Shown one piece after another: positions 1-64,000 of a stretch of DNA of 64,000 nt. A program made the translations under genes and the position numbers. How positions within the stretch are numbered: position 1 is the first letter of the stretch; the number at the start of each line of letters is the position of its first letter. The DNA is from Natrinema salaciae (GTDB lineage Archaea > Halobacteriota > Halobacteria > Halobacteriales > Natrialbaceae), in NCBI RefSeq assembly GCF_900110865.1, contig NZ_FOFD01000001.1, forward strand, positions 434,001 to 498,000, read 5' to 3'. The notes beneath the pieces are model-generated. The model saw only the letters and a program-made list of their open reading frames with translations. It was not told the DNA's origin and ran no database searches.

Positions 1-82
1 CCGACTCCGCGACGGAGCGACCCCGTGAAACCGAAGAGAGACGCGGTCGGTCGCCGTCGATCGTCCGGCGCAGCGGTCGCCC

Positions 83-478
83 TCAGAACGCGCCGCCCTC
101 GAAACTCGCGTCCGCGTGCAGGCTGTCCTTCAGCGCGTCGTGGACCTTGCAGAGTTCGAAGGCACGCTCGAGGATCTCGTCGCCGGTGTCGTCGTCCACG
201 TCGGCCTCGACGCGGATGTCGAACCCGACCGACTCGAGTTTGTCGTCGTCGTTGAGTTCGCCCTCGATGTCGATCTCGATCCGCCCGAGGTCGTCGGCCC
301 CGCGCTGCTGGCCGCCGACGCGCAGCGCCGGGACGTAACAGGAGCCGTAGGCCGCGAGCAGGGCCTCGAGCGTGTCGGGGGCCGCCTCGCCGTTGGCGTC
401 GATCGTCGTCTCGAAGTCGCGAATCTCGTTCGTCGCGCTATACCCCTCGTCGGAGACGGTGGTGACCTGCTTCGCCAT
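83..478 (-). CDS. OsmC/Ohr family peroxiredoxin-like protein
   Basis: A 131-residue protein of OsmC-family length. Family members reduce organic hydroperoxides or protect against oxidative and osmotic stress in the cytoplasm, using two cysteines. Both are present here: C47 in the context AAYGSC after the 'DTLEALLAAYG' helix, and C110 in FELCKVHDAL. The sequence is acidic, as expected for a haloarchaeon. The ATG at 478 is followed by a normal OsmC N-terminus with no extra leader. It stands alone, with a promoter gap to the divergent small gene at 615. The OsmC family call is firm; the Ohr versus OsmC subclass is not resolved. Confidence 0.88.
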   Translation of the reverse strand: MAKQVTTVSDEGYSATNEIRDFETTIDANGEAAPDTLEALLAAYGSCYVPALRVGGQQRGADDLGRIEIDIEGELNDDDKLESVGFDIRVEADVDDDTGDEILERAFELCKVHDALKDSLHADASFEGGAF

Positions 479-614
479 AGCAGTCGAGACGACTACGGGC
501 GGTGCTGTAAACGTTTGGTGGCAGCCGCCGTCTGCGGGAGACCACGGGTTTCGGACCCTGCGTTTGCAGCGCGATCCGATTTATCGGTCCCGACGGAACC
601 ATCGTGGACGAACC

Positions 615-809
615 ATGGCGACTCTCAACAGACAGTCGGCGAACAAGATCAGCATGCTTTCGACGGTGATAGACAGCGCGATGGAGTTCCGACGCGGCCG
701 CCGGAAGAGCGGGCTCTTGCTCCTCGGCGCGGCCGCGCTCTCGTCCCGAATTCCCGGCATCGGGACCGCCGTGTCGCTACTCCTTCGACTGATTCGGCGA
801 CTCCGATAG
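615..809 (+). CDS. Small basic hydrophobic protein, unknown function
   Basis: A 64-residue protein with a polar N-terminus, an Arg/Lys patch (FRRGRRKSG) and a C-terminal hydrophobic stretch containing a Gly/Ala-rich LLLLGAAALSS segment and a final LLLRLIRRLR helix. This looks like a small membrane-associated protein. Upstream reading-frame extension is Cys/Trp-rich and not protein-like, so I chose the ATG at 615, which lies about 25-30 nt after an A+T island (gatttatcgg near 580-590), a good leaderless arrangement. It ends 12 nt before the next gene, so the two are probably cotranscribed. I do not recognise a family. Confidence 0.6.
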   Translation: MATLNRQSANKISMLSTVIDSAMEFRRGRRKSGLLLLGAAALSSRIPGIGTAVSLLLRLIRRLR

Positions 810-821
810 CGCGAGTGGCCA

Positions 822-1418
822 ATGGTCGACGTCACTGGCCACCTCGGGATGGCACTGCTGTTCGCCGCGCCGGCGTGGCTGGTCTGGGGCCGACGCGGTG
901 CGCTCGGGTTCACGGCGTTCGCGATAGCGACGGCGATGCTGCCCGATACTGACCTCGTCCTTCGACACGTACTCCCGGTAACCCATCACGGAATCACTCA
1001 CACCGTGGTATTCGTCGTCCTGGCGAGCATCCTCGCGGGGACGGTCGCCGCCCGCTATCTCACCGACTGGTTCAACGCCAATCGGCGAATTCGGAGCACC
1101 GAAATCGCCAGCGAGACGGTCTTCGTCTTCGCGACGGCCGGCCTGACCGTCGGCGGCGTCAGCCATCTGTTCGCCGACCTCCTCTCCGCGCCCGATATCG
1201 CCGCCCCGCTCGCGCCGTTCTGGCCCCTCTATTCCGAACCGGTGATCATCGACGTCATCTACTACGACTCGCCGATCTGGAACTTTGGACTGCTCGTCGT
1301 CGCTATCGGACTGCATCTCGTGCTCGCCCGCGACGAGCGCTCCCCGCTCGAGACGCGCTATCGGATCGGAAGCCGCGACGTGAGCGACGATTCGTCTCCC
1401 GCGAGCGGTAACGACTGA
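822..1418 (+). CDS. Membrane-bound metal-dependent hydrolase (DUF457/YdjM-like)
   Basis: A 198-residue integral membrane protein with about four hydrophobic segments. Near the N-terminus it has the acidic/His pattern of the LexA-binding, inner-membrane-associated putative hydrolase family (DUF457/YdjM): an early H7, LPDTD with D42 and D44, then THHGITHT with H55/H56 and H60. These residues form the presumed metal site. Members are widespread in haloarchaea and their substrate is unknown. It sits 12 nt downstream of the 64-residue gene, so an operon is likely. The family call is good; the activity is inferred only from the family name and the metal-ligand pattern. Confidence 0.8.
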   Translation: MVDVTGHLGMALLFAAPAWLVWGRRGALGFTAFAIATAMLPDTDLVLRHVLPVTHHGITHTVVFVVLASILAGTVAARYLTDWFNANRRIRSTEIASETVFVFATAGLTVGGVSHLFADLLSAPDIAAPLAPFWPLYSEPVIIDVIYYDSPIWNFGLLVVAIGLHLVLARDERSPLETRYRIGSRDVSDDSSPASGND

Positions 1419-1493
1419 GTGCTCGCGTCGACGGCAACAGCGAGAAAATCGTCCGACGATCGATGCGCTCGCGCCGTTCGACACGCCGTCCGC

Positions 1494-2222
1494 TCAGGCG
1501 TCGAGTTCGAACGGTTCGTCGGCCTCGAGGACGTGGACCTCGGCGTCGCTGCCGGTGCCGCGCACCTCGCTGGCGAACTCCTCGGGGTCCTGTTCGATCG
1601 GCGGGAAGGTGTCGTAGTGCTGCGGGAACGCGTGGTCCACGTCGAGCCAGTCGACGGCGATGGCCGCCTGCTGGGGGCCCATCGTGAAGTGGTCGCCGAT
1701 GGGGACGATGGCCGCGTCGGGCTCGAGGTACGGGCCGATGACCTCCCGCATTTCGGTCATGAGGCTGGTGTCGCCGGCGTGGTAGACCGTCGTCGACTCC
1801 TCGTCGCCGACCTGCGTCGGTTTCGTATCGGAGACGACGAAGCCGGCGGGCATCCCGCCGCTCGCGTCGTTTTCGGTCATGATTCCGTTCGTGTGGTCGG
1901 CACGCGTCATGGTGACGTACGCGTCGCCGCACTCGACGGTGCCGCCGAGGTTCATCCCCATGCCACCGACGGCGTCCTCGAAGCCGAACTCGTCCTCGCA
2001 GTAGGAGACGATCTCGGGCGTCGCGACCAGCGTCGCGTCCGAAAACTCGCCCGCGTGGGCGATGTGGTCGGCGTGGCCGTGCGTCAGCAACACGTAGTCC
2101 GGCGTGTCGACGTCCGCTGGCTCGAGGTCGGTCTTCGGGTTGTCGAAGAACGGATCGATCAGCAGGTCCGTCTCGCCGACGGTGACGTACCACGTCGAGT
2201 GGCCGTGCCAGGTGAGTTCCAT
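1494..2222 (-). CDS. UPF0173-type metal-dependent hydrolase (MBL fold)
   Basis: A 242-residue metallo-beta-lactamase-fold protein. The metal motif HGHADH is at residues 48-53 in [10 protein letters not shown], after a first strand block beginning [10 protein letters not shown], which is characteristic of the UPF0173/YtkL group of stand-alone MBL hydrolases. Later ligands are seen in [13 protein letters not shown] (His and Asp), and HYDTFPP near the C-terminus. The length matches the family. The cytoplasmic substrate is unknown. The ATG at 2222 has a TATA-like AGTTTTAAG on the same strand about 30 nt upstream, suggesting a short-leader or leaderless mRNA. It converges with the DUF457 gene. Confidence 0.87.
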
Positions 2223-2597
2223 AGCACCTGATGCGTTCGTGCGAAGTCGACTTAAAACTGGGCGCGCGCCGCGCTGCCGTGTTCCCCCGCTCGCGCCGTC
2301 GTCCCGCCGTCAATATCTCCTTGACGCACAACGAACGGTGAATACGATCACCAATATTTATACGTTAGATCCAGAAACGATAGAAAGCCGCAGGCGAACT
2401 GACACACCACGCATGCGGTCTGGGATCGCATCACCTCGATCGCCGTTTCGACGCGGTCGGCGGTCCGCTGCGATTTCCAGGGCGACCCGCGACCACCAAC
2501 TCGGCGACCACCCCGCGGGAACCCACCGCCACTACCGGCCTCACCGAACGGGGCCGCGATGCCGTGTCGTTTTTTACCCGGGACCCGTACGGCGACT
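2223..2597. other. Intergenic region with promoters, no convincing gene
   Basis: A 375-bp gap between the divergent UPF0173 gene and the gene at 2598. It holds a minus-strand TATA-like AGTTTTAAG at 2251-2259 serving the hydrolase. A second, stronger A+T island at 2341-2372 (accaatatttatacg; reads TATAAATATT on the minus strand) has no good reading frame behind it on either strand. A TTTTTTAC element near 2569-2576 sits about 25 nt before the ATG at 2598. The island at 2341-2372 could drive a small RNA or be an old promoter. Confidence 0.5.
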
Positions 2598-2861
2598 ATG
2601 CTCGCACTCACGCTCGAGGAGTTCATGGTAGAGCTAAACGATGGCGCGATCAAGAACGTCGGTCCGAACAACAAGGCGGCGACGGTCAAGCTATTCGACG
2701 TCGACTCCGCCGAGGCGAGGGAGTTCGGCGACAAGCGCATCAAACTCGTCTTCGAGGACGAAGACGACAACGAGATTCAGGTCTCGTTATTCCCGGAGGA
2801 CGTCCGGACGCTCGTCGACGAAATCGACTCGCTCGAGGACGATTCGCCCGTTTTCGACTGA
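2598..2861 (+). CDS. Small acidic protein, unknown function
   Basis: An 87-residue acidic protein beginning MLALTLEEFMVELNDG. It has alternating charged and hydrophobic strands (KLFDVDSAEAREFGDKRIKLVF, shown only in part here as IKLVFEDEDDNEIQVSLF-like text) and ends in a run of Asp/Glu with Pro-Val-Phe-Asp. No Cys, signal peptide or membrane segment is visible. I chose the ATG at 2598 because a TTTTTTAC promoter element sits about 25 nt upstream; the longer frame beginning at 2559 would place this promoter inside the gene, and MVELNDG at 2625 is a third option. It is 91 nt upstream of the RecJ-like gene on the same strand and may be cotranscribed with it. I do not recognise the family. Confidence 0.65.
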   Translation: MLALTLEEFMVELNDGAIKNVGPNNKAATVKLFDVDSAEAREFGDKRIKLVFEDEDDNEIQVSLFPEDVRTLVDEIDSLEDDSPVFD

Positions 2862-2952
2862 CGGCGGCGCTGTGTCACCGTCATACCGCGCGATCGGTAT
2901 CACGAACGCATTTCGACAACCGTTTTAGGCCGAAACCGCTTGGTCCGAGTAG

Positions 2953-5154
2953 ATGGGTAACTGTATCATCTGCGGCACACCCGTTGACGGCGAGATCTGT
3001 GAGAGTCACGAGGAGGATGCTGTATTCGAATTTCGCGGCACGTCCGCCTCGCAGCTCACACCCGGTCGGTACTACCGGGGGACCGTCGACGGCTACGCCG
3101 ACTTCGGTGTCTTCGTCGACATCGGAGATCACGTCACTGGCCTGTTGCACAGAAGCGAACTCGACCAACGACTCGAAAGTCTCGACTGGGAGCCGGGGGA
3201 CGACGTCTTCGTCCAGGTGCTCGACGTTCGAGACAACGGCAACGTCGATCTCGGGTGGTCGATCCGCCAGCGCGAACGCGAGTTCCGCGGCAAGCTGATC
3301 GAGACCGCCGACGACGAGTACCGGCCCGAAGAGGGCGGAGACGACGACGCGGCCGACGAGTCGTCGACACGGACGACCGACGACGATGCGGACGACCTCA
3401 CCGACGACCGCGCGGCGAAAGCCGGCGAACTGCAGGCGTCCGCCGACGAGACCGAACCCGAACCGGAGCCAGAACCGGAGCCGGAGTCCGTCGACGAGGG
3501 CCAACCCGCGGCCGCCGAACCGACCAGCGCCGTCGCGAGTAGCGGCTCCGTCGCGACCGAGTCCGCCGCCGCGTCGGCGCCGGCGACCGACGAGGCCGCC
3601 GACGCCGACCTGGACGCCGCGCTCAAGCGGACGACCATCGGCGCCATCGAGAACACGGTCGGCAGCGTCGTCCGCCTCGAGGGCGAGATCACCGGCGTTC
3701 GCCAGACCAGCGGTCCCACGGTCTTCGAACTGCGCGACGAGACCGGAACCGTCGAGTGTGCGGCGTTCGAGGAAGCCGGCGTTCGCGCCTACCCCGACGT
3801 CGAACTCGAGGACGTCGTGGCGCTGGAAGGCGAGGTCGAACACCACCACGGCGACCTGCAGGTCGAGACTGAGTCCCTCGAGATCCTCGACGGCGAGGAG
3901 CGCGAGACGGTCGTCGACCGCCTCGAGAGCGCGATCGAACGCGAGGCGCGACCCGCGGATATCGCGCCGCTGGCCGACCACGAGGCAGTGGCGGCCGTCG
4001 AAGACGAAATCGCCGACGCGGCGACCGCGATCCGGCGGGCCGTCATGGAGGCGCGCCCGATCGTCGTCCGCCACGGCGCGACCGCCGACGGCTACGTCGC
4101 CGGTGCCGCCATCGAGCGCGCCGTCCTCCCGCTGATCCGCGAGAAACACACGCGCGAGGACGCGGAGTACCACTACTTCGAGCGCCGCCCGCTCGACGGC
4201 CGCGTCTACGACATGGACGCCGCCACCAGCGACGTCACCTCGATGCTCGAGGCCCGCGACCGCCACGGCGAGCAGTTCCCGCTCGTCGTCCTGGTCGACG
4301 CCGGTTCGACCGTCGAATCCGTCGACGGCTACGAACTGCTCTCGCTGTACGACGCCGATTCGCTCGTCATCGACGACAGCCGCGCCGACGAGGCGGTCGC
4401 CGACGCCGTCGACGTCGCCGTCGCCCCGTCGATCGCGGGCGTCGACGTCTCCGACGTCACCTCGACCGCGCTGGCGACCAACGTCGCCGCGCACGTCAAC
4501 GACGACGTGCGAGCGGACCTCGAGCACCTCCCCGCGGTCAGCTACTGGGAGAATACGCCCGAGGCGTACCTCGAACTCGCCACCGAGGCCGGCTACGACG
4601 AAACCGACGTCTCCGAGCGTCGCGAAGCCGTCGCGCTCGAGGCCTACTACCAGTCCTACAAGGACAAGCGCGAACTCGTGATCGATCTGCTGTTCGGCGA
4701 CGGTGACGAGTCCGATCGACCTCGAAACGGCGATCTGGCCGCCCACGTCTCTGAACAGTTCCGTGACAAGCTCGAGACCGAACTCGAGACGGCCCGCGAG
4801 AACCTCTCGGTTCGCGACGCCGACGGCGTCACCGTCTCCGTGCTCGACACGGACGCGTTCACGCACCGGTACAATTTCCCGACGACGATCCTGCTGCTGG
4901 ACGCGCTCCACCGGACCGAACGCGACCGGACGGAGCCGCCAGCCGTCACCCTCGGCGTCGGCGACGACGAACTGCACGTTCGCGCGACCGAACCGGTGAA
5001 CGTCCGCGACCTCGGCGACGCGATCGCCGAGGCAGTGCCCAACGGCGGCGTCAGCGTCGTCGGCGGCCGCGACGGCCACGTCGAGTTCCTGCCGGGCGAA
5101 CGCGATGCAGTCCGCGAGGCGGCACTCGAGGCGCTCGCCGAGACGCTCGCGTAA
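2953..5154 (+). CDS. RecJ/Cdc45-like protein: zinc knuckle, S1, OB fold and degenerate DHH domain
   Basis: A 733-residue multidomain protein. A possible zinc knuckle has C4, C7, C16 and H19. Residues about 40-110 form an S1 RNA-binding domain (GRYYRGTVDGYADFGVFVDI). A long acidic, Pro-Glu-rich linker with EPEPEPEPEP runs to about residue 210. An OB-fold nucleic-acid domain follows (about 225-305, ITGVRQTSGPTVFELRD). The C-terminal half is a DHH-phosphoesterase (RecJ) fold. Known active haloarchaeal paralogues carry a His/Asp cluster at the first motif and Asp-His-His later. Here the matching sites read RHGATADG (about residue 373) and IDDSRADE (about 472), so the catalytic residues look lost. 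It may therefore bind DNA or RNA without cutting, as Cdc45-type RecJ relatives do in the CMG helicase. The architecture is clear; the inactive state and replisome role are inference. Confidence 0.85.
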   Translation: MGNCIICGTPVDGEICESHEEDAVFEFRGTSASQLTPGRYYRGTVDGYADFGVFVDIGDHVTGLLHRSELDQRLESLDWEPGDDVFVQVLDVRDNGNVDLGWSIRQREREFRGKLIETADDEYRPEEGGDDDAADESSTRTTDDDADDLTDDRAAKAGELQASADETEPEPEPEPEPESVDEGQPAAAEPTSAVASSGSVATESAAASAPATDEAADADLDAALKRTTIGAIENTVGSVVRLEGEITGVRQTSGPTVFELRDETGTVECAAFEEAGVRAYPDVELEDVVALEGEVEHHHGDLQVETESLEILDGEERETVVDRLESAIEREARPADIAPLADHEAVAAVEDEIADAATAIRRAVMEARPIVVRHGATADGYVAGAAIERAVLPLIREKHTREDAEYHYFERRPLDGRVYDMDAATSDVTSMLEARDRHGEQFPLVVLVDAGSTVESVDGYELLSLYDADSLVIDDSRADEAVADAVDVAVAPSIAGVDVSDVTSTALATNVAAHVNDDVRADLEHLPAVSYWENTPEAYLELATEAGYDETDVSERREAVALEAYYQSYKDKRELVIDLLFGDGDESDRPRNGDLAAHVSEQFRDKLETELETARENLSVRDADGVTVSVLDTDAFTHRYNFPTTILLLDALHRTERDRTEPPAVTLGVGDDELHVRATEPVNVRDLGDAIAEAVPNGGVSVVGGRDGHVEFLPGERDAVREAALEALAETLA

Positions 5155-5450
5155 GACTCGTCTTCCTCCGTCGTCCGCATCGATTCCGGCAGCGGCGGCG
5201 CTCGCCGAGAGCGTTCGCGAACCGACGAGGGGACCGAAGACGGCGGCGTCACCTCGAGTTTCGAAATTCGCGAACTCATCTGGCGGCCGGGACGCGTGGT
5301 CGCGTCACTCCCGCCCGTGGCGGCCAGCCGCGGTGAGTTCCGACGGGCAGCGGCTACTCGTTCGGGACCCGATCGATCACGATCGATCGGCTCGGCCCGT
5401 CACACGCCGAACCGGTAACGTATATCTGACACCGTGGTGATGAGTTACGT
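5155..5450. other. Intergenic region with promoter of SHOCT gene
   Basis: About 296 bp between the RecJ-like gene and the SHOCT gene. No gene was found. It contains a GATC-rich perfect inverted repeat (5369-5390, listed separately) and an A+T element cgtatatctg at about 5418-5427 that sits about 25-30 nt before the ATG at 5451 and is the likely TATA box of the SHOCT gene. Confidence 0.5.
5369..5390. repeat. GATC-rich perfect inverted repeat
   Basis: Arms CCGATCGATC and GATCGATCGG are perfectly complementary across a 2-nt AC spacer. The element lies about 60 bp upstream of the SHOCT gene and about 30 bp upstream of its TATA-like element. It contains four GATC sites in 20 bp. It may be a regulator site, a methylation-dense site or a cruciform-forming sequence; sequence alone does not decide. 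Confidence 0.55.
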
Positions 5451-5933
5451 ATGGACGCTATCGAGGGGACCGACCGCAGGGGGGATGCGGACGACCCGTG
5501 GAGCCGTGTCCGCGAGAACGCCACCGGAATCGCGTCGCTGCTCGTGACGGCGATCTGGCTCGGGGCGATGTTCACCGGCCAATCGTGGTGGCTCGCCGCG
5601 TTGCTCGTCGGCTACATCGCGGTTGTTCCGCTGGTCGCGATCCTGTTCGGCGACGAGGCGGACAGGCGGGAGTGGGCCGACGACTATCTGCCCGCTGCCG
5701 AGGCGGAATCGGACGGCGAGACGACGTCCGGCGAACCCGAGGCCGACGCTCGAGACGCGCTCGAAACCCTTCGCGAGCGCTACGCCGCGGGCGAGTTGAC
5801 CGACGACCAGTTCGAGCGAAAACTCGAGCGACTGCTCGACACGGAGACGCTCGAGGACGCCCAGGCGTGGGCGCGAGACCGAACCCGGAGCGGCGAGCGG
5901 AACGGCGATCGGGAGCCCGAGTTCGACCGCTGA
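5451..5933 (+). CDS. SHOCT-domain membrane protein
   Basis: A 160-residue protein with two predicted membrane helices in the first half (ASLLVTAIWLGAMF and LAALLVGYIAVVPLVAIL). An acidic linker follows, then a SHOCT motif of about 35 residues (LRERYAAGELTDDQFERKLERLL) near residues 98-130. SHOCT is a short C-terminal helical hairpin found on many archaeal and bacterial membrane proteins and is thought to mediate oligomerisation. The ATG at 5451 follows the TATA-like cgtatatctg by about 25 nt. It converges with the end of the mnh operon, with 1 nt between the two coding ends. The precise role is unknown. Confidence 0.8.
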   Translation: MDAIEGTDRRGDADDPWSRVRENATGIASLLVTAIWLGAMFTGQSWWLAALLVGYIAVVPLVAILFGDEADRREWADDYLPAAEAESDGETTSGEPEADARDALETLRERYAAGELTDDQFERKLERLLDTETLEDAQAWARDRTRSGERNGDREPEFDR

Positions 5934-5934
5934 C

Positions 5935-6309
5935 TCAGTCGTCGCTCGTCTCGGCCTCGTCGGATCGCTCGGTGCGTGCCGGCCGCTCGACCGCCGACGG
6001 GTCGGGCCAGGTGACGCTCCCGAGGAAGGGAATCCCGATTCGTTCGGCTGCTCGAGCGATCATGTGTGCGCCGGTCGGAACGGTCAGGAAGAGGAAGCCG
6101 ATCCCGATGAGCGCGGTCAACCCCTCCCCGCCCGGGCCGAAGTGGACGAAGCCGGCCAGGAAGATCGCGGCAGTGCCGAGCGTCGTCGGCTTGCTCGTGG
6201 CGTGCATCCGGTTGTAGACGTTCGGCAGGCGGAGCAGCCCGATCGTCCCGACGGTCAGGAAGAAGGCCCCGACGACGATCAGCGCAATGACGACGGCGGT
6301 GTGGATCAT
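5935..6309 (-). CDS. mnhG: Na+/H+ antiporter subunit G (MnhG/MrpG)
   Basis: A 124-residue protein, last in the seven-gene mnh operon. It has three membrane segments in the first 85 residues and the MnhG signature: TVGTIGLLRLPNVYNRMHATSKPTTLG, of which the key parts are LLRLPNVYNRMHA and KPTTLG. The C-terminus is a soluble acidic tail. MrpG is a small subunit needed for assembly of the multisubunit Na+/H+ antiporter in the cell membrane. The start at 6309 overlaps mnhF by 4 nt; a longer upstream frame is Arg-rich and lies inside mnhF in another frame, so it is not used. Confidence 0.93.
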   Translation of the reverse strand: MIHTAVVIALIVVGAFFLTVGTIGLLRLPNVYNRMHATSKPTTLGTAAIFLAGFVHFGPGGEGLTALIGIGFLFLTVPTGAHMIARAAERIGIPFLGSVTWPDPSAVERPARTERSDEAETSDD

Positions 6310-6605
6310 TCGATCACCTCTCCTTCGGTGACGAACTTGGCGCCCGCGACGGTCGCGATGAACCCGATGATCGCGAGCACGAGGCTCACGGTGATAAAGA
6401 GGCCGCGGTCGGTCAGGAGCGCGAACAGGACGGCGATCGCGACGACGTTCGTGGCGATGGCGTCCAGCGCGACGACGCGGTCGGGGTTCGTCGGCCCGCG
6501 GATCACGCGGTAGCCACACAGGACACAGAGGGCGCTGACGAGGATCAGCGCACCCCGAATCGCCGTCTCGAGGACGGCGGGATCGCTCTCAGTCATCGTC
6601 GTCAC
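6306..6605 (-). CDS. mnhF: Na+/H+ antiporter subunit F (MnhF/MrpF)
   Basis: A 99-residue protein with three transmembrane helices, the normal size and topology for MrpF. The family signature GPTNPDRVVALDAIATN lies between helices 1 and 2, with the conserved Asp residues of the PDRVVALD segment. MrpF is an essential small subunit of the Mrp antiporter and has been implicated in ion passage between subunits. It overlaps mnhE by 17 nt and mnhG by 4 nt, which indicates translational coupling. Confidence 0.93.
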   Translation of the reverse strand: MTTMTESDPAVLETAIRGALILVSALCVLCGYRVIRGPTNPDRVVALDAIATNVVAIAVLFALLTDRGLFITVSLVLAIIGFIATVAGAKFVTEGEVIE

Positions 6606-7194
6606 CTCCGTCTTGGCGGCCCGGTCTCCTGTCTCTTTCCCCGCCGGAGACGACGATCGCCGGTGGCGGATCCGACGGCGACGCCTCCTCGTCGAACAGC
6701 TCGAGCGCGTAGTCCTCCCAGGTGCGGATCGGCTCGGCGATCGCCTCCGGGTCGTGGCCGTTGACGCCGTGGACGTACAGCGCGTTGGTTTCGTCGTCGT
6801 AATCGAGCGTCACCGTTCCGGGAGTGATCGTGATGCTGTTGGCGATGACGGTGATCGCGACGTCGGATTCGACGCGCAGCGGCACCAGGATCACCTCGGG
6901 TTCGATCGGCATTCCGGGCGAGAGCACCCGGTAGGCGACGTCGAGGTTCGCCCGCAGCAGTTCCCAGGTGAACGCGCCCAGATAGAGCCCGGCGTAGGGA
7001 AGCGCCCGGACGCCCCGACCGAGATCGAGGTGCTTGCTGTACAGCCGCCGGAAGACGAACGCGACCGGTAATCCGACGATCAGTCCCGCGAGGCTCCCCC
7101 GCACGAGCGAGATCGGGGTGAGGGGCAGGCCGCGAACCAGCACCCACAGCACGGCGAAGACGACGCCGACGACCGGCCACGTTCGCACCCGCAT
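6589..7194 (-). CDS. mnhE: Na+/H+ antiporter subunit E (MnhE/MrpE)
   Basis: A 201-residue protein. Two or three N-terminal membrane helices are followed by a soluble domain with the MnhE landmarks LLRANLDVAYRVLSP, VITVIANSITITPGT and DYDDETNALYVHGVN. It is longer than the bacterial protein by an acidic C-terminal tail (after about residue 170), a common haloarchaeal feature. MrpE helps assemble and stabilise the antiporter. The start codon touches the mnhD stop codon with a 1-nt overlap and the 3' end overlaps mnhF by 17 nt. Confidence 0.93.
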   Translation of the reverse strand: MRVRTWPVVGVVFAVLWVLVRGLPLTPISLVRGSLAGLIVGLPVAFVFRRLYSKHLDLGRGVRALPYAGLYLGAFTWELLRANLDVAYRVLSPGMPIEPEVILVPLRVESDVAITVIANSITITPGTVTLDYDDETNALYVHGVNGHDPEAIAEPIRTWEDYALELFDEEASPSDPPPAIVVSGGERDRRPGRQDGGDDDD

Positions 7195-8858
7195 CAGTGG
7201 TCACCTCCGCTCGAGTCGCCCAGTTCGCTCGCGTCCGTGGGATCGACGGCCTCGACGTACTCCTCGGTGTCGAGCGCGGCCTCGGCGGCCGCGTCCGCGA
7301 ACTCGTAGACGGGTTCGAAGCCCACGCCGACCGCGATGATCGCCGCCGCGAGTACCACGAGGACGGCCACCTGAACGCCATCGACCGTCGCCGTCTCCAC
7401 GGGATCGGTCTCCGCTCCCCAGAAGCTCTGGTTCCACATCCGGGTCGCGTAGGCGATCGTCAACAGCGACCCGACGAGCAAGAGCACGAGCACGGGGCCG
7501 GCCCGCGCTCGAGCCGCGGCGTCGAAGACGAGGAACTTGCCGAAAAAGCCCGACAGCGGCGGGATTCCGACGAGCGCGAGCGAGCCGACGAAGACGGTGA
7601 TCGCCAGCGGCGGCGACCGGCGCGCCAGCCCGCCGAGGTCGGCGAAGCGGCTCGTCCCCGTCGCGGACCTGACCGTCCCGACCGCGAGGAAGAGCAGCCC
7701 CTTTGCCAGCGTGTGGTTGAGCGCGTAGACCAGCGCAGCGACGATGGCGAACTGGCGGAGCGTCGGATCGGCCGTCGTCGCCGCGATGGCGACCGGGATC
7801 GCGATGAACCCGACCTGCCCGATGCTCGAGTAGGCGAAGACCCCCTCCATCGAGTCGCGGCCGACGGCACCGACGCCGCCGAGGAGAATGCTGGCACCGG
7901 CCATGACGAACAGCACCGCGCCGACGAACGGGAGCGGCGAGTCGCCGGCGATCGAGACGCCCGGGAGCGACAGGTCGACGGCGACCTCCGCGCCCGCGAA
8001 GACCGTAAAGGAGAGGCGGATGATGGCGTAGATTCCCACCTTTTTCGTCGCGCCGGCCAGCAGGGCGGTGATCTGGGGCGGTGCGGCCCGGTAGGCCGTC
8101 GGAATCCAGAACTGGAAGGGGACCAGCCCGGCCTTGATCGCGAACACCGACAGGAGGAGGCCGAGGAGGCCGACGACCGGCACGGGCTCGAGCCCGTAGG
8201 CCGCCGGGTCGGCCAGCCGCTGGGCGAGGTCGGCCATGTTGAGCGTCCCCGTCGTCGCGTAGATGCCGCCGACGCCCAGCAGGAAGACGGCGCTGGCCAG
8301 CAGGTTGAGCGTGACGTACCAGAACGCGGCGCGGGTGTGCTGTGGGCCGCCGCTGTAGGCGACGAAGACGTAGCTCGCCATCAGCATCACCTCGAACCAG
8401 ACGAAGAGGTTGAACAGGTCGCCGGTGAGGAAGGCGCCGGTGACGCCGAGTGCGAGGAAGTGAAAGAGCGGGAAGTAGTAACTGCGCCCCTCGCCGCCGG
8501 GGAGGTGTCTGGTCGAGAAGACCAGCGACGCGACGCCGAGGATCGCGACCATGGTCAGCATGAACGCCGAGAGGCCGTCGGCGACCAACGTGATGCCGAA
8601 TGGGGCCGGCCAGTCGCCGACCTGGTACGTCGCGATCCCCGGTGCGTCCGGCGCGAGAACGACGTACCAGTCGATGGCCGCCACCGCGACCGCGTACGCC
8701 GCGCCGGCGGCGAGACTCACCGCCGCTCGAGCCCGCGGGTGGCTGCCGAGCAGCAGCGAGGCGACGGCCGCGACCAGGACGATCACCATCGGCGCGATCA
8801 CGAGCTGCGATTCGGTACCGACGGGCATCGCCGTCGTCGTCATCGTCGTCGTCATCAT
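7194..8858 (-). CDS. mnhD: Na+/H+ antiporter subunit D (MnhD/MrpD)
   Basis: A 554-residue polytopic membrane protein of the proton-conducting NuoM/N-like family, about 14 helices. It carries the conserved Glu of the VWFEVMLMASY helix and the Lys of AIKAGLVPFQFW, equivalent to the charged residues of the H+ channel in complex I antiporter subunits. It ends in an acidic cytoplasmic tail. The N-terminus encoded by ATGATG and Thr-rich codons (MMTTTMTTTAM) is low complexity, and the true start could be one of several Met codons. It overlaps mnhC by 4 nt. Confidence 0.94.
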   Translation of the reverse strand: MMTTTMTTTAMPVGTESQLVIAPMVIVLVAAVASLLLGSHPRARAAVSLAAGAAYAVAVAAIDWYVVLAPDAPGIATYQVGDWPAPFGITLVADGLSAFMLTMVAILGVASLVFSTRHLPGGEGRSYYFPLFHFLALGVTGAFLTGDLFNLFVWFEVMLMASYVFVAYSGGPQHTRAAFWYVTLNLLASAVFLLGVGGIYATTGTLNMADLAQRLADPAAYGLEPVPVVGLLGLLLSVFAIKAGLVPFQFWIPTAYRAAPPQITALLAGATKKVGIYAIIRLSFTVFAGAEVAVDLSLPGVSIAGDSPLPFVGAVLFVMAGASILLGGVGAVGRDSMEGVFAYSSIGQVGFIAIPVAIAATTADPTLRQFAIVAALVYALNHTLAKGLLFLAVGTVRSATGTSRFADLGGLARRSPPLAITVFVGSLALVGIPPLSGFFGKFLVFDAAARARAGPVLVLLLVGSLLTIAYATRMWNQSFWGAETDPVETATVDGVQVAVLVVLAAAIIAVGVGFEPVYEFADAAAEAALDTEEYVEAVDPTDASELGDSSGGDH

Positions 8859-9208
8859 TCGCGATCACCGAGTTCCGCCACGTCCAACGTGTCGTGTTCC
8901 TCGTAGACCCGATACGACAGCACGAGCGCGAAGGCGGTCATACCGAAGCCGATCACGATCGCGGTCAGCACGAGCGCCTGCACCAGCGGGTCGGCCGTCT
9001 CCGGGACGTGCTCGCCGTGGCCGGCCAGTATCGGGACCGAGTCGGCGGTCGCCGGCGCGATGCCGCCCATCGACAACAGGTAGACGTTCGCGGCCTGGCT
9101 GATGATCGCCAGCCCCCAGACGACCCGGATCAGGTCCCGGCGCAGGAGCAGGAAGGTTCCGAGGGCGAACAGCGCGCCGACCGCGGCCGCGAGGACGACC
9201 GCCGTCAT
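8855..9208 (-). CDS. mnhC: Na+/H+ antiporter subunit C (MnhC/MrpC)
   Basis: A 117-residue, three-helix protein homologous to NuoK of complex I, of normal MrpC size. Visible signatures are LLRRDLIRVVWGLAIISQAANVYLL in the first loop and helix (key Arg-Arg-Asp, and Gln-Ala-Ala-Asn) and DPLVQALVLTAIVIGFG in helix 3. MrpC is required for the complex. The start at 9208 gives a 4-nt ATGA overlap with the end of mnhB; a longer frame reaching 9736 is Arg-rich and runs inside mnhB, so I reject it. Confidence 0.94.
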   Translation of the reverse strand: MTAVVLAAAVGALFALGTFLLLRRDLIRVVWGLAIISQAANVYLLSMGGIAPATADSVPILAGHGEHVPETADPLVQALVLTAIVIGFGMTAFALVLSYRVYEEHDTLDVAELGDRE

Positions 9209-9669
9209 TCCGCGCCCACCACCGAGAGGATCGTGAGCAGCCCGCCGACGACCACGCAGTAGACGCCGAAGTCGAACGCCAGCGCGCTCGCGACCTCGAG
9301 ATGATCGTAGATCGGGACTCCCTCGAGCATGACGAACGTCTGCGTGAGGAACGGCCGGCCGAACAGCAGCGGCGCGAGCCCGCTGGCGACCGCGATCGCG
9401 AACCCGACCGTGAAGAGCCGGCGGTAGACCGCGACGACGCGGTCCCGCGAGGGTCCCTTGCCGGGATCGACGTCCCGGCCGAGGACGCCCCGCTCGAGGA
9501 AGTCCAGCCCGAAGGCCATGTAGACGATCGCGAAGGCCGTCGTCGTGAGCACGCCGCCGATGAACCCGCCGCCGGGGAGGTTGTGTCCCTCGAAGAACAG
9601 CGAGATCGAGACGACCAGGATGATCGGCACGATCGCTCGCGCGGTCGTCCGCATGATGACCGTCGTCAC
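9205..9669 (-). CDS. mnhB: Na+/H+ antiporter subunit B (MnhB/MrpB)
   Basis: A 154-residue protein with four membrane helices. The MnhB signature is clear: ISLFFEGHNLPGGGFIGGVLT (key GHNLPGGGFIGG near residues 29-40) followed by IVYMAFGL. MrpB is one of the small subunits of the multisubunit cation/proton antiporter. It overlaps both neighbours by 4 nt (mnhA upstream, mnhC downstream), fitting a strictly coupled operon. Confidence 0.94.
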   Translation of the reverse strand: MTTVIMRTTARAIVPIILVVSISLFFEGHNLPGGGFIGGVLTTTAFAIVYMAFGLDFLERGVLGRDVDPGKGPSRDRVVAVYRRLFTVGFAIAVASGLAPLLFGRPFLTQTFVMLEGVPIYDHLEVASALAFDFGVYCVVVGGLLTILSVVGAE

Positions 9670-12107
9670 TCGTCGTCACCTCCGGGAAGACCGCCGTCGC
9701 CGCGGGCCGTGTCGGCGTCGTCGGCCGGTGACTCACCGGCCCCTCGAGCGGCGGGGGAGTCGCCGCGACCCCGCATGACGATCAGCGTCAGAATCGAAAT
9801 CGCGGCGAGGGCGATGACGGCGAGCTCGCCGAGCGTGTCGAACCCGCGGAAGTCGACGAGCGTCACGTTGACGATGTTGGTCCCGCCGCCTTCCGGAACC
9901 GCCTGTTCGGCGTACCCGCGGGCGATGTCGGTCGGGCCGTCGGGGCGAGCGCCGGTCGTGACCAGGACGGTGACGAACGCGGTCGCACCGACCGCGATCG
10001 AGAGCACGGCGTCGCGGGCGACCCGTTCGATCTCGACCTCGTAGTACTCGGGGATCTCCTCGATTACGAGCAGGAAGATCACGAGCACGAGCGTCTCGAC
10101 GACGAGCTGGGTCAACGCGAGGTCCGGCGCGCTCGCGAGGATGTAGAAGATGGCGACCATGAAGCCGAGAATAGAGAGCGTGAGCACGCCCGCGATGTGC
10201 GATTCGGACGTGACGACGGCGAGACCGCCGATCACCGCGACGAGCAGGACGAGCGCGATAGCGAGCGAGACGTCGAGACCGAACTCGATCGGCGCGATGG
10301 CACCCGCGGCGACGAACCCGGTGAGCGCGAGCGTACAGGTCGCCGCGAGCGTCCACGACGCGTACGTCCGCAGGTGGCCGTTGTGGACAGTCTCGGCGAA
10401 CCGCCGTCCTTCGTCGGAGAGTCCGTCGACGATCGCGTCGTACCACCAGTTCGCGCCGACCGGCGGGACCGCCCGCGGGATCGCGCGGATCCCCTCGTGC
10501 AGCCGACCGTAGGCCGGATACGCGAGCAGGCCGACGCCGATCGTGACGGCGCTCATCCCGACCGCGGGCGAGTACGACGTGGGGATACCGACGTGCATCT
10601 CGTGGGGATCGACCGCCGTCGACTCGAGGGCCGACTGGACGATGAGGGTGACGGCTCGCTCGGGAGCGACGCTGACGCCTGCGGCGAGCAGCGCCAGCAC
10701 GGTCGGCGGGATGAGCAGGGTGACGGGCGGCCGGTGGACGTGCCCGAGCTCGTCGGGTCGCTCGCCGAAGAACAGCGAGAGGAATCGAAGCGAGTAGAGG
10801 ACGGTGAAGATGCTCCCGAAGACGGCGACGGCAGGGTAGAGCAAGCCCAGCACGCCGATGTCGTGGTGGTGGCTGGCCTCGACGGCGGCCTCGAAGAGCA
10901 GTTCCTTGGAGTAGAAGCCGTTGAACGGCGGGATACCGGCCATGCTGAGTGCGACGACCGTGGTGATCGCGGCCGTGACGGGCAGGTCGCGGCGGAGGCC
11001 GCCGAGCTTTGCGATCTCTCGCGTCCCGGCTTCGTGGGCGATGATCCCCGCGACGAGGAACAGCGCGGCCTTGAACAGGGCGTGATTGAGCAGGTGGAAG
11101 ACCCCGGCCTCCGCGCCGTACACGGACGTGAAGCCGAAGCCGGCGACCATCAACCCGAGGTGGCTCGCGGTCGAGTAGGCGAGCAGTTCCTTGATGTCGG
11201 TCGCCGCGACGGCCATGATCGCACAGACGGTCATCGTCGTCAGGCCGAGCGTCGCGAACAGGAAGAGCCACTCGGCGCTGACGAGCATCGGCCGGACGCG
11301 TCCGATGAAGTACACGCCCACTTTGACCATCGTCGCCGAGTGGAGGAAGGCGGAGACCGGCGTCGGGGCCGCCATCGCGTTGGGAAGCCAGAAGTGCATC
11401 GGGACCTGCGCGGACTTGGTCCCTGCGCCGATCGCGAGCAGCCCCAGCACCGGGAGGAATAGCCCTCGGTCCCGGAGGGCCTGTTGCATCCTGTCGGGGT
11501 TCTCGAGCATCGCCGCGAGGTCGAACGCGGCCCCTGGGCCGAGGACGTCGCCGGCGACGATCGAGAGAAGCAGGAAGCCGACCAGCAGGAAGAGGCCGCC
11601 GCCGACGGTGATGAGCATGGCCATCCTGGCGGCGTACTGTGAGGAGTCGTCGGCGGTGAAGTAGCCGATCAGGACGAACGAACAGAGGCTGGTGAGTTCC
11701 CAGAAGAGGAAGATCGAGATCAGGTCCGCGGCCAGAGCGACGCCGACGATCGATCCCATGAAGGCGAGCAGGGCGGCGTAGTACCTGCTGAGTCCTCCCT
11801 GCCCGTGCATGTACGCGGGCGAGTAGGTGAAGATGAGCGCGCCGATCCCGCACGCGAGCAGCGCGAACAACAGCGCCCAGCCGTCCACGTAGAACCGAAG
11901 CGCGATATTGAGCGAGGGGATCCACTCGAGCTCGACGGCCCCTTCACTTCCGTACTGTGTCGCGAGGAGGCCGAACGACGCGAGCGCGACGACGGTTCCG
12001 GCGAATCCGGTTCCCTCGCCGAGGACGCGGAAGAAAAGCGGCGTGAGTGCTGCAGCGACGAACGGCAGTGCGACCGCGGCGACGACTATCGCCAGGTCGG
12101 GAGACAT
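9666..12107 (-). CDS. mnhA: Na+/H+ antiporter subunit A (MnhA/MrpA)
   Basis: An 813-residue protein, full length for MrpA. The N-terminal ~500 residues are the NuoL-like proton channel: FWELTSLCSF carries the conserved Glu and GTKSAQVPMHFWLPNAM the conserved Lys, with HSATMVKVGVY following. The C-terminal third carries the MbhD/MbhE-like helices fused in MrpA (ASAPDLALTQLVVETLVLVIFL region). MrpA and MrpD together drive Na+ efflux coupled to H+ entry, important for pH and salt balance. It is the first gene of the operon; a minus-strand TTTAAG at 12138-12143 sits about 31 nt before the ATG at 12107. Confidence 0.95.
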   Translation of the reverse strand: MSPDLAIVVAAVALPFVAAALTPLFFRVLGEGTGFAGTVVALASFGLLATQYGSEGAVELEWIPSLNIALRFYVDGWALLFALLACGIGALIFTYSPAYMHGQGGLSRYYAALLAFMGSIVGVALAADLISIFLFWELTSLCSFVLIGYFTADDSSQYAARMAMLITVGGGLFLLVGFLLLSIVAGDVLGPGAAFDLAAMLENPDRMQQALRDRGLFLPVLGLLAIGAGTKSAQVPMHFWLPNAMAAPTPVSAFLHSATMVKVGVYFIGRVRPMLVSAEWLFLFATLGLTTMTVCAIMAVAATDIKELLAYSTASHLGLMVAGFGFTSVYGAEAGVFHLLNHALFKAALFLVAGIIAHEAGTREIAKLGGLRRDLPVTAAITTVVALSMAGIPPFNGFYSKELLFEAAVEASHHHDIGVLGLLYPAVAVFGSIFTVLYSLRFLSLFFGERPDELGHVHRPPVTLLIPPTVLALLAAGVSVAPERAVTLIVQSALESTAVDPHEMHVGIPTSYSPAVGMSAVTIGVGLLAYPAYGRLHEGIRAIPRAVPPVGANWWYDAIVDGLSDEGRRFAETVHNGHLRTYASWTLAATCTLALTGFVAAGAIAPIEFGLDVSLAIALVLLVAVIGGLAVVTSESHIAGVLTLSILGFMVAIFYILASAPDLALTQLVVETLVLVIFLLVIEEIPEYYEVEIERVARDAVLSIAVGATAFVTVLVTTGARPDGPTDIARGYAEQAVPEGGGTNIVNVTLVDFRGFDTLGELAVIALAAISILTLIVMRGRGDSPAARGAGESPADDADTARGDGGLPGGDDE

Positions 12108-12293
12108 TCGGTACGCCGAGGGTAGGGGGACACCGCCCTTAAACGATTACCTTTCGGAAGGCGAACCAGTGGAGGGAATCGATTGCCGGGACGGGGATCG
12201 CTGTTCTCGGATCGCCAGACTTACGATCCCGAATCCCGACCTCGATCGGCGAGTCCGACACGCTTATTCGCGAACGGCGACGAATCACGCCTA
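12108..12293. promoter_or_regulatory. Divergent promoter region, mnh operon and elp3
   Basis: A 186-bp gap between divergent genes. On the minus strand TTTAAG at 12138-12143 is 31 nt upstream of the mnhA start. On the plus strand CTTATT at 12263-12268 is 28 nt upstream of the elp3 GTG. Both spacings fit archaeal TATA boxes with short-leader or leaderless transcripts. Confidence 0.6.
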
Positions 12294-13955
12294 GTGAGTA
12301 CCGAGACGCCAGAACCGACCGAAACCGAAGCGTTCGAGCGGGTCTGTGAGACGCTCGTCGAGCGGATCCTCGCCGGCGAGATCGAGCGCGACGAGGTCGA
12401 GACGGCCAAACTCGAGGCCTGTTCGGAACACTCGGCCCCGAAGGTGCCGAAGAACTCCGAACTGCTCGATTACGCGCCAGAGGAGCACCGCGAGGATCTC
12501 GAGACCGTGCTCCAGCGCAAACCAGTTCGCACGGCCTCCGGCGTCTCGCCGGTCGCGATCATGACCTCGCCCGAGCGGTGTCCGCACGGCAAGTGTCTCT
12601 ACTGCCCCGGTGGCCCCGACTCCGAGTTCTCGTCGTCCCAGAGCTACACCGGCGAGGAGCCGGCCGCGGCCCGCGGCGTCCAGAACGAGTACGACCCCTA
12701 CGGGCAGGTGACGCTGCGACTCGAGCAACTGCGACAGATCGGCCACCCCGTCGACAAGGTGGAACTGATCCTGATGGGCGGGACGATGACCGCCCGCAGC
12801 CACGACTACCAGGAGTGGTTCGTCAAGCGAGCGCTCGAGGCGATGAACGACTACGACGTCGACAAGGAGCCCGAACCAGCACAGGGCGTCAGCTTCGCCG
12901 AGGATCGCGAGGAGTACGAGTGGCGGTATCTCGAGGACGTCATCGCGGAAAACGAGACCGCGGACATCCGCAACATCGGGACGACGTTCGAGACGAAGCC
13001 GGACTGGTGTGACCCCGAGCAGATCGATCGGATGCTCGACCTCGGCGGGACGAAAGTCGAGGTCGGCGTCCAGACGACCTACGAGCGCATCAATAGAGAG
13101 ATGCACCGCGGCCACGGCGTCCAGGAGTCGATCGACGCCAATCAGCGACTGCGGGATTCGGCCTTCAAGGTCGGCTTCCACATGATGCCCGGCCAGCCCG
13201 GCATGTCGAAAGAGATGTGTCTCGAGGACTTCCGGCGACTCTTCGAAGCGGAACAGTGGAAGCCGGACTACCTGAAGATCTACCCGACGCTGGTCGTGCG
13301 CGGTACCGCGACCTACGACTGGTGGCACAGAGACGAGTACGAGCCGCTGTCGAACGAGGAGGCCGCGGAGCTGATCGCGGAGATCAAGGACATGATCCCC
13401 CGGTACACGCGGCTGCAGCGCGTCCAGCGGGACATCCCGGCGGACTTCATCGACGCCGGCGTCTGGAAGTCGAACCTCCGACAGCTCGCCCGCAAGCGGA
13501 TGGACGAGCACGGGTGGGAGTGCGAGTGCATCCGCTGTCGCGAGGCCGGGATGCACGACGAGGAACCCGAAACCGTCGACCTCGACGTGATGACCTACGA
13601 GGCCTGCGGCGGTACCGAGCACTTCATCTCGTTCGAGGACTTCGAGAAGGACCTCCTCGTCGGCTTCTGTCGGCTCCGGTTCCCGAACGATCCCGTTCGA
13701 CCGGAACTCGAGAACGCGGCGCTGGTCCGGGAGCTACACGTCTACGGTTCGGAGGTGGCGATGGGCGACGAGGGGGCGACCGACCAGCACCAGCACCAGG
13801 GCTACGGCCGCCGGCTGATGGAGCGGGCCGAAGCACTCGCCGCCGACGCCGGCTACGACACGGTGAGCGTGATCTCGGGGATCGGCGCTCGAGCGTACTA
13901 CCGGAACAAACTCGGCTATCATCAGGACGGGCCGTACGTCAGCAAACGTCTGTGA
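12294..13955 (+). CDS. elp3: Elp3 family tRNA uridine-34 acetyltransferase (radical SAM + GNAT)
   Basis: A 553-residue Elp3 homologue. The radical-SAM cluster motif CPHGKCLYC places C96, C101 and C104 as [4Fe-4S] ligands. The rest of the SAM domain shows LILMGGTMTAR and GGTKVEVGVQT. A Cys-rich segment near residue 400 (CECIRCREAG) is a likely zinc site, and the C-terminal GNAT domain contains HQGYGRRLMERAE (acetyl-CoA loop). In archaea Elp3 alone makes 5-carboxymethyl-type modifications on wobble U34, improving decoding. I chose GTG 12294 because CTTATT sits 28 nt upstream; the longer frame from 12183 would include the promoter. Confidence 0.93.
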   Translation: MSTETPEPTETEAFERVCETLVERILAGEIERDEVETAKLEACSEHSAPKVPKNSELLDYAPEEHREDLETVLQRKPVRTASGVSPVAIMTSPERCPHGKCLYCPGGPDSEFSSSQSYTGEEPAAARGVQNEYDPYGQVTLRLEQLRQIGHPVDKVELILMGGTMTARSHDYQEWFVKRALEAMNDYDVDKEPEPAQGVSFAEDREEYEWRYLEDVIAENETADIRNIGTTFETKPDWCDPEQIDRMLDLGGTKVEVGVQTTYERINREMHRGHGVQESIDANQRLRDSAFKVGFHMMPGQPGMSKEMCLEDFRRLFEAEQWKPDYLKIYPTLVVRGTATYDWWHRDEYEPLSNEEAAELIAEIKDMIPRYTRLQRVQRDIPADFIDAGVWKSNLRQLARKRMDEHGWECECIRCREAGMHDEEPETVDLDVMTYEACGGTEHFISFEDFEKDLLVGFCRLRFPNDPVRPELENAALVRELHVYGSEVAMGDEGATDQHQHQGYGRRLMERAEALAADAGYDTVSVISGIGARAYYRNKLGYHQDGPYVSKRL

Positions 13956-13985
13956 CGGATTTAAAAACGAGCGGCGCTGTATCCC

Positions 13986-14024
13986 CTCCCTGCTCGCGCC
14001 TTCGGCGCTCGCTGAGGAAGGGAG
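13986..14024. repeat. Compound hairpin downstream of elp3
   Basis: Outer arms CTCCCT (13986-13991) and AGGGAG (14019-14024) enclose an inner stem GCGCC/GGCGC with a TTC loop (13996-14008). A second small inverted repeat TTAGC/GCTAA follows at 14026-14046. It could be a 3' end structure for elp3 or the remnant end of a small IS200/IS605-type element; no transposase is present, so the second idea is weak. Confidence 0.45.
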
Positions 14025-14183
14025 CTTAGCGCCTCAATTCAGCTAATCGGGGAGTGAGACGGACTCGTCCTCGACGACGGTCCGGTCATCTCGCCGTATC
14101 AACTCGCTGCCGGCAGTATCCGGCCCTATATTATTCACATTCTGTTACACAAAATTTATAGTGGTGTCCGGGATACTACTGTC

Positions 14184-14201
14184 TGCCGACAGTCGTCGGC
14201 A
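14184..14201. repeat. Short hairpin after A+T island
   Basis: TGCCGAC (14184-14190) and GTCGGCA (14195-14201) form a perfect 7-bp stem with an AGTC loop. It begins about 30 nt after the TATA-like aaaatttatag, where the 5' end of a transcript would be expected, so it may be an operator or a 5' RNA hairpin. Confidence 0.45.
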
Positions 14202-14403
14202 CCGTTGTCAACTCCCCCACTCCGACAGCGGCACACCGCATTGCTACCCGTTCGGGCGCGCCGATCCCCACCCGTCGCTCGATCCCCTGTAGCGACTCTC
14301 GGCGCGCCCGATACCGGACCCATTCCGACCGTCCGTCGCCCCGTCGCGTTCTCCGATCGCTCGATCTCGAGTACTCACGGCGATCACGACGCGGCGGATA
14401 CCG

Positions 14404-14757
14404 TCAGCGGTCGGCCGTTCGGTGCCGGTATCCGGACCGAAATTCGTACGCGAGGAGTCCGAGGAACAGAGCGAGGGCGAACCCCCAGATCATCCGTCGC
14501 TCGCCGCCGGTCACGCTCGCCCCCATGGGGCCGAGCAAAAACACGCTGAGCAGCACGCCCGTCCGGACCCGCGTTTCGGGTGGGAGTTCGTCGTCGCCGG
14601 TGGCCGCGAGGTAGAGTTGCGGTCCGAGGATCGGAACGCCGACGATGAGGGCGGCCGCGAACGCCGCCCCCTCGAGTCCGAGCGCTGCGCCGGTTCCGAG
14701 CGCGAGAAAATAGAGCACGAACGCGACGGCGAGGACGCGGTTCTCTCGAGAGATCAT
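14404..14757 (-). CDS. Small integral membrane protein, unknown function
   Basis: A 117-residue protein with four hydrophobic segments (VLAVAFVLYFLALGTGAAL, AAALIVGVPILGPQLYLA, GVLLSVFLLGP, IWGFALALFLGLLAY), short charged loops and a basic C-terminus. I see no family signature. An A+T element on the same strand just upstream (reading ACTTATAGTG around 14776-14785) is a plausible TATA box about 25 nt before the ATG at 14757. It converges with elp3 across the intergenic region. Confidence 0.75.
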   Translation of the reverse strand: MISRENRVLAVAFVLYFLALGTGAALGLEGAAFAAALIVGVPILGPQLYLAATGDDELPPETRVRTGVLLSVFLLGPMGASVTGGERRMIWGFALALFLGLLAYEFRSGYRHRTADR

Positions 14758-14835
14758 ACGAAAATGTAACCGTCACAACACTATAAGTGTGCGGAAAACG
14801 GCGGCCGAGACGGCGGCGAAGCGGGACTGTCCGAC

Positions 14836-15657
14836 TCAGACCGCGAGGACGGTGTCGACGACGAGCATGATCGCGAAGCCGCCGACGAACGCCGCGGTCG
14901 CCGTGTCGGCGTAGCCGTGGCCGTGACTCGAGGGGATGAGTTCGCGGAAGACGACGGCGATCATCGCGCCGGCGGCGAAGCCGGCGGCGACGGGGAAGAG
15001 ACCGGAGACGACCGCGACCAGCGAGAAGCCGACGGCCGCGGCGATTGGCTCCGGAACGCCGCCCGAAACCGTCGTGTAGAGGAGCGTCCGGGGTGCGGTG
15101 ACGCCCGCCCGGACCGCGGGAACCGCCATCGCGAACCCGTCGGGGACGTTCTGGACGGCGATCGCCGTCGCGATGGCGAGCCCGAGTGCGGTTTCACCGC
15201 TCGCGAACGCGATGCCGACCGCCAGCCCCTCGGGGACGTTGTGAATGGTGACGGTGCCGCCGACCAGCGCGGCCCGTCGGAGGTCGTCGCCGCCGTCGCC
15301 GATCGGTTCGCCCTCGGCCGAGGGCAACTCGCCCGCGGGATCGAACGTCCCCGTCGTGCCTTCGATACGCTCCCCGCGGAACAGGAGATGCAGGTGGGGG
15401 AAACCGGCGTTGACCGCGAGGAGGAACCCGCCGCCTGCGAGAATTCCGGCGACGACCTCGAGCGGCGAGCCGAGTTCGAGGCCGGGGAGGACGAGCGCGA
15501 ACACGGCGGCCCCGACCATGATGCCCGCGGCGAGCCCGAGCGAGCCGTCGTAGACGCGGTGACTGATCCGGTCCGTGAGCAAGAGCGGTAGTGCACCGAT
15601 CCCGGTCGTACAGCCCGCGATTGCGGCGACGAGGACGACTTCGCCGAGCGGGGACAT
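14836..15657 (-). CDS. ZIP family divalent metal transporter
   Basis: A 273-residue, eight-helix membrane protein. The binuclear metal-site helices are recognisable: TVTIHNVPEGLAVGI (His-Asn-x-Pro-Glu-Gly) in helix 4 and QNVPDGFAMAVPA in helix 5, with the related E-P pair of SGGVPEPIAAA. A cytoplasmic loop with acidic residues separates helices 3 and 4. ZIP proteins import Zn2+ and related divalent metals. The family is clear; metal choice is not. The helix-5 motif has Gln-Asn and Pro-Asp-Gly rather than His-Glu, as in the GufA-like branch. It lies 67 nt downstream of the unknown gene ending at 15725 on the same strand. Confidence 0.9.
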   Translation of the reverse strand: MSPLGEVVLVAAIAGCTTGIGALPLLLTDRISHRVYDGSLGLAAGIMVGAAVFALVLPGLELGSPLEVVAGILAGGGFLLAVNAGFPHLHLLFRGERIEGTTGTFDPAGELPSAEGEPIGDGGDDLRRAALVGGTVTIHNVPEGLAVGIAFASGETALGLAIATAIAVQNVPDGFAMAVPAVRAGVTAPRTLLYTTVSGGVPEPIAAAVGFSLVAVVSGLFPVAAGFAAGAMIAVVFRELIPSSHGHGYADTATAAFVGGFAIMLVVDTVLAV

Positions 15658-15724
15658 GTCGGTTCGGTTCGCCGCCGTCTCGAAAACGCTTGCGATCGGT
15701 GGATACGCTGCCGGCCGCGTGCTG

Positions 15725-16369
15725 TCAGTCGATCGTGACTTCGAGCTCGAGCAGGCCGAGGTGGGCGGGTGCGTTCCCGCCGTTCGTGCGGAAGTCCTCG
15801 GGCGTGGAGTTGACGACGTTGTAGAAATCGGCCTGATCGGTGGGAACGAGCGTGCTGCCGTCGTCGCGCTGGAGGAACGCCGGCGCGTCCGTCCCCTCGA
15901 TGAGTTCGCGCTGTTCCTGCCAGTCTTCGCCGGCGTAGATGAAAGTGCCGAAGGAGAACCGACCCGCGGCGAGCGCGTCGTGTTTCGACAGGAACATCCC
16001 GGCCTCCTCGGCGTTGTACTCCTCGTCGCTCACCCAAGCGATCGCCGCGATGCCCGCCGACTCGAGGAGGTAGAAGTCCCAGGAGAGCGTCGCGTCGAAC
16101 ACCGCCCAGACGCTGCGGGGGCCGACGGTGTGAAGTTCGACGCTGAACGCGGGACGCAGTCGCGCCCCCTCCTGTTCGGGGACGAACGTGGCGTCGTACC
16201 CCGGCGATCGGATGCCGCGATCGTGGTAGACGACACCGTCCATGTCGATGTCGGCCTCGATCCGGTCGATGATCCCGCTGACCGTAGCGCCGCCCTGGCT
16301 CTCGAGGTGCTCGAGGAAGTCCGGAAATTTGGAGACGTTCTGCCACGGTCGCTCGTCGTCCGCGCTCAT
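15725..16369 (-). CDS. Conserved-looking soluble protein, unknown function
   Basis: A 214-residue acidic protein starting MSADDERPWQNVSKFPDFLEHL. It has many aromatic residues (YHDRGIRSPGYDATF, LSWDFYLLE), no Cys-rich motif, no signal peptide and no membrane helix. The upstream extension to 16435 is Arg-rich, so I place the start at 16369. It is divergent from rqcH across 198 bp and upstream of the ZIP gene on the same strand. The fold suggests an alpha/beta protein but I do not recognise a family. Confidence 0.75.
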   Translation of the reverse strand: MSADDERPWQNVSKFPDFLEHLESQGGATVSGIIDRIEADIDMDGVVYHDRGIRSPGYDATFVPEQEGARLRPAFSVELHTVGPRSVWAVFDATLSWDFYLLESAGIAAIAWVSDEEYNAEEAGMFLSKHDALAAGRFSFGTFIYAGEDWQEQRELIEGTDAPAFLQRDDGSTLVPTDQADFYNVVNSTPEDFRTNGGNAPAHLGLLELEVTID

Positions 16370-16567
16370 GCGTCCCGCCCTCCGTGAACGGATCCGCCGA
16401 CAGCGTCGTGCATGTCTCGTGCTGGGTCCCGACACGGATTAGGCCTTCCGACCTCGCGCGGCGGGCTCGAGGACAGGGCCGTTCGCCCGCGGCATCGCGT
16501 TTTCGCCGGCGGACGCCGCTCGCGTCGGAGCGACACGTCTTTTTGACCGGACCGGGCAGTGTGAGGT

Positions 16568-18727
16568 ATGGATCCAAAGCGGGAGCTTACAAGTGTCGAC
16601 CTCGCCGCCCTCGTCGGGGAACTCGGGGCCTACGAGGGAGCGAAGGTCGACAAAGCCTACCTCTACGGTGACGATCTCGTCCGGCTCAAGATGCGGGACT
16701 TCGACCGGGGCCGGATGGAACTGATTCTCGAGGTCGGCGAGGTCAAGCGAGCCCACACGGTCGCCCCCGAGCGCGTGCCCGACGCCCCCGGCCGGCCGCC
16801 GCAGTTCGCGATGATGCTGCGCAATCGGCTGTCGGGTGCCGACTTCGCCGGCGTCGAGCAGTACGAGTTCGACCGCATCCTCGAGTTCGTCTTCGAGCGC
16901 GACGACGGGACGACCCGGATCATCGTCGAACTGTTCGGGCAGGGGAACGTCGCGGTCACCGACGGCGAGTACGAGGTCATCGACTCGCTCGAGACCGTCC
17001 GGCTGAAGTCCCGGACCGTCGTCCCGGGCTCGCGCTACGAGTTCCCCGACACCCGGACGAACCCGCTGACGATCTCTCGCGAGGCGTTCGACCACGAGAT
17101 GGACGACTCCGACACGGACGTCGTCCGAACGCTCGCGACGCAGCTCAACTTCGGGGGCCTCTACGCCGAGGAGCTGTGTACCCGCGCCGGCGTCGAGAAG
17201 GGACTGGACATCTCGGACGCCGACGAGACCGTCTACGACCGGCTCTACGAGGCGATCGAACGGCTCGCGATCGATCTCCGAAACGGGAACTTCGATCCGC
17301 GGCTCTACCTCGAGCGCGACGCCGAGGCGGACGATGGCGACCCCGACGCGAGCGACGGCCGCGTCGTCGACGTCACGCCGTTCCCGCTCGAGGAACGCGA
17401 GGACGAGGGTCTCGACGGGGAATCCTACGAGTCGTTCCTGTCCGCGCTGGACGACTACTTCTTCCGGCTCGAGCTCGCCGAGGAGGCGGAGCCGGACCCG
17501 ACCGACCAGCGCCCGGACTTCGAGTCCGAGATCGCCAAACACGAGCGGATCATCGAGCAACAGCGGGGTGCGATCGAGGGGTTCGAGCAGGAGGCCGAGT
17601 CGCTGCGCGAGCAGGCCGAACTGCTCTACGCGAAGTACGGACTGGTCGACGACATCCTCTCGACGGTACGTGGGGCCCGCGACGAGGATCGCTCCTGGGA
17701 CGAGATACGGGAGCGGTTCGAGGAGGGTGCCGACCGCGGCATCGACGCCGCCGAGGCGGTCGTCGACGTCGACGGCAGCGAGGGGACGGTCACCGTCGAG
17801 ATCGACGGCGACCGGATCGACCTCGTCGCCCGGCAGGGCGTCGAACAGAACGCCGACCGGCTCTACACCGAAGCCAAGCGCGTCGAGGAGAAAAAAGAGG
17901 GCGCGCTGGCGGCGATCGAGAACACGCGAGCGGACTTAGCGGACGCCAAGCGCCGCCGCGACGAGTGGGAGGCCGACGACAGCGAGACCGCGGACGAAGC
18001 CGAGTCGGACGACGGCGAGGAGGCGGATCGCCGCGACTGGCTCTCGGAACCGTCCATCCCGATCCGGGAAAACGAACCCTGGTTCGATCGGTTTCGCTGG
18101 TTCCACACCAGCGACGACTTCCTCGTAATCGGCGGCCGCAACGCCGACCAGAACGAGGAACTCGTCAAGAAGTACCTAGAGCCCGGCGACAAAGTCCTCC
18201 ACACGCAGGCCCACGGCGGCCCCGTCACCGTCCTGAAGGCGACCGATCCGAGCGAGGCCTCCTCGAGCGACATCGAACTACCGGACTCGAGCATCGAAGA
18301 GGCCGCCCAGTTCGCCGTCTCCTACTCGTCGGTCTGGAAGGACGGCCGCTACGCGGGCGACGTCTACGCCGTCGACTCGGACCAGGTCTCGAAGACGCCC
18401 GAGAGCGGCGAGTACCTCGAGAAGGGCGGGTTCGCGATCCGGGGCGACCGAACGTACTACCGGGATACGGCGGTCGGTGCGGCGGTCGGTATCCAGTGCG
18501 AACCGTACACGCGCGTCATCGGCGGCCCGCCGTCGGCCGTCGACGACCGGGCGGTGACCGCGATCGAACTCGAGCCCGGACAGTACGCCCAGGCGGACAC
18601 GGCCAAGCGGCTCTATCGTCGCTTCCGGGAGCGGTTCGAGGACGAGACGTTCGTCCGCAAGATCGCCAGCCCCGACCGGATCCAGCACTTCATGCCGCCG
18701 GGCGGCAGCCGGATCACGGAGAAATAG
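16568..18727 (+). CDS. rqcH: RqcH/NEMF/Rqc2 family ribosome-rescue protein
   Basis: A 719-residue NFACT protein. The N-terminal NFACT-N domain begins KRELTSVDLAALVGEL and contains the conserved Asp-Arg pair (D102-R103 in EFDRI), which in Rqc2 and bacterial RqcH is needed to recruit tRNA for C-terminal tailing. A helical/coiled-coil region lies around residues 320-370 and 430-460. The NFACT-R domain (HTSDDFLVIGGRNADQNEELV, key GGRNADQNE) covers about 510-620. RqcH binds large subunits with obstructed nascent chains and, in bacteria, adds alanine tails. aPelota lies 2.4 kb downstream. Confidence 0.93.
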   Translation: MDPKRELTSVDLAALVGELGAYEGAKVDKAYLYGDDLVRLKMRDFDRGRMELILEVGEVKRAHTVAPERVPDAPGRPPQFAMMLRNRLSGADFAGVEQYEFDRILEFVFERDDGTTRIIVELFGQGNVAVTDGEYEVIDSLETVRLKSRTVVPGSRYEFPDTRTNPLTISREAFDHEMDDSDTDVVRTLATQLNFGGLYAEELCTRAGVEKGLDISDADETVYDRLYEAIERLAIDLRNGNFDPRLYLERDAEADDGDPDASDGRVVDVTPFPLEEREDEGLDGESYESFLSALDDYFFRLELAEEAEPDPTDQRPDFESEIAKHERIIEQQRGAIEGFEQEAESLREQAELLYAKYGLVDDILSTVRGARDEDRSWDEIRERFEEGADRGIDAAEAVVDVDGSEGTVTVEIDGDRIDLVARQGVEQNADRLYTEAKRVEEKKEGALAAIENTRADLADAKRRRDEWEADDSETADEAESDDGEEADRRDWLSEPSIPIRENEPWFDRFRWFHTSDDFLVIGGRNADQNEELVKKYLEPGDKVLHTQAHGGPVTVLKATDPSEASSSDIELPDSSIEEAAQFAVSYSSVWKDGRYAGDVYAVDSDQVSKTPESGEYLEKGGFAIRGDRTYYRDTAVGAAVGIQCEPYTRVIGGPPSAVDDRAVTAIELEPGQYAQADTAKRLYRRFRERFEDETFVRKIASPDRIQHFMPPGGSRITEK

Positions 18728-18861
18728 GTCGCCGACCGGTCGCGGTCGGTCCGAACGAGTCGCGATCACACGCGCTCAGACGGCCCCGCTGACGGCGGCC
18801 GGGCTGCGACCCAGCGATGTACGGCTCAACGCTGATCGGGAGCCCCCGGCTAGCACGGCCG

Positions 18862-19113
18862 ATGACATCATCACTCGAGGCGCTGTCGCCCGCCGTACTC
18901 GGCGGCGGGATCGACGGACCGACAGTCGTCGCCGCCGTCGTCGTCGTGGCGATGGTCGTCACGGTCGGGTTCTTCGTGTTTCTGGCGCTCGGTCCCGGGA
19001 CGGAGCCGTACCAGGCGGAGCAGGCCGAACCGACGCCGACGGACGATAGCGGTCTCCGGAACACCGACGCGGACGAGCGATCGGGCCAGTCGACCGAATC
19101 CGGGTCCGACTGA
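18862..19113 (+). CDS. Small single-pass membrane protein, unknown function
   Basis: An 83-residue protein: short N-terminus, one strong transmembrane helix (TVVAAVVVVAMVVTVGFFVFLAL), and an acidic, Thr/Ser-rich C-terminal tail. I prefer the ATG at 18862 over 18817 because the extension adds no recognisable sequence and the shorter form has a normal Nout/Cin small membrane protein layout. It is downstream of rqcH and may belong to its transcript. No family is recognised. Confidence 0.6.
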   Translation: MTSSLEALSPAVLGGGIDGPTVVAAVVVVAMVVTVGFFVFLALGPGTEPYQAEQAEPTPTDDSGLRNTDADERSGQSTESGSD

Positions 19114-19235
19114 CGGGATCGCCCGCTCGCCGGGGGCTCTCAGCGAGGAATCCGCGTGTCGCCACGCGAGAGGGGCCGCGTCTGCCGGCAGCTGCCGGCT
19201 CCACACTGACACGGCGGATCGTGGACGCGACGACC

Positions 19236-19529
19236 ATGGTGGACATCGACATCGACACCGACACCGAGCCGGAACTGGGCACCGCGACCATCGTCTACGA
19301 GACGCCCGGCGAGAACGACGAGCGGGTCACCGTCGACAACGACCGGATCGCCTACTTTCAAGACCACTGGCTGTTCGCGTACGGCACCGACGAGGACGGG
19401 AACGACATCGTTCGCCGGGTCCCCAAGGAGCGCGTCCACTACATCGAGCGCTCCGTCGAGGAGATCGAGGAGACGTTCGAATCCGGTCTCGAGAAAGCGA
19501 AGGGAAAACTCGAGGAGCTCAGGGACTGA
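19236..19529 (+). CDS. Conserved-looking acidic protein, unknown function
   Basis: A 97-residue acidic protein starting MVDIDIDTDTEPELG. The middle reads as beta strands (ATIVYETPGENDERVTVDN, AYFQDHWLFAYG) and the end as an amphipathic, charged helix (EEIEETFESGLEKAKGKLEELRD, in part). ATG 19236 gives the typical short acidic haloarchaeal N-terminus; 19221 adds only five residues. There is no Cys or membrane segment. It is cooriented with the small membrane protein before it. Function unknown. Confidence 0.7.
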   Translation: MVDIDIDTDTEPELGTATIVYETPGENDERVTVDNDRIAYFQDHWLFAYGTDEDGNDIVRRVPKERVHYIERSVEEIEETFESGLEKAKGKLEELRD

Positions 19530-19612
19530 ATCGGTCCCGTATCGACTCCCGGACCCTGAGCCCCGTGCCCCGTCGCCGCGCTCGAGTCCGAGCGCCGCGT
19601 CCCGTCGAGCCG

Positions 19613-20167
19613 CTAGTCCTCGTCGCCGATCCGGGTGCGATCTCCGAGGCAGTCGTCGATCCGGTCTCGCACCGGTTCGTCCCGGCCAGCGTCGTCCGGC
19701 GTGACGAAGGGGTCCGTCGCCCCGTTCTCGAGCGCGGTGAGACACTCCGCGACGGTGTAGGTGCGGTCACCGTTCGAACAGGGTGCGACGCACTGGAGAT
19801 CCTCGCCTTCGTACACGGCCACGCACACGGTCGGCACTCGAACCTGGACGGCGGGCCGTTGCCCGACCATCGAGGTGGTTTCGCACCGCTCGAACGAACG
19901 TAGCGCGTACCCCTCGCGGTCGGCCCAGCGCTGAAACTCCTCGACAGTGGGCGACACCGACGGTCCGGAATCGTCGAGTTTCTCGAGGACGGGCCGCACC
20001 GACGCCCACGTCTCGACGCGGACGGTTGCGTCTCCATCCCCGTCCTCGAGGCGACGCGCTCGCGTGACGGTTTCCCTGAGCGGGTCCACGACGGCCGCGG
20101 ACGCATCGGCTCGGAGGTAGACGACGATACGGACCGGATCGGTGGAATCTGCGTTCGTGTCTGGCAT
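19613..20167 (-). CDS. Conserved haloarchaeal protein, possible HTH-type regulator
   Basis: A 184-residue acidic protein. An N-terminal RIVVYLRADAS strand is followed by a helical middle with TVEEFQRWADREGYALRSFERCETT, of which EFQRWADREGY is the core. The second half has PTVCVAVYEGEDLQCVAPC and TYTVAECLTALE. This segment order resembles a haloarchaeal protein group I recall being labelled 'HTH domain protein', but I see no canonical HTH, so the label is tentative. It has three Cys residues in the 'VCVAVYE...QCVAPC' region. It is convergent with the gene at 19236. Confidence 0.7.
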   Translation of the reverse strand: MPDTNADSTDPVRIVVYLRADASAAVVDPLRETVTRARRLEDGDGDATVRVETWASVRPVLEKLDDSGPSVSPTVEEFQRWADREGYALRSFERCETTSMVGQRPAVQVRVPTVCVAVYEGEDLQCVAPCSNGDRTYTVAECLTALENGATDPFVTPDDAGRDEPVRDRIDDCLGDRTRIGDED

Positions 20168-20346
20168 TTTTGCCGTCCGCTCTCGGGTGCGGCCTCACTC
20201 GTCGAGCCACCGTTCACAACCATAAAACTAGCAACGTGTGGTCGGCATCGACTCTCAGTCCGCGGATCAGGTGCGGACGGAACTCGAGGGTACCGGACGC
20301 CGAAGTCGAAGGCGGTGACCGCCGCGCGGAACCGCGGTCGTCGTCG

Positions 20347-20964
20347 TTATCGGCGCTCCGAGGTCGGCTCGTCCATGTGGACCTCGTGAATCGAGATCCG
20401 GATGTCGGACTCGTCCTCGAATTCGGCCGTCGGTCGGCCGGCCGCCTCCGCCTCGCGGCGGTCGCGTTCGCGGTCGATGTTGCGGACCGCCCGTCGCTCG
20501 GCCGCGTCGAACGACGACCCCATCGCGATCAGGAAGCCGACCATGGCGGTCACGAGCGCGACGACGCCGATCGCGACGGCGCCGATCGAAGCCAGCGTGC
20601 CGGAGAGGACTTCTCCGGAGACCAACAGCGAGGCCGCAGTGACACCCGCGATCAACGTGACCAGCCGACCGAGTCGGCCGGTATCGAGCCCGTGGTAGTT
20701 CTTTTCGCCGGTGGTGTCGGACAGCACGGACAGGATTCCGTTGTACGAATCGTCGGTCCGTGCGTTCCCGAGCGAGTGAATCGACTGTGCGATCCAGACG
20801 CCGGCGGTGAAGTTGAGGAACGCGACGAACGAGACGAGTCCGACCTGCCCGTCGACGAACAGCCCCGCGACGATCGCGCTACCGAACGTCAGCGCCATGA
20901 TCGCGTGCGTCACGAGCGAACGCGTTCCGAAGTCTTCGAGTCGAGCGGTGTATCCCAGGTTCAT
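20347..20964 (-). CDS. Four-helix membrane protein, unknown function
   Basis: A 205-residue protein with four predicted membrane helices (residues about 18-38, 42-62, 97-117 and 122-150) and a charged cytoplasmic C-terminal tail. Its first residues are MNLGYTARLEDFGTRSLVTHA. The sequence does not match a transporter family I know. It is divergent from pelA, with 195 bp between. The clear hydrophobic periodicity and normal acidic tail make it a real gene. Confidence 0.72.
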   Translation of the reverse strand: MNLGYTARLEDFGTRSLVTHAIMALTFGSAIVAGLFVDGQVGLVSFVAFLNFTAGVWIAQSIHSLGNARTDDSYNGILSVLSDTTGEKNYHGLDTGRLGRLVTLIAGVTAASLLVSGEVLSGTLASIGAVAIGVVALVTAMVGFLIAMGSSFDAAERRAVRNIDRERDRREAEAAGRPTAEFEDESDIRISIHEVHMDEPTSERR

Positions 20965-21159
20965 ACCCTAGCGGAGGGTCGCAACGATCATAGCGTCGCT
21001 CCCTAACCACGTCAATCGATAACAATATACACGACTGTCGCTACCTGCGATACGTGTCTCCCGTCGACCCGGGAACCCCGGTTGCGTCGGCGATCGCCGC
21101 GTCGACCGAGGGACGTCCCGATCGCAGTCCACTTACCGCGGCCCCGCGAATCCACGCCC

Positions 21160-22227
21160 ATGCAGATCAAAGACCGGGAGCAGGTCGAGGGCGGCCGCGA
21201 ACGGGTCACCGTCGTCCCCGAGAGCGTCGACGACCTCTGGCACCTGCAGTACGTCCTCGAGCCCGGCGACCGCGTCGCGGGCGATACGACTCGGCGGATC
21301 CAGCGCAACGACGACCAGATGCGGGACACGGGCGGCGAGCGCGAACACATGTGGGTCGCCATCGCCGTCGACGACGTCGAGTTTCACAAATTCGCCAACC
21401 GGCTCCGGGTCGGCGGCGAGATCGTCGCCTGCTCGCGCGAGGATCAGCTCGGCTTTCACCACACCCTCAACGTCGAGGAACGCGAGGAGCTATCGATCGA
21501 GAAGCGGTTCAAGCCCGACCAGCGGGCCCGACTCGAGGAGGCCGAGGAGGCGACCGAAAACCCCGACGTCGCTATCGCGACCGTCGAGGAGGGGCAAGCC
21601 CACGTCCACACGGTCGCTCAGTACGGCACCGAAGAGCGAGCGACGATCACCGGGACGACCGGAAAAGGCGAGTACGCGCGGGGGCGTTCTGAGCTGTTCG
21701 CCGAACTCGCGACGGTCCTGAAGCGGCTCGAGGTCGACGCGATCATCCTCGCCGGACCCGGCTTCACCAAACAGGACGCGTACAAGTACCTCGAGGAGAA
21801 CGAGCCGGACGTCGCCGAGATGATCACGATGGTCGACACGGCGGCTGTCGGCGACCGCGGCGTCCACGAGGTGCTCAAGCGCGGTGCCGTCGCGGACGTC
21901 CAGGAGGAGACCCGCATCGAGAGCGAGGCCGAGTATATCGACGAACTCACCCGGAGAATGGCCGAGGGTGCCAAGGCGGCCTACGGCCCCGAACAGGTCG
22001 CGCAGGCCGCCGAGTTCGGTGCGATCGAGCGTCTGCTCGTGCTCGACGATCGGTTACAGAAGGAACGCGGACCGGACGGCGAGTGGGCGATCAGCGTCGA
22101 CGAGATCGTGCGGACGGCCGAACAGAAAGGCGGCGACGTGACGGTCTTCTCGAGCGAGTTCCCGCCCGGCCAGCAGCTCTCGAACCTCGGCGGGATCGCG
22201 GCGTTGCTGCGATATCGCCTCGAGTGA
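21160..22227 (+). CDS. pelA: mRNA surveillance protein aPelota
   Basis: A 355-residue Pelota/Dom34 protein, of normal archaeal length. The N-terminal Sm-like domain starts MQIKDREQ and contains [19 protein letters not shown]. The central domain (about 135-260) has [15 protein letters not shown] and [18 protein letters not shown], and the C-terminal domain ends [15 protein letters not shown]. It lacks the GGQ loop of release factors, as expected for Pelota. It recognises ribosomes stalled on mRNA and, with aABCE1, splits them. ATG 21160 is chosen because the frame upstream is Arg/Pro-rich. It lies 2.4 kb from rqcH, both acting in ribosome rescue. Confidence 0.95.
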
Positions 22228-22363
22228 TCGAGCCGACCGCTCTCGTTCGGGGTGCGAGTCGACGATTCTCGTCGTCGAGCGTCGGGGCGCTCGGTTCGTG
22301 CTCGAGCGGCGACGCCGAAAATCGACACCGCGCTGTGAGACGGCGGCGGCAGGCGGACCGCGC

Positions 22364-23119
22364 TTACTCCGGCGGCAACTCTTCGCCCGCTTCGATGAGC
22401 TGGATCAGGACGGACGCGAACACCGACCCCGAACTCCAGATCGCGGTCTCGGACCGCTCGCCACCGAGAACGCTCAGCAGGATGCTGTCGTTGTCGGCGA
22501 CGACGATTCGGCCCGATCGCTGATCGTCGGCCCGGTGGTCCGGTGGGTGGCTGAGGACGATGCCCTCGTGGTCGGCGAACCGGTTTTCGATCGCTTCCGA
22601 CCTGCTGAGGATGATCACCGTGACGCCGGCCGCGGCGCGCTCGGTGAGGGCCCGTTCGATCGAGTCGGTGACGAGTTCCGGGAGGCGGGCGCCGAAGACG
22701 ATCCGTTCGTCGGCCTGCGAGATGATGTCGACCGCTCGATCCGCGACGCGATCACGGCCGCGAACCGTCCAGATGTCCTCCTGTGTCTCCTCCCCGACCG
22801 GCTCGTTCTTGACCGTTTCGACGTGTTCGAACGCGCGGTCCTGTTCGCGCTCGAACTGCTCCCGAAGGATCTCTCGCGCCTCGTCGACGCTGACCGGCCG
22901 GTACCGGATCGGATTCGACTGCTGGACCTCGAGTAGCCCGCGATCCTCGAGGCTCTCGGCGACGCTGTACACCTGCGAGCGCGGGACGTCCGTGACGTTG
23001 GCGACGTCTCTGGCCGTCCCGGCACCCAGACGGTGGAGCGCGATGAACACCTTGGCCTCGTAGCTGGTGAGCCCGAGCTGCTCGAAGGCGTCGACGGCCG
23101 CGGCCTTGCCGCCGCTCAC
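22364..23119 (-). CDS. TrmB family transcriptional regulator
   Basis: A 251-residue protein with an N-terminal winged HTH typical of TrmB (FEQLGLTSYEAKVFIALHRLG ... ARDVANVTDVPRSQVYSVAESLEDRGLL, key SYEAKVFIAL and PRSQVYSV), a coiled-coil linker, and a C-terminal PLD-like effector domain (RIVFGARLPELV, VTVIILSRSE). TrmB proteins bind sugars or other ligands and control promoters. The GTG at 23119 overlaps the stop codon of the RND exporter by 4 nt, so it is translationally coupled and most likely regulates that exporter and itself. The upstream extension is Arg-rich. Confidence 0.9.
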   Translation of the reverse strand: MSGGKAAAVDAFEQLGLTSYEAKVFIALHRLGAGTARDVANVTDVPRSQVYSVAESLEDRGLLEVQQSNPIRYRPVSVDEAREILREQFEREQDRAFEHVETVKNEPVGEETQEDIWTVRGRDRVADRAVDIISQADERIVFGARLPELVTDSIERALTERAAAGVTVIILSRSEAIENRFADHEGIVLSHPPDHRADDQRSGRIVVADNDSILLSVLGGERSETAIWSSGSVFASVLIQLIEAGEELPPE

Positions 23120-26109
23120 TCGTCGCCACCTCGATCGAGTTCGGTCCCGCCGTCGCTCGCGGCGGTCGCTGCAAGCCGGTCGTCCGACGCGTCGAACGAG
23201 ACGTCCGGCCCGAAGTACCGCGTCCACAGGACCAGCAGCGTCGGCAGGACGACGACGCTCGCCAGGAACGCGTACGTGATCGTCAGCCCGGTGATGATCC
23301 CGAACTGCCGGAGTGCGGGGAGGATGGCGAAGGCGAGCGTTCCGAACCCGCCGACGGTCGTCGCCGCACTGCCGAGCAGTGCGCCACCGGTGCCGGTGAC
23401 GGTCGTTCGCAGCGCCGACCAGACGTTACCCTGTCGCTCTAGCTCGAGCGTGTACCGGGCGCTGACGTGGATGCTGTAGGCGACGCCGAGCCCGACGGTG
23501 AGGCTCGTGATCATCCCCGTCAACACGTTGAACGGCATGCCGATGAGGTACATCGTCCCCAGAATCCAGCTGACGGAGAACGCGACCGGCAGCAGGGTGA
23601 CGGCACCCAGCGTCGCGCTGTTCCCCGTCAGCCGGTACGCCGCGGTGAGGAACAGGAACACCGCCACGAGCGTGATCACGAGACTCTCGAGGACGGTGTC
23701 CAGCAGGTCCTGTTCGACGATGTGGCTGACGATCGGATCGCCGGTGGCGATCGTGCTCCAGTCACCGTCGCCGTTCGCCTCGAGATCGCTGGCGATCGTC
23801 CGCAGCTCGCTGGTCGTCTCGCTGGCGGTCACACCGCCGTCCACGGAGATGACGAGCCGTGCCGACTCGTACTCCCCGCCGTCGGTCCGGTGGAGGACCT
23901 GGCTCGCGCTCTCATCGTCGATCTCGAAGAGCTGGTCGTACAGCGCCGAGACGTTCTCGTCGGGGACGCCGTCGCCGTCGGTGTCCGCCGCGGTGAACGA
24001 CTCGTTGAACGACTCGTTCTGTGCGGCGACCTGTTCCATCGTCGAGAGCGGGTCCTGCACGTCGGTGTCGCCGGTCGCGAGCGTGTGGGCGACGCCGCTG
24101 TTCGCGGTATCGTTCCGCGCGGTGTCGACCGCCTCGAGGAACTCGTCGTCGTCGACGTTGCCCTCGGCGAGGATCTGTGCCTGCCGGTCCTGGCGCTGGA
24201 AGTTGTCGTTGACGAACTCGAGGTTGTCCTTGGCGTGGTACTCACCGGGTGCCATCCCGCCGGGGAGGCGGTCCGTCCACGCGGGGGGACTCTCCGCGAG
24301 GAAGTCCTCCTCCTGGAAGCTGGTGTCGACCTGGGTCGCGCCGTACGCGCCGCCCGCGGTAAGCAACGCGACGAGGAGGATGACGACGATCGGGATCCGG
24401 CGAGCGGCGGTCGAGCCGACCGTCAGGACGTCGCTGAAGCGGCCGTCGCCGGTCCCGAACGCGCGTTTGCGCCGATCGATGCCGCGAGACTCGAGGAACT
24501 CGTCGATCTCGATCTTGGCGGCCGGGATCAGCGCGCCGAAGACGATCAGCGCGGCGACGATCCCGACGGAACTGACGACGCCGAACTCCCGAATGGGACC
24601 GATCGGACTGACGAGATTCGAGAGGAAGCCGATGACGGTCGTGGCCGTCACCCAGACGAGGGCGGCGCCCACGCCCGCCAGCGCGATCGTCATCGAGCCG
24701 CGGACGGTGCCGCCGGTGCCGTCGGCTTCCCGCTGCTCGCGGTGACGCATGAAGACGTGAATCGCGTAATCGATCGACAGGCCGATCAGGAGGACGGGCA
24801 CCGCGACGAACATCTGGTTGAAGGCGATGTCCGCCCACCCCATGAAGCCGAACGTCCAGACGAGGACGGCGATGATCCCGGCGACCCCGAGGACGATATC
24901 GAGCAGGTCGCGGTACGCGACCAGGAGCGCGATGACGACGAACAGCAGCGCCAGCGGGCCGACGATGGCGAGGCTGTCGCCCATCGAGCGGTCGATCTCG
25001 TCGGTGATGATGCCGGCGCCGAAGGTGACGTAGTCCTGCTCCTGATTCTGTGCCAGGTCGCTGATGTGGAGCTGACTGTCGGTGATTCGCTCGCTGACCG
25101 CACTGCCGCCCATCCCGCCGGTCCCGTCGCTGGCCGTCGACTGGACCACCAAGGTCATCCGCGTTTCGGCTTCGGTGCTACCCGGCTCGTAGGACGAGGG
25201 CATCAACGCGATCGCGGCGTTGTCGTCCGATCCGTCCGAGGAGAGCGTCTCCTCGAGAATCCGCTCGTACTCCGCGTCGCTCATGTTCTCGAGGGTCGCG
25301 AGCTGCTCGTCGAGCGGCGGCTGGGTCTCGCTCTGCAGCGCCGCGTACTCCGCCTCGAGCACGCCGGCCGTTCCGGCCCGATAGACGCCCTCGAGTTGCT
25401 CGCCGAGCTGCTGGTACTCGGGGTTTTCCTCCGGGTTCTCGCTTTGTGAGCGGATCGCGTAGCGCTGCGATTCGATCGCTCGGGCCTGCTGAACGGCCGA
25501 CTCGTACTGCGCCGTCTGGTTCTCGTCGAGTCCCGCCGTCGCGTTCTCGACGGTGGCGTCGAACTGCGCCTCGAGTTCGCTCGAGCGCGCCTGATACTCG
25601 GTGTCGTCGATCGCGCCGTTCTCGTAGGACTCGTTCAACTGCTCGTACTGGCGCTGGAGGCCGATCGTCTCGTCGAGTCCGGTTTCGAGTCGTGCGCTCG
25701 TCTCGTTCAGTTCGGCGGCCTCCTCGTTTTTGATCGCCGTAATCGCGACGACGTTCTCGACGCCGGTGATCGACCGGTTCTCGACGAGCGTCGAATTGAT
25801 CGACTCGTTCGCCCGGAGTTCCTGCTGGAACTCGAGCGACGAAACCAGGGAGTCTTTCGTCAGGACGTTATCGCCGCGCGCGATCAGCTGGATGCTGGTC
25901 GTGTTCTCCCGTTGCTGACTCGTGAAGTTCTCGTCGATTCGCTCGATCGCTTTCGCCTCGTCGGATTCGCTCTCGAACTGGTCGAGCGAGGAGTCGTCGT
26001 CGACCATCGGCATCCCGGCCCCGACGAGCGCCGTCGTGAGCAGGAGGACCACGAGTACGATCCGTGTGTGCGTGGTGACGATGTCCGCGAGCCGATCGGG
26101 TACGCTCAT
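23116..26109 (-). CDS. RND superfamily exporter (HAE3/MmpL-like)
   Basis: A 997-residue exporter with an N-terminal helix, a large external loop (about 40-365) rich in Glu/Gln coiled-coil-like sequence, six helices in the middle, a second external loop, and six C-terminal helices. Conserved pieces include FVAVPVLLIGLSIDYAIHVFMRH and LTVGLGVAYSIHVSARY, of which GLSIDYAIH and GLGVAYSIH are the paired TM4/TM10 motifs. HAE3-type RND proteins move lipids, hopanoids or other hydrophobic compounds using the H+ gradient. It is the first gene of a two-gene operon with a TrmB regulator; a promoter with a candidate operator lies upstream (26158-26190). Confidence 0.93.
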   Translation of the reverse strand: MSVPDRLADIVTTHTRIVLVVLLLTTALVGAGMPMVDDDSSLDQFESESDEAKAIERIDENFTSQQRENTTSIQLIARGDNVLTKDSLVSSLEFQQELRANESINSTLVENRSITGVENVVAITAIKNEEAAELNETSARLETGLDETIGLQRQYEQLNESYENGAIDDTEYQARSSELEAQFDATVENATAGLDENQTAQYESAVQQARAIESQRYAIRSQSENPEENPEYQQLGEQLEGVYRAGTAGVLEAEYAALQSETQPPLDEQLATLENMSDAEYERILEETLSSDGSDDNAAIALMPSSYEPGSTEAETRMTLVVQSTASDGTGGMGGSAVSERITDSQLHISDLAQNQEQDYVTFGAGIITDEIDRSMGDSLAIVGPLALLFVVIALLVAYRDLLDIVLGVAGIIAVLVWTFGFMGWADIAFNQMFVAVPVLLIGLSIDYAIHVFMRHREQREADGTGGTVRGSMTIALAGVGAALVWVTATTVIGFLSNLVSPIGPIREFGVVSSVGIVAALIVFGALIPAAKIEIDEFLESRGIDRRKRAFGTGDGRFSDVLTVGSTAARRIPIVVILLVALLTAGGAYGATQVDTSFQEEDFLAESPPAWTDRLPGGMAPGEYHAKDNLEFVNDNFQRQDRQAQILAEGNVDDDEFLEAVDTARNDTANSGVAHTLATGDTDVQDPLSTMEQVAAQNESFNESFTAADTDGDGVPDENVSALYDQLFEIDDESASQVLHRTDGGEYESARLVISVDGGVTASETTSELRTIASDLEANGDGDWSTIATGDPIVSHIVEQDLLDTVLESLVITLVAVFLFLTAAYRLTGNSATLGAVTLLPVAFSVSWILGTMYLIGMPFNVLTGMITSLTVGLGVAYSIHVSARYTLELERQGNVWSALRTTVTGTGGALLGSAATTVGGFGTLAFAILPALRQFGIITGLTITYAFLASVVVLPTLLVLWTRYFGPDVSFDASDDRLAATAASDGGTELDRGGDE

Positions 26110-26157
26110 TCGTTCACCTCGCTGTCCAGTCGCGAAAGCTCGGGTGGAACCATTCTG

Positions 26158-26190
26158 TTGTTATGATCCTACAAACTCGGTCATATATAC
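26158..26190 (-). promoter_or_regulatory. Promoter and candidate TrmB operator of the RND operon
   Basis: On the minus strand GTATATATGA (26190-26181) is a strong TATA box. Transcription should start near 26160. Exactly there lies an inverted repeat, TTGT (26158-26161), 9-nt spacer, ACAA (26171-26174), so a protein bound at it would block initiation. The translational coupling of the TrmB gene to the exporter makes it the natural candidate repressor. The element is directly visible; the regulator assignment is inference. Confidence 0.55.
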
Positions 26191-26273
26191 CTGTTCGGGA
26201 TTCGTGTCAGCAGATCCCGAACCGAGAGACAGCTGCAGGAGCCGCGGAAACCCGCTGTTAGGAGGGGTTATGG

Positions 26274-26346
26274 TCGAAACCGGATCTCGAACCAGAACTG
26301 GAACCGAAACCGAAGTCAGAATCAGCATTGGAATTAGAACCGGACC
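26274..26346. repeat. Degenerate hexamer-like low-complexity tract
   Basis: About 73 bp made of degenerate repeats of the type GAAACC/GAACCG/GAACTG (for example gaaccgaaaccgaag and gaattagaaccgg). It lies between the RND promoter and the RNase Z-like gene 3' end. A frame through it would read Thr/Glu/Arg repeats. I see no gene here; it looks like a decayed microsatellite. Confidence 0.5.
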
Positions 26347-26371
26347 GGCGGTGCGGTCGGCGGCTGCCCGA

Positions 26372-27106
26372 CTACTCGATCGAAACGGTCTTGAGATCGT
26401 CGGCGAACCGGACGTCGCCGTCGTAGTGGGCGGCGATCGACTCGAGCATCTCGTCGTGCCGCCCCTCGGTGTGGGGATAGAGGTGGGTCAGGTAGACGCG
26501 ACCGATCTCTCGATCGGCCAGCGCCCGGCCGAGGGTATCGGGCGTCGGATGGTTCGAGACATCGACGTCGTCCGGGAACGAGCAGTCGTGAGCGAGGATC
26601 GCCGACCCCTCGGCGAAGTTCGCCAGCCCCGCGAAGGCCTCGCTGTCGCCGCTGAAGGTAAAGCGGTCGTCGAACCGATAGGCCAGACACGGCACCGAGT
26701 GTCGGGTCTCGTAGGCCGAGACGTCGAACCCCGCGACGGAGAACTCGCCGGCGACCACCTCTCGAACCTGGAGATCGAGTTTTCCCTGCATGTACTCGTA
26801 GACGTCGAGGAGGTCGTCGACCAGCCGCTTGGTTCCCTGCGGGCCGACGACCTCGAGGTGGTCCTCGCCGGCGAGCCAGCGGGCCTTCATCAGCGGCAGC
26901 AGATCGGTGACGTGATCGAGGTGATGGTGCGTCAGGAGGACGGTCGAGACGGTCTCGTAGCCGACGCCGGACTGCTGGAGCCGCTGGAGCGCGCCGGCAC
27001 CGCAGTCGAGCAACAGCGTCCGACCGTCGTCCTGAACCAGAATTCCCGCCTGAAAGCGTTCGCCGGTGGGCATTGCGCTGCCCGTGCCGAGAAAGGTGAC
27101 ACGCAT
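26372..27106 (-). CDS. RNase Z-like MBL-fold hydrolase
   Basis: A 244-residue metallo-beta-lactamase protein. It starts MRVTFLGTGSAMPTGERFQAG (key FLGTGSAMPT), has the metal motif THHHLDH with H60, H62, D64 and H65, then the 'HDCSFP' ligand segment and a late LTHLYPH. The GTGSA start and layout are of the tRNase Z/ElaC-like branch, which trims tRNA 3' ends, but it is shorter than canonical RNase Z (about 300 residues) and lacks a clear exosite arm, so it may be a related phosphodiesterase. The start at 27106 is chosen because the upstream frame is Arg-rich. Confidence 0.82.
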   Translation of the reverse strand: MRVTFLGTGSAMPTGERFQAGILVQDDGRTLLLDCGAGALQRLQQSGVGYETVSTVLLTHHHLDHVTDLLPLMKARWLAGEDHLEVVGPQGTKRLVDDLLDVYEYMQGKLDLQVREVVAGEFSVAGFDVSAYETRHSVPCLAYRFDDRFTFSGDSEAFAGLANFAEGSAILAHDCSFPDDVDVSNHPTPDTLGRALADREIGRVYLTHLYPHTEGRHDEMLESIAAHYDGDVRFADDLKTVSIE

Positions 27107-27395
27107 ACGCGGGTGTGGAACGGCCGTCCCGATAAGGGTACCTCTCGCCGTCGTCGACTCCTGCGGACTGCCGGCGTCGAGGTCGTGGCGGCGTCCCGAG
27201 CGCCTCGAGTAGCGCGGGGTCCGGATCGGCACAAAGATTCAAGCGGGTGGATTCTCCAACGTAGCGTATCGTTCCGATGGTGTCGCACGCAATCGACGGC
27301 GATCCGGGTCCGCGGGCAGGCCACAGGAGACGTTCGAGTTCGACTGCCGGTCTCGTGGGGCGGGCGGCGTCCGTCGCGGGCCGGGCGGTGAGCGA

Positions 27396-27656
27396 ATGAT
27401 CGGTCGCCTCGAGGACCCGGTCCCGCCGTCGGTCGCGAAAACGACGCTCTACCGCGTCGCCGGGTGGCTCCTGCGGGCGTACGTCGCCACCCTGCTCGTC
27501 GTCGGCGTCTACAGTCTCCTCTGGCTCCTCGAGATCGCGGGGATGCTTCCCGGCCGCTGGCTGTCGACGGTCTGGATCGGGATCGCTGCGATGGGGGCGG
27601 TCTTTCTCGTCCTCTCGCTGCCGCTCTATTACGCCGCTCGAACGACCGATCGGTGA
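27396..27656 (+). CDS. Small two-helix membrane protein, unknown function
   Basis: An 86-residue protein with two hydrophobic segments (residues about 27-49, AYVATLLVVGVYSLLWLLEIAG in part, and about 58-80, VWIGIAAMGAVFLVLSLPLYY in part) and short charged ends. No family is recognised. It is cooriented with nothing close and converges on the zinc-ribbon gene at 27662. Haloarchaeal acidic character is weak because most of it is membrane. Confidence 0.6.
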   Translation: MIGRLEDPVPPSVAKTTLYRVAGWLLRAYVATLLVVGVYSLLWLLEIAGMLPGRWLSTVWIGIAAMGAVFLVLSLPLYYAARTTDR

Positions 27657-27661
27657 CGAGG

Positions 27662-27832
27662 TCAGTCGGTAGCCGTCGTCCCGTCGCCCAGCACTCGGTA
27701 CGATTCGTTGCCGCAGGCACAGCGTCCGTCGATTCCGATCGGTTGCACCGTTTCGTCTCGGAGTATCCGGACCGCGAGCACGTTCTCACAGTGCGTACAG
27801 ATCGCGGCCGCTCGGCGTATGTCCGGCGTCAT
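27662..27832 (-). CDS. Small zinc-ribbon (CPxCG-like) protein
   Basis: A 56-residue protein with two Cys knuckles: CTHC near the N-terminus and CACG after the middle (CxxC ... CxC), which fits the large group of tiny haloarchaeal zinc-finger proteins. Start at ATG 27832 (MTPDIRR); an upstream in-frame ATG at 27847 would add five residues. Such proteins often act in regulation or as small cofactors, mostly uncharacterised. It converges with the 86-residue membrane protein gene. Confidence 0.65.
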   Translation of the reverse strand: MTPDIRRAAAICTHCENVLAVRILRDETVQPIGIDGRCACGNESYRVLGDGTTATD

Positions 27833-28017
27833 TGATGCGTGTTCCACGGCATCACACTTCAGACTAGCTCAGGTGGGCTGGCCAGTCACTCCCGCTGACG
27901 CCCGGGACGAGCAGTTCGAGCGCGGGGTCCGAACGCGGCGAACGCGTCGCCCGAGCGGCGGCGTGTCGATCGGCGGTTTTATCATCGTCTCGAGCGGACC
28001 GATACGACGACCGAGCC

Positions 28018-28830
28018 ATGACTGTCGTTCTCGCCGGCGTCGGCGCTGATACCACGAACCTCGGCGCGCTGGCTCCCCTGTACGACGACGGCCGCTTCGA
28101 GTACGTTCCGATCCCGGAGAAAACCCGCGAGACGTCCGAGTCCGAGACGCTCGGATCGTGGCAGTTGCGGGCCCGCGACGCGACCGCAGCGGATCTGACG
28201 ACCCGCATCACGCCCCAACCGATCCACGACGGGGCCGAAACCGTCGCCGGCGACGCCCTCGAGTCGTGGCCGCTCCACCGCGACCCCAACTTCGCGGCGC
28301 TCACTTACGGCGAACACCGGACCAGCGGCTACGTCTCGCGGCTGCGCGCGCTCGAGTCGGGCGACGTCGTCGGCTTCTACGCCGGCCTGCGCCGGCCCGG
28401 CGGGGACCGCGCCCACCGCTATCTGATCGGCTACTTCACCGTCGACGACGTCGTCGTCGTCGGCCCCGACACGCCGCCCGCCGAGCGCGAGGCGATTCTC
28501 GACGCGCATCCGGCGAACGCGCACGCGAAACGCGCCCGCGACGGCGACCTCTACCTCGAGAAACGAGTCGTGATCGTCGACGGCCGCGAGCCCGGTGGTC
28601 TCTTCCGGCGAAACCCGATTCGGCTCAGCGACTATTACGTCGCGGCAGGCAACGATCGACCGCAGTACTACCTGCGCGACGAACTCGAATCGGCGTGGAA
28701 CGTACGCGCCGGCGGCGCGAACATGATGTTCAAGCCGGCCTACCGGTGTGACCTGTCCGGGGCCGCGTTTCGGGAACTCGTCGGGACTCCCGGTTCGCGG
28801 TCGGCCGTCAGCGGAAGCGACGCGGACTGA
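28018..28830 (+). CDS. Nmad3-like protein (nucleotide-modification-associated domain)
   Basis: A 270-residue protein starting MTVVLAGVGADTTNLGALAP, followed by YDDGRFEYVPIPE. This start, the DGRFEYVPIPEK string and the later ALTYGEHRTSGYVSRLRALESGD segment match my memory of the Nmad3 domain, a family predicted by genome context to act with DNA or RNA base modification systems. No nuclease or methylase motif is visible, and no modification gene lies next to it here. The family call is moderate and the function is not known. Confidence 0.65.
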   Translation: MTVVLAGVGADTTNLGALAPLYDDGRFEYVPIPEKTRETSESETLGSWQLRARDATAADLTTRITPQPIHDGAETVAGDALESWPLHRDPNFAALTYGEHRTSGYVSRLRALESGDVVGFYAGLRRPGGDRAHRYLIGYFTVDDVVVVGPDTPPAEREAILDAHPANAHAKRARDGDLYLEKRVVIVDGREPGGLFRRNPIRLSDYYVAAGNDRPQYYLRDELESAWNVRAGGANMMFKPAYRCDLSGAAFRELVGTPGSRSAVSGSDAD

Positions 28831-28839
28831 CGGAGCCCG

Positions 28840-29181
28840 TCACTCGGCCGCAGTCCCCTCGGACGGCTCGACGAACGCCTCGACCTCGTCGACGTTCGAG
28901 CCCAGCGTCACTTCCTCGGCGGGATCGTCGTACTCGACGATGTCGTGTTCGGCGAGTCGCGGGAGGTGGACGTGGACCAGTTCGACGAGCGCGGTGCGCC
29001 GGGAGTCGTGGCCGGCGTCATCGGCTCCGTGACCGTCCGACGATGCGAGCTGCCCCGCAAGTTCGCGTGCGGTCGCCGACTCGACCTCTCGGAGGTAGCA
29101 CACGATGGATCGTCGCGTCGCGTCCGAGAGAATCGTGCAGACGGCGTCTACCTCGAGGGACTCCAAGCGAGACTGTGTCAT
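28840..29181 (-). CDS. DUF7344/ArsR-like winged-HTH protein
   Basis: A 113-residue protein with a winged-HTH pattern: EVDAVCTILSDATRRSIVCYLRE, then ATARELAGQLA, then LVELVHVHLPRLAEHDIVEYDD. The layout (a 'DATRRSI' helix, a recognition helix, then the 'HLPRL...VEYD' wing) is that of the haloarchaeal DUF7344 group, often beside sensor kinases. ATG 29181 gives a natural start; the longer frame is Pro/Arg-rich. It is divergent from the histidine kinase at 29382 and could act with it. Confidence 0.78.
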   Translation of the reverse strand: MTQSRLESLEVDAVCTILSDATRRSIVCYLREVESATARELAGQLASSDGHGADDAGHDSRRTALVELVHVHLPRLAEHDIVEYDDPAEEVTLGSNVDEVEAFVEPSEGTAAE

Positions 29182-29381
29182 AGCGGTCGTTGATCGGCGA
29201 TCGACACACCAGTGATCCCTAACTAGGGAGGGATGTGGCGGTCGGGTACCGGCTGGACCGGGCGACGTCGCCATCGCGGCGTCTGGAGCGTTCCGAGGGG
29301 GCGGCTGCGGGAGCGTCTCGTCACGCGACCGGCCCGAAGCTTGAAACGTTCTGGATTCGATCGTCAGATCGGTGACCGAAC

Positions 29382-30278
29382 GTGATTGAGAGATCGGTGG
29401 TCGCTCGATCACCGGCTGCCATCGCCGCGACCTACGCGGTAATCGGCACGCTCTGGATCCTCGGTTCGGATCTCCTCATCTACGCGCTCGTCGAAAACCT
29501 GGGGCTGGCGATCTCGGTACAGGTGGTCAAAGGCTGGGTGTTCGTCCTCGGTTCGTCGGTCCTCCTCTACGGACTGGTCTCTTTCAGGCAACGGGATCTC
29601 GAGCGAACGAACGAACGGCTCGATCGGGCGCTCCAGCAGACGAGCATCCTCCAGCGGATCATCCGGCACAACCTCCGAAACACCTGCAATATCATCCGGG
29701 GAAACGCCGACCTGCTGGCCGACGATCTCCCCGACGACGACGGGACCGCCCATCGCCTCGAGACGATTCGGACCGAGACCGACCGCCTCGTCGAACTGAG
29801 CGAGAAGACCCACTTGCTCCGGGACGTCGTCCTCGGCGAGTCGAGCGGGACCCAACGGGTCAACCTCTCGCAGCTTCTCGAGTTGCGGGCCGAGCAGGCT
29901 CGGAACCGGTACCCCGACGCGACGATTCGAACCGACGTTCCCGACGGCGTCGTCCGCGAAACCGATCCGCGCCTCGAGACGGCGATCGACGAACTCCTCG
30001 AGAACGCGGTGGAGCACAACGACGTCGCCGAACCGGCGGTCGACGTGGCGATGGACGCAGACGGAGCCGACGGCGTCACGATTTGTGTGAGCGACACCGG
30101 CCCGGGCCTGCCCGAGATCGAGCGAACCGTCTTTCAGGAGGGGATCGAAACGCCGATGGCGCACTCGGAGGGCGTCGGGCTCTGGGTGACACAGACGATT
30201 CTGCTGAAAGCCGGGGGGACGTTCACGATCGAGGACAACGAGCCGCGAGGGACGACGGTCCGGCTCGTGATTCCGTAG
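29382..30278 (+). CDS. Sensor histidine kinase with two membrane helices
   Basis: A 298-residue protein. Two N-terminal helices (about 11-37 and 47-66) lead into a HisKA-like H-box with H96 in RIIRHNLRN. The HATPase domain shows the N box ELLENAVEHN, the G1 box DTGPGLPEIE and the G2 box HSEGVGLWVTQTI. No PAS, GAF or receiver domain is visible. It likely senses a membrane or cytoplasmic signal and phosphorylates an unlinked response regulator. The start is GTG 29382. It is divergent from a DUF7344-type HTH gene. Confidence 0.9.
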   Translation: MIERSVVARSPAAIAATYAVIGTLWILGSDLLIYALVENLGLAISVQVVKGWVFVLGSSVLLYGLVSFRQRDLERTNERLDRALQQTSILQRIIRHNLRNTCNIIRGNADLLADDLPDDDGTAHRLETIRTETDRLVELSEKTHLLRDVVLGESSGTQRVNLSQLLELRAEQARNRYPDATIRTDVPDGVVRETDPRLETAIDELLENAVEHNDVAEPAVDVAMDADGADGVTICVSDTGPGLPEIERTVFQEGIETPMAHSEGVGLWVTQTILLKAGGTFTIEDNEPRGTTVRLVIP

Positions 30279-30374
30279 CCGGCTCGCCGCGGTGAGCGGC
30301 GAGGGCGCCGTTCGACCGGTGCGCGTGCCGCCCGCTTCCGAACCGATCGGTTTCATGTAGCGAGGCGAGAAACG

Positions 30375-30935
30375 ATGCGCTCAGTGACGGGTTCCGACGA
30401 CACGACGCCGCGACACGACCGCGTCGAGCGCCACCCGACCCCCGGACCGCGAAACTCGCTGGCCCACTGGACCACCGCTCGCCACCCGCTCCGGGTCGCG
30501 ATCAACTACGTCGTCGTCTGGCTGGTCCGAATCTCGCCCAGCCTCCGACTCAAGCGCTGGCTCCTCCGGCGCATCGGCGTCACGGTCGGCGACGGCGTCT
30601 CCTGGGGGCTCGAGGCGACGCCGGACGTCTTCTGGCCCGACCTGATCACGGTGCGAGCGGACGCGATCGTCGGCTACGACGCGACGATTCTCTGTCACGA
30701 ATTCCTGCAGGACGAGTACCGAACGGGCGAGGTCGTCGTCGGCGAGCGCGCGATGATCGGGGCCGGTGCGATTATTCTCCCCGGCGTCGAGATCGGCGAG
30801 GACGCGCGCATCGCGGCGAACTCGCTCGTTACCCGCGACGTCCCGCCGGACACGACCGTTGCGGGCGTGCCGGCGCGATCGATGAGCGACGACAGCGACG
30901 GGGACGGGAACGGGAACGAACCCGCCGCCGCGTAG
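30375..30935 (+). CDS. Hexapeptide-repeat acyltransferase
   Basis: A 186-residue LbetaH acyltransferase. An N-terminal membrane-proximal part (VAINYVVVWLVRISPSLRLKRWLLRRIG) is followed by left-handed beta-helix repeats: VGERAMIGAGAIILPGVEIGEDARIAANSLVTRDVPP, in which the repeats I-G-A-G, L-P-G-V and I-G-E-D are clear. Family members acetylate sugars or other amines using acetyl-CoA; here the acceptor is unknown. The Asp/Gly/Asn-rich C-terminal tail is low complexity. Confidence 0.85.
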   Translation: MRSVTGSDDTTPRHDRVERHPTPGPRNSLAHWTTARHPLRVAINYVVVWLVRISPSLRLKRWLLRRIGVTVGDGVSWGLEATPDVFWPDLITVRADAIVGYDATILCHEFLQDEYRTGEVVVGERAMIGAGAIILPGVEIGEDARIAANSLVTRDVPPDTTVAGVPARSMSDDSDGDGNGNEPAAA

Positions 30936-30987
30936 CTTTCGAACGAAGGCGCTTCGACCGAGTCGGGATCAGCAGTGATCGACCACG

Positions 30988-32157
30988 CTACAGCGACGGC
31001 CAGGACTTGCGGGCCTCGTTCCAGGAGGTGATGTCGGCGATCCAGCGGGCGGCGATCATCTTCTTCAGGTTCTGGGCCGGGAAGCCGCCGAAGGTGTCGA
31101 CCGGGAGCGAGATGCCGAACGCGGGTTTGACGTCGTGGGCGACGGCCTCCTCGCCGACGGAGACGACGGTCCCCTTGTCCTCGTGCTCCCAGGTCTGCAG
31201 CGGGCGGTTCTCGATCGCGCGAGCGATGTTCTCGCCGACCACGTCCGCGGCCTGCCAGGCGGCCTGTGCCGTCGGCGGTGCGGGCTGATCCCCCTGGTCG
31301 ATGATCGCGGAGTCGCCGATCGCGAACACGCGCTCGTCGGAGGTCTGGAAGTTCGCACCCGTGTTGATGCGGTTGTGTTCCTTCTCGAGGTCGGCGTCGT
31401 CCATCGCGTCGCGGCCGGTGATCCCGCCGGTCCAGACGAGAACGTCGTGATCGAGGGGCTCGCCCTCGTCGAACTCGATCTGCTCCGCGGTGGCTTCGGT
31501 GATCGGGTCGTCCGTGTGGATCTGGACGCCGGCCTCCTCGAGCAGATCGCGCAGCGCCTGCTGAATTTCGGGGTCGTTGCCGGGGAAGATCTCCTCGAGC
31601 GCTTCGACGAGGTGGATCTCGATGGGCGCGCGGTGGCTGTCGCGGAACTCCGCGATCTCGCCGGCGGTCTGGATTCCGGAGAGGCCGGCACCGCCGATCA
31701 CGACCTGTGCGGGGTCCCCGCGGGTCGCCTCCTGGCTGGCCGCGTTGACCGCCTCGTGGATCTCGAGCGCGTCGTCGAGGCTCTTCAGGGTCAGCGAGTG
31801 TTCCTCGAGACCGGGGATGCCGTAGTAGGCGGTCTGACTGCCGAGTCCGACGAGGACGTAGTCGTATTCGACGTCGTCCGTGTCGGCGAGTTCGACGACC
31901 TGCTCGTCGGTATCGAGGCCGGTGACCTCGCCCTGGATGAATCGGGTCGACGGGTCCGCGATCTGCTCGACCGGGAACGTGATGTCCGATCGAACGTTCG
32001 GATCTCGGATCACGCGGTGGGATTCGTGGAGGACGAGGTGATAGTCGACGTCAGCGATCCACGTTAGCCGCGCGTTGCCCCCGAGCTCCGACTGGAGCTT
32101 TTTGATCGCACCGGTTCCGGCATACCCGGCACCGAGCACGACGACGTTCTCAGTCAT
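30988..32157 (-). CDS. NDH-2-type NAD(P)/FAD-dependent oxidoreductase
   Basis: A 389-residue flavoprotein. It starts VVVLGAGYAGTGAIKKL (FAD-binding GxGxxG), has GGAGLSGIQTAGEIAE as the second (NADH) dinucleotide motif, and FAIGDSAIIDQ as the late FAD motif. This is the layout of type II NADH dehydrogenases, which pass electrons to quinone at the membrane without pumping. A C-terminal helix is short, so membrane anchoring is probably peripheral. ATG 32157 is chosen; 32166 adds three residues. It sits downstream of arginase on the same strand. Confidence 0.88.
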   Translation of the reverse strand: MTENVVVLGAGYAGTGAIKKLQSELGGNARLTWIADVDYHLVLHESHRVIRDPNVRSDITFPVEQIADPSTRFIQGEVTGLDTDEQVVELADTDDVEYDYVLVGLGSQTAYYGIPGLEEHSLTLKSLDDALEIHEAVNAASQEATRGDPAQVVIGGAGLSGIQTAGEIAEFRDSHRAPIEIHLVEALEEIFPGNDPEIQQALRDLLEEAGVQIHTDDPITEATAEQIEFDEGEPLDHDVLVWTGGITGRDAMDDADLEKEHNRINTGANFQTSDERVFAIGDSAIIDQGDQPAPPTAQAAWQAADVVGENIARAIENRPLQTWEHEDKGTVVSVGEEAVAHDVKPAFGISLPVDTFGGFPAQNLKKMIAARWIADITSWNEARKSWPSL

Positions 32158-32264
32158 ACGCGACACTGCGAAACACTATGATACAAAGGTGTTGAAACGG
32201 GAATCAGTGTGCTCACAGTTCGCACACGGTCTTCGTTCGACGCGCGCGGCATTCGCCGGCGACG

Positions 32265-33185
32265 TTAGAGTATCCGTTTGCCGAACGTGCTCGCGGTCAG
32301 TTCGGCCGCCAGCGTCGCCGTCTCGTTGGCCTCGTCCAGGATCGGGTTCACTTCGACGACGTCCATCGATCTGAGAACTCCCTCGTCCTCGTCGTACCGC
32401 GAGAGGGCCTCGAGCGCGGCGTGGGCTTCCCGGTAGGTGACGCCGCCGCGGACGGGCGTCCCGACGCCGGGTGCCTCCTTGGGGTCGAGCCAGTCGAGGT
32501 CGAGACTGACGTGGACGCCGTCGGTGCCGTCCGTCGCGACCGCGAGGGCGTCCTCGACGACCGCCGAGATGCCGCGCTGGTCGATGTCGGACATCGTGAA
32601 CGCCGTCATGTCGCTCTCGCGAATCAGTTCGCGCTCGCGGTCGTCGATACTTCGGAGGCCGACGTAGGCGATCGACGACTCGCGCAAGCGGGGCGCGGGT
32701 GCCCACTCCGTCTCGCCGAACGCGCCGCGACCGAGGGCCGCGGCGAGGGGCATTCCGTGGACGTTCCCGCTGGGGGTGGTCTCGGGCGTGTTGAGGTCGG
32801 CGTGGGCGTCGAACCAGACGGCACCGAGGTCGGCCTCGCGCGCCGAACCGGTCAGCGAGCCGATCGCGACGGAGTGGTCCCCGCCCAGGACGAGCGGGAA
32901 CTCGCCGTCCGCGAGGGTCGCTGCGACCCGTTCGCTTACCCGCGTACAGACGTCCTCGACCTCTCGGAGGAACTTCGCGTTCCCGCGAGTGGGCTGGTCG
33001 GCGTCCGGGTCGCGTTCTTCCGCCCGCGGCATCGTCAGGTCGCCGTCGTCGACCGGCTCGACGCCCGCCCGCTCGAGGCCGTCGGCGAGATCGGCGTATC
33101 GGATCGCGGACGGTCCCATGTCGACACCACGTCGGTTCGCCCCGTAGTCCATCGGTGCACCGATGATTCTGACGGTTCGCTCCAT
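32265..33185 (-). CDS. rocF: Arginase (ureohydrolase family)
   Basis: A 306-residue ureohydrolase. Mn ligands are visible: GGDHSVAIG (H104), DAHADLN (D126, H128, D130) and the SLDLDWLDP segment (D229, D231). SGNVHGMP near residue 140 is arginase-like; agmatinases differ there. It converts arginine to ornithine and urea. Usual arginases read DVDALDP where this one reads DLDWLDP, but both Asp ligands remain. It is upstream of the NDH-2-type gene on the same strand and divergent from the DtxR-type regulator across 97 bp. Confidence 0.9.
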   Translation of the reverse strand: MERTVRIIGAPMDYGANRRGVDMGPSAIRYADLADGLERAGVEPVDDGDLTMPRAEERDPDADQPTRGNAKFLREVEDVCTRVSERVAATLADGEFPLVLGGDHSVAIGSLTGSAREADLGAVWFDAHADLNTPETTPSGNVHGMPLAAALGRGAFGETEWAPAPRLRESSIAYVGLRSIDDRERELIRESDMTAFTMSDIDQRGISAVVEDALAVATDGTDGVHVSLDLDWLDPKEAPGVGTPVRGGVTYREAHAALEALSRYDEDEGVLRSMDVVEVNPILDEANETATLAAELTASTFGKRIL

Positions 33186-33249
33186 ACGACCGCTACACGG
33201 CGGGCCGGTTTGGTCGTGGCGATCCCATCGCGGTCTCGGTGGCGACAGG

Positions 33250-33271
33250 TTTAGGGATAGACCCGTCTAAA
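33250..33271. promoter_or_regulatory. Inverted repeat overlapping the DtxR-gene promoter
   Basis: TTTAG (33250-33254) and CTAAA (33267-33271) form a 5-bp inverted repeat with a 12-nt spacer, also overlapping GGG...CCC. It lies 12-33 nt upstream of the ATG at 33283, exactly where the TATA element of a leaderless haloarchaeal gene should be. DtxR/MntR proteins commonly bind TTAG/CTAA-type dyads at their targets, so it is a candidate autoregulatory site. Confidence 0.5.
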
Positions 33272-33282
33272 TTCGGCACAGC

Positions 33283-33963
33283 ATGATGCTGAGCGACGTG
33301 ATGGAAGACTATCTCAAAGCGATCTATCAGCTCCAACGCGAGACCGACGACCGGATCAAGACGTCCGAGATCGCCGAGGAGCTGGACGTCACGTCGCCGA
33401 CGGTCACCAGCATGCTCGACAAGCTCGAGGAGCGCGAACTGGTCGACCGGGAGAAGTACCGCGGCGTGACCCTCACGGACGAGGGCGAGACCGTCGCCCT
33501 CGAGATCGTCCGCCACCACCGGCTGCTCGAGGCCTACCTCACCGAGCACCTCGATTACGACTGGTCGGAGGTCCACGCGGAGGCCGACCGGCTCGAACAC
33601 CACATCAGCGAGGACTTCGAGGCCCGAGTCGCCGACGCGCTCGGCGAGCCGGAGGTCGATCCGCACGGGTCGCCGATCCCCAGCGCCGACCTCGAACCCC
33701 CGACACGACCCGACGGGGAGTCGATCGCCGAGTTCGACGCCGGGGCCGTCGTGACCGTCGCCGAGGTCGCCGACCGCGACCCGGACGTGCTCTCCTATCT
33801 CGCGGACCACGGCGTCGAGCCCGGCGTCGAACTCGAGATTCTCGAGGTCGCCCCGTTCGGAATGGTGACCGCTCGCTCGAGCGAGGCCGACGACCCCGTC
33901 TCGCTCCCGGAATCCGTCGCGACCCACGTCTGGGTCGCACCGCCCGCGGAACCCGAGCTGTAG
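33283..33963 (+). CDS. DtxR/MntR-family metal-dependent regulator
   Basis: A 226-residue regulator with the DtxR layout. The N-terminal winged HTH (MEDYLKAIYQLQRET ... VTSPTVTSMLDKLEERELVDREKYRG) contains VTSPTVTSML as recognition helix. The dimerisation/metal-binding helices have RHHRLLEAYLTEHLDY and HAEADRLEHHIS, with His/Glu ligand candidates. The C-terminal SH3-like (FeoA) domain is VEPGVELEILEVAPFGMVTA. Such proteins use Fe2+ or Mn2+ as corepressor to control metal uptake. The start has tandem ATG codons (33283 and 33286). Confidence 0.9.
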   Translation: MMLSDVMEDYLKAIYQLQRETDDRIKTSEIAEELDVTSPTVTSMLDKLEERELVDREKYRGVTLTDEGETVALEIVRHHRLLEAYLTEHLDYDWSEVHAEADRLEHHISEDFEARVADALGEPEVDPHGSPIPSADLEPPTRPDGESIAEFDAGAVVTVAEVADRDPDVLSYLADHGVEPGVELEILEVAPFGMVTARSSEADDPVSLPESVATHVWVAPPAEPEL

Positions 33964-34143
33964 TCGGGTTCGGAGCGATCCTCCGCGATCGCCGCAGGCG
34001 CTCGCACCCCTCGTCTTGTTCCGAGTTAGCAATATACGAATAAAACAGATGCGGATCTCTTCGCGGAGAACGAAGGAAAACCTCTTCCCCGGTCCGCGTC
34101 AAACGTCACAATACTGGCGAAACGAGCCGGCTGACCCGCCGGA

Positions 34144-34150
34144 TTTAAGG
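34144..34150 (+). promoter_or_regulatory. TATA-like element of the Rrf2-type gene, with an upstream direct repeat
   Basis: TTTAAGG at 34144-34150 is about 27 nt before the ATG at 34174. The octamer ATACGAAT occurs at 34034-34041 and again at 34158-34165, flanking this promoter; the upstream copy lies in a second A+T island (aatatacgaataaaac) that could itself be a promoter. Confidence 0.45.
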
Positions 34151-34173
34151 AATCCAAATACGAATTAATACCT

Positions 34174-34707
34174 ATGTCATCAATCGAACTCACACCGAGC
34201 CAGAAGAAAATCCTCCGGGCACTCACGAACCTCCACAAGGAGACCGAAGACGCCATCAAAGGGGAGGACATCGCCGAGCAGGTCGATCGCAACCCTGGAA
34301 CGATCCGCAACCAGATGCAGAGTCTCAAAGCACTCCAGCTGGTCGAAGGCGTACCGGGACCGAAAGGCGGCTACAAACCCACGGCGTCGGCCTACGAGGC
34401 GCTCGAGATCCAGCAGATGGACGAGCCCGCGGCAGTCCCGATACAGCACGAGGGCGAACCCGTCGACGACACGATCATCGAGGAGATCGATCTCTCGAGC
34501 GTCCACCATCCGGAGCTCTGCCGCGCCGAGGTCCACATTCAGGGAACGCTCAGCGACATTCACGAGGACGATTCGGTCACCGTCGGCCCGACGCCGCTCT
34601 CGAAGCTCCTGATCGAGGGGACCGTCGACGGCAAAGACGACACGAACAACATCCTCATCTTGCGGATAGATGACATGGTCGCACCGGCCGAAGAACCGGC
34701 ACACTGA
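34174..34707 (+). CDS. Rrf2-like HTH transcription regulator
   Basis: A 177-residue protein whose N-terminal half is a winged HTH: SQKKILRALTNLHKETEDAIKGEDIAEQVDRNPGTIRNQMQSLKALQLV, with GEDIAEQVDRNPGTIRNQM as the helix-turn-helix. A PGPKGGYKPT wing follows. The C-terminal half is an acidic beta-rich domain (HIQGTLSDIHEDDSVTVGP). I recall this arrangement as Rrf2-family in haloarchaeal annotation, but no Fe-S cysteine trio is present (one Cys, HPELCRAEV), so it may sense something else. The TTTAAGG element about 27 nt before the ATG fits a leaderless mRNA. Confidence 0.78.
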   Translation: MSSIELTPSQKKILRALTNLHKETEDAIKGEDIAEQVDRNPGTIRNQMQSLKALQLVEGVPGPKGGYKPTASAYEALEIQQMDEPAAVPIQHEGEPVDDTIIEEIDLSSVHHPELCRAEVHIQGTLSDIHEDDSVTVGPTPLSKLLIEGTVDGKDDTNNILILRIDDMVAPAEEPAH

Positions 34708-34823
34708 CACGGCAGTCTCCCCCGTTCTCCCACCGTTTCCGTCTAGCCTCTGCGCTCTCGCTCCTCGACCACTCTGCGAAAAACGCCCTCGAGCCGGTGC
34801 GTTCCGAGCGACGCGTGGTCAGC

Positions 34824-37319
34824 TCAGTTCGCGCCGTCGTCGTCACCGGTGGCGTCGTCGTCGCCGGCCGCTGCCGCCGGAATGTCGTCGACCGCAGCGA
34901 CCGCGTCCCCAGCTTCGACGTCCATCACGATCACACCCATCGTATTCCGACCGACGGTCGAGATCTCGTCGACGCGGGTCCGGACGATCTGCCCGCGTTC
35001 GCTCATCATCACGAGCTGATCGTCGTCGGCGACCGCCTTGACGGCCGTCACGGGGCCGTTACGATCACCGGTCTTGATGTCGATCAGCCCCTTGCCGTAC
35101 CGTGACTGGGTGCGATACTCGGAGAGAAGCGTCCGCTTGCCGTACCCGTTCTCCGTGACCGTCAGCAGCGCCTGCTCGTCGCCCTCGTCGGTCGCGACCA
35201 GCCCGGCTACGGCGTCGCCCTCCTGCAGTTTGATACCGTTGACCCCACGGGCGTTGCGCCCCATCGCGCGGACTTCGTCCTCGTCGAAACGAATCGTCAT
35301 GCCGCCCTCGGTCGCGATGACGAGGTCCTGCGAGCCGTCGGTGACCTCGACGTCGACGAGCTCGTCGCCCTCCTCGAGGTCGGCGGCGATGATCCCCGTC
35401 GAGAGGATGTTGTCGAACTCCTCGCCGGCGGTGCGCTTGACGTAGCCGTTCCGCGTGGCCATCGTCACGAACTCGTCGTCGCCGAAGGCGTCGGTGTCGA
35501 CGATGGCGGTGATGTCCTCGCCGGGATCGAGGTCGAGGATGTTCACCGCCGATTTGCCCCGGGCGGTCCGTCCCATCTCGGGGATTTCGTAGGTCTTGAG
35601 CCGGTATACCTCCCCCTGATTCGTAAAGCAGAGCAGGTAGTCGTGGGTGTTCGCCCGGAAGACCGTCGAGACGCGGTCGTCCTCCTTGACGTCCGCGCCG
35701 ATGATCCCTTTGCCGCCGCGACCCTGGGGGTCGAACCCGTCGATCGGCATCCGCTTGACGTAGTCGTCCTCCGTCATGACGACGAACACCTCCTCTTCGG
35801 GGATGAGGTCCTCGTGGGTGACGGTCCCCTGATCCTCGACGATCGAGGTCCGGCGGTCGTCGGCGTACTCGTCTCTGATCTCGCGGAGTTCGTCTTTGAT
35901 GACCGCGAACAGCTCCGACTCGCTCTCGAGGATGGCGGTCAGGCGTTCGATCTCGGCCTGGACGTCCTCGTACTCGTCTTCGATCTCGGCAGCCTCCATC
36001 GAGGTCAGGCTCCCGAGTTGCATCCGGACGATGTGGTCGGCCTGATCCTCGGAGAAGTCGTAGGCCTCCCGGAGCGCCGCTTTGGCCGCCGACCGGTCCT
36101 CGCTGTTCCGGATCAGATCGACGACGTCCTCGGCGTTCTCGACGGCCGTCAGCCGACCCTCGAGGATGTGGGCGCGGTCCTCGGCCTCGGCCAGGTCGTA
36201 CTCGCTGCGCCGCCGGACGACCTCGCGGCGGTGGGCGATATACTCCTCGAGCGTCTCCTTGAGCGAGAGCACCCGCGGCTGGCCGTCGACCAGCGCGAGG
36301 TTGATGACGCCGAAGGTCCGCTCGAGGTGGTTCTCGAGCAGTTTGTTCTTGACGACGTCGGCGTTCGCGCCGCGTTTGAGTTCGATGACGATGCGGACGC
36401 CGTCGCGGTCGGACTCGTCGCGCAGGTCGGAGACACCCTCGATCTCGCCCTCGTTGACGTCCTCGGCGATGCGCTCGACGAGGCGAGCCTTGTTGGCCTG
36501 GAAGGGGAGTTCGGTGACGACGATGCGTTCGCGGTTGGACTGCCACTCCTCGAGCTCGAACTCGGCGCGGACGCGGATGCGACCGCGGCCGGTCTTGTAC
36601 GCCGAGTAGATAGCGTCCCGGCCGACGATGTTCGCGCCCGTCGGGAAGTCCGGCCCCTTGACGTGCTCCATCAGGTCGTCGACGGTCGCGTCGGGGTTGT
36701 CGATCAGTTCGATCGTCGCGTCGATGACCTCGCCTAAATTGTGGGGCGGGATGTTCGTCGACATCCCGACCGCGATCCCCGAGGAGCCGTTCACGAGGAG
36801 GTTCGGGAACGCCGCCGGCAGCACGTCGGGTTCCTGCAGGCGGTCGTCGTAGTTCGGCGAGAAGTCGACCGTGTCCTTGTCGATGTCCTCGAGGAGTTCC
36901 TCGGCGACGGAGGCCATCCGCGCCTCGGTGTAGCGGGGCGCGGCGGCCGGGTCGCCGTCCATCGAGCCGAAGTTCCCCTGGCCGTCGACCAGCGGATAGC
37001 GCATCGAGAAGTCCTGGGACATCCGGACCATCGCGTCGTAGATCGGGCTGTCGCCGTGCGGGTGGTAGTCACCCATCGTTTCGCCGACGACCGACGAGGA
37101 CTTCCGGTGGGAAGAGCCGCTCGTGACGCCCATCTCGTGCATCGCGTACAGGATGCGCCGGTGAACTGGTTTGAGGCCGTCCCGGACGTCGGGGAGGGCT
37201 CGTCCCGCGATGACGCTCATCGCGTAGTCGATGTAACTCTGCTCCATCTCGTCTTCGATACGGACGTTTTCGACCACTCTGGCCTCTACGTCCGTCGGAT
37301 CGGGTACGTCTGAACTCAT
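34824..37319 (-). CDS. gyrA: DNA gyrase subunit A
   Basis: An 831-residue GyrA. The catalytic tyrosine is Y130 (PRYTEARM). The quinolone-resistance region [15 protein letters not shown] carries Ser91 and Asp95, matching the sensitive-type E. coli residues Ser83 and Asp87. The C-terminal beta-pinwheel contains a GyrA box, QGRGGKG, showing this is GyrA not ParC. Together with GyrB it introduces negative supercoils. Start 37319 gives the normal acidic N-terminus; the extension to 37364 adds no conserved sequence. It is downstream of gyrB across a 196-nt hairpin-rich spacer. Confidence 0.97.
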
Positions 37320-37375
37320 GTCTTCATTCGGTTTCGTGGTCTCGTTTAGTCGGTTCGTAAGCACTACATCCGTGA

Positions 37376-37398
37376 GAGCGTCCGCTCTGCGGACGCTC
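37376..37398. repeat. Perfect hairpin in gyrB-gyrA spacer
   Basis: Arms GAGCGTCCGC (37376-37385) and GCGGACGCTC (37389-37398) form a perfect 10-bp stem with a TCT loop. In the gyrB-gyrA transcript direction (minus strand) this lies about 60 nt before the gyrA start and after the 7-bp hairpin at 37423-37438. It could stall polymerase, act as a processing site or protect mRNA. Confidence 0.6.
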
Positions 37399-37422
37399 GA
37401 GCGGGCCGACGATCGACCCGGA

Positions 37423-37438
37423 GCGCGGCTTGCCGCGC
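37423..37438. repeat. Second hairpin in gyrB-gyrA spacer
   Basis: GCGCGGC (37423-37429), TT loop, GCCGCGC (37432-37438): a perfect 7-bp GC-only stem. A third, imperfect stem around 37480-37500 (GGGC..CGCC/GGCG..CGCCC on the minus strand) lies next to the gyrB stop. Together the 196-nt spacer is unusually structured for a gap within an operon. Confidence 0.55.
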
Positions 37439-37515
37439 GGAGGGGAGGGAGGAGTGCTTTTCATCGAAGTTTTGCCGAGGGCGCGCCGGAGGCGTGCCCG
37501 GAGCGCAAAAGTTCG

Positions 37516-39450
37516 TTAGATGTCGATCCACTCGGCCTCGGGGGCATGATCCTTGATGAACTGCTTGCGGGGCTCGACCGCGTCGCCCATCAGGACGGAG
37601 AACATCTTGTCCGCCGCGGCCGCGTCCTCGATCGTGATCTGTTTGAGGATGCGGTTGTCGGGGTTCATCGTCGTCTCCCAGAGCTGCTCGGGATTCATCT
37701 CGCCCAGCCCCTTGAACCGCTGGACCTGCGAGGGATTGCCGTTGCACTTCTCCTCGACGATCTCGTCGCGCTCGGCGTCGGTCATCGCGTCGTAGGTCTC
37801 GCCGCGATACCGGATGCGATACAGCGGCGGCTGGGTCGCGTAGACGTAGCCGCCCTCGAGTAGCGGCCGCATGTGCCGGTAGAAGAACGTGAGCAGCAGC
37901 GTCCGGATGTGCGCGCCGTCGACGTCGGCGTCCGTCGCCATGATGATCTTCTTGTAGCGGACGTCGTCGACGTCGAACTCGTCGCCGATCCCCGCGCCGA
38001 TCGCGGTGATCATGTTTCGGATCTCGTCGTTCTCGAGGACCCGGTCGAGCCGGTGTTTCTCGACGTTGAGGATCTTCCCCTTGATGGGGAGCACGGCCTG
38101 GAACTCCGGATTCCGCGCCTGTTTCGCGCTGCCGCCCGCGGAGTCCCCCTCCGCGATGAAGAGTTCGGCCTGATCGGGGTCTTTGGTCTGGCAGTCGGCC
38201 AGTTTCCCCGGGAGCGAGGTGGACTCGAGGGCGGACTTCCGCCGGGTCAGCTCCTCGGCCTTCTGGGCGGCCATCCGCGCCTTGGCGGCCTCGACGGCTT
38301 TGTTGACGATCGCCTCCGCGGTGTCGGGGTGTTCCTCGAAGTAGGTGCCGAGCCCCTCGTGCATGGCGCTCTCGACGATGCCTCGGACCTCGCTGTTGCC
38401 GAGTTTCGTCTTCGTCTGCCCCTCGAACTGGGGATCGGGGTGTTTGATCGAGATGACCGCGGTCAGCCCCTCGCGGATGTCCTCGCCCGTGAGGTTGTTC
38501 TCGAGATCGGAGAGGAGGTCGTTCTCGTTGGCGTAGTCGTTGACCGTCCGGGTCAGCGCGGTCTTGAACCCGGTGAGGTGGGTGCCGCCCTCGCGAGTGT
38601 TGATGTTGTTCGCGAACGCGTGGATCGACCCCTGCAGCTCCTGGGTGGCCTGCAGCGCCACCTCGACCTGGATGTTCTGTTCCTCGTCCTCGAAGTAGAT
38701 GACGTCGTCGTGCATCGCCGAGCGCGTCTCGTTGAGGTAGTCGACGAACTCGCGGATGCCGCCGTCGTACTCGTAGGTCTCGGTCACGAGGCCGTCCTCG
38801 TCAGCGGCGGACTCGCGCTCGTCGCGGAGCGTGATGCGAACGCCCGAGTTGAGGAACGCCAGTTCGCGGAGCCGGTTCGACAGCGTCGAGAACGAGAACT
38901 CGCCCGTCTCGAAGATGCCCGTATCGGGCCAGAACTGGATTCGGGTACCGGTTTCCTCGTCGGGCTCCATATCGCGAACGCGCTCCATGTCGCCGACGGG
39001 TTCGCCGCCCTCGAACGCGTGGCGGAAGACCGCACCGTCGCGCCTGACTTCGGCCTCGAGCCGCTCGGAGAGGGCGTTGACGACCGAGACGCCGACGCCG
39101 TGGAGGCCGCCGGAGACCTGGTAGGACTTGTTGTCGAACTTGCCCCCGGCGTGGAGGACGGTCAGAATGACCTCGAGTGCAGGGCGGTCGTACTCTTCGT
39201 GTGTGTCGACGGGGATCCCCCGGCCGTCGTCCGCGACGCTCACCGAGCCGTCCTCGTTGATGGAGACGGTGATGTCGTCGCAGTGGCCGGCCAGCGCCTC
39301 GTCGATCGAGTTGTCCACCACTTCGTAGACCAGATGGTGGAGTCCTCGAGAATCGGTAGAGCCGATGTACATCGCCGGTCGCTTTCGCACGGCCTCCAGG
39401 CCCTCGAGGACCTGGATTTGTCCGGCGCCGTACTCGCTTTCCTGGGACAT
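37516..39450 (-). CDS. gyrB: DNA gyrase subunit B
   Basis: A 644-residue GyrB. The GHKL ATPase domain shows EVVDNSIDEALAGH, DDGRGIPVD and GGLHGVGVSVVNALS. The TOPRIM domain has LFIAEGDSAGGSAKQ and TDADVDGAHIRTLLL, and the end contains GLGEMNPEQLWETTM. It hydrolyses ATP to drive supercoiling with GyrA. The frame can be extended far upstream to 39942, but that part is Arg/Ser/Pro-rich and runs through psmB, so the start is ATG 39450, 31 nt after a minus-strand CTTTTATTAGG promoter (39481-39491). Confidence 0.97.
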   Translation of the reverse strand: MSQESEYGAGQIQVLEGLEAVRKRPAMYIGSTDSRGLHHLVYEVVDNSIDEALAGHCDDITVSINEDGSVSVADDGRGIPVDTHEEYDRPALEVILTVLHAGGKFDNKSYQVSGGLHGVGVSVVNALSERLEAEVRRDGAVFRHAFEGGEPVGDMERVRDMEPDEETGTRIQFWPDTGIFETGEFSFSTLSNRLRELAFLNSGVRITLRDERESAADEDGLVTETYEYDGGIREFVDYLNETRSAMHDDVIYFEDEEQNIQVEVALQATQELQGSIHAFANNINTREGGTHLTGFKTALTRTVNDYANENDLLSDLENNLTGEDIREGLTAVISIKHPDPQFEGQTKTKLGNSEVRGIVESAMHEGLGTYFEEHPDTAEAIVNKAVEAAKARMAAQKAEELTRRKSALESTSLPGKLADCQTKDPDQAELFIAEGDSAGGSAKQARNPEFQAVLPIKGKILNVEKHRLDRVLENDEIRNMITAIGAGIGDEFDVDDVRYKKIIMATDADVDGAHIRTLLLTFFYRHMRPLLEGGYVYATQPPLYRIRYRGETYDAMTDAERDEIVEEKCNGNPSQVQRFKGLGEMNPEQLWETTMNPDNRILKQITIEDAAAADKMFSVLMGDAVEPRKQFIKDHAPEAEWIDI

Positions 39451-39480
39451 GTAAAACCTGCTTTCGGATAGCGCCCCGGA

Positions 39481-39491
39481 CCTAATAAAAG
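39481..39491 (-). promoter_or_regulatory. gyrB promoter (TATA-like)
   Basis: On the minus strand CTTTTATTAGG is located about 31-40 nt upstream of the gyrB ATG at 39450, the normal position for an archaeal TATA box in this genome. It also separates gyrB from the end of psmB, so the gyrase operon need not depend on proteasome-operon transcription. Confidence 0.6.
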
Positions 39492-39568
39492 TCACGTGTA
39501 CGCGCGCGAGCGCGAGCAGAAGACAACCAGAAATCGGGGGCGAATCGGCGGACCGATCGATGCGCGAC

Positions 39569-40285
39569 CTAGACGACGTCGTCGAAGTCGTTGTGACCCT
39601 GGATGTCGACGCCCTCCTCCGTGACCTCGGCGAGGAACACGCCGTTCCCGGAGCCCGTGTCGCGCTCGACGGCGCTCTCGATCGCGCGGGCCGCCACCGA
39701 TCGCGCGTCCTCGAGCGAGAGACCGTCCTCGTACTCGTTCTCGAGGAGGCCGTAGGCCAGTTGCATCCCGCTGCCGGTGACGGTGTAGTCGTCGGCCATG
39801 ACGCCGCCGGCGGGATCGATGCTGTAGACGTGACTGCCCTCGGCGTCGACGCCGCCGAGGATGGGGTTGATCGCCCGGAACGGACCGCCGCGGGCGAAGT
39901 TTCCGGCGAGCGTCGCCAGCGCCTCGATGGGCATCGGCTCACCGCGCCGGGACTCGTAGAGGTTCACCTCCGCGCGCAGCGTTCGGATGAACGACTGTGC
40001 GCCGCCAACCGAGCCGACGAGGGTCAGCGCCCCCGTGGGATGGATCTGCTCGACCTTCTGGACGTTCTTGTTCGAGACGAACCGGCCGCCCAGGCTGGCC
40101 CGCATGTCCGTCGCGATAACGACGCCCTCGTCGGTCGTGATACCGATCGTGGTCGTCCCCGTGGAGTTGACGTTCTCCCCGTACTCGTCGCCGCGACTGC
40201 CGTCGGGGAGGGAACCCAGTTCGGGCTCGTACGGCGACGGCTCGCCGTCGTCCCCCGGCGTCGACGGTCGGTTCCAGTTACTCAT
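39569..40285 (-). CDS. psmB: Proteasome beta subunit
   Basis: A 238-residue 20S proteasome beta subunit. A propeptide of 43 residues ends at NSTG, and cleavage exposes the catalytic Thr44 of TTTIGITTDEGVVIATD. Asp60 (D17 of the mature numbering) and Lys77 (equivalent to K33) complete the active site. The propeptide is acidic and disordered. With PsmA it forms the 20S core, which degrades unfolded proteins with PAN-type ATPases. It overlaps psmA by 8 nt. Proteasome alpha and beta genes form an operon here. Confidence 0.97.
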   Translation of the reverse strand: MSNWNRPSTPGDDGEPSPYEPELGSLPDGSRGDEYGENVNSTGTTTIGITTDEGVVIATDMRASLGGRFVSNKNVQKVEQIHPTGALTLVGSVGGAQSFIRTLRAEVNLYESRRGEPMPIEALATLAGNFARGGPFRAINPILGGVDAEGSHVYSIDPAGGVMADDYTVTGSGMQLAYGLLENEYEDGLSLEDARSVAARAIESAVERDTGSGNGVFLAEVTEEGVDIQGHNDFDDVV

Positions 40286-41018
40286 CGGTCTCCTCCACGT
40301 CGATCTCCGCGAGGATCGACTCGAGGTGGTCGTCCGAGACGGACGCGAACGACTCGTCGTCGGTCGTGATCGTCGCGACGTCGACTTCCTCGGCCTCGAC
40401 GACCTCGTCCTGGGGTTCGCTGAGGGCGCTCACGGCGAGTTCGATGCCGCCGTCGACGTCGAGGTCCTCGCGGTAGTGGTCCTCGAGGTAGCCCTGAATG
40501 GCGTCGCGGCTCCCGCCGATGGCGGCCGCCTTCCACTCGTAGTCCGTCCCGGACGGATCGGTCTCGAACAGCTTCGGCTCGCCGTCGTCGATCCCGCCGA
40601 CGAGGAGGGCGACGCCGAACGGGCGCGCGCCGCCGGTCTGGGTGTACTCCTGGATGTGATCGGTGATCGATCGGGTCAGCGTCTCGACGCCGATATCTTG
40701 CCCGTACCGGAGCTGTTCGCCCTGCGCGCGGCGACGGGCGAGGTCGACGAGCTGGCGAGCGTCCGCGACGTGGCCGGCGCTCGCGACGCCGACGTGGTCG
40801 TCGGCCTTGTGGATCTTTTCGACGCTCGAGCGCTCCATGAGCGGCGAACTGACCTGTCGGTTGGCGGCGAGGACGACGCCGTCGGCCGTGCGGAGCCCGA
40901 CGCTCGCCGTTCCGCGCTTGACGGCCTCGCGTGCGTACTCGACCTGATAGAGACGTCCGTCCGGGGAGAAAATCGTGATTCCCCGGTCGTAGGCCTGCTG
41001 TTGGGATTGTCCTTGCAT
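40278..41018 (-). CDS. psmA: Proteasome alpha subunit
   Basis: A 246-residue alpha subunit. The alpha-type signature is YDRGITIFSPDGRLYQVEYAREAVKRG (key YDRGITIFSPDGRLYQVEYA), the N-terminal helix and gating residues precede it. The acidic C-terminal extension (VVEAEEVDVATITTDDESFAS...) is longer than in bacteria. It forms the outer rings that gate the core. The start at 41018 is about 35 nt downstream of a minus-strand CTATATATTTC promoter. The final 8 nt overlap psmB. Confidence 0.97.
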   Translation of the reverse strand: MQGQSQQQAYDRGITIFSPDGRLYQVEYAREAVKRGTASVGLRTADGVVLAANRQVSSPLMERSSVEKIHKADDHVGVASAGHVADARQLVDLARRRAQGEQLRYGQDIGVETLTRSITDHIQEYTQTGGARPFGVALLVGGIDDGEPKLFETDPSGTDYEWKAAAIGGSRDAIQGYLEDHYREDLDVDGGIELAVSALSEPQDEVVEAEEVDVATITTDDESFASVSDDHLESILAEIDVEETDE

Positions 41019-41049
41019 TGGAATAGGTCTTCACCTCGGGTAAGGGATA

Positions 41050-41060
41050 GAAATATATAG
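41050..41060 (-). promoter_or_regulatory. psmAB promoter (TATA box)
   Basis: Minus-strand CTATATATTTC, among the strongest TATA-like sequences in the window, is about 32-42 nt upstream of the psmA ATG at 41018. It should drive the psmA-psmB operon strongly, which fits a housekeeping protease. Confidence 0.65.
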
Positions 41061-41445
41061 GCCTTCTTCTGGGGGCAACTTCGTCTGCTCGGACACTCGT
41101 TCGTTCCGGACGGGCACAGCGACCGGGAACGTCGCCGACCGCACGCGCTCGAACGGTCGTCGGTGGTCAACCTCGGTATCGCCCCCTCGTCCGGGCGTCA
41201 CTCCGGCCTCTCACCCGATTGCCGAATCGCAGTCGGGTACTCTCCGATTACTCGAGCCAGTTGTCTGAACTGTTGGCTGCTATCTCAAGCGTTCCACTGA
41301 AACAAATGCCGGTCCTTGCTTTGGTACAGAAGTACGTATCAGAGTACACAGGTGACGGCGGACCGGTACGATCACCGCGAAACCCGCAGCCGTCCGCGGG
41401 TTCGAACGGACCGGGACACCTGCGTTTTTCGGAACTCCACGACAT
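41061..41445. other. Intergenic region between psmA and NRAMP gene
   Basis: 385 bp with no convincing gene. An A+T-rich stretch at about 41260-41350 contains three GTAC-based boxes in a row (GTAC-4 nt-GTAC-8 nt-GTAC near 41324-41345). A TTTTTCGG element near 41424 sits about 20-25 nt before the NRAMP-like ATG at 41446. A frame from TTG 41219 that overlaps the NRAMP start is not protein-like and was not called. Confidence 0.4.
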
Positions 41446-42684
41446 ATGGAAGAACACAGTACTGCGCTGGACGTCCCTGTCGAAAAGACGAAAGAAACGA
41501 TTCATCAATACGGACTCGGCCTCCTCTTTGCGGCGAATATCTTTGGAGCCGGGTCCGTCTACATTCTGACCGAGGCGGGCGTCGGTTTCGGCTTCGGCCT
41601 GCTGTGGGTGTTGCCGCTGGCGCTCGGCGTCGGGCTGACGATGCACGAAATGTCGGCCCGACTGGCGGCGAGGAACGAACCGCTGATGGACTACATCAGG
41701 GGCGTGATCGGCCCGACGGCGGCGAAACCGTTCGCGCTCGGCATCGCGTTTATCATGCAGTTCTGGAGCGTCGCTAACTACGCGCTCGCCGGGGCTGCGC
41801 TGGTCTTTCTCACCCCGCTCTCGAACCTGTACGTCGGGATTGTCGTCATGGCTGCGCTCGGTATCTCGCTCGTCGAACTGCGGGTCTACAGCCGCATTGA
41901 GGGTGTCATCGCGACGCTCGTGCTGGCGATTTTCGCCTCGTATCTGGTCATCGTCGCGAACCTCCAGCCATCGCTCGGCGGGGTCGCCCTCGGGTTCGTC
42001 CCGACGATCTCCGCCGACCTCGACTACCTGACGATGATCATCGCTCTGCTGGGGACGACGGTCTACTACCCCAACTTCTTCATTCAGACGAGTATGCAAC
42101 ACGAGAAGGACTGGGACGCCGTCTCCCGGTACCGGAAAGACCACACCGTCGGGCTGGCCGCCGTGGTTGCCCTCAGCGCGACGGTCATCATCGCGGCGGC
42201 GATGGCCGTCCCCGACGGGACGCTCACGCTGACCGCACCCGCACAGCCGCTCATCGACATGATCGGCCCGTGGGTGCTCGGCGTGTTCGTCGTCGCCGTC
42301 GGCGCCGCGTCCTTCACGAGCGCGACCGGCACGCTGTTCGCGGCCGGCTTCATGGTCCCGCAGTCCTACGAGCTACAAACGCATTTCGGCGACATGCACT
42401 TCCGGCGGACCGTCCACTTCCTGATCGGACTATCGGTCCTCCTCGCGATCCCGATCCTCGCCTTCACCGAGTTTACCCCCGTCAGACTGGCGCTGCTGAT
42501 GCCCGCGGTCAACGGCGTCGTCGGCCTCCCGATCACGGCGCTGGCGCTGTTCGGGGCGATCAAGCGGTACGCTGATCCGACCCGCGGCGAGCAAGCGGTC
42601 TTCCTCGCGGCCGTAGTCCTGATGTTCCTCACGTCGCTCGTGACGGCGGAATCGCTCGCTCGTTCCATCGTCGAACTGCTCTAG
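41446..42684 (+). CDS. NRAMP-family transporter with altered metal-site motifs
   Basis: A 412-residue protein with 11 or so helices and an NRAMP-like layout. In classic NRAMP/MntH, helix 1 carries DPGN and helix 6 carries MPHN, which bind the metal. Here helix 1 reads FGAGS at residues 33-37, so the Asp and Asn are Gly and Ser. Helix 6 reads VYYPN at 206-210, so the Met and His are Tyr and Pro. These are the changes expected for NRAMP-related Mg2+ transporters or a non-metal relative, so the substrate is uncertain. It is the first of a plus-strand run of accessory-like genes. Confidence 0.8.
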   Translation: MEEHSTALDVPVEKTKETIHQYGLGLLFAANIFGAGSVYILTEAGVGFGFGLLWVLPLALGVGLTMHEMSARLAARNEPLMDYIRGVIGPTAAKPFALGIAFIMQFWSVANYALAGAALVFLTPLSNLYVGIVVMAALGISLVELRVYSRIEGVIATLVLAIFASYLVIVANLQPSLGGVALGFVPTISADLDYLTMIIALLGTTVYYPNFFIQTSMQHEKDWDAVSRYRKDHTVGLAAVVALSATVIIAAAMAVPDGTLTLTAPAQPLIDMIGPWVLGVFVVAVGAASFTSATGTLFAAGFMVPQSYELQTHFGDMHFRRTVHFLIGLSVLLAIPILAFTEFTPVRLALLMPAVNGVVGLPITALALFGAIKRYADPTRGEQAVFLAAVVLMFLTSLVTAESLARSIVELL

Positions 42685-42758
42685 AACCGAACCGCCCGGG
42701 ACCAGAAGAGTCAGGCATCTCGGGACGGAGACGTGGATAACGGCAGTCCGCTGGCCCG

Positions 42759-43538
42759 ATGTTCGAACTCCCATTCCACCTCTCGTTGGTCCTGCTGCTC
42801 GTCTCGATCGCGTTCTTCTCGGGGATCGGCATCACGACCATCGGCCCCGGCGGGATCTTCGTGACGATCGCGCTCTACTCGCTGACACCGCTGGCCTCGA
42901 GTCAGGTCGCCGGCACCGCCCACGCGACGTTCGTGGTCACCGGGCTCGTCGGCAGCGCCGCGTACCTCTACTCCGGCGAGATGAACAGCGGCGAGAGCCG
43001 CGCGATCGCGATCGTCCTCAGCGGCGCGAGCGTTCTCGGCGCGCTCGTCGGCGCGTACGTGAACGCCTTCGTTCCGCGCACCGTCTTCGGGGTCCTGCTC
43101 GGCGGCGTCGCGATGGCCGTCGGCGGGATCATCCTCTACCGCGAACGCCGCGGGTTCAGCCCGCTCTACGAACTCGAGCCGCTGTCCCGGTCCGGACGAC
43201 TCGTGTTGGCGGGGCTCGGGTTCGTCCTCGGCGTCTGCAGCGGCCTGCTGGGGATCGGCGGCCCCGTCCTGGCCGTCCCCGCGCTGGTACTCGTCGGCGT
43301 CCCCATGCTGCTCGCCGTCGCCGTCGCGCAGGTCCAGTCGATCTTCATCGCGACGTTCGCGGCGTCGGGCTACTTCCTGCAGGGGAACGTCGTGGTTCCG
43401 CTCGCGGTCGTCATCGGGACGCCGCTGTTGCTCGGCGTCGTCGTCGGCTGGCGGATCGCCCACGTCATCGATCCCGAGAAGCTGAAAGTCACGCTGGGGG
43501 TCGTGCTGCTGGGCGTCGGTCCGTATCTCGCCCTCTGA
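42759..43538 (+). CDS. TauE/SafE family permease
   Basis: A 259-residue, eight-helix permease of the sulfite exporter TauE/SafE family. Visible signatures are the Gly/Pro-rich first-half motif GITTIGPGGIFVT and the second-half GVCSGLLGIGGPVLAVPAL, the internal repeat typical of this family. Proposed substrates are sulfite, sulfoacetate or other organosulfur anions. The gene is 74 nt after the NRAMP-like gene and 70 nt before the stress protein gene, so all three may be cotranscribed. Confidence 0.87.
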   Translation: MFELPFHLSLVLLLVSIAFFSGIGITTIGPGGIFVTIALYSLTPLASSQVAGTAHATFVVTGLVGSAAYLYSGEMNSGESRAIAIVLSGASVLGALVGAYVNAFVPRTVFGVLLGGVAMAVGGIILYRERRGFSPLYELEPLSRSGRLVLAGLGFVLGVCSGLLGIGGPVLAVPALVLVGVPMLLAVAVAQVQSIFIATFAASGYFLQGNVVVPLAVVIGTPLLLGVVVGWRIAHVIDPEKLKVTLGVVLLGVGPYLAL

Positions 43539-43623
43539 GAGTCGAGCGGCGACCGACCGGTCGCGGCGCATGGTCCGGCCGCCGGAACCAGACTGAAGGG
43601 ACCGCGCGATGACGTCACGTGCA

Positions 43624-44052
43624 ATGGCACCGCGGATCCTCGTCCCCTTCGACGACTCCGACCCTGCCGACGACGCCCTCGAGCACGCGTTCGAACTGTT
43701 TCCCGACGGCGAGTTCGTCGTCCTGACCGTCGTCGACACCGCCTCGCTGCCGTTCATCCCGAACACCGCGGACGAGGCCGACCGACCGGCGGAAACGGAG
43801 GAACTACTCGCCGACGCCGCCGAACGGTTGGGGCGAGCGGAGTCCATCGCCGACGACCGCGGCGTCGCGATCGAGACGCAGGCGAGAATCGGCACGCCGG
43901 CCCAGGAGGTCCTCGAGTACGCCGAACGCCGCCCCATCGACCACGTCGTCATCGGCAGTCACGGCCGATCGGGCGTCGCACGGATCCTGCTCGGCAGCGT
44001 CGCGGAGGTCGTCGTCAGACACTCGCCGGTGCCGGTCACGGTCGTTCGGTGA
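43624..44052 (+). CDS. Universal stress protein (UspA family)
   Basis: A 142-residue UspA-fold protein. It starts MAPRILVPFDDSDPADDALEHAF and ends HVVIGSHGRSGVARILLGSVAEVVVRHSPVPVTVVR. The latter holds the ATP-binding Usp pattern G2xG9GS, seen as GSHGRSG...LLGS. Usp proteins bind ATP and help cells survive stress. ATG 43624 is preferred to 43609, because the family normally starts one or two residues before ILVP. It lies after the TauE/SafE gene. Confidence 0.87.
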   Translation: MAPRILVPFDDSDPADDALEHAFELFPDGEFVVLTVVDTASLPFIPNTADEADRPAETEELLADAAERLGRAESIADDRGVAIETQARIGTPAQEVLEYAERRPIDHVVIGSHGRSGVARILLGSVAEVVVRHSPVPVTVVR

Positions 44053-44259
44053 CGGACCCGGTCGACGAAAACCGGTCTCTGCGCGTCGAGATCCTGCACA
44101 CACGGGCAGCGGACTCTTCGGGACGTGGGTCGAAGCCCCGAAGGAGAGCGACGATGAGCGACTACGACGGCGCGGAAACGCGGTCGCTTCTCTCGACCGT
44201 CGTGAAAGTGGCATACTCCGGCCCAATCCACTTATCCCCCGTTCTGGTAAGGTGATTCG

Positions 44260-45519
44260 ATGCTTCCGCTCGTCGCGATCGTGCTCGCTCTCGTCGTCGG
44301 CGTGATCGTTCTCGAGTCGGTATCGTATCGAGCGCTCGACCGGATTCCCTCCGTCGCCACCGAGGAGTTCCCCGAGATCGACCGGGAGCTACTGGGGAAG
44401 TTCAGCAGCTTCGATCCCGAACTGGGCTGGTGTCCGCAACCGAACCGCGAGAAACAGAAGGACACCGGCGACCACCTCCCCGGCGAGGAGGTCCGCAGCG
44501 TCGTGACGTACTCGACCGACGAGTACGCGAGCCGGGTCTGTCCCGCCAGAGACCGCGACGAGGACGCCGCCCTCACGGTCTCGACCTACGGCGACTCCTA
44601 CTGCTTCTGCCGGGAGGTCGACAACGACGAGACGTTTCAGCACTACCTCGCGCAGGAACTCGATACCCACGTCGCCAACTACGGCGGCGGCAACTACGGC
44701 CTCGACCAGGCGCTCATGCGGCTCGAGCGCCAGTACCCCGACGACCCGACCGACCACGTCTTCATGGTCGTCACCGCCTCTTCGATCGCCCGCATCCTCA
44801 GCGTCTGGAAACACTACCAGGAGTTCGGCAACATCCTCGCGGTCAAACCCCGGTACGTCCTCGAGGACGGCGACCTCGAGCGTGTCGACAGTCCCGTCGA
44901 CGAGAAGGAAGGCCTGCTCGACCTCGAGTCGAAGGCGGACTTCCTCCGGGAGCACGACTTCCACTACGACCACTGGTTCGAGCCGCACTTCGCGTCGCGA
45001 CCGTACGCGACCGACTTCCTCGAGAAGAACGAACACGTCCGGTACGCGGCGTATACGGCCGGGAAGGAACTCGAACGCCGTCTCGGTCGGTCGGTCCCGG
45101 GAATCGACTTCGACCTGGCCCAGACGCAGTCGGCGCTGCGGCTGGAACGGCCCCGCGTGCGCTACCACGAGCGGCTGTTCGACACGCACGAGTTCCTCTT
45201 CGACGCGCTCATCGAGGAGTTCGTCGACTACGCGGACGAGCAGGGCTTCGAGCCGACGTTCGTGATGGTCCAGCAGCTCCGGTACGCGACGTACGAGTCC
45301 GAACACGGCCCGATCTACGGTGACCTGCTGGATCGGCTCGACGATCGGTACGACGACCTGACGACGATCGACATGGCGACCCACCTCTCGCCCGAGGACG
45401 GCGACGTCGAGTCGCTCTACGTCGAACGCGGGGAGGGCGGCCACTACAGCCCCGAGACCAACGCGGAGATCGCGGAGGTGCTGGCCGAGGTCGTCGCGGA
45501 GCGGGCAATCGCGGAATGA
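44260..45519 (+). CDS. Membrane-anchored SGNH/GDSL-type hydrolase
   Basis: A 419-residue protein. One N-terminal membrane helix (residues about 2-20) anchors an external domain. The SGNH catalytic layout is visible: block I GDSY (TYGDSYCFCRE), block III GGGNYGLDQA, and a late GGHYSPETN giving the catalytic His. Such proteins are esterases, lipases or acetylesterases acting on carbohydrates or lipids. A middle region (about 200-290) is family specific. It ends in a 4-nt ATGA overlap with the pore-like protein, so the two are translated together. Confidence 0.78.
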   Translation: MLPLVAIVLALVVGVIVLESVSYRALDRIPSVATEEFPEIDRELLGKFSSFDPELGWCPQPNREKQKDTGDHLPGEEVRSVVTYSTDEYASRVCPARDRDEDAALTVSTYGDSYCFCREVDNDETFQHYLAQELDTHVANYGGGNYGLDQALMRLERQYPDDPTDHVFMVVTASSIARILSVWKHYQEFGNILAVKPRYVLEDGDLERVDSPVDEKEGLLDLESKADFLREHDFHYDHWFEPHFASRPYATDFLEKNEHVRYAAYTAGKELERRLGRSVPGIDFDLAQTQSALRLERPRVRYHERLFDTHEFLFDALIEEFVDYADEQGFEPTFVMVQQLRYATYESEHGPIYGDLLDRLDDRYDDLTTIDMATHLSPEDGDVESLYVERGEGGHYSPETNAEIAEVLAEVVAERAIAE

Positions 45520-46514
45520 ATCCGCTCTACCTCGCCGTCGGAGTCGTCGTTCTCGTCGCCGCGATCGTGGATATCATCTGGACGACCCTCTGGGTCGACG
45601 GTGGGTCCGGTCCCCTCTCGGGCCGCCTCACGACCGCCGTCTGGTGGGGGCTTCGTGCCCTGTCTCGAGATCACAACAGAGCGCTCAGTCTCGCCGGACC
45701 GTTCATTCTCTCCCTCACGCTCGCGATGTGGATCAGCCTCATCTGGGTCGGCTGGACGTTCGTCTTCGCCAGCCATCCACACGCCCTCGTCAGTACGCGA
45801 ACCGGAGCCGTCGCCGACTGGTCGGGCCGATTCTACTACGTCGCGTACACCATGTTCACCGACGGCAACGGTGACTACACGCCGCTCGGCGACGTCTGGG
45901 AACTCGCCAGCGCGTTCACGACGGCCACCGGGATGGCCTTCGTCACCCTCGGCGTCTCCTACGTCCTCACCGTTCTCGGGGCCGTCTCCGATAAGCGCTC
46001 CTTTGCCAGTTCCGTCACGGGACTGGGCCACCGGAGCGAAGCGCTCGTCCGGACGGCCTGGACGGGAGACGACTTTCAGGGGCTCGAACTGACCCTCGAG
46101 ACGCTCGCATCGGAGCTGAGTCTGCTGGCCGAACAGCACAAGTCCTACCCGATTCTGCACTACTACCACAGCGAACAGGACGACCGCGCCTCGGCCGTGG
46201 CCGTCCCCATCTTCGACGAATCGCTCATGCTCTTTCGACACGCCGTTCCGGACGAGCACAGCCTCGACCCCGCGACCATCGAGAACGGCCGCTCGAGCGC
46301 GGCGAGCTACCTCGAGACGCTCGACACGGCGTTCATCGACCCCGCGCCGGCGGTCCCGCGCCCGCCGGATCTCGAACGCCTCCGCGAGGACGACATTCCG
46401 ACCGTCTCGGACGAGGAGTTCGCGGCCGCCCTCGAAGACCAGACCGAACGCCGGCAGCAACTGCTCGCGATAGTCGAAGCCGACGCGTGGGAGTGGCCGC
46501 CCGTCGACGAGTGA
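45516..46514 (+). CDS. Two-helix/pore ion-channel-like protein
   Basis: A 332-residue protein. An N-terminal helix (residues 1-22), a second helix at about 58-84, a pore loop and a third helix at about 130-155 give a KcsA/NaK-like layout. The pore filter reads T115-D116-G117-N118-G119-D120 followed by YTP; normal K+ channels have TVGYGD there. The changed filter (Asp and Asn for Val and Tyr) suggests a different ion or low selectivity. The C-terminal half is soluble, helical and acidic, like a ligand or partner domain. It overlaps the SGNH hydrolase gene by 4 nt. Confidence 0.72.
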   Translation: MNPLYLAVGVVVLVAAIVDIIWTTLWVDGGSGPLSGRLTTAVWWGLRALSRDHNRALSLAGPFILSLTLAMWISLIWVGWTFVFASHPHALVSTRTGAVADWSGRFYYVAYTMFTDGNGDYTPLGDVWELASAFTTATGMAFVTLGVSYVLTVLGAVSDKRSFASSVTGLGHRSEALVRTAWTGDDFQGLELTLETLASELSLLAEQHKSYPILHYYHSEQDDRASAVAVPIFDESLMLFRHAVPDEHSLDPATIENGRSSAASYLETLDTAFIDPAPAVPRPPDLERLREDDIPTVSDEEFAAALEDQTERRQQLLAIVEADAWEWPPVDE

Positions 46515-46626
46515 GCCGGCCGTTCGCCGCGCCCGGGCAGCTTTCGATCACGTCTCGAGCGTCTGCAGCTCGGTTCCCGAAGAAACGTGGAACGGTATTC
46601 ATTGCGCTCCGGGCCGTCCACTCCCC

Positions 46627-48078
46627 ATGGAGGAGTACGACGTTCTCGTCATCGGCAGCGGATCGGGCCTCGACGTGGCGAACGCGGCGGCGAATCAGGG
46701 ATGGTCGGTCGCGGTCGTCGAGAAGGGACGACTCGGCGGCACCTGCCTCAACCGCGGGTGTATCCCCTCGAAGATGCTGCTGTACCACGCGACGGTCATG
46801 GAGACGATCGAGCGCGCGGACGAGTTCAAGATCGATGCGACGGTGAACGACGTCGATTTCGCCGATATCGTCCGGGAGGTCACCGAGGAGGTCCACGGCA
46901 GTTCGGACTCGATCCGGCGCGGTCTCGGCTCCTCCGACCGCCACGACCTGTACGAGGCGGAGGGCCGGTTCGTCGACGAGCGAACGCTCGAGCTCGCCGG
47001 CGGCGACCACGACGGCGAGCGCCTCGCCGCGGAGACCGTGCTGGTCGCGGCGGGCACGCGCCCCGCGATTCCACCGATCGACGGCATCGACACCGTCGAC
47101 TACCTCACCAGCAGGGAGGCCCTCCAGTTGGAGCGCCCGCCGGACCATCTCGTGATCGTCGGCGGGGGCTACATCGCCGCCGAACTCGGGCAGTTCTTCG
47201 GGACGTTCGGCAGCGACGTGTCGATCGTCGGCCGCCGGCCGAACCTGCTCCCCGACGCCGACGAGGAGGCGGCCGCCGAGTTCACCGAGCGCTACGCCGA
47301 TCGGTTCGACGTGTACACCGGCTACGAGGCCACGGCGGCCATGCAGTCCGCGGGGTCGATCACCGTCGAGGCCCGGCCCTTCCCCGACCCGGAAGGCGAC
47401 GCGGCGAGCGAGGCCGACCCCGTCTCCGTCACCGGCGACGAACTGCTCGTCGCGGCCGGCCGGGTCCCCAACACCGATACGCTGAACGTCGAGGCAGCCG
47501 GCATCGAGACCGACACGGCCGGGTTCGTCGAGACCGACGAGTACCTGCGGACGACCGCCGAGGGCGTCTGGGCGCTCGGCGACATCGTCGGCGAGTACCT
47601 GCTGAAACACAACGCGAACCACGAGGCGCGGGCCGTTGTGCGGAACCTGTTCGGCGACGACCTCGAGCCGGTCGACTACTCCGCGATGCCCTTCGCGGTG
47701 TTCGCCTCGCCGGAAGTCGCCGGCGTCGGACTGACCGAACAGGAACTGCGCGCGGCCGACCGGGAGTACGCGAAACGCACCTACCGGTACGAGGAGACTG
47801 CCCGCGGGAGCGCGATGAAGGCCGAGGGGTTCGTCAAGCCGCTCATCGACCTCGAGGGCGAGATCCTCGGCTGTCACATCGTCGGACCGGAGGCCTCGGA
47901 CCTGATTCAGGAGGTCGTCGTCGCGATGACCGCCGGCTCCGGGACGGTTCGGGACATTCGAGAGTCGGTTCACATCCACCCCGCGCTCTCCGAGGTCGTT
48001 CAGCGCGCGTTCTCCGGACAGTTCACGCGCGGTGGCGGTCACGCGCACGGACATGGCCACGATCACCACGATCACTGA
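46627..48078 (+). CDS. Pyridine nucleotide-disulfide oxidoreductase with His-rich tail
   Basis: A 483-residue flavoprotein of the dihydrolipoyl dehydrogenase/mercuric reductase type. The first motif is VIGSGSGLDVANAA (FAD site), the redox disulfide is GGTCLNRGCIPSKM, and the NAD site is IVGGGYIAAELGQFF. The dimerisation domain contains HANHEARAVVRNL and HIHPALSEVVQ, with the catalytic His-Pro. The last 15 residues are GGGHAHGHGHDHHDH, with seven His, which normal Lpd proteins lack. It may bind Cu, Ni or Zn. It is upstream of a DsrE gene. Confidence 0.87.
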   Translation: MEEYDVLVIGSGSGLDVANAAANQGWSVAVVEKGRLGGTCLNRGCIPSKMLLYHATVMETIERADEFKIDATVNDVDFADIVREVTEEVHGSSDSIRRGLGSSDRHDLYEAEGRFVDERTLELAGGDHDGERLAAETVLVAAGTRPAIPPIDGIDTVDYLTSREALQLERPPDHLVIVGGGYIAAELGQFFGTFGSDVSIVGRRPNLLPDADEEAAAEFTERYADRFDVYTGYEATAAMQSAGSITVEARPFPDPEGDAASEADPVSVTGDELLVAAGRVPNTDTLNVEAAGIETDTAGFVETDEYLRTTAEGVWALGDIVGEYLLKHNANHEARAVVRNLFGDDLEPVDYSAMPFAVFASPEVAGVGLTEQELRAADREYAKRTYRYEETARGSAMKAEGFVKPLIDLEGEILGCHIVGPEASDLIQEVVVAMTAGSGTVRDIRESVHIHPALSEVVQRAFSGQFTRGGGHAHGHGHDHHDH

Positions 48079-48222
48079 GAGCGGGTCCGGAGGCCGATCC
48101 GACCGCAGCCCGTCCGTTCGAACCGTTCGAGTCATCGAAATCCCGTCGCCGGCGACGGGTTCGTGTACGCCGCACACGACCGCACTCCCCTTTTGTGACC
48201 CCGTGTCCGAGTTGCGCCCGTA

Positions 48223-48579
48223 ATGACGAACGCAGCGATCATCATTCTGGCAGGGACCGAATCACACAGCGACCTCGGCCGTCTCGTCAACGGTCTCGAG
48301 GCAGCCAGGGAGTTCGCGGAGCACCCCGACGACGACCTCGAACTCATCTTCGACGGCGCCGGGACGCAGTGGATTCCCGAACTCGAGGACGAGGACCACG
48401 ACTACCACGAACTCTATCGGTCCGTCAGCGACGAGGCGGCCGCCTGCGACTACTGCGCGGGCGCGTTCGGGGTCGACGACGCCATCGGCGACACCGACGT
48501 CGTCACCGTCGACGACAACGACGGCCACCCGAGCGTCCGCTCGCTGGTCGACGACGGCTACGACGTCATCACGTTCTGA
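48223..48579 (+). CDS. DsrE/DsrF-like small protein
   Basis: A 118-residue protein of the DsrE/DsrF/TusB-like fold: it starts TNAAIIILAGTESHSDLGRLVNGLEAAREFAEHP, then ELIFDGAGTQWIPELED, and a segment AACDYCAGAFGV with two Cys (CDYC) where the family's redox or sulfur-carrying Cys is found. It ends GHPSVRSLVDDGYDVITF. Sulfur-relay proteins of this fold carry persulfide or work with flavoproteins. It lies 145 nt after the His-tailed disulfide oxidoreductase and may work with it. Confidence 0.82.
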   Translation: MTNAAIIILAGTESHSDLGRLVNGLEAAREFAEHPDDDLELIFDGAGTQWIPELEDEDHDYHELYRSVSDEAAACDYCAGAFGVDDAIGDTDVVTVDDNDGHPSVRSLVDDGYDVITF

Positions 48580-48701
48580 GCCGGTCGTTCCGGCCCGAAA
48601 TCGGGCCGTCTCGAGCGTCGCACCGGGACGAAACTCGTCGTCGATTCACTTTCACTCCGGTAGCACACACCTTTTAGCCTCCCCGTTAGTAAGGGAAGAC
48701 G

Positions 48702-51188
48702 ATGACGTCGTTCCAGTCGACACTCGGTGACGAGCCGGGGATCGCCGAGGAGCTGGCAGAGAGCCAGCAGTCGATCTCCATCGCCGAGTTCTTCGAGAAG
48801 AACAAGCACATGCTCGGCTTCGACAGCGGCGCTCGAGGCCTCGTCACGGCCGTCAAGGAGGCCGTCGACAACTCCCTCGACGCCGCCGAGGAGTCGGGGA
48901 TTCTCCCGGATATTTACGTCGAGATTCAGGAAGCCGGCGACTACTACCGCCTGATCGTCGAGGACAACGGCCCGGGACTCACGAAAGAAACGCTCCCGAA
49001 GGTTTTCGGGAAACTCCTCTACGGCTCTCGTTTTCACGCACGCGAACAATCCCGCGGCCAGCAGGGGATCGGGATCTCCGCCGCCGTCCTCTACGCCCAG
49101 CTGACGAGCGGGAAACCGGCGAAGATCACCAGTCGAACCCAGGGTTCGAGCGAAGCGGAGTACTTCGAGCTGATCGTCGACACCGACGAGAACGAGCCCG
49201 AGATCAGCGTCGAGGAGACGACCACCTGGGATCGGCCCCACGGGACGCGCATCGTCCTCGAGATGGAAGCCAACATGCGCGCCCGCCAGCAGCTCCACGA
49301 CTACATCAAGCACACGGCGGTCGTCAACCCCCACGCCCGCCTCGAGCTGCGCGAGCCACAGGAGCACTTCAAGTTCGAGCGCGCGACCGATCAGCTCCCC
49401 GAGGAGACCGAGGAGATCCGACCCCATCCCCACGGCGTCGAACTCGGCACCGTGATGAAGATGCTGACGGCGACGGACTCCCAGACCGTGTCGGGCTTTC
49501 TCCAGGAGGAGTTCACCCGCGTCGGGAAGAAGACCGCCGACTCCATCATCGACGCGTTCCGCGACCGCCACTACGGCCGCGAGATGCGCTGGCGGCCGCC
49601 GGCGAGCCACGAGGGGATCGACCTCCACGGCGCAGTCGCGGACGCGACGGCGAACAAGGGTGCCGAGGCGACGGCCGCGTTCGCCGAGGCGATCGCCGGG
49701 GCGGTCGCGGATGTCGACCGCATCGCCCACTACGAACTGCGCGAGGCGGTCGAATCCGCCGCCGAAGCGGTCGAGGACGACCACGGAACGACGTTCGGCG
49801 AGACGGTCCGCGAGAACGCCGTCGAGGCGGTCTGGCTCGAGCTGACCGACGCCGCCCAGCCCGATGCGGACGATGCCGACGCTGCGACGAGCGACGACGA
49901 GGCATCCGAGTTCGACGGCGGCTCGCGGCTGGTGGCGGACCTGTACGAGCTCGCGGACGACGCGACGAGCACCCGCAAGGACGACGAGACCATCACCGCG
50001 TTCGCGGACCGGCTCGCAGCCAAGTTCGAGGACGAGCGCGACCAGGAGAACCGCCGCCATCGGCTCACCTACAAGCGGCTTCGGGACCACGTCGACCGGG
50101 CCGCCGATCTCACCGAGGAGTACGACGACGTCTCCTTCGGTGAGACGGCCCGCGAGAACGTCACCGACGCCATCTGGGACGTGATGGCCACCGTTCCCGA
50201 CGATCCACCGCTCGTTCGCGAACTGAACGGCGACCGCGACGCCACCAGCAATCTCGTCGACGCGATGCGCGCGACCGACATCATGGCCCCGCCGACGCGG
50301 TGTCTCGCGCCGATCTCCGAGGAGCTGATCACCGCCGGCCTCGAGAAGGAGTTCGACGCCGACTTCTTCGCGTCCGCGACGCGCGACGCCGGCGTCTCCG
50401 GCGGCGATCCGTTCATCGTCGAGGCCGGGATCGCCTACGGCGGCGAACTGCCGGCCGAGGGCACCGGTGAGGTCATGCGGTTCGCGAACCGCGTTCCGCT
50501 GGTCTACCAGCGCGGTGCCTGCGCGACGACCGACGTGGTCAAGTCGATCGGCTGGCGAAACTACGGCCTCGATCAGCCCGGCGGCTCCGGCCTCCCGAAC
50601 GGGCCGGTCGTGATCATGGTCCACGTCGCCTCGACGAACGTTCCCTTCACCAGCGAGTCGAAAGACGCCATCGCGAACGTCCCCGAGATCGAAGACGAGA
50701 TCGAACTCGCGATCCGGGAGGCGGCTCGAGAGCTCAAGAGCTACCTCAACAAGCGCCGGTCGATGCAACAACGCCGGAAGAAACAGAACGTCCTCGGGAA
50801 GATCCTCCCGGAGATGGCCACGAAGGTCGCCGAAGTGACCGGCCGCGACGAGCCCGACATCGACGACGCGATCGCCCGCATCATGAACAACGTGCTCGTC
50901 GAGCGCCGGGTCGAGGAGAACGGCGACGGCAAGGCCGTCTCCGTCGTCGTCGAGAACAACTCGAGTACCGCCGAGTCGCTGGAGGTGACCGACATCGTCT
51001 CGGCCGAGCCGACCGCCCTCTCGGACGGCGCGACCGTCGTCGAGATGGACGGCGAGTGGTTCGTCAAGTGGGAACCCGAGATCTCGAGCGACGACGAGGC
51101 GGCACTCGAGTACGAGGTACCGGACGACGCGACGTTCGATCTGGACGTCAAGGGCGTCGAGACGGAGAAACTCACGGTGTCATCATGA
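48702..51188 (+). CDS. top6B: DNA topoisomerase VI subunit B
   Basis: An 828-residue Top6B. The GHKL ATPase domain holds [16 protein letters not shown] and [12 protein letters not shown], the N, G1 boxes, then [12 protein letters not shown] as the ATP lid. The H2TH domain follows at about 230-300. Between it and the transducer domain (about 520-690, [10 protein letters not shown]) there is a ~200-residue insertion. A C-terminal Ig-like domain ends the protein. In the insertion FGETVREN (about residue 365) and FGETAREN (about residue 479) head two similar helical blocks, an internal duplication. With Top6A it relaxes and decatenates DNA. A TTTTAG promoter is about 30 nt upstream. Confidence 0.95.
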
Positions 51189-51237
51189 GCGTGCGACTGA
51201 TGGCCCGGACCGAACGACGTGAACGCACGGTGAAACA

Positions 51238-52329
51238 ATGAGCACGGACGACACCCAACAGGCACGAGAGCAGTTGATCGATCTCGCGGCGGAGTTCTAC
51301 GACCAGTTCGAACTGGGCGAGATCCCGCACATGTCCGTGCCGACGCGGACGAAGAACAACATCGAGTACGACGAGGAGAAGGACGTCTGGGTCTACGGCG
51401 ACCGCGAGTCGACCCGGTCGGCCAACTCCGTCCGCGGCGCGCGGAAGCTCCTGAAGGCGATCTACACGATCGAGTTCCTGTCGGACCAGCTCGAGGAGGA
51501 CCGCTCCTCGACCCTGCGTGAACTCTACTACCTCTCGGAGAGCTGGGACAACGACGAGGCCCAGTTCAACGATCAGGACGAGTCGAACAGCATGGTCGAG
51601 GACCTCGAGATCGTCTCGGGGGTCACCCGCGAGGACTTTCACATGCGCCCGGAGGAATCGGGCGCGACGATCATGGGACCGCTCCACCTCCGCGAGCAGA
51701 CCCGTCGCGGCGAGCGCGAGATCCACTGTCAGGAGGACGTCGGCGAGGGCGGCTACCAGATTCCGAACAATCCGGACACGATCGACTTCCTCGACTGCGA
51801 CGCCGACTTCATCCTGGCGGTGGAGACCGGCGGGATGCGCGACCGGCTCGTCGAGAACGGATTCGACGAGGAGTACAACGCCCTGATCGTCCACCTCAAG
51901 GGCCAGCCCGCCCGGGCGACCCGCCGGATCACCAAGCGGCTCCACGACGAACTCGACCTGCCGGTCACGGTGTTTACGGACGGTGACCCGTGGTCGTACC
52001 GCATCTACGGCTCCGTCGCCTACGGCTCGATCAAGTCCGCACACCTCTCCGAGTACCTCGCGACCCCCGAGGCGGACTTTATCGGCATCCAGCCCGCCGA
52101 CATCGTCGAGTACGAACTGCCGACCGACCCGCTCTCGGACTCGGACATCAACGCCCTCGAGAGCGAGCTGGACGACCCCCGCTTCCAGACCGACTACTGG
52201 GAGGAACAGATCGAGCTCCAGCTGGATCTCGGGAAGAAGTCCGAACAGCAGTCACTGGCGTCTCACGGCCTGGACTTCGTGACGGACACCTATCTGCCGG
52301 AGCGGCTCGACGAGATGGGCGTGCTTTGA
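51238..52329 (+). CDS. top6A: DNA topoisomerase VI subunit A
   Basis: A 363-residue Top6A. The winged-helix (CAP-like) domain carries the catalytic Tyr in [11 protein letters not shown] (the second of the two Tyr is the usual nucleophile). The TOPRIM domain shows [10 protein letters not shown] and the later [17 protein letters not shown], with the acidic Mg2+ residues. It makes double-strand breaks with 5' phosphotyrosyl links, and is the parent of Spo11. The gene is 49 nt after top6B, in one operon. Confidence 0.96.
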
Positions 52330-52509
52330 ACGCCCCACTACCGAGGAGGCGATAGCGAACGCGTAGTGAGCGTCATGAGTGCCGACGAATCCCCACTGAC
52401 GACTTCTATCGTCCGAATCGGTATCACCGGCCGGATCGACGACGGCCCCTGTGACTGCAGGTACAATCGGTTCCCGTCTTCGGGGACTACCGTCGTCCAG
52501 ACTGGTGAT

Positions 52510-52815
52510 ATGGCCGACGAAAACGACAGCGAACGGCCGTTGCACAGCGACCCCGACGAGGGGGCGATCGACGAGCCGACGACCTCGAGCGCCCAGGAGG
52601 CGGACGAAACCGCGTGGATGATGAAAGAGGGCATCACGATCGGTCTCATCGCGATCGGTGCCATGGTCCTGCTCGGACTCGGTCTCCTCCAGGGGACGGG
52701 TCTCGTCGACGTGTTCGCGCCGATCGCGGACAGCAACGTCGGGCAGTGGGCCGCGTTCGGCGTCCTGGTTCTCGTCGCCCTCGCGGCGTTCGCCTGGTCG
52801 CGACGGGGCGTCTGA
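52510..52815 (+). CDS. Small two-helix membrane protein, unknown function
   Basis: A 101-residue protein: an acidic N-terminal half (ENDSERPLHSDPDEG), then two hydrophobic helices (IGLIAIGAMVLLGLGLL and GQWAAFGVLVLVALAAFAWS). ATG 52510 begins MADENDSER, typical for haloarchaea; the frame upstream is Cys/Arg-rich and not convincing. It converges with the MBL protein at 52973. Family not recognised. Confidence 0.65.
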   Translation: MADENDSERPLHSDPDEGAIDEPTTSSAQEADETAWMMKEGITIGLIAIGAMVLLGLGLLQGTGLVDVFAPIADSNVGQWAAFGVLVLVALAAFAWSRRGV

Positions 52816-52972
52816 GTCCGGTTCGTCCCGGTTTCCCGCCGGCCGCTGGCTCCCCGTCGGCTCACGACTCGAGGTCGGCGGTTCCGTCGCGCGGGCCTCG
52901 ACCTCGAGTCCGAGGTCGTCGCGCGGGCGAGGACGGCTCAGAACGGTTCAGCAATACGGCGATCGGTGCGGT

Positions 52973-53686
52973 TTACCCGTCGAGGACGACCGGAACCCCG
53001 CGTCTCGCAACGTCGACGACGAACGCCGCCTCGTCGGTTTCGATCGCGTCGAACGTATCGTAGTGGACCGGCAACACGAGGTCGGGCCCGATCGCGTCGG
53101 CCAGCGACGCGGCCTCGCGGCGATCCATAGTGACCGTCCCGCCGATCGGTGGGAGGAAGAGATCGACGTCCAGCTCCCGGTGAAACGGATGCGCGTCGGT
53201 GTCGCCCGGCCAGAACGCCGTGATGCCGTCGATAGTGACGCCGAACCCACAGCCCGCTCCCTCGGGATGGAAGGGCGTTCCGCCCCCGTCCGTGTGGGGG
53301 CCGTCGGGGTCGTTGTACGCTGGCGTCGTGAACAGATCGAGCGGGCCGAGGACGAACGATTCGTCCGCGCGGACGCGCTCGACCTCGAACGGCAGGCTCT
53401 CCGGTCGCTCGTCGATGCCATCGGTTCCGTCGATCTCGCCCGCGTCGATCGACTCGTGGACGACGACCAGCGCGTCCTCGCGGGCGACCCGTCTGATCGA
53501 GTCCGGATCGTAGTGATGGCCGTGACTGACGAGAATCAGATCCCCGTCTCGAGGCTCGTCGCCGTCCAGCACGCCGTACCGCTCCGGGCCGGGGTCCGTG
53601 TAGACGACCGCACCGGTCTGCCCCTCGATTCGGACGGTCGCGAGGCCGACCCAGTCGACGGTCACCGCGTCGAATCGGACGGTCAT
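52973..53686 (-). CDS. MBL-fold metallo-hydrolase
   Basis: A 237-residue MBL-fold protein. The metal motif is HGHHYD (in SHGHHYDPDSI), a variant of HxHxDH with Tyr-Asp after the third His, then FWPGDTDAHPFHR (Asp and His) and VLPVHYDTFDAI. The pattern and the small size place it near the UlaG-like lactonase or UPF0173-type group, with an unusual first motif. The cytoplasmic substrate is unknown. The start at 53686 gives a normal first strand. It is upstream-adjacent to a fumarylacetoacetase-family gene on the same strand. Confidence 0.78.
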   Translation of the reverse strand: MTVRFDAVTVDWVGLATVRIEGQTGAVVYTDPGPERYGVLDGDEPRDGDLILVSHGHHYDPDSIRRVAREDALVVVHESIDAGEIDGTDGIDERPESLPFEVERVRADESFVLGPLDLFTTPAYNDPDGPHTDGGGTPFHPEGAGCGFGVTIDGITAFWPGDTDAHPFHRELDVDLFLPPIGGTVTMDRREAASLADAIGPDLVLPVHYDTFDAIETDEAAFVVDVARRGVPVVLDG

Positions 53687-53750
53687 GTCTGTCCCGTTCC
53701 ACGAGCGGGGGCGAAAAACGTTCGACTCGTCGCGGTTCGAAGCCGCCGGC

Positions 53751-54488
53751 TCAGGGAATCCGGACCGAGTGTTCGAGCGTGCCGACGCCCTCGACTTCGA
53801 TCTCGACCTCGTCGCCGTCGGAGAGGGGACCGACGCCCTCGGGCGTCCCGGTCGCGATCACGTCGCCGGGCTCGAGCGTGAGATAGGTGGTGATCTCGGC
53901 GATGAGTTCGGGGATCGAGAAGATCAGTTGCTCGCGGGAGCCGTCCTGTTTGCGTTCGCCGTTGACTCGAGATCGAACGGCCGCGTCGGCGGGGAGTTCG
54001 TCGGGGGTCGCGAGGACGGGCCCGATGGGAGCGGCCCCGTCGAAGGCTTTCCCGCGTATCCAGTTCTGTTCCTGGCGCTGGTCGTCGCGGTTCGAGATGT
54101 CGTTCACGCAGGTGAACCCCTCGACGACGTCCATCGCGTCAGCTTCGGGAACGTGACGGCACTGCTCGCCGATGACGACGCCGAGTTCCGCTTCGTAGTC
54201 GATGCGGTCCTTACCCGCGGGCGGGGTAACGGTGTCGCCGTGGCCCGCGACCGCGTTCGGCGGCTTCAGGAAGAGCAACGGGCGGTCGGGGAGATCCGAC
54301 CCCATCTCGTCGGCGTGATCGGCGTAGTTGCGCCCGATACAGACGACCTTCGAGGGGTCGGACGGCGGCAGCACGTCGATCTCGTCGCTATCGAGCGCGT
54401 AGCTTTCGTTCGCGAAGCGAACGGTTCCGTTCTCGTATTCGCCACGGCGGACTGCACCGGCCGGATCGCGGAAGCGGACGTATTTCAC
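53751..54488 (-). CDS. Fumarylacetoacetate hydrolase family protein
   Basis: A 245-residue FAH-family enzyme. Visible motifs are VCIGRNYADHADEMG, LFLKPPNAVAGHGD, and DYEAELGVVIGE with the metal-binding Glu-x-Glu pair, then an Asp in CVNDISNRDDQ, and the C-terminal LEPGDVIATGTPEGVGPL. These enzymes hydrolyse or decarboxylate acylpyruvates and related carbonyl acids with Mg2+/Mn2+. The start codon is about 30 nt after a minus-strand TTTTTATCC element near 54513-54521. The MBL gene follows 64 nt later on the same strand. Confidence 0.9.
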   Translation of the reverse strand: MKYVRFRDPAGAVRRGEYENGTVRFANESYALDSDEIDVLPPSDPSKVVCIGRNYADHADEMGSDLPDRPLLFLKPPNAVAGHGDTVTPPAGKDRIDYEAELGVVIGEQCRHVPEADAMDVVEGFTCVNDISNRDDQRQEQNWIRGKAFDGAAPIGPVLATPDELPADAAVRSRVNGERKQDGSREQLIFSIPELIAEITTYLTLEPGDVIATGTPEGVGPLSDGDEVEIEVEGVGTLEHSVRIP

Positions 54489-54917
54489 GCTCGATGGGAC
54501 GGTTGCGCGGGATAAAAAGGATTGAGAAGCCGGCCAGCCGCGGGGAGGGGTCCGCGGTCACTGTTACCGTCACTACACCGGGTTACACGGACGCCTCGCC
54601 GGGGACTCGGCGGTAGTGTTTCCCGCGGCGGCCGCCGACGATGTCCTCGAGCCGTTCCTCTCCGCGCTCTCCGAGACGTCGGACTCCTCGAGACGGACGC
54701 CGACGGCGACGTCGACCACCAGGTCGCACACGTCTACGTCGACGAGGGTTCGCGGTTGCTGTCGGCGCGATAACGGGTCAACGTGCGTGATATCGTGGCA
54801 CTGTTGGTCCGTAACGGAACGTTTTTCATTAGGCCTCGGCAACAACCAGTTGCGAAGCGCGCCCCGTTGGTTCGCCGAACGCAGTGACGCGGGCCTCGGT
54901 GCGAGAACGACGTGATC
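54489..54917. other. Intergenic region between FAH gene and tRNA-Glu
   Basis: 429 bp with no convincing gene. It holds the FAH promoter (minus TTTTTATCC near 54513-54521) and, on the plus strand, a TTTTTCATTAGG element at about 54821-54832 that may start the pre-tRNA. The 85-bp stretch after it (CCGTTGGTTCGCCGAACG region) may form a leader hairpin. The gap also carries minor frames that look like tRNA-gene shadows. Confidence 0.4.
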
Positions 54918-54992
54918 GCTCCGTTGGTGTAGTCCGGCCAATCATTTCGGCCTTTCGAGCCGATGACCTGGGTTCAAATCCCAGACGGAGCA
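54918..54992 (+). tRNA. tRNA-Glu (anticodon TTC)
   Basis: A 75-nt tRNA. The acceptor stem GCTCCGT pairs with ACGGAGC, discriminator A at 54992; CCA is not encoded. The anticodon stem TCGGC/GCCGA closes a 7-nt loop CTTTCGA whose middle triplet is TTC. The T arm has the usual GGTTCAAATCC. No intron is visible. This fits a haloarchaeal tRNA-Glu. Confidence 0.95.
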
Positions 54993-55321
54993 TTTCTGCG
55001 TAACAAGTCCGCGAGCTGACCGTGTGTCCCTCGGTATGACGTAGCAGGACCGAGCGACGGCGAGCGTTTCACGTCGTTCGCGTTCCGGATGACGTCTTCT
55101 GCTCCCGGAAGTGACCGAAAGCGAACGCGCCTGCACGGGGTTCCGCGGGCGTTGAGACGTCGGAAACCGACCGGTCGGCGGTTCGGGAGCGGGTCCCACG
55201 TTTCACGCTAATTCACGCCTCGACAAGACTCGTCCACCCACATCTCCACACCGACTCACTGGAACCGGATAGAATTGTATATTCGTAAACCCCTAGTACG
55301 AGGAGTACTTCAGAACGAACA
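54993..55321. other. Intergenic region between tRNA-Glu and lrp gene
   Basis: 329 bp with no convincing gene. It ends with the Lrp-gene promoter (tgtatattcg near 55277-55285) and the AGTAC/GTACT operator at 55295-55309. A minus-strand frame across the tRNA and this region is a tRNA shadow and was rejected. Confidence 0.4.
55295..55309. promoter_or_regulatory. Inverted repeat at the lrp gene promoter
   Basis: AGTAC (55295-55299), GAGGA spacer, GTACT (55305-55309): a perfect 5-bp dyad just after the TATA-like tgtatattcg (55277-55285) and 13 nt before the ATG at 55322. It is at the expected transcription start, so Lrp binding would block its own expression. Autoregulation is common in this family. 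Confidence 0.55.
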
Positions 55322-55777
55322 ATGACCTACGAACACCTCGACTCGGATCTGGTGAACGAACTGCTCAACGACGGTCGCGCGAGCCTCCGCAGCCTAGCCG
55401 AGGAACTCGACGTCTCCGTCACGACCGTCTCCAACCACCTCTCCGACCTCGAGGAGGAGGGCGTGATCGAGGGATACACGCCGAAGATCGACTACGATTC
55501 GGTCGGCTACGACGTGACTGCAGTCATGCAGTTCAAAGCCGAGGGGAGCGCCCTGCCCGAGATTACCGAGACGCTGAAGGATCACCACCAGATGATCTCG
55601 GTGTACGAGGTAACTGGTGACTACGACGTGATCGCCATCGGGAAGTTCAAAGACACGGACGACATGAACGACCAGATCAAGACGCTGATCACCGATCCCG
55701 ACATCAATCAGTCGAACACGAGCATCGTTCTCAACGCCGTCAGCGAGAACGAGCAGTTCGAACTCGAGACGGAGTGA
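55322..55777 (+). CDS. Lrp/AsnC family transcriptional regulator
   Basis: A 151-residue Lrp/AsnC protein. The N-terminal HTH is [37 protein letters not shown], with [14 protein letters not shown] as recognition helix. The C-terminal RAM domain (about 65-140) contains [17 protein letters not shown] and [16 protein letters not shown], with the usual effector-binding GDYD. It is a small regulator of amino-acid or nitrogen metabolism genes. It stands alone next to tRNA-Glu and HalOD1, with a dyad at its own promoter. Confidence 0.93.
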
Positions 55778-55876
55778 CTCGGGGTTCGGTCTCCGTCGCG
55801 CGCGAGGACGGCCACGCCCGAGACGACGATCCTAGCCGCCCGATTTCGAAGCGTCGACTGATCGCCGGTTCGAAAG

Positions 55877-55909
55877 AAATATCCGTTGGAAATCGCCGAT
55901 ATTTATTAA
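55877..55909 (+). promoter_or_regulatory. Promoter and inverted repeat of HalOD1 gene
   Basis: AAATATC (55877-55883) and GATATTT (55898-55904) are perfect 7-bp arms with a 14-nt spacer; the right arm overlaps the TATA-like gatatttatta (55898-55908). The ATG at 55947 is about 40 nt downstream. A second A+T element ttattaatgg follows at 55921-55930. It looks like an operator on top of the TATA box. Confidence 0.5.
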
Positions 55910-55946
55910 GAATTCGAAAATTATTAATGGATCGGTGTGGCGGTAG

Positions 55947-56207
55947 ATGCCAATGGGACAATCCCTCGCGGTCGACACCGACGAGGTGCACGAACGGATC
56001 GTTACCGGTGTAGCGGCGCTCGAGGGGGTCGACCCGATGGCGTTACCACCGTTGTTCGACGCGGTCGATCCCGATGCACTCGCAGCGATCTTCGCGACGA
56101 CGGAGTCGGGCGGACGCCGTGCCGGTCACGTCGGGTTCACCTACGCCGAGCATCAGGTGACCGTCGAGTTCGACGAGTCCGGAGAACCAGTCGTAACGAT
56201 CGGGTGA
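55947..56207 (+). CDS. HalOD1 output domain protein
   Basis: An 86-residue protein that matches the HalOD1 domain: helical start with VDTDEVHERIVTGVAALEGVDPMALPPLFDAVDPDALAAIF (parts such as VAALEGVDP and PPLFDAVDPDAL are typical), then GHVGFTYAEHQVTVEFDE at the end. HalOD1 is a haloarchaeal output domain of signal transduction systems that also occurs alone. Start ATG 55947 (or ATG 55953). It is preceded by an AT-rich promoter with a 7-bp inverted repeat. Confidence 0.85.
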   Translation: MPMGQSLAVDTDEVHERIVTGVAALEGVDPMALPPLFDAVDPDALAAIFATTESGGRRAGHVGFTYAEHQVTVEFDESGEPVVTIG

Positions 56208-56326
56208 GGACCCTCGGGTCTCTCGGAGCGACAGTCGGTAGCGGCGGCGCTCGAGTCGCCGGTGCCGTTGCGATCCGAGTCCGTTCGAACGAAGACTAAT
56301 GACACGCCGCCTGATACGGAGCGGTA

Positions 56327-57100
56327 ATGGCACGGCTCAACCGGCTCAGAGTGTACCCAGTCAAAGGACTCGACGGCATCGATCTCGAGGCGGCCAAGAT
56401 ACTCCGGGGCGGGACGGTGGCCCACGACAGGGAATTCGCGCTGTTCGACGCTGACGGCGACGTTGTAAACGGCAAACGGACCGACCGGGTCCACGTTCTC
56501 GAGACGGATTTCGACCCGGAAACGGGCGTTCTCGAGGTCGAGACGCCCGCCGGGGAGACGAACCGGTTCGACCTCGAGGGCGACCGTGGGGCCGCCGAAA
56601 CCTGGTTCAGCGACTTCTTCGACGCGGACCTCTCGCTCGAGCGGGATACGTCGCTCGGATTCGTCGATCGACGCGGGATGGGACCGTCGATAGTCAGCAC
56701 CGCGACGCTTCGAACCGTCGCGTCCTGGTTCGACGGGCTGACCGTCGACGGGGCGCGTCGACGGATCAGGGCGAACGTCGAGGTGGCCGGCGTCGAACCC
56801 TTCTGGGAGGACCGGTTCGTCGGGGACGGCGCGCCGGCGTTCGAGATCGGCGGGGTTCGGTTCGCGGGGGTCACGCCGTGCGGGCGCTGTGTCGTCCCAC
56901 AGCGCGACCCCGATACCGGCGAGCCGATCGACGAGTTTCGGGAGCGGTTCGTACGAAAGCGAGAAGAATTGTTCCCCGACTGGGCCGACGCGGACGCGTT
57001 CGATCACTACTACACGCTGATGATCATCACGCGGGTTCTCGAGGCGCACCGCGGCGAAACGCTCCGTGTCGACGATCCGGTCGAAATCGTCGCGGACTGA
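56327..57100 (+). CDS. MOSC-domain protein (YcbX/mARC-like)
   Basis: A 257-residue MOSC protein. The N-terminal beta-barrel domain starts RLNRLRVYPVKGLDGIDLEAAKIL, of which VYPVKGLDG is characteristic. The MOSC domain proper ends with VTPCGRCVVPQRDPDTGEP, where the first Cys is the expected molybdenum-cofactor ligand. mARC/YcbX enzymes reduce N-hydroxylated substrates using a molybdenum cofactor. The gene is isolated, convergent with the unknown gene at 57102, with a 1-nt gap. Confidence 0.88.
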   Translation: MARLNRLRVYPVKGLDGIDLEAAKILRGGTVAHDREFALFDADGDVVNGKRTDRVHVLETDFDPETGVLEVETPAGETNRFDLEGDRGAAETWFSDFFDADLSLERDTSLGFVDRRGMGPSIVSTATLRTVASWFDGLTVDGARRRIRANVEVAGVEPFWEDRFVGDGAPAFEIGGVRFAGVTPCGRCVVPQRDPDTGEPIDEFRERFVRKREELFPDWADADAFDHYYTLMIITRVLEAHRGETLRVDDPVEIVAD

Positions 57101-57101
57101 G

Positions 57102-57428
57102 TCAGTGGTCGATACCGGGCCGTTGGAACGTCGTCTCGGCCCCCGCTCCGTCGTCCGATTCGCTCAGCGTGCTCTCGAGGTCGAGCGCGGCCACCAGTTC
57201 GTTTCGCTCGAGTTCGTTCGGACGCAGGAAGTAGTACGTCTCCGCACAGCCGGCGACCAGTTCCGAGAGCGGTCGGTCTTCGTCGTGGACGACCGAGACG
57301 AGATCGCCCGTCACCGCGACGAGCGCCGCGTCGTCGAGTTTGTAGAGCGCGTCTCGAAGCTCACAGACGGTACTGTCGGTCGGTAGTTCGAGGGTGACGC
57401 CGTCGACGGTCGCCCAGCGCGTCTCCAT
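57102..57428 (-). CDS. Conserved-looking acidic protein, unknown function
   Basis: A 108-residue acidic protein starting METRWATVDGVTLELPTDSTVCELRDALYKLDDAALVAV, with GVTLELPTDSTVCELRDAL resembling a ubiquitin-like/beta-grasp strand-helix start. The end is an acidic, flexible tail. The middle holds TYYFLRPNEL. It has only two Cys and no membrane segment. I do not recognise the family; beta-grasp is a guess. It is convergent with the MOSC gene. Confidence 0.6.
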   Translation of the reverse strand: METRWATVDGVTLELPTDSTVCELRDALYKLDDAALVAVTGDLVSVVHDEDRPLSELVAGCAETYYFLRPNELERNELVAALDLESTLSESDDGAGAETTFQRPGIDH

Positions 57429-57599
57429 ATCCGACCGTTCGACGGTAACGGTCTATACGGTTGTGCCCGCAGGCACAGGCCGATCACGACCGTCCGGGCA
57501 GGGCGACGGCTCACAGCTATCGTGTGCACTGGCATCACGGGACAGGTCGTGGCCGAGGGGCCAGTGGGGTAAAGTAGCCTCGCTCGGAGGAACTGTGTG

Positions 57600-58397
57600 A
57601 TGAGTGATCGGACAGGGGATGCGATCGAGACGCTCGAGTACGTGCTGCGTTCACCGAGCCGAGTACGGGTGCTCGAGACGTTACGAGAGGAGGGGGCCGT
57701 CTCGAAGGAGGTGTTAAAGGCAGAGGTGGACGTCGTGCGAACGACGCTGCAACGGACCCTGACGGGACTGGCGGAACGGGGGCTGATCCGCGAGCGCGAG
57801 CGGCGATACGAACTCACGTCGGCCGGCACCCTCGCGACGGCGGGCGTCGAAACGGCGCTGGAACGGGTCGGCGCGGCGGTTCGTTTGCGACCGGTGCTCG
57901 AGCAACTGCCGGGGGAGGCGCTCGAGTTCGATCTGACGAGGCTGGACGACGCGACGGTCGTCGAGTCGACGACGGTGAACCCGTACGCGCCGGTCGAGCA
58001 CCACGCGGCGAGCCTCGCCGACGCGGACCGCGCCCGACTGTTGCTCCCGACCATCAGCGCGAAACCGATCGAGACGGCCCGCGATGCCATCGAATCGGGG
58101 GCGGTCTTCGAGCTGATCGTCACGGAGTCAGTCGCGGAGACGTTGCGGACTGGGTCGCCGACCGCGGAGGCGTTCGCACCCGTCACGGCCACCGACGCGA
58201 TCACCGTTTCCGTGACCGACGACGTCGTTCCGTTCTACCTGGGAATCGTCGACGCTGCCGTCCAGATCGGCGTGACCGACGACAGCGGACTGCCGACGGC
58301 ACTCCTCGAGTCGACGGATGCGGCGCTCAGAACGTGGGCGATCGATCGGTTCGACGCGTTCGACCGGCGATCGACGGCCGTCGAATTCGGTCGGTAG
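57600..58397 (+). CDS. Winged-HTH regulator with FilR1-like domain
   Basis: A 265-residue protein. The N-terminal winged HTH is YVLRSPSRVRVLETLREEGAVSKEVLKAEVDVVRTTLQRTLTGLAERGLIRE; VRTTLQRTLTGLAERGL is the recognition part. The C-terminal region (about 110-260) is a long beta-rich domain resembling the FilR1/methanogenesis-regulatory family, with VNPYAPVEHHAASL and PFYLGIVDAAVQIGVTD. It likely binds a small ligand. ATG 57600 follows a GTG at 57597 in frame. A palindrome at 58469-58490 lies after its stop. Confidence 0.82.
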   Translation: MSDRTGDAIETLEYVLRSPSRVRVLETLREEGAVSKEVLKAEVDVVRTTLQRTLTGLAERGLIRERERRYELTSAGTLATAGVETALERVGAAVRLRPVLEQLPGEALEFDLTRLDDATVVESTTVNPYAPVEHHAASLADADRARLLLPTISAKPIETARDAIESGAVFELIVTESVAETLRTGSPTAEAFAPVTATDAITVSVTDDVVPFYLGIVDAAVQIGVTDDSGLPTALLESTDAALRTWAIDRFDAFDRRSTAVEFGR

Positions 58398-58769
58398 TCC
58401 CGTCGGAGCGACGGTCGAACCCGTTCGCATGAGCGGATACGGGGGCGTGTGCGGGCTCTACACGCCGTGCACAGCGTGCACACGCTGTGCGGAATACACT
58501 GATACTGCTCCGAAACGGTGCTCTGCATGCGGTAGGTGGTGACCCGCGACTGCGCTGGGGCGTACCGACGACGGCCGGCGGATGGGGTGGGGGACCCAAC
58601 GACCGACCACTGTCAGGTCGTCGATTCCCGGTTGCGACACGGAACCGGGATTCGTTTTCACCGGTCACGAGGCCGATCCGACTCGAAACGGGAGCTGACC
58701 GCTCGAGGGCCGGGCGAGCGGACGAGCGCGTCAGGAAACGCTTAGGGCCTCGCGTCCGGTATCTCGAGT
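58398..58769. other. Intergenic region with palindrome, no convincing gene
   Basis: 372 bp between the HTH regulator and the DUF5795-like gene. A long perfect palindrome at 58469-58490 dominates it. Short frames on both strands are Arg/Cys-rich and not protein-like. A short cgcttaggg element (58738-58746) is about 25 nt before the GTG at 58770 and is a likely TATA box. Confidence 0.45.
58469..58490. repeat. Perfect 22-bp palindrome with CA centre
   Basis: GCACAGCGTG (58469-58478), CA, CACGCTGTGC (58481-58490): 10-bp arms, 2-nt centre. The left flank also contains a CACGCCGTGCACAGCGTGCAC-like repeated CGTGCAC pattern. It lies about 72 nt after the stop of the HTH regulator, so it may be a strong 3' hairpin for that mRNA or an operator for the regulator itself. 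Confidence 0.65.
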
Positions 58770-58997
58770 GTGAGCGAGAATCGCGTCGTTCAGGGGCGAA
58801 TGGTTACGGCCGAAAAACTCGCCGAGCTCGTCGAAGGCGACTCCGTGATGGAAGTCGATTCTATCGAGGAGGCCGACGAGGCGTGTCCGGAGTGTGGTGA
58901 CAACGTGTTGCAGGTGACGTACATGCCGTCGGTCACCGAACTCGTCACCGGCTGGAAATGTCAGGAATGCGATTGGAGTGATACCGATCGGGACTGA
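58770..58997 (+). CDS. DUF5795-like small zinc-binding protein
   Basis: A 75-residue protein with four Cys: CPEC and CQEC, a zinc-ribbon pair separated by about 26 residues. It starts at GTG 58770 (MSENRVVQGRMVTAEKLAELV). The VTAEKLAELVEGDSVMEV start and the following MPSVTELVTGWKCQECDW match my memory of the haloarchaeal DUF5795 group. It is a cytoplasmic zinc protein of unknown role. A cgcttaggg element is about 25 nt before the start. Confidence 0.82.
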   Translation: MSENRVVQGRMVTAEKLAELVEGDSVMEVDSIEEADEACPECGDNVLQVTYMPSVTELVTGWKCQECDWSDTDRD

Positions 58998-59156
58998 TCC
59001 GATCGGGTTCGTATCGACGACGAAACGATAGCGGTCGCCGTCCTCGCCGACGCGGTCCTTCGCCGGTGCGGCGTGTGAATAGCCGCAGTTCGGTCCCGTC
59101 GCACGCAGGGACAGTGGTCGCGAGGCGAAAACCCACGGCTGTAGTGTGAGAGGATG

Positions 59157-60029
59157 TCAGCCCACGATCAGCTCGAGTACGACGACGACGGCGGCGAGGA
59201 AGACGTGTTCGCCGTCGACGACGAACCCGTAGAACAGCGGGCCGCGATCGGGGGTCGCGAACGGGATGTAAGCGCAGACGTAGGCGTTCATCGCGAGCAC
59301 GACGAGGTACTCCCGCGGGACGATACCGGCCCCGACGAGGGCGACGACGGTCGCGGCGACGGCGACGGTCGCCAGCAGCGATAGCACGCGGGTCCACCTC
59401 GGCCCGAACAGGTTGGGGACCGTCGGGATGCCCGCCGCGCGGTCGCCCTCGATGTCCTTTACGTCGAAGATCACCGCGGCGATGGTGATCATGGTCGTGA
59501 TATAGGCGAAGAGAAACAGGATTCCCGGCGAGCGCAACTGGCCGTAGTAGTAGCCGACGCCGAGGGGAATCGCGCCCCAGGCGAACCCGACGACGAGGTT
59601 CTTCACGAAGAAGAGCTGCTTGACACCGCCGACGGAGTACAGGAGGACGACTACGAGCGGGAGGAGCATGTAAATCGCGCCGGGGAGTCCGAGGGAGACG
59701 GCGATCCCGACGGCAGCAAGGTAGAGGCCGATCACCGACACCAGCCAGAGTCTCCCGTACCGCTTCGTAAACGCTGCGCGCTGCGGGACGTTCTGTTCGT
59801 CCTCCTCGAGGTCGGTGAACCGGTTGACGGTGTAGACGAACATCGTGGCCGCAAAGAGGATGAAGAGGGGCAGGGGCTCGAGCGGGAGCCCGACGAGGAG
59901 AGCTGTCGTGACGGCGACGCTGACCGTGGCCAGCGAGATGAAGAGGTTGCTGTGGACCAGATATCGGAGGACGGTTTTGACGGACGCCGCCCACTTCGGC
60001 GTTCGACACGTTGCGGTGGGATTCCTCAC
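59157..60029 (-). CDS. UbiA family prenyltransferase
   Basis: A 290-residue polytopic membrane protein, 7-9 helices. The first Asp-rich motif NRFTDLEED gives N69, D73 and D77, the NxxxDxxxD-type motif of UbiA enzymes. The second is FDVKDIEGDRAAG with the Asp residues expected for Mg2+-pyrophosphate binding. Such enzymes attach isoprenoid chains to acceptors; in haloarchaea relatives make lycopene extensions or menaquinone. The start is ATG 60029, and the first segment is not conserved, so the true start could be later. It is divergent from sucCD. Confidence 0.88.
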   Translation of the reverse strand: MRNPTATCRTPKWAASVKTVLRYLVHSNLFISLATVSVAVTTALLVGLPLEPLPLFILFAATMFVYTVNRFTDLEEDEQNVPQRAAFTKRYGRLWLVSVIGLYLAAVGIAVSLGLPGAIYMLLPLVVVLLYSVGGVKQLFFVKNLVVGFAWGAIPLGVGYYYGQLRSPGILFLFAYITTMITIAAVIFDVKDIEGDRAAGIPTVPNLFGPRWTRVLSLLATVAVAATVVALVGAGIVPREYLVVLAMNAYVCAYIPFATPDRGPLFYGFVVDGEHVFLAAVVVVLELIVG

Positions 60030-60368
60030 GGCGGGTGTGCCTCGTGTGGGTGGTTAGGACAGGCGACGTTTGAATGCTGTGTCGGCTGGTGTCGACCGAT
60101 CATCGAGCGCGGCAAGCGGTGGCCTCGGCGGCAGGTGGTCGACGACCGATCGATGGAAAAACGACTACTCGTGGCACGGTTTCGGGACAGAGTTCGGACG
60201 TGCGGGTACGTCTCACCCACCTTCAGTTGAAAACCCACACAAAGAAGAGAACAAGCAAAACGGTCCGGTAGCGACGAACCCGGTGTAGTCGATACACGTC
60301 GATGGATATCCCGTGGCGAGTGGAAACTGGCAGGATTTAAGCAAGGCCGGAACGCCCGTTCGAATGGC
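60030..60368. other. Divergent intergenic region, UbiA gene and sucCD
   Basis: 339 bp with no convincing gene. The sucC promoter is TTTAAGC at 60335-60341, about 28 nt before the ATG at 60369. A purine-rich, A-rich stretch (about 60218-60262, including the palindrome TTCAGTTGAA and gaaaacccac) is unusual in this G+C-rich genome. Minus-strand frames here are Ser/Arg-rich and were not called. Confidence 0.5.
60335..60341 (+). promoter_or_regulatory. sucCD promoter (TATA-like)
   Basis: TTTAAGC lies 28-34 nt before the sucC ATG at 60369, the same distance seen for other promoters here. An out-of-frame ATG at 60364 (ATGGCATGA) would encode two residues and stop, overlapping the true start; it is not used. 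Confidence 0.6.
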
Positions 60369-61520
60369 ATGAAATTACACGAGTATCAGGCGAAGAGCGT
60401 CTTCGCCGATGCCGGGATTCCGACGCCGGACTCGCAACTCGCTTCCGATGTCGACGGCGTCGTCGCTGCGGCCGACGAGATCGGGTATCCGGTCGCGGTG
60501 AAAGCGCAGGTACAGGTCGGCGGCCGGGGAAAGGCCGGCGGAATCGAACTCGTCGAGGACGAGGACGAGGCCCGAGCGGCGGCCGAGTCGATCCTCGGCA
60601 TGGATCTGAAGGGGTATCACGTCGATCGCGTCCTCGTCGAGGAAGCGGTCGACTTCACGAACGAGCTCTACGTCGGGATCACGATGGACCGCGGCGAGGG
60701 GAAACCCGTCGCGATGGTCTCGACCAGGGGCGGCGTCAACATCGAGGAGGTCGCCGAGGAGGACCCCGATGCGATCGCCCGCGAACACATCGACCCGTCC
60801 TTCGGGATGCACCCTTACCAGGCCCGCAAGGCCGTCTACGACGCTGGCGTCGACCAATCGGTCGCGCGCGACGTCTCGAGCGTCCTGACCACGCTCTATC
60901 AGCTCTGGGACGACAAGGACGGCGCTGACGCCGAGATCAACCCGCTGATGGTCACGAGCGACGACGAAGTCATCGCGGCCGACGCCGTGATGAACATCGA
61001 CGAGGACGCGCTGTTCCGACAGCCAGAACTCGCCGAGATGGAAGAAGAAGCGGCCGGCGGCGACGAACTCGAGCAGAAGGCCGACGAGTACGACTTCGAC
61101 TACGTCCGCCTGGACGGCAACGTCGGCATCATCGGCAACGGTGCGGGGCTCGTGATGACGACGCTGGATCTGGTCGACCACTACGGCGGCCAGCCCGCGA
61201 ACTTCCTGGACGTCGGCGGCGGTGCGAAAGCCGAACGCATCGCGAACGCGCTCGATATGGTGTTCTCGGACGACAACGTCGATAGCGTCGTCTTCAACAT
61301 CTTCGGCGGGATCACCCGCGGCGACGAGGTTGCCAAGGGGATCAACGAGGCGCTCGAGCAGTTCGACGAGATCCCCAAGCCGGTCGTCGTCCGACTGGCC
61401 GGGACCAACTGGGAGGAGGGTATGGAAATTCTCAACGAGGACCTCGTGACGGTCGAACAGACCCTCGAGGACGCGGTCCAGCGTGCCGTCGAGTACGCTG
61501 GGGAGGTGAACGACCAATGA
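60369..61520 (+). CDS. sucC: Succinyl-CoA synthetase beta subunit
   Basis: A 383-residue ATP-grasp protein. It starts [17 protein letters not shown], then [18 protein letters not shown] (ATP-grasp loop), the later EINPLMV and [11 protein letters not shown], and the C-terminal [17 protein letters not shown]. It makes ATP or GTP from succinyl-CoA in the citric acid cycle. Residues of the [12 protein letters not shown] and NIFGGITR segments contact CoA and the alpha subunit. It overlaps sucD by 4 nt. Confidence 0.96.
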
Positions 61521-62389
61521 GCGTACTAGTCGACGACGACACGCGCGTCGTGGTACAGGGCATCACCGGCGGGGAAGGGAAGTTCCACGCCGAGCAGATG
61601 ATGGAGTACGGTACCAACGTCGTGGCCGGCGCGGTCCCCGGCAAGGGCGGACAGGAAGCCGCCGGCGTCCCGGTTTACGACACGGTCCACGAGGCGGTGG
61701 ACGAGGAGAACGCCGATACGTCCGTGATCTTCGTCCCGCCGGCGTTCGCCGGGGACGCGATTTTCGAATCGCTGGATTCCGGACTCGACCTCGCGGTCGC
61801 GATCACGGAGGGCATTCCGACCCAGGACATGGCGCGTGTCAACAAGCGCCTCTCCGAGACCGATACCCGTCTCATCGGCCCGAACTGTCCCGGCCTCATC
61901 ACCCCTGGCGAGGCCAAACTCGGCATCCTCCCCGGCAACATCTTCGCCGAGGGGAACGTCGGGCTGGTCTCCCGCTCGGGGACCCTGACCTACCAGGTCG
62001 TCGACAGCCTGACCAATCGCGGTATCGGCCAGACCACCGCTATCGGTATCGGCGGCGACCCGATCATCGGCACCGACTTCGTCGACGCCCTCGAACTGTT
62101 CGAGGACGACCCCGACACCGACGCGATCGTCATGTGCGGTGAGATCGGTGGCGAAGACGAGGAGGAGGCGGCAGCGTTCATCGACGACTACGTCGACACG
62201 CCGGTCGCCGGCTTCATCGCCGGCCGTACCGCACCGCCGGGCAAGCGGATGGGCCACGCCGGTGCGATCGTCTCCGGCTCGGGCACCGGGACCGCAGAGA
62301 GCAAGATCAGCGCGCTCAACGACGCCGGCGTCCCCGTCGGCGACACGCCCGAGGAAGTCGCCGACCACATCGAAGAATTCCTGGCGTAA
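61517..62389 (+). CDS. sucD: Succinyl-CoA synthetase alpha subunit
   Basis: A 290-residue alpha subunit. It starts [39 protein letters not shown] is the CoA-binding Gly-rich loop. The middle has [18 protein letters not shown] and the end [20 protein letters not shown], in which the His is the phosphorylated active-site residue. It pairs with SucC. The ATG lies in an ATGA overlap with the sucC stop. Confidence 0.96.
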
Positions 62390-62492
62390 CCCCCTCGAAC
62401 GATCCTGCAGGCCGCTCGTACGCGGTCTGTACGCTTTTCTCGGTTCGGACGTCCCCGGCCGTTGCTCGTTCGCACCACGTTCATGACCGTGC

Positions 62493-62669
62493 GTGTCGTA
62501 CGTCGGGCCGACCGTGCCGGTCCACCTCGAGTGTGACGTCTGCGGGGACGCGCATACGATCCCGGAGCGACCGGACGATCCGGACGCGGGCGGAACGCAC
62601 TGTCCGGAGTGCGGGGGGAAACCGTTCACGGTCCATCGGAACGGGCTCACGTGGCATCCGGAGCCGTAA
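62493..62669 (+). CDS. Small zinc-ribbon protein (58 residues)
   Basis: A 58-residue gene starting at GTG 62493 with two zinc knuckles: CDVC (after HLE) and CPEC (before GGKPF). It ends GLTWHPEP. The CxxC...CxxC pattern with [12 protein letters not shown] and no membrane segment fits the many tiny haloarchaeal zinc proteins. The frame is open back to a TGA at 62484-62486. An alternative start is GTG 62514, giving a 51-residue protein beginning at the PVHLECDVC segment. It is 103 nt downstream of sucD. Confidence 0.62.
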
Positions 62670-62787
62670 TCGCGCTCGAGAGGGGATCACGCGGCCGTCG
62701 AGAAAACGAGTACGTATCGGGGGCGGAGCGTGGTGATCGATCGCGCCGGCGCGGCGACACCGGTGATTCGGCGAGCGGAGACGGTGG

Positions 62788-63549
62788 CTATCGGAACAGC
62801 CGGCCGGGGAACGATCGAAGCCGGCCGAAGAGGCCCCGTGATTCGTCGGCGGCCGTGAGGCCGTCATCGCCGTCCGTACTGTCGGTATCGTCGTCGGCGT
62901 CTCCGGTCGCAGTGGTGTCGCTCGCCGCGTCAGCAGACTTCGTCTGACTCGCCGAGGCCGCGTCGTCCCCGGTCGTAACGGCGATACTCGAGTTCGACAC
63001 GACCTCGCGGTCGGACCCGGAGCCGGCGTTGTCCCCGGTCTCACCGTTGGCCGTGGTCTCGGTCTCGGAAGCGATCTCCGCGTCCCCGCCGATCAGTTCG
63101 GACGCAGTGACGTCGTTCGTCTCGGTGGGCTCGTCACCGTCGGAGTCCTCGGTCTCCACCCAGAGGAACTCCTCGCCTTTCGTGCGGCCGGTCAACAGGA
63201 GGTCCGCGATCTCGTCGTCGTCGGCCAGCAGCTCGTCGGCAATCTCCGGCTCCGGTTCCGGCTCGTCCGCGCTCGCGATGATGTCAGCCGGACTCTCGTC
63301 GGCGAGAACGGCGTCGGCACCGCCGTCGTCGACCGCGTCGGCGCGGAGCTGTTCGAAGACGTCGGCGGCCGTCCTGTCCTCGACGCCCTCGGCCGTCTCC
63401 CCGTCGGTGGTCTCGTCCTCGTCCGGCGAAGTGGACCGACGTTCGTCCCCCGCGTCGTCGGTCTCGAACTCCCCGAACAGGTCGTCGACGCTCGAGCCGA
63501 TGTCGAACGCGCCGTCCCCCCGATTGGTGTCTATTGTGCTATCTGTCAT
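62788..63549 (-). CDS. Highly acidic protein, unknown function
   Basis: A 253-residue protein dominated by Asp, Glu, Ala, Thr and Ser. It starts MTDSTIDTNRGDGAFDIGSSVDDLFGEFE, has a helical middle (AADVFEQLRADAVDDGG, ADIIASADEPEPEPEIADELLADDDEIADLLLTG in part) and a basic, hydrophobic C-terminal end, RGLFGRLRSFPGRLFR. That tail resembles an amphipathic membrane- or protein-binding helix. No known domain is visible. Two dyads and a TATA box lie at its promoter, so its expression is probably tightly controlled. ATG 63549 is chosen; the extension to 63579 would include the operator. Confidence 0.72.
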   Translation of the reverse strand: MTDSTIDTNRGDGAFDIGSSVDDLFGEFETDDAGDERRSTSPDEDETTDGETAEGVEDRTAADVFEQLRADAVDDGGADAVLADESPADIIASADEPEPEPEIADELLADDDEIADLLLTGRTKGEEFLWVETEDSDGDEPTETNDVTASELIGGDAEIASETETTANGETGDNAGSGSDREVVSNSSIAVTTGDDAASASQTKSADAASDTTATGDADDDTDSTDGDDGLTAADESRGLFGRLRSFPGRLFR

Positions 63550-63560
63550 GTACTCGCTTC

Positions 63561-63580
63561 TGTGATACTGGATTATCACA
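63561..63580. promoter_or_regulatory. Perfect dyad upstream of the acidic-protein gene
   Basis: TGTGATA (63561-63567), 6-nt spacer CTGGAT, TATCACA (63574-63580). The 7-bp arms are perfect. It lies between the TATA-like TTAAAG (63584-63589 read on the minus strand) and the ATG at 63549, at the expected transcription start, so it is a candidate repressor site. Confidence 0.6.
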
Positions 63581-63598
63581 CGACTTTAATTTTTGGAA

Positions 63599-63625
63599 TT
63601 TTCTCAGTCACGATAGATGAGAAAA
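63599..63625. promoter_or_regulatory. Second inverted repeat upstream of the TATA box
   Basis: TTTTCTCA (63599-63606), 11-nt spacer, TGAGAAAA (63618-63625): perfect 8-bp arms. A nested pair GTCAC (63607-63611) and GTGAC (63626-63630) overlaps it. It is upstream of the TATA box of the acidic-protein gene, in the position of an activator or second repressor site. Confidence 0.55.
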
Positions 63626-63630
63626 GTGAC

Positions 63631-63925
63631 GTATTAGTGTACTGGCCGTCGGCGGTGTTCGACGGTCACAGAATTTGACAACTGGACAGGAACGTAGCGC
63701 TTCGCCACACGATTTGGAGACTCAGGGTTCGAGACAGGAAGCGGCGTATTCGATCGGCCAACCCACCCACGAGCGACGGGATGACGGGACCCGCTCGAAC
63801 GTTCGTGACCGAACGGACTGCGGACGTGTCATCGGCCCGCGTGCCTCGAGAACGACGCCGACGAGTTCGTCGAACCGGGGACGACGCTCGAGAATCAGTG
63901 TGGGGCCGCCGCGGGAGCCGTTCGG
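63631..63925. other. Intergenic region, nothing further seen
   Basis: 295 bp between the upstream control region of the acidic-protein gene and the partial gene at 63926. I see no reading frame with protein-like composition on either strand, no tRNA and no clear repeat. Confidence 0.4.
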
Positions 63926-64000
63926 TCAGCGGGACTCGACTGGGGTCCGATCGACGAAGTCGACGATGCGCTCCGCGATCTCCTCGCCGGCGTCTTCCTG
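63926..64000 (-). CDS. C-terminal end of a probable alpha/beta hydrolase (partial)
   Basis: The last 24 codons of a minus-strand gene enter from the right edge of the window and stop at TGA 63928-63926. They read EDAGEEIAERIVDFVDRTP, a helix like the C-terminal end of alpha/beta-fold hydrolases of the haloalkane-dehalogenase-like type (where a 'HFLQEDAGEEIA...' segment follows the catalytic His). Only the end is visible, so the name is tentative. Confidence 0.45.
   Translation of the reverse strand, partial: QEDAGEEIAERIVDFVDRTPVESR

Follow-up and report, generated by a model that had tools for sequence, protein, structure and literature searches.

The window, a stretch of 64,000 nucleotides from the Natrinema salaciae genome, contains a gene for a RecJ-related protein which we regard, on the grounds set out below, as the probable recJ4 gene. 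The features of this region are as follows.

2559..2861, + strand: small acidic open reading frame of up to 100 aa, conserved upstream neighbour of recJ4
2953..5154, + strand: recJ4 coding sequence, 733 aa plus stop, ATG start, 79.2 kDa, pI 4.2
2953..3018, + strand: zinc knuckle (aa 4-19, C-x2-C-x8-C-x2-H) and a short downstream stretch
3061..3252, + strand: S1 RNA-binding domain (aa 37-100; Pfam S1, E 3e-8)
3286..3627, + strand: acidic, probably disordered linker (aa 112-225; 36 of 114 residues are D or E)
3670..3888, + strand: OB fold (aa 240-312; Pfam tRNA_anti-codon, E 2e-13)
4060..4707, + strand: degenerate DHH domain with 3 of 8 catalytic-motif residues retained (about aa 370-585)
4627..4695, + strand: RecJ4-specific conserved helical segment AVALEAYYQSYKDKRELVIDLLF (aa 559-581; candidate docking surface)
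4801..5151, + strand: DHHA1 domain without the GGGH motif (about aa 617-733)
5935-12107, - strand: Mrp/Mnh-type Na+/H+ antiporter gene cluster, adjoining recJ4

The first-pass annotation had described a protein composed of a zinc knuckle, an S1 domain, an acidic linker, an OB fold and an eroded DHH core, and all of these parts were confirmed by profile matches, motifs and composition. The zinc knuckle ligands are C4-x2-C7-x8-C16-x2-H19, and the linker, rich in A, D and E, falls almost entirely in a region (residues 19-222) where pLDDT is below 50. The HAN nuclease profile (NCBIfam NF053577) covers residues 213-730 (407 bits, E 1e-121); a score under the 840-bit equivalog cut-off of this family is what a diverged paralogue should give. 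Among solved chains, 5yh1 (PfuHAN DHH domain, PF0399, Pyrococcus furiosus) is nearest in sequence and matches residues 319-725 (E 2e-55). No DHH match reaching E 1 was found in a Pfam search, because the motifs are eroded. Natrinema species are close relatives by name, with 82-90% identity. An antisense open reading frame of 732 aa (2881-5079) opposite recJ4 is the usual mirror frame of GC-rich DNA. The neighbours of recJ4 are a metallo-beta-lactamase-fold gene, the 100-aa open reading frame and the Mrp antiporter cluster. The 100-aa frame, which matched no family in Pfam or NCBIfam, accompanies recJ4 in 61 of 70 related loci, including several from other families of the order, mostly on the same strand and immediately upstream at a distance of ~90 bp. 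The antiporter cluster is beside recJ4 in only ~22 of the 70.

Alignment with HAN showed that most of the catalytic site is gone. Motif I, RHHAD-x-DG in HAN (RHHADTDG in PfuHAN), reads RHGATADG in N. salaciae, motif II VDNG has become VDAG, motif III DHH has become DDS, and the Asp of motif IV is replaced by Asn, which bears out the earlier report of RHGATADG and DDS in place of active motifs. Thus D379, D449 and D474 are kept (3 of 8 catalytic residues), whereas five are lost (H375 to G, D377 to T, H475 to D, H476 to S and D534 to N). In Thermococcus kodakarensis HAN, the D366A mutant is almost completely inactive, and D364A/D366A has been used as the nuclease-deficient form (PMC5717133); the equivalent of D364 is absent in N. 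salaciae RecJ4, where it is T377. The possibility that intact ligands might lie elsewhere in the same fold was also checked, and no second ligand cluster was seen in the N. salaciae protein, whose whole domain is collinear with HAN. We then counted the eight HAN catalytic-motif positions in 107 RecJ4-type and 41 RecJ3/HAN sequences. All 107 RecJ4-type sequences keep only one to four of the eight residues, whereas all 41 RecJ3/HAN sequences keep eight. The GGGH motif of DHHA1 is likewise present in 41/41 RecJ3/HAN sequences and in 0/107 RecJ4-type sequences, indicating that the substrate-side motif was lost along with the metal site.

Haloferax volcanii contains four RecJ proteins, of which RecJ3 (HVO_1018) and RecJ4 (HVO_2889) are a HAN-group pair, and active-site residues are missing from its RecJ4 (PMC7776575, PMC10470531). 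On the basis of clade, architecture, mass and the published description, rather than a direct alignment, the N. salaciae gene is most readily taken as recJ4, the orthologue of HVO_2889. In a tree of 71 sequences, one branch with support of 100/100 separates the RecJ4-type rows from the rest, although the deep rows from families f2, f13 and f15 have long branches and an unsure exact place. Every one of the 99 sampled genomes of the order has a match, and 84 of them have one of RecJ4 type (>500 bits), normally beside a RecJ3-type match. Together with the loss of motifs, this membership in the RecJ4 clade of the HAN branch upholds the proposal of a haloarchaeal RecJ protein without nuclease function. 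Five genomes (G009, G025, G037 and G048 of family f9, and G011 of f11; loci L088-L092) contain only an intact HAN-type protein. The RecJ4-type match is absent from these five, several of which are incomplete; their lineages either branched before the duplication or lost RecJ4.

The N. salaciae genome (4.86 Mb, 11 contigs) contains one other HAN-type protein (C1:679163-680998), which scores 1122 bits with the HAN profile and, being above the cut-off of 840, is a true HAN/RecJ3; among the HAN homologues of the genome, RecJ4 ranks second to this intact HAN. Two aRNase J paralogues are encoded at C1:829549-830889 and C6:658-1995, both over the TIGR00649 cut-off, and no match to Rrp41 was found in the genome. 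Two aRNase J genes and no Rrp41 fit the published co-occurrence. RecJ3 and RecJ4 of H. volcanii associate in equimolar amounts in a complex of 560 kDa, which aRNase J joins; when RecJ4 is missing, purification of RecJ3 fails to recover aRNase J, so that RecJ4 bridges the two in a 3'-5' exonuclease complex, and recJ4 matters for recovery from DNA damage (PMC10470531).

Considering this published complex along with the two aRNase J genes and the lack of an Rrp41 match, a non-catalytic scaffold is the best-supported mechanism, and we are confident that recJ4 encodes a dead HAN paralogue serving as the non-catalytic subunit of a 3'-5' exonuclease complex, in which it ties RecJ3 to aRNase J. By orthology, N. 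salaciae RecJ4 would act as H. volcanii RecJ4 does. In such a scenario, RecJ4 would pair with the active HAN/RecJ3 of its own genome and tie it to aRNase J, giving an exonuclease complex that acts 3'-5' on RNA and single-stranded DNA and may help cells that have no exosome to survive DNA damage and to handle RNA. The S1 domain and the zinc knuckle would supply RNA binding, and the linker and the helix at 559-581 may make the contacts. The identity of RecJ4 and its scaffold role are already known in essence from the H. volcanii orthologue (PMC10470531).

Alternatively, RecJ4 may be a nuclease-dead regulator of Hef, or of a RecJ3-Hef complex, at stalled forks, independent of aRNase J. RecJ4 belongs to the HAN family, HAN of Thermococcus binds Hef (PMC5717133), the N. 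salaciae genome contains a Hef candidate (870-aa frame, with an ERCC4 domain), and the role of recJ4 in DNA-damage recovery would be in accord with such a function. However, the H. volcanii RecJ3/RecJ4 complex was isolated with aRNase J, and a RecJ3-Hef complex has not been shown in H. volcanii according to the authors of that study, and we therefore regard this alternative as unlikely.

The first-pass annotation had suggested a Cdc45-like protein, and indeed RecJ4 as a structural subunit of the archaeal CMG helicase, binding GINS and MCM, would be compatible with the shared superfamily fold and with a catalytic domain that is dead, as in Cdc45 and RecJdbh. The structural comparison points elsewhere. 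An AlphaFold2 model built from 35 RecJ4 sequences was confident over residues ~226-733 and of low confidence over the N-terminal 222 residues, and its best fold match (Foldseek, VIA-align) was PfuHAN 5yh1, with a Z of 41.9 over 416 residues and an rmsd of 3.1. Bacterial RecJ with DNA (Z 27.0), Methanothermobacter RecJ-Cdc45 (25.4) and human Cdc45 of the core replisome (22.3) ranked lower. The span of the DHH-DHHA1 core is HAN-like (median 379 versus 391 aa), and no inserted domain was found in RecJ4 between the DHH and DHHA1 parts, leaving no room for a CMG-interaction domain; HAN, too, is reported to be without the CMG-interaction domain of GAN (PMC5717133). The gene neighbourhood argues in the same direction. 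The haloarchaeal Cdc45-like protein, arCOG00428, is inactive and encoded in the S15-S3-Pcc1 neighbourhood (Makarova et al., PMC3307487). In N. salaciae, the genes at C2 ~746.6-749.3 kb encode S15, immediately downstream a 408-aa RecJ-like protein, and then S3Ae. From a weak profile match (18 bits) and its position, the 408-aa protein is plausibly RecJ2, the Cdc45-like protein. In contrast, recJ4 lies outside the S15-S3Ae(-Pcc1) neighbourhood, on a different contig from RecJ2. Furthermore, H. volcanii RecJ4 is non-essential (PMC7776575), and the partners found for it are RecJ3 and aRNase J (PMC10470531). Thus, neighbourhood, missing insertion and fold ranking led us to reject membership in the Cdc45 group: the proposed Cdc45/CMG link finds no support, given the HAN branch (arCOG00429), the fold ranking, the HAN-like core length and an S15-S3Ae neighbourhood that holds RecJ2 instead. 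A CMG subunit binding GINS and MCM is therefore highly improbable, and the replisome role proposed for N. salaciae RecJ4 is unlikely. The RNA-type S1 domain (Pfam S1) of the first-pass annotation, by contrast, is supported.

Since three acidic motif residues remain in RecJ4, weak metal binding may be possible, and D379 and D474 are conserved in 99/107 and 104/107 RecJ4 sequences, respectively, so that the protein might be imagined as a phosphoesterase of weak activity or altered specificity using these residues. However, all the His ligands and the first Asp of motif I, as well as GGGH, are gone nearly throughout the clade, and the Asp of motif II is lost in 45/107, which gives this possibility very little credit.

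Despite its loss of catalysis, the domain has been kept under strong purifying selection. The dN/dS of the whole recJ4 gene is 0.06-0.10, and six comparisons gave 0.042-0.069 for the DHH/DHHA1 part; for RecJ3, two comparisons gave 0.02-0.03. These values, along with the recovery of RecJ4-type sequences across the order, exclude a chance open frame, and although the catalytic motifs are lost and variable, the idea that a duplicated HAN survives here only as a decaying pseudogene or a neutral relic is refuted by intact frames across the order and a dN/dS of 0.04-0.10. In Natrinema hispanicum DSM 18328 (L149), the recJ4 frame is broken near the N-terminus, possibly by a sequencing frameshift; the open frame has 621 aa and the match covers 1-733. 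In the other N. hispanicum strain (L116), recJ4 is intact.

Returning to the scaffold, we compared domain conservation in 19 genomes containing both RecJ3 and RecJ4 (171 pairs). The mean identity of S1 is higher in RecJ4 (0.76) than in RecJ3 (0.60), whereas that of DHH (0.73 versus 0.59) and DHHA1 (0.74 versus 0.51) is higher in RecJ3. The zinc knuckle is present in 104 of 107 RecJ4-type sequences, in none of 26 haloarchaeal RecJ3 and in 5 of 15 other HAN-type sequences, the last probably including methanogens. This opposite conservation of S1 and DHH, together with the distribution of the zinc knuckle, fits a split of ancestral functions between two copies. HAN itself has reportedly been described as a trimer (Feng et al. 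2018). RecJ4 also has a conserved segment of its own: 15 of the 23 positions in 559-581 are RecJ4-specific conserved positions, whereas the core as a whole has 48 among 380 (hypergeometric p 9e-10, a value that treats positions as independent for a segment chosen after looking and is thus indicative only). A [YF][YF]Q-x4-KR motif is found in 97/107 RecJ4 but in 0/41 RecJ3/HAN sequences. From these patterns, the helix is a candidate docking surface.

It is tempting to speculate, tentatively and at somewhat less than even confidence, that a HAN gene was duplicated in the haloarchaeal line and its functions were then divided in an obligate two-gene machine, in which RecJ4 docks and reads RNA, RecJ3 cuts, and the 559-581 helix docks RecJ3 or aRNase J. 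RecJ4 would have retained the zinc knuckle along with a strongly conserved S1 domain, gained the acidic linker and the helix, and lost catalysis and the DHHA1 substrate motif, while RecJ3 would have stayed catalytic, with loss of the zinc knuckle and drift of its S1 domain. We came across no statement of this division of labour in the literature consulted, which is no proof of its being unpublished, and it is possibly new.

In summary, the place of this protein among the haloarchaeal RecJ relatives is settled; its assignment shifts away from the Cdc45 replisome to a complex that degrades RNA and DNA exonucleolytically in archaea without an exosome, and the census extends its loss of catalysis to the whole RecJ4 clade. 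Two testable points are added, namely how the domains are divided between RecJ3 and RecJ4, and the RecJ4-specific helix as a candidate interface.

Among known systems, the closest is H. volcanii RecJ4, also a HAN-group (arCOG00429) paralogue from which active-site residues are missing, with S1 and OB set apart by a long, acidic and disordered linker (IDR ~100-235) and with a mass of 79 kDa, near the 79.2 kDa of the N. salaciae protein. Both species have RecJ3 and aRNase J and lack the exosome, but N. salaciae has two aRNase J genes, whereas H. volcanii is described with one, and the H. volcanii complex is known by experiment, whereas N. salaciae RecJ4 is known from its sequence. With HAN/RecJ3 (NF053577; PfuHAN 5yh1; TkoHAN), RecJ4 shares the S1-OB-DHH-DHHA1 architecture and a very close DHH-DHHA1 fold at 29-30% identity. 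Unlike RecJ4, HAN keeps 8/8 catalytic-motif residues and GGGH, and haloarchaeal RecJ3 has neither the zinc knuckle nor the long linker; the S1-OB linker has a median of 107 residues in RecJ4 and 8-16 (median 9) in RecJ3/HAN. Haloarchaeal RecJ2 (arCOG00428) is, like RecJ4, a RecJ relative with an inactivated DHH domain in the same genome, but it belongs to a different branch, has ~408 aa without S1 and OB, and is encoded between the S15 and S3Ae genes. Finally, RecJ4 resembles Cdc45 and Sulfolobus RecJdbh in the broad sense of a nuclease-dead RecJ-fold scaffold, whereas these belong to another branch, have other partners and are part of the replicative helicase, with a CMG-interaction domain in Cdc45 and GAN.
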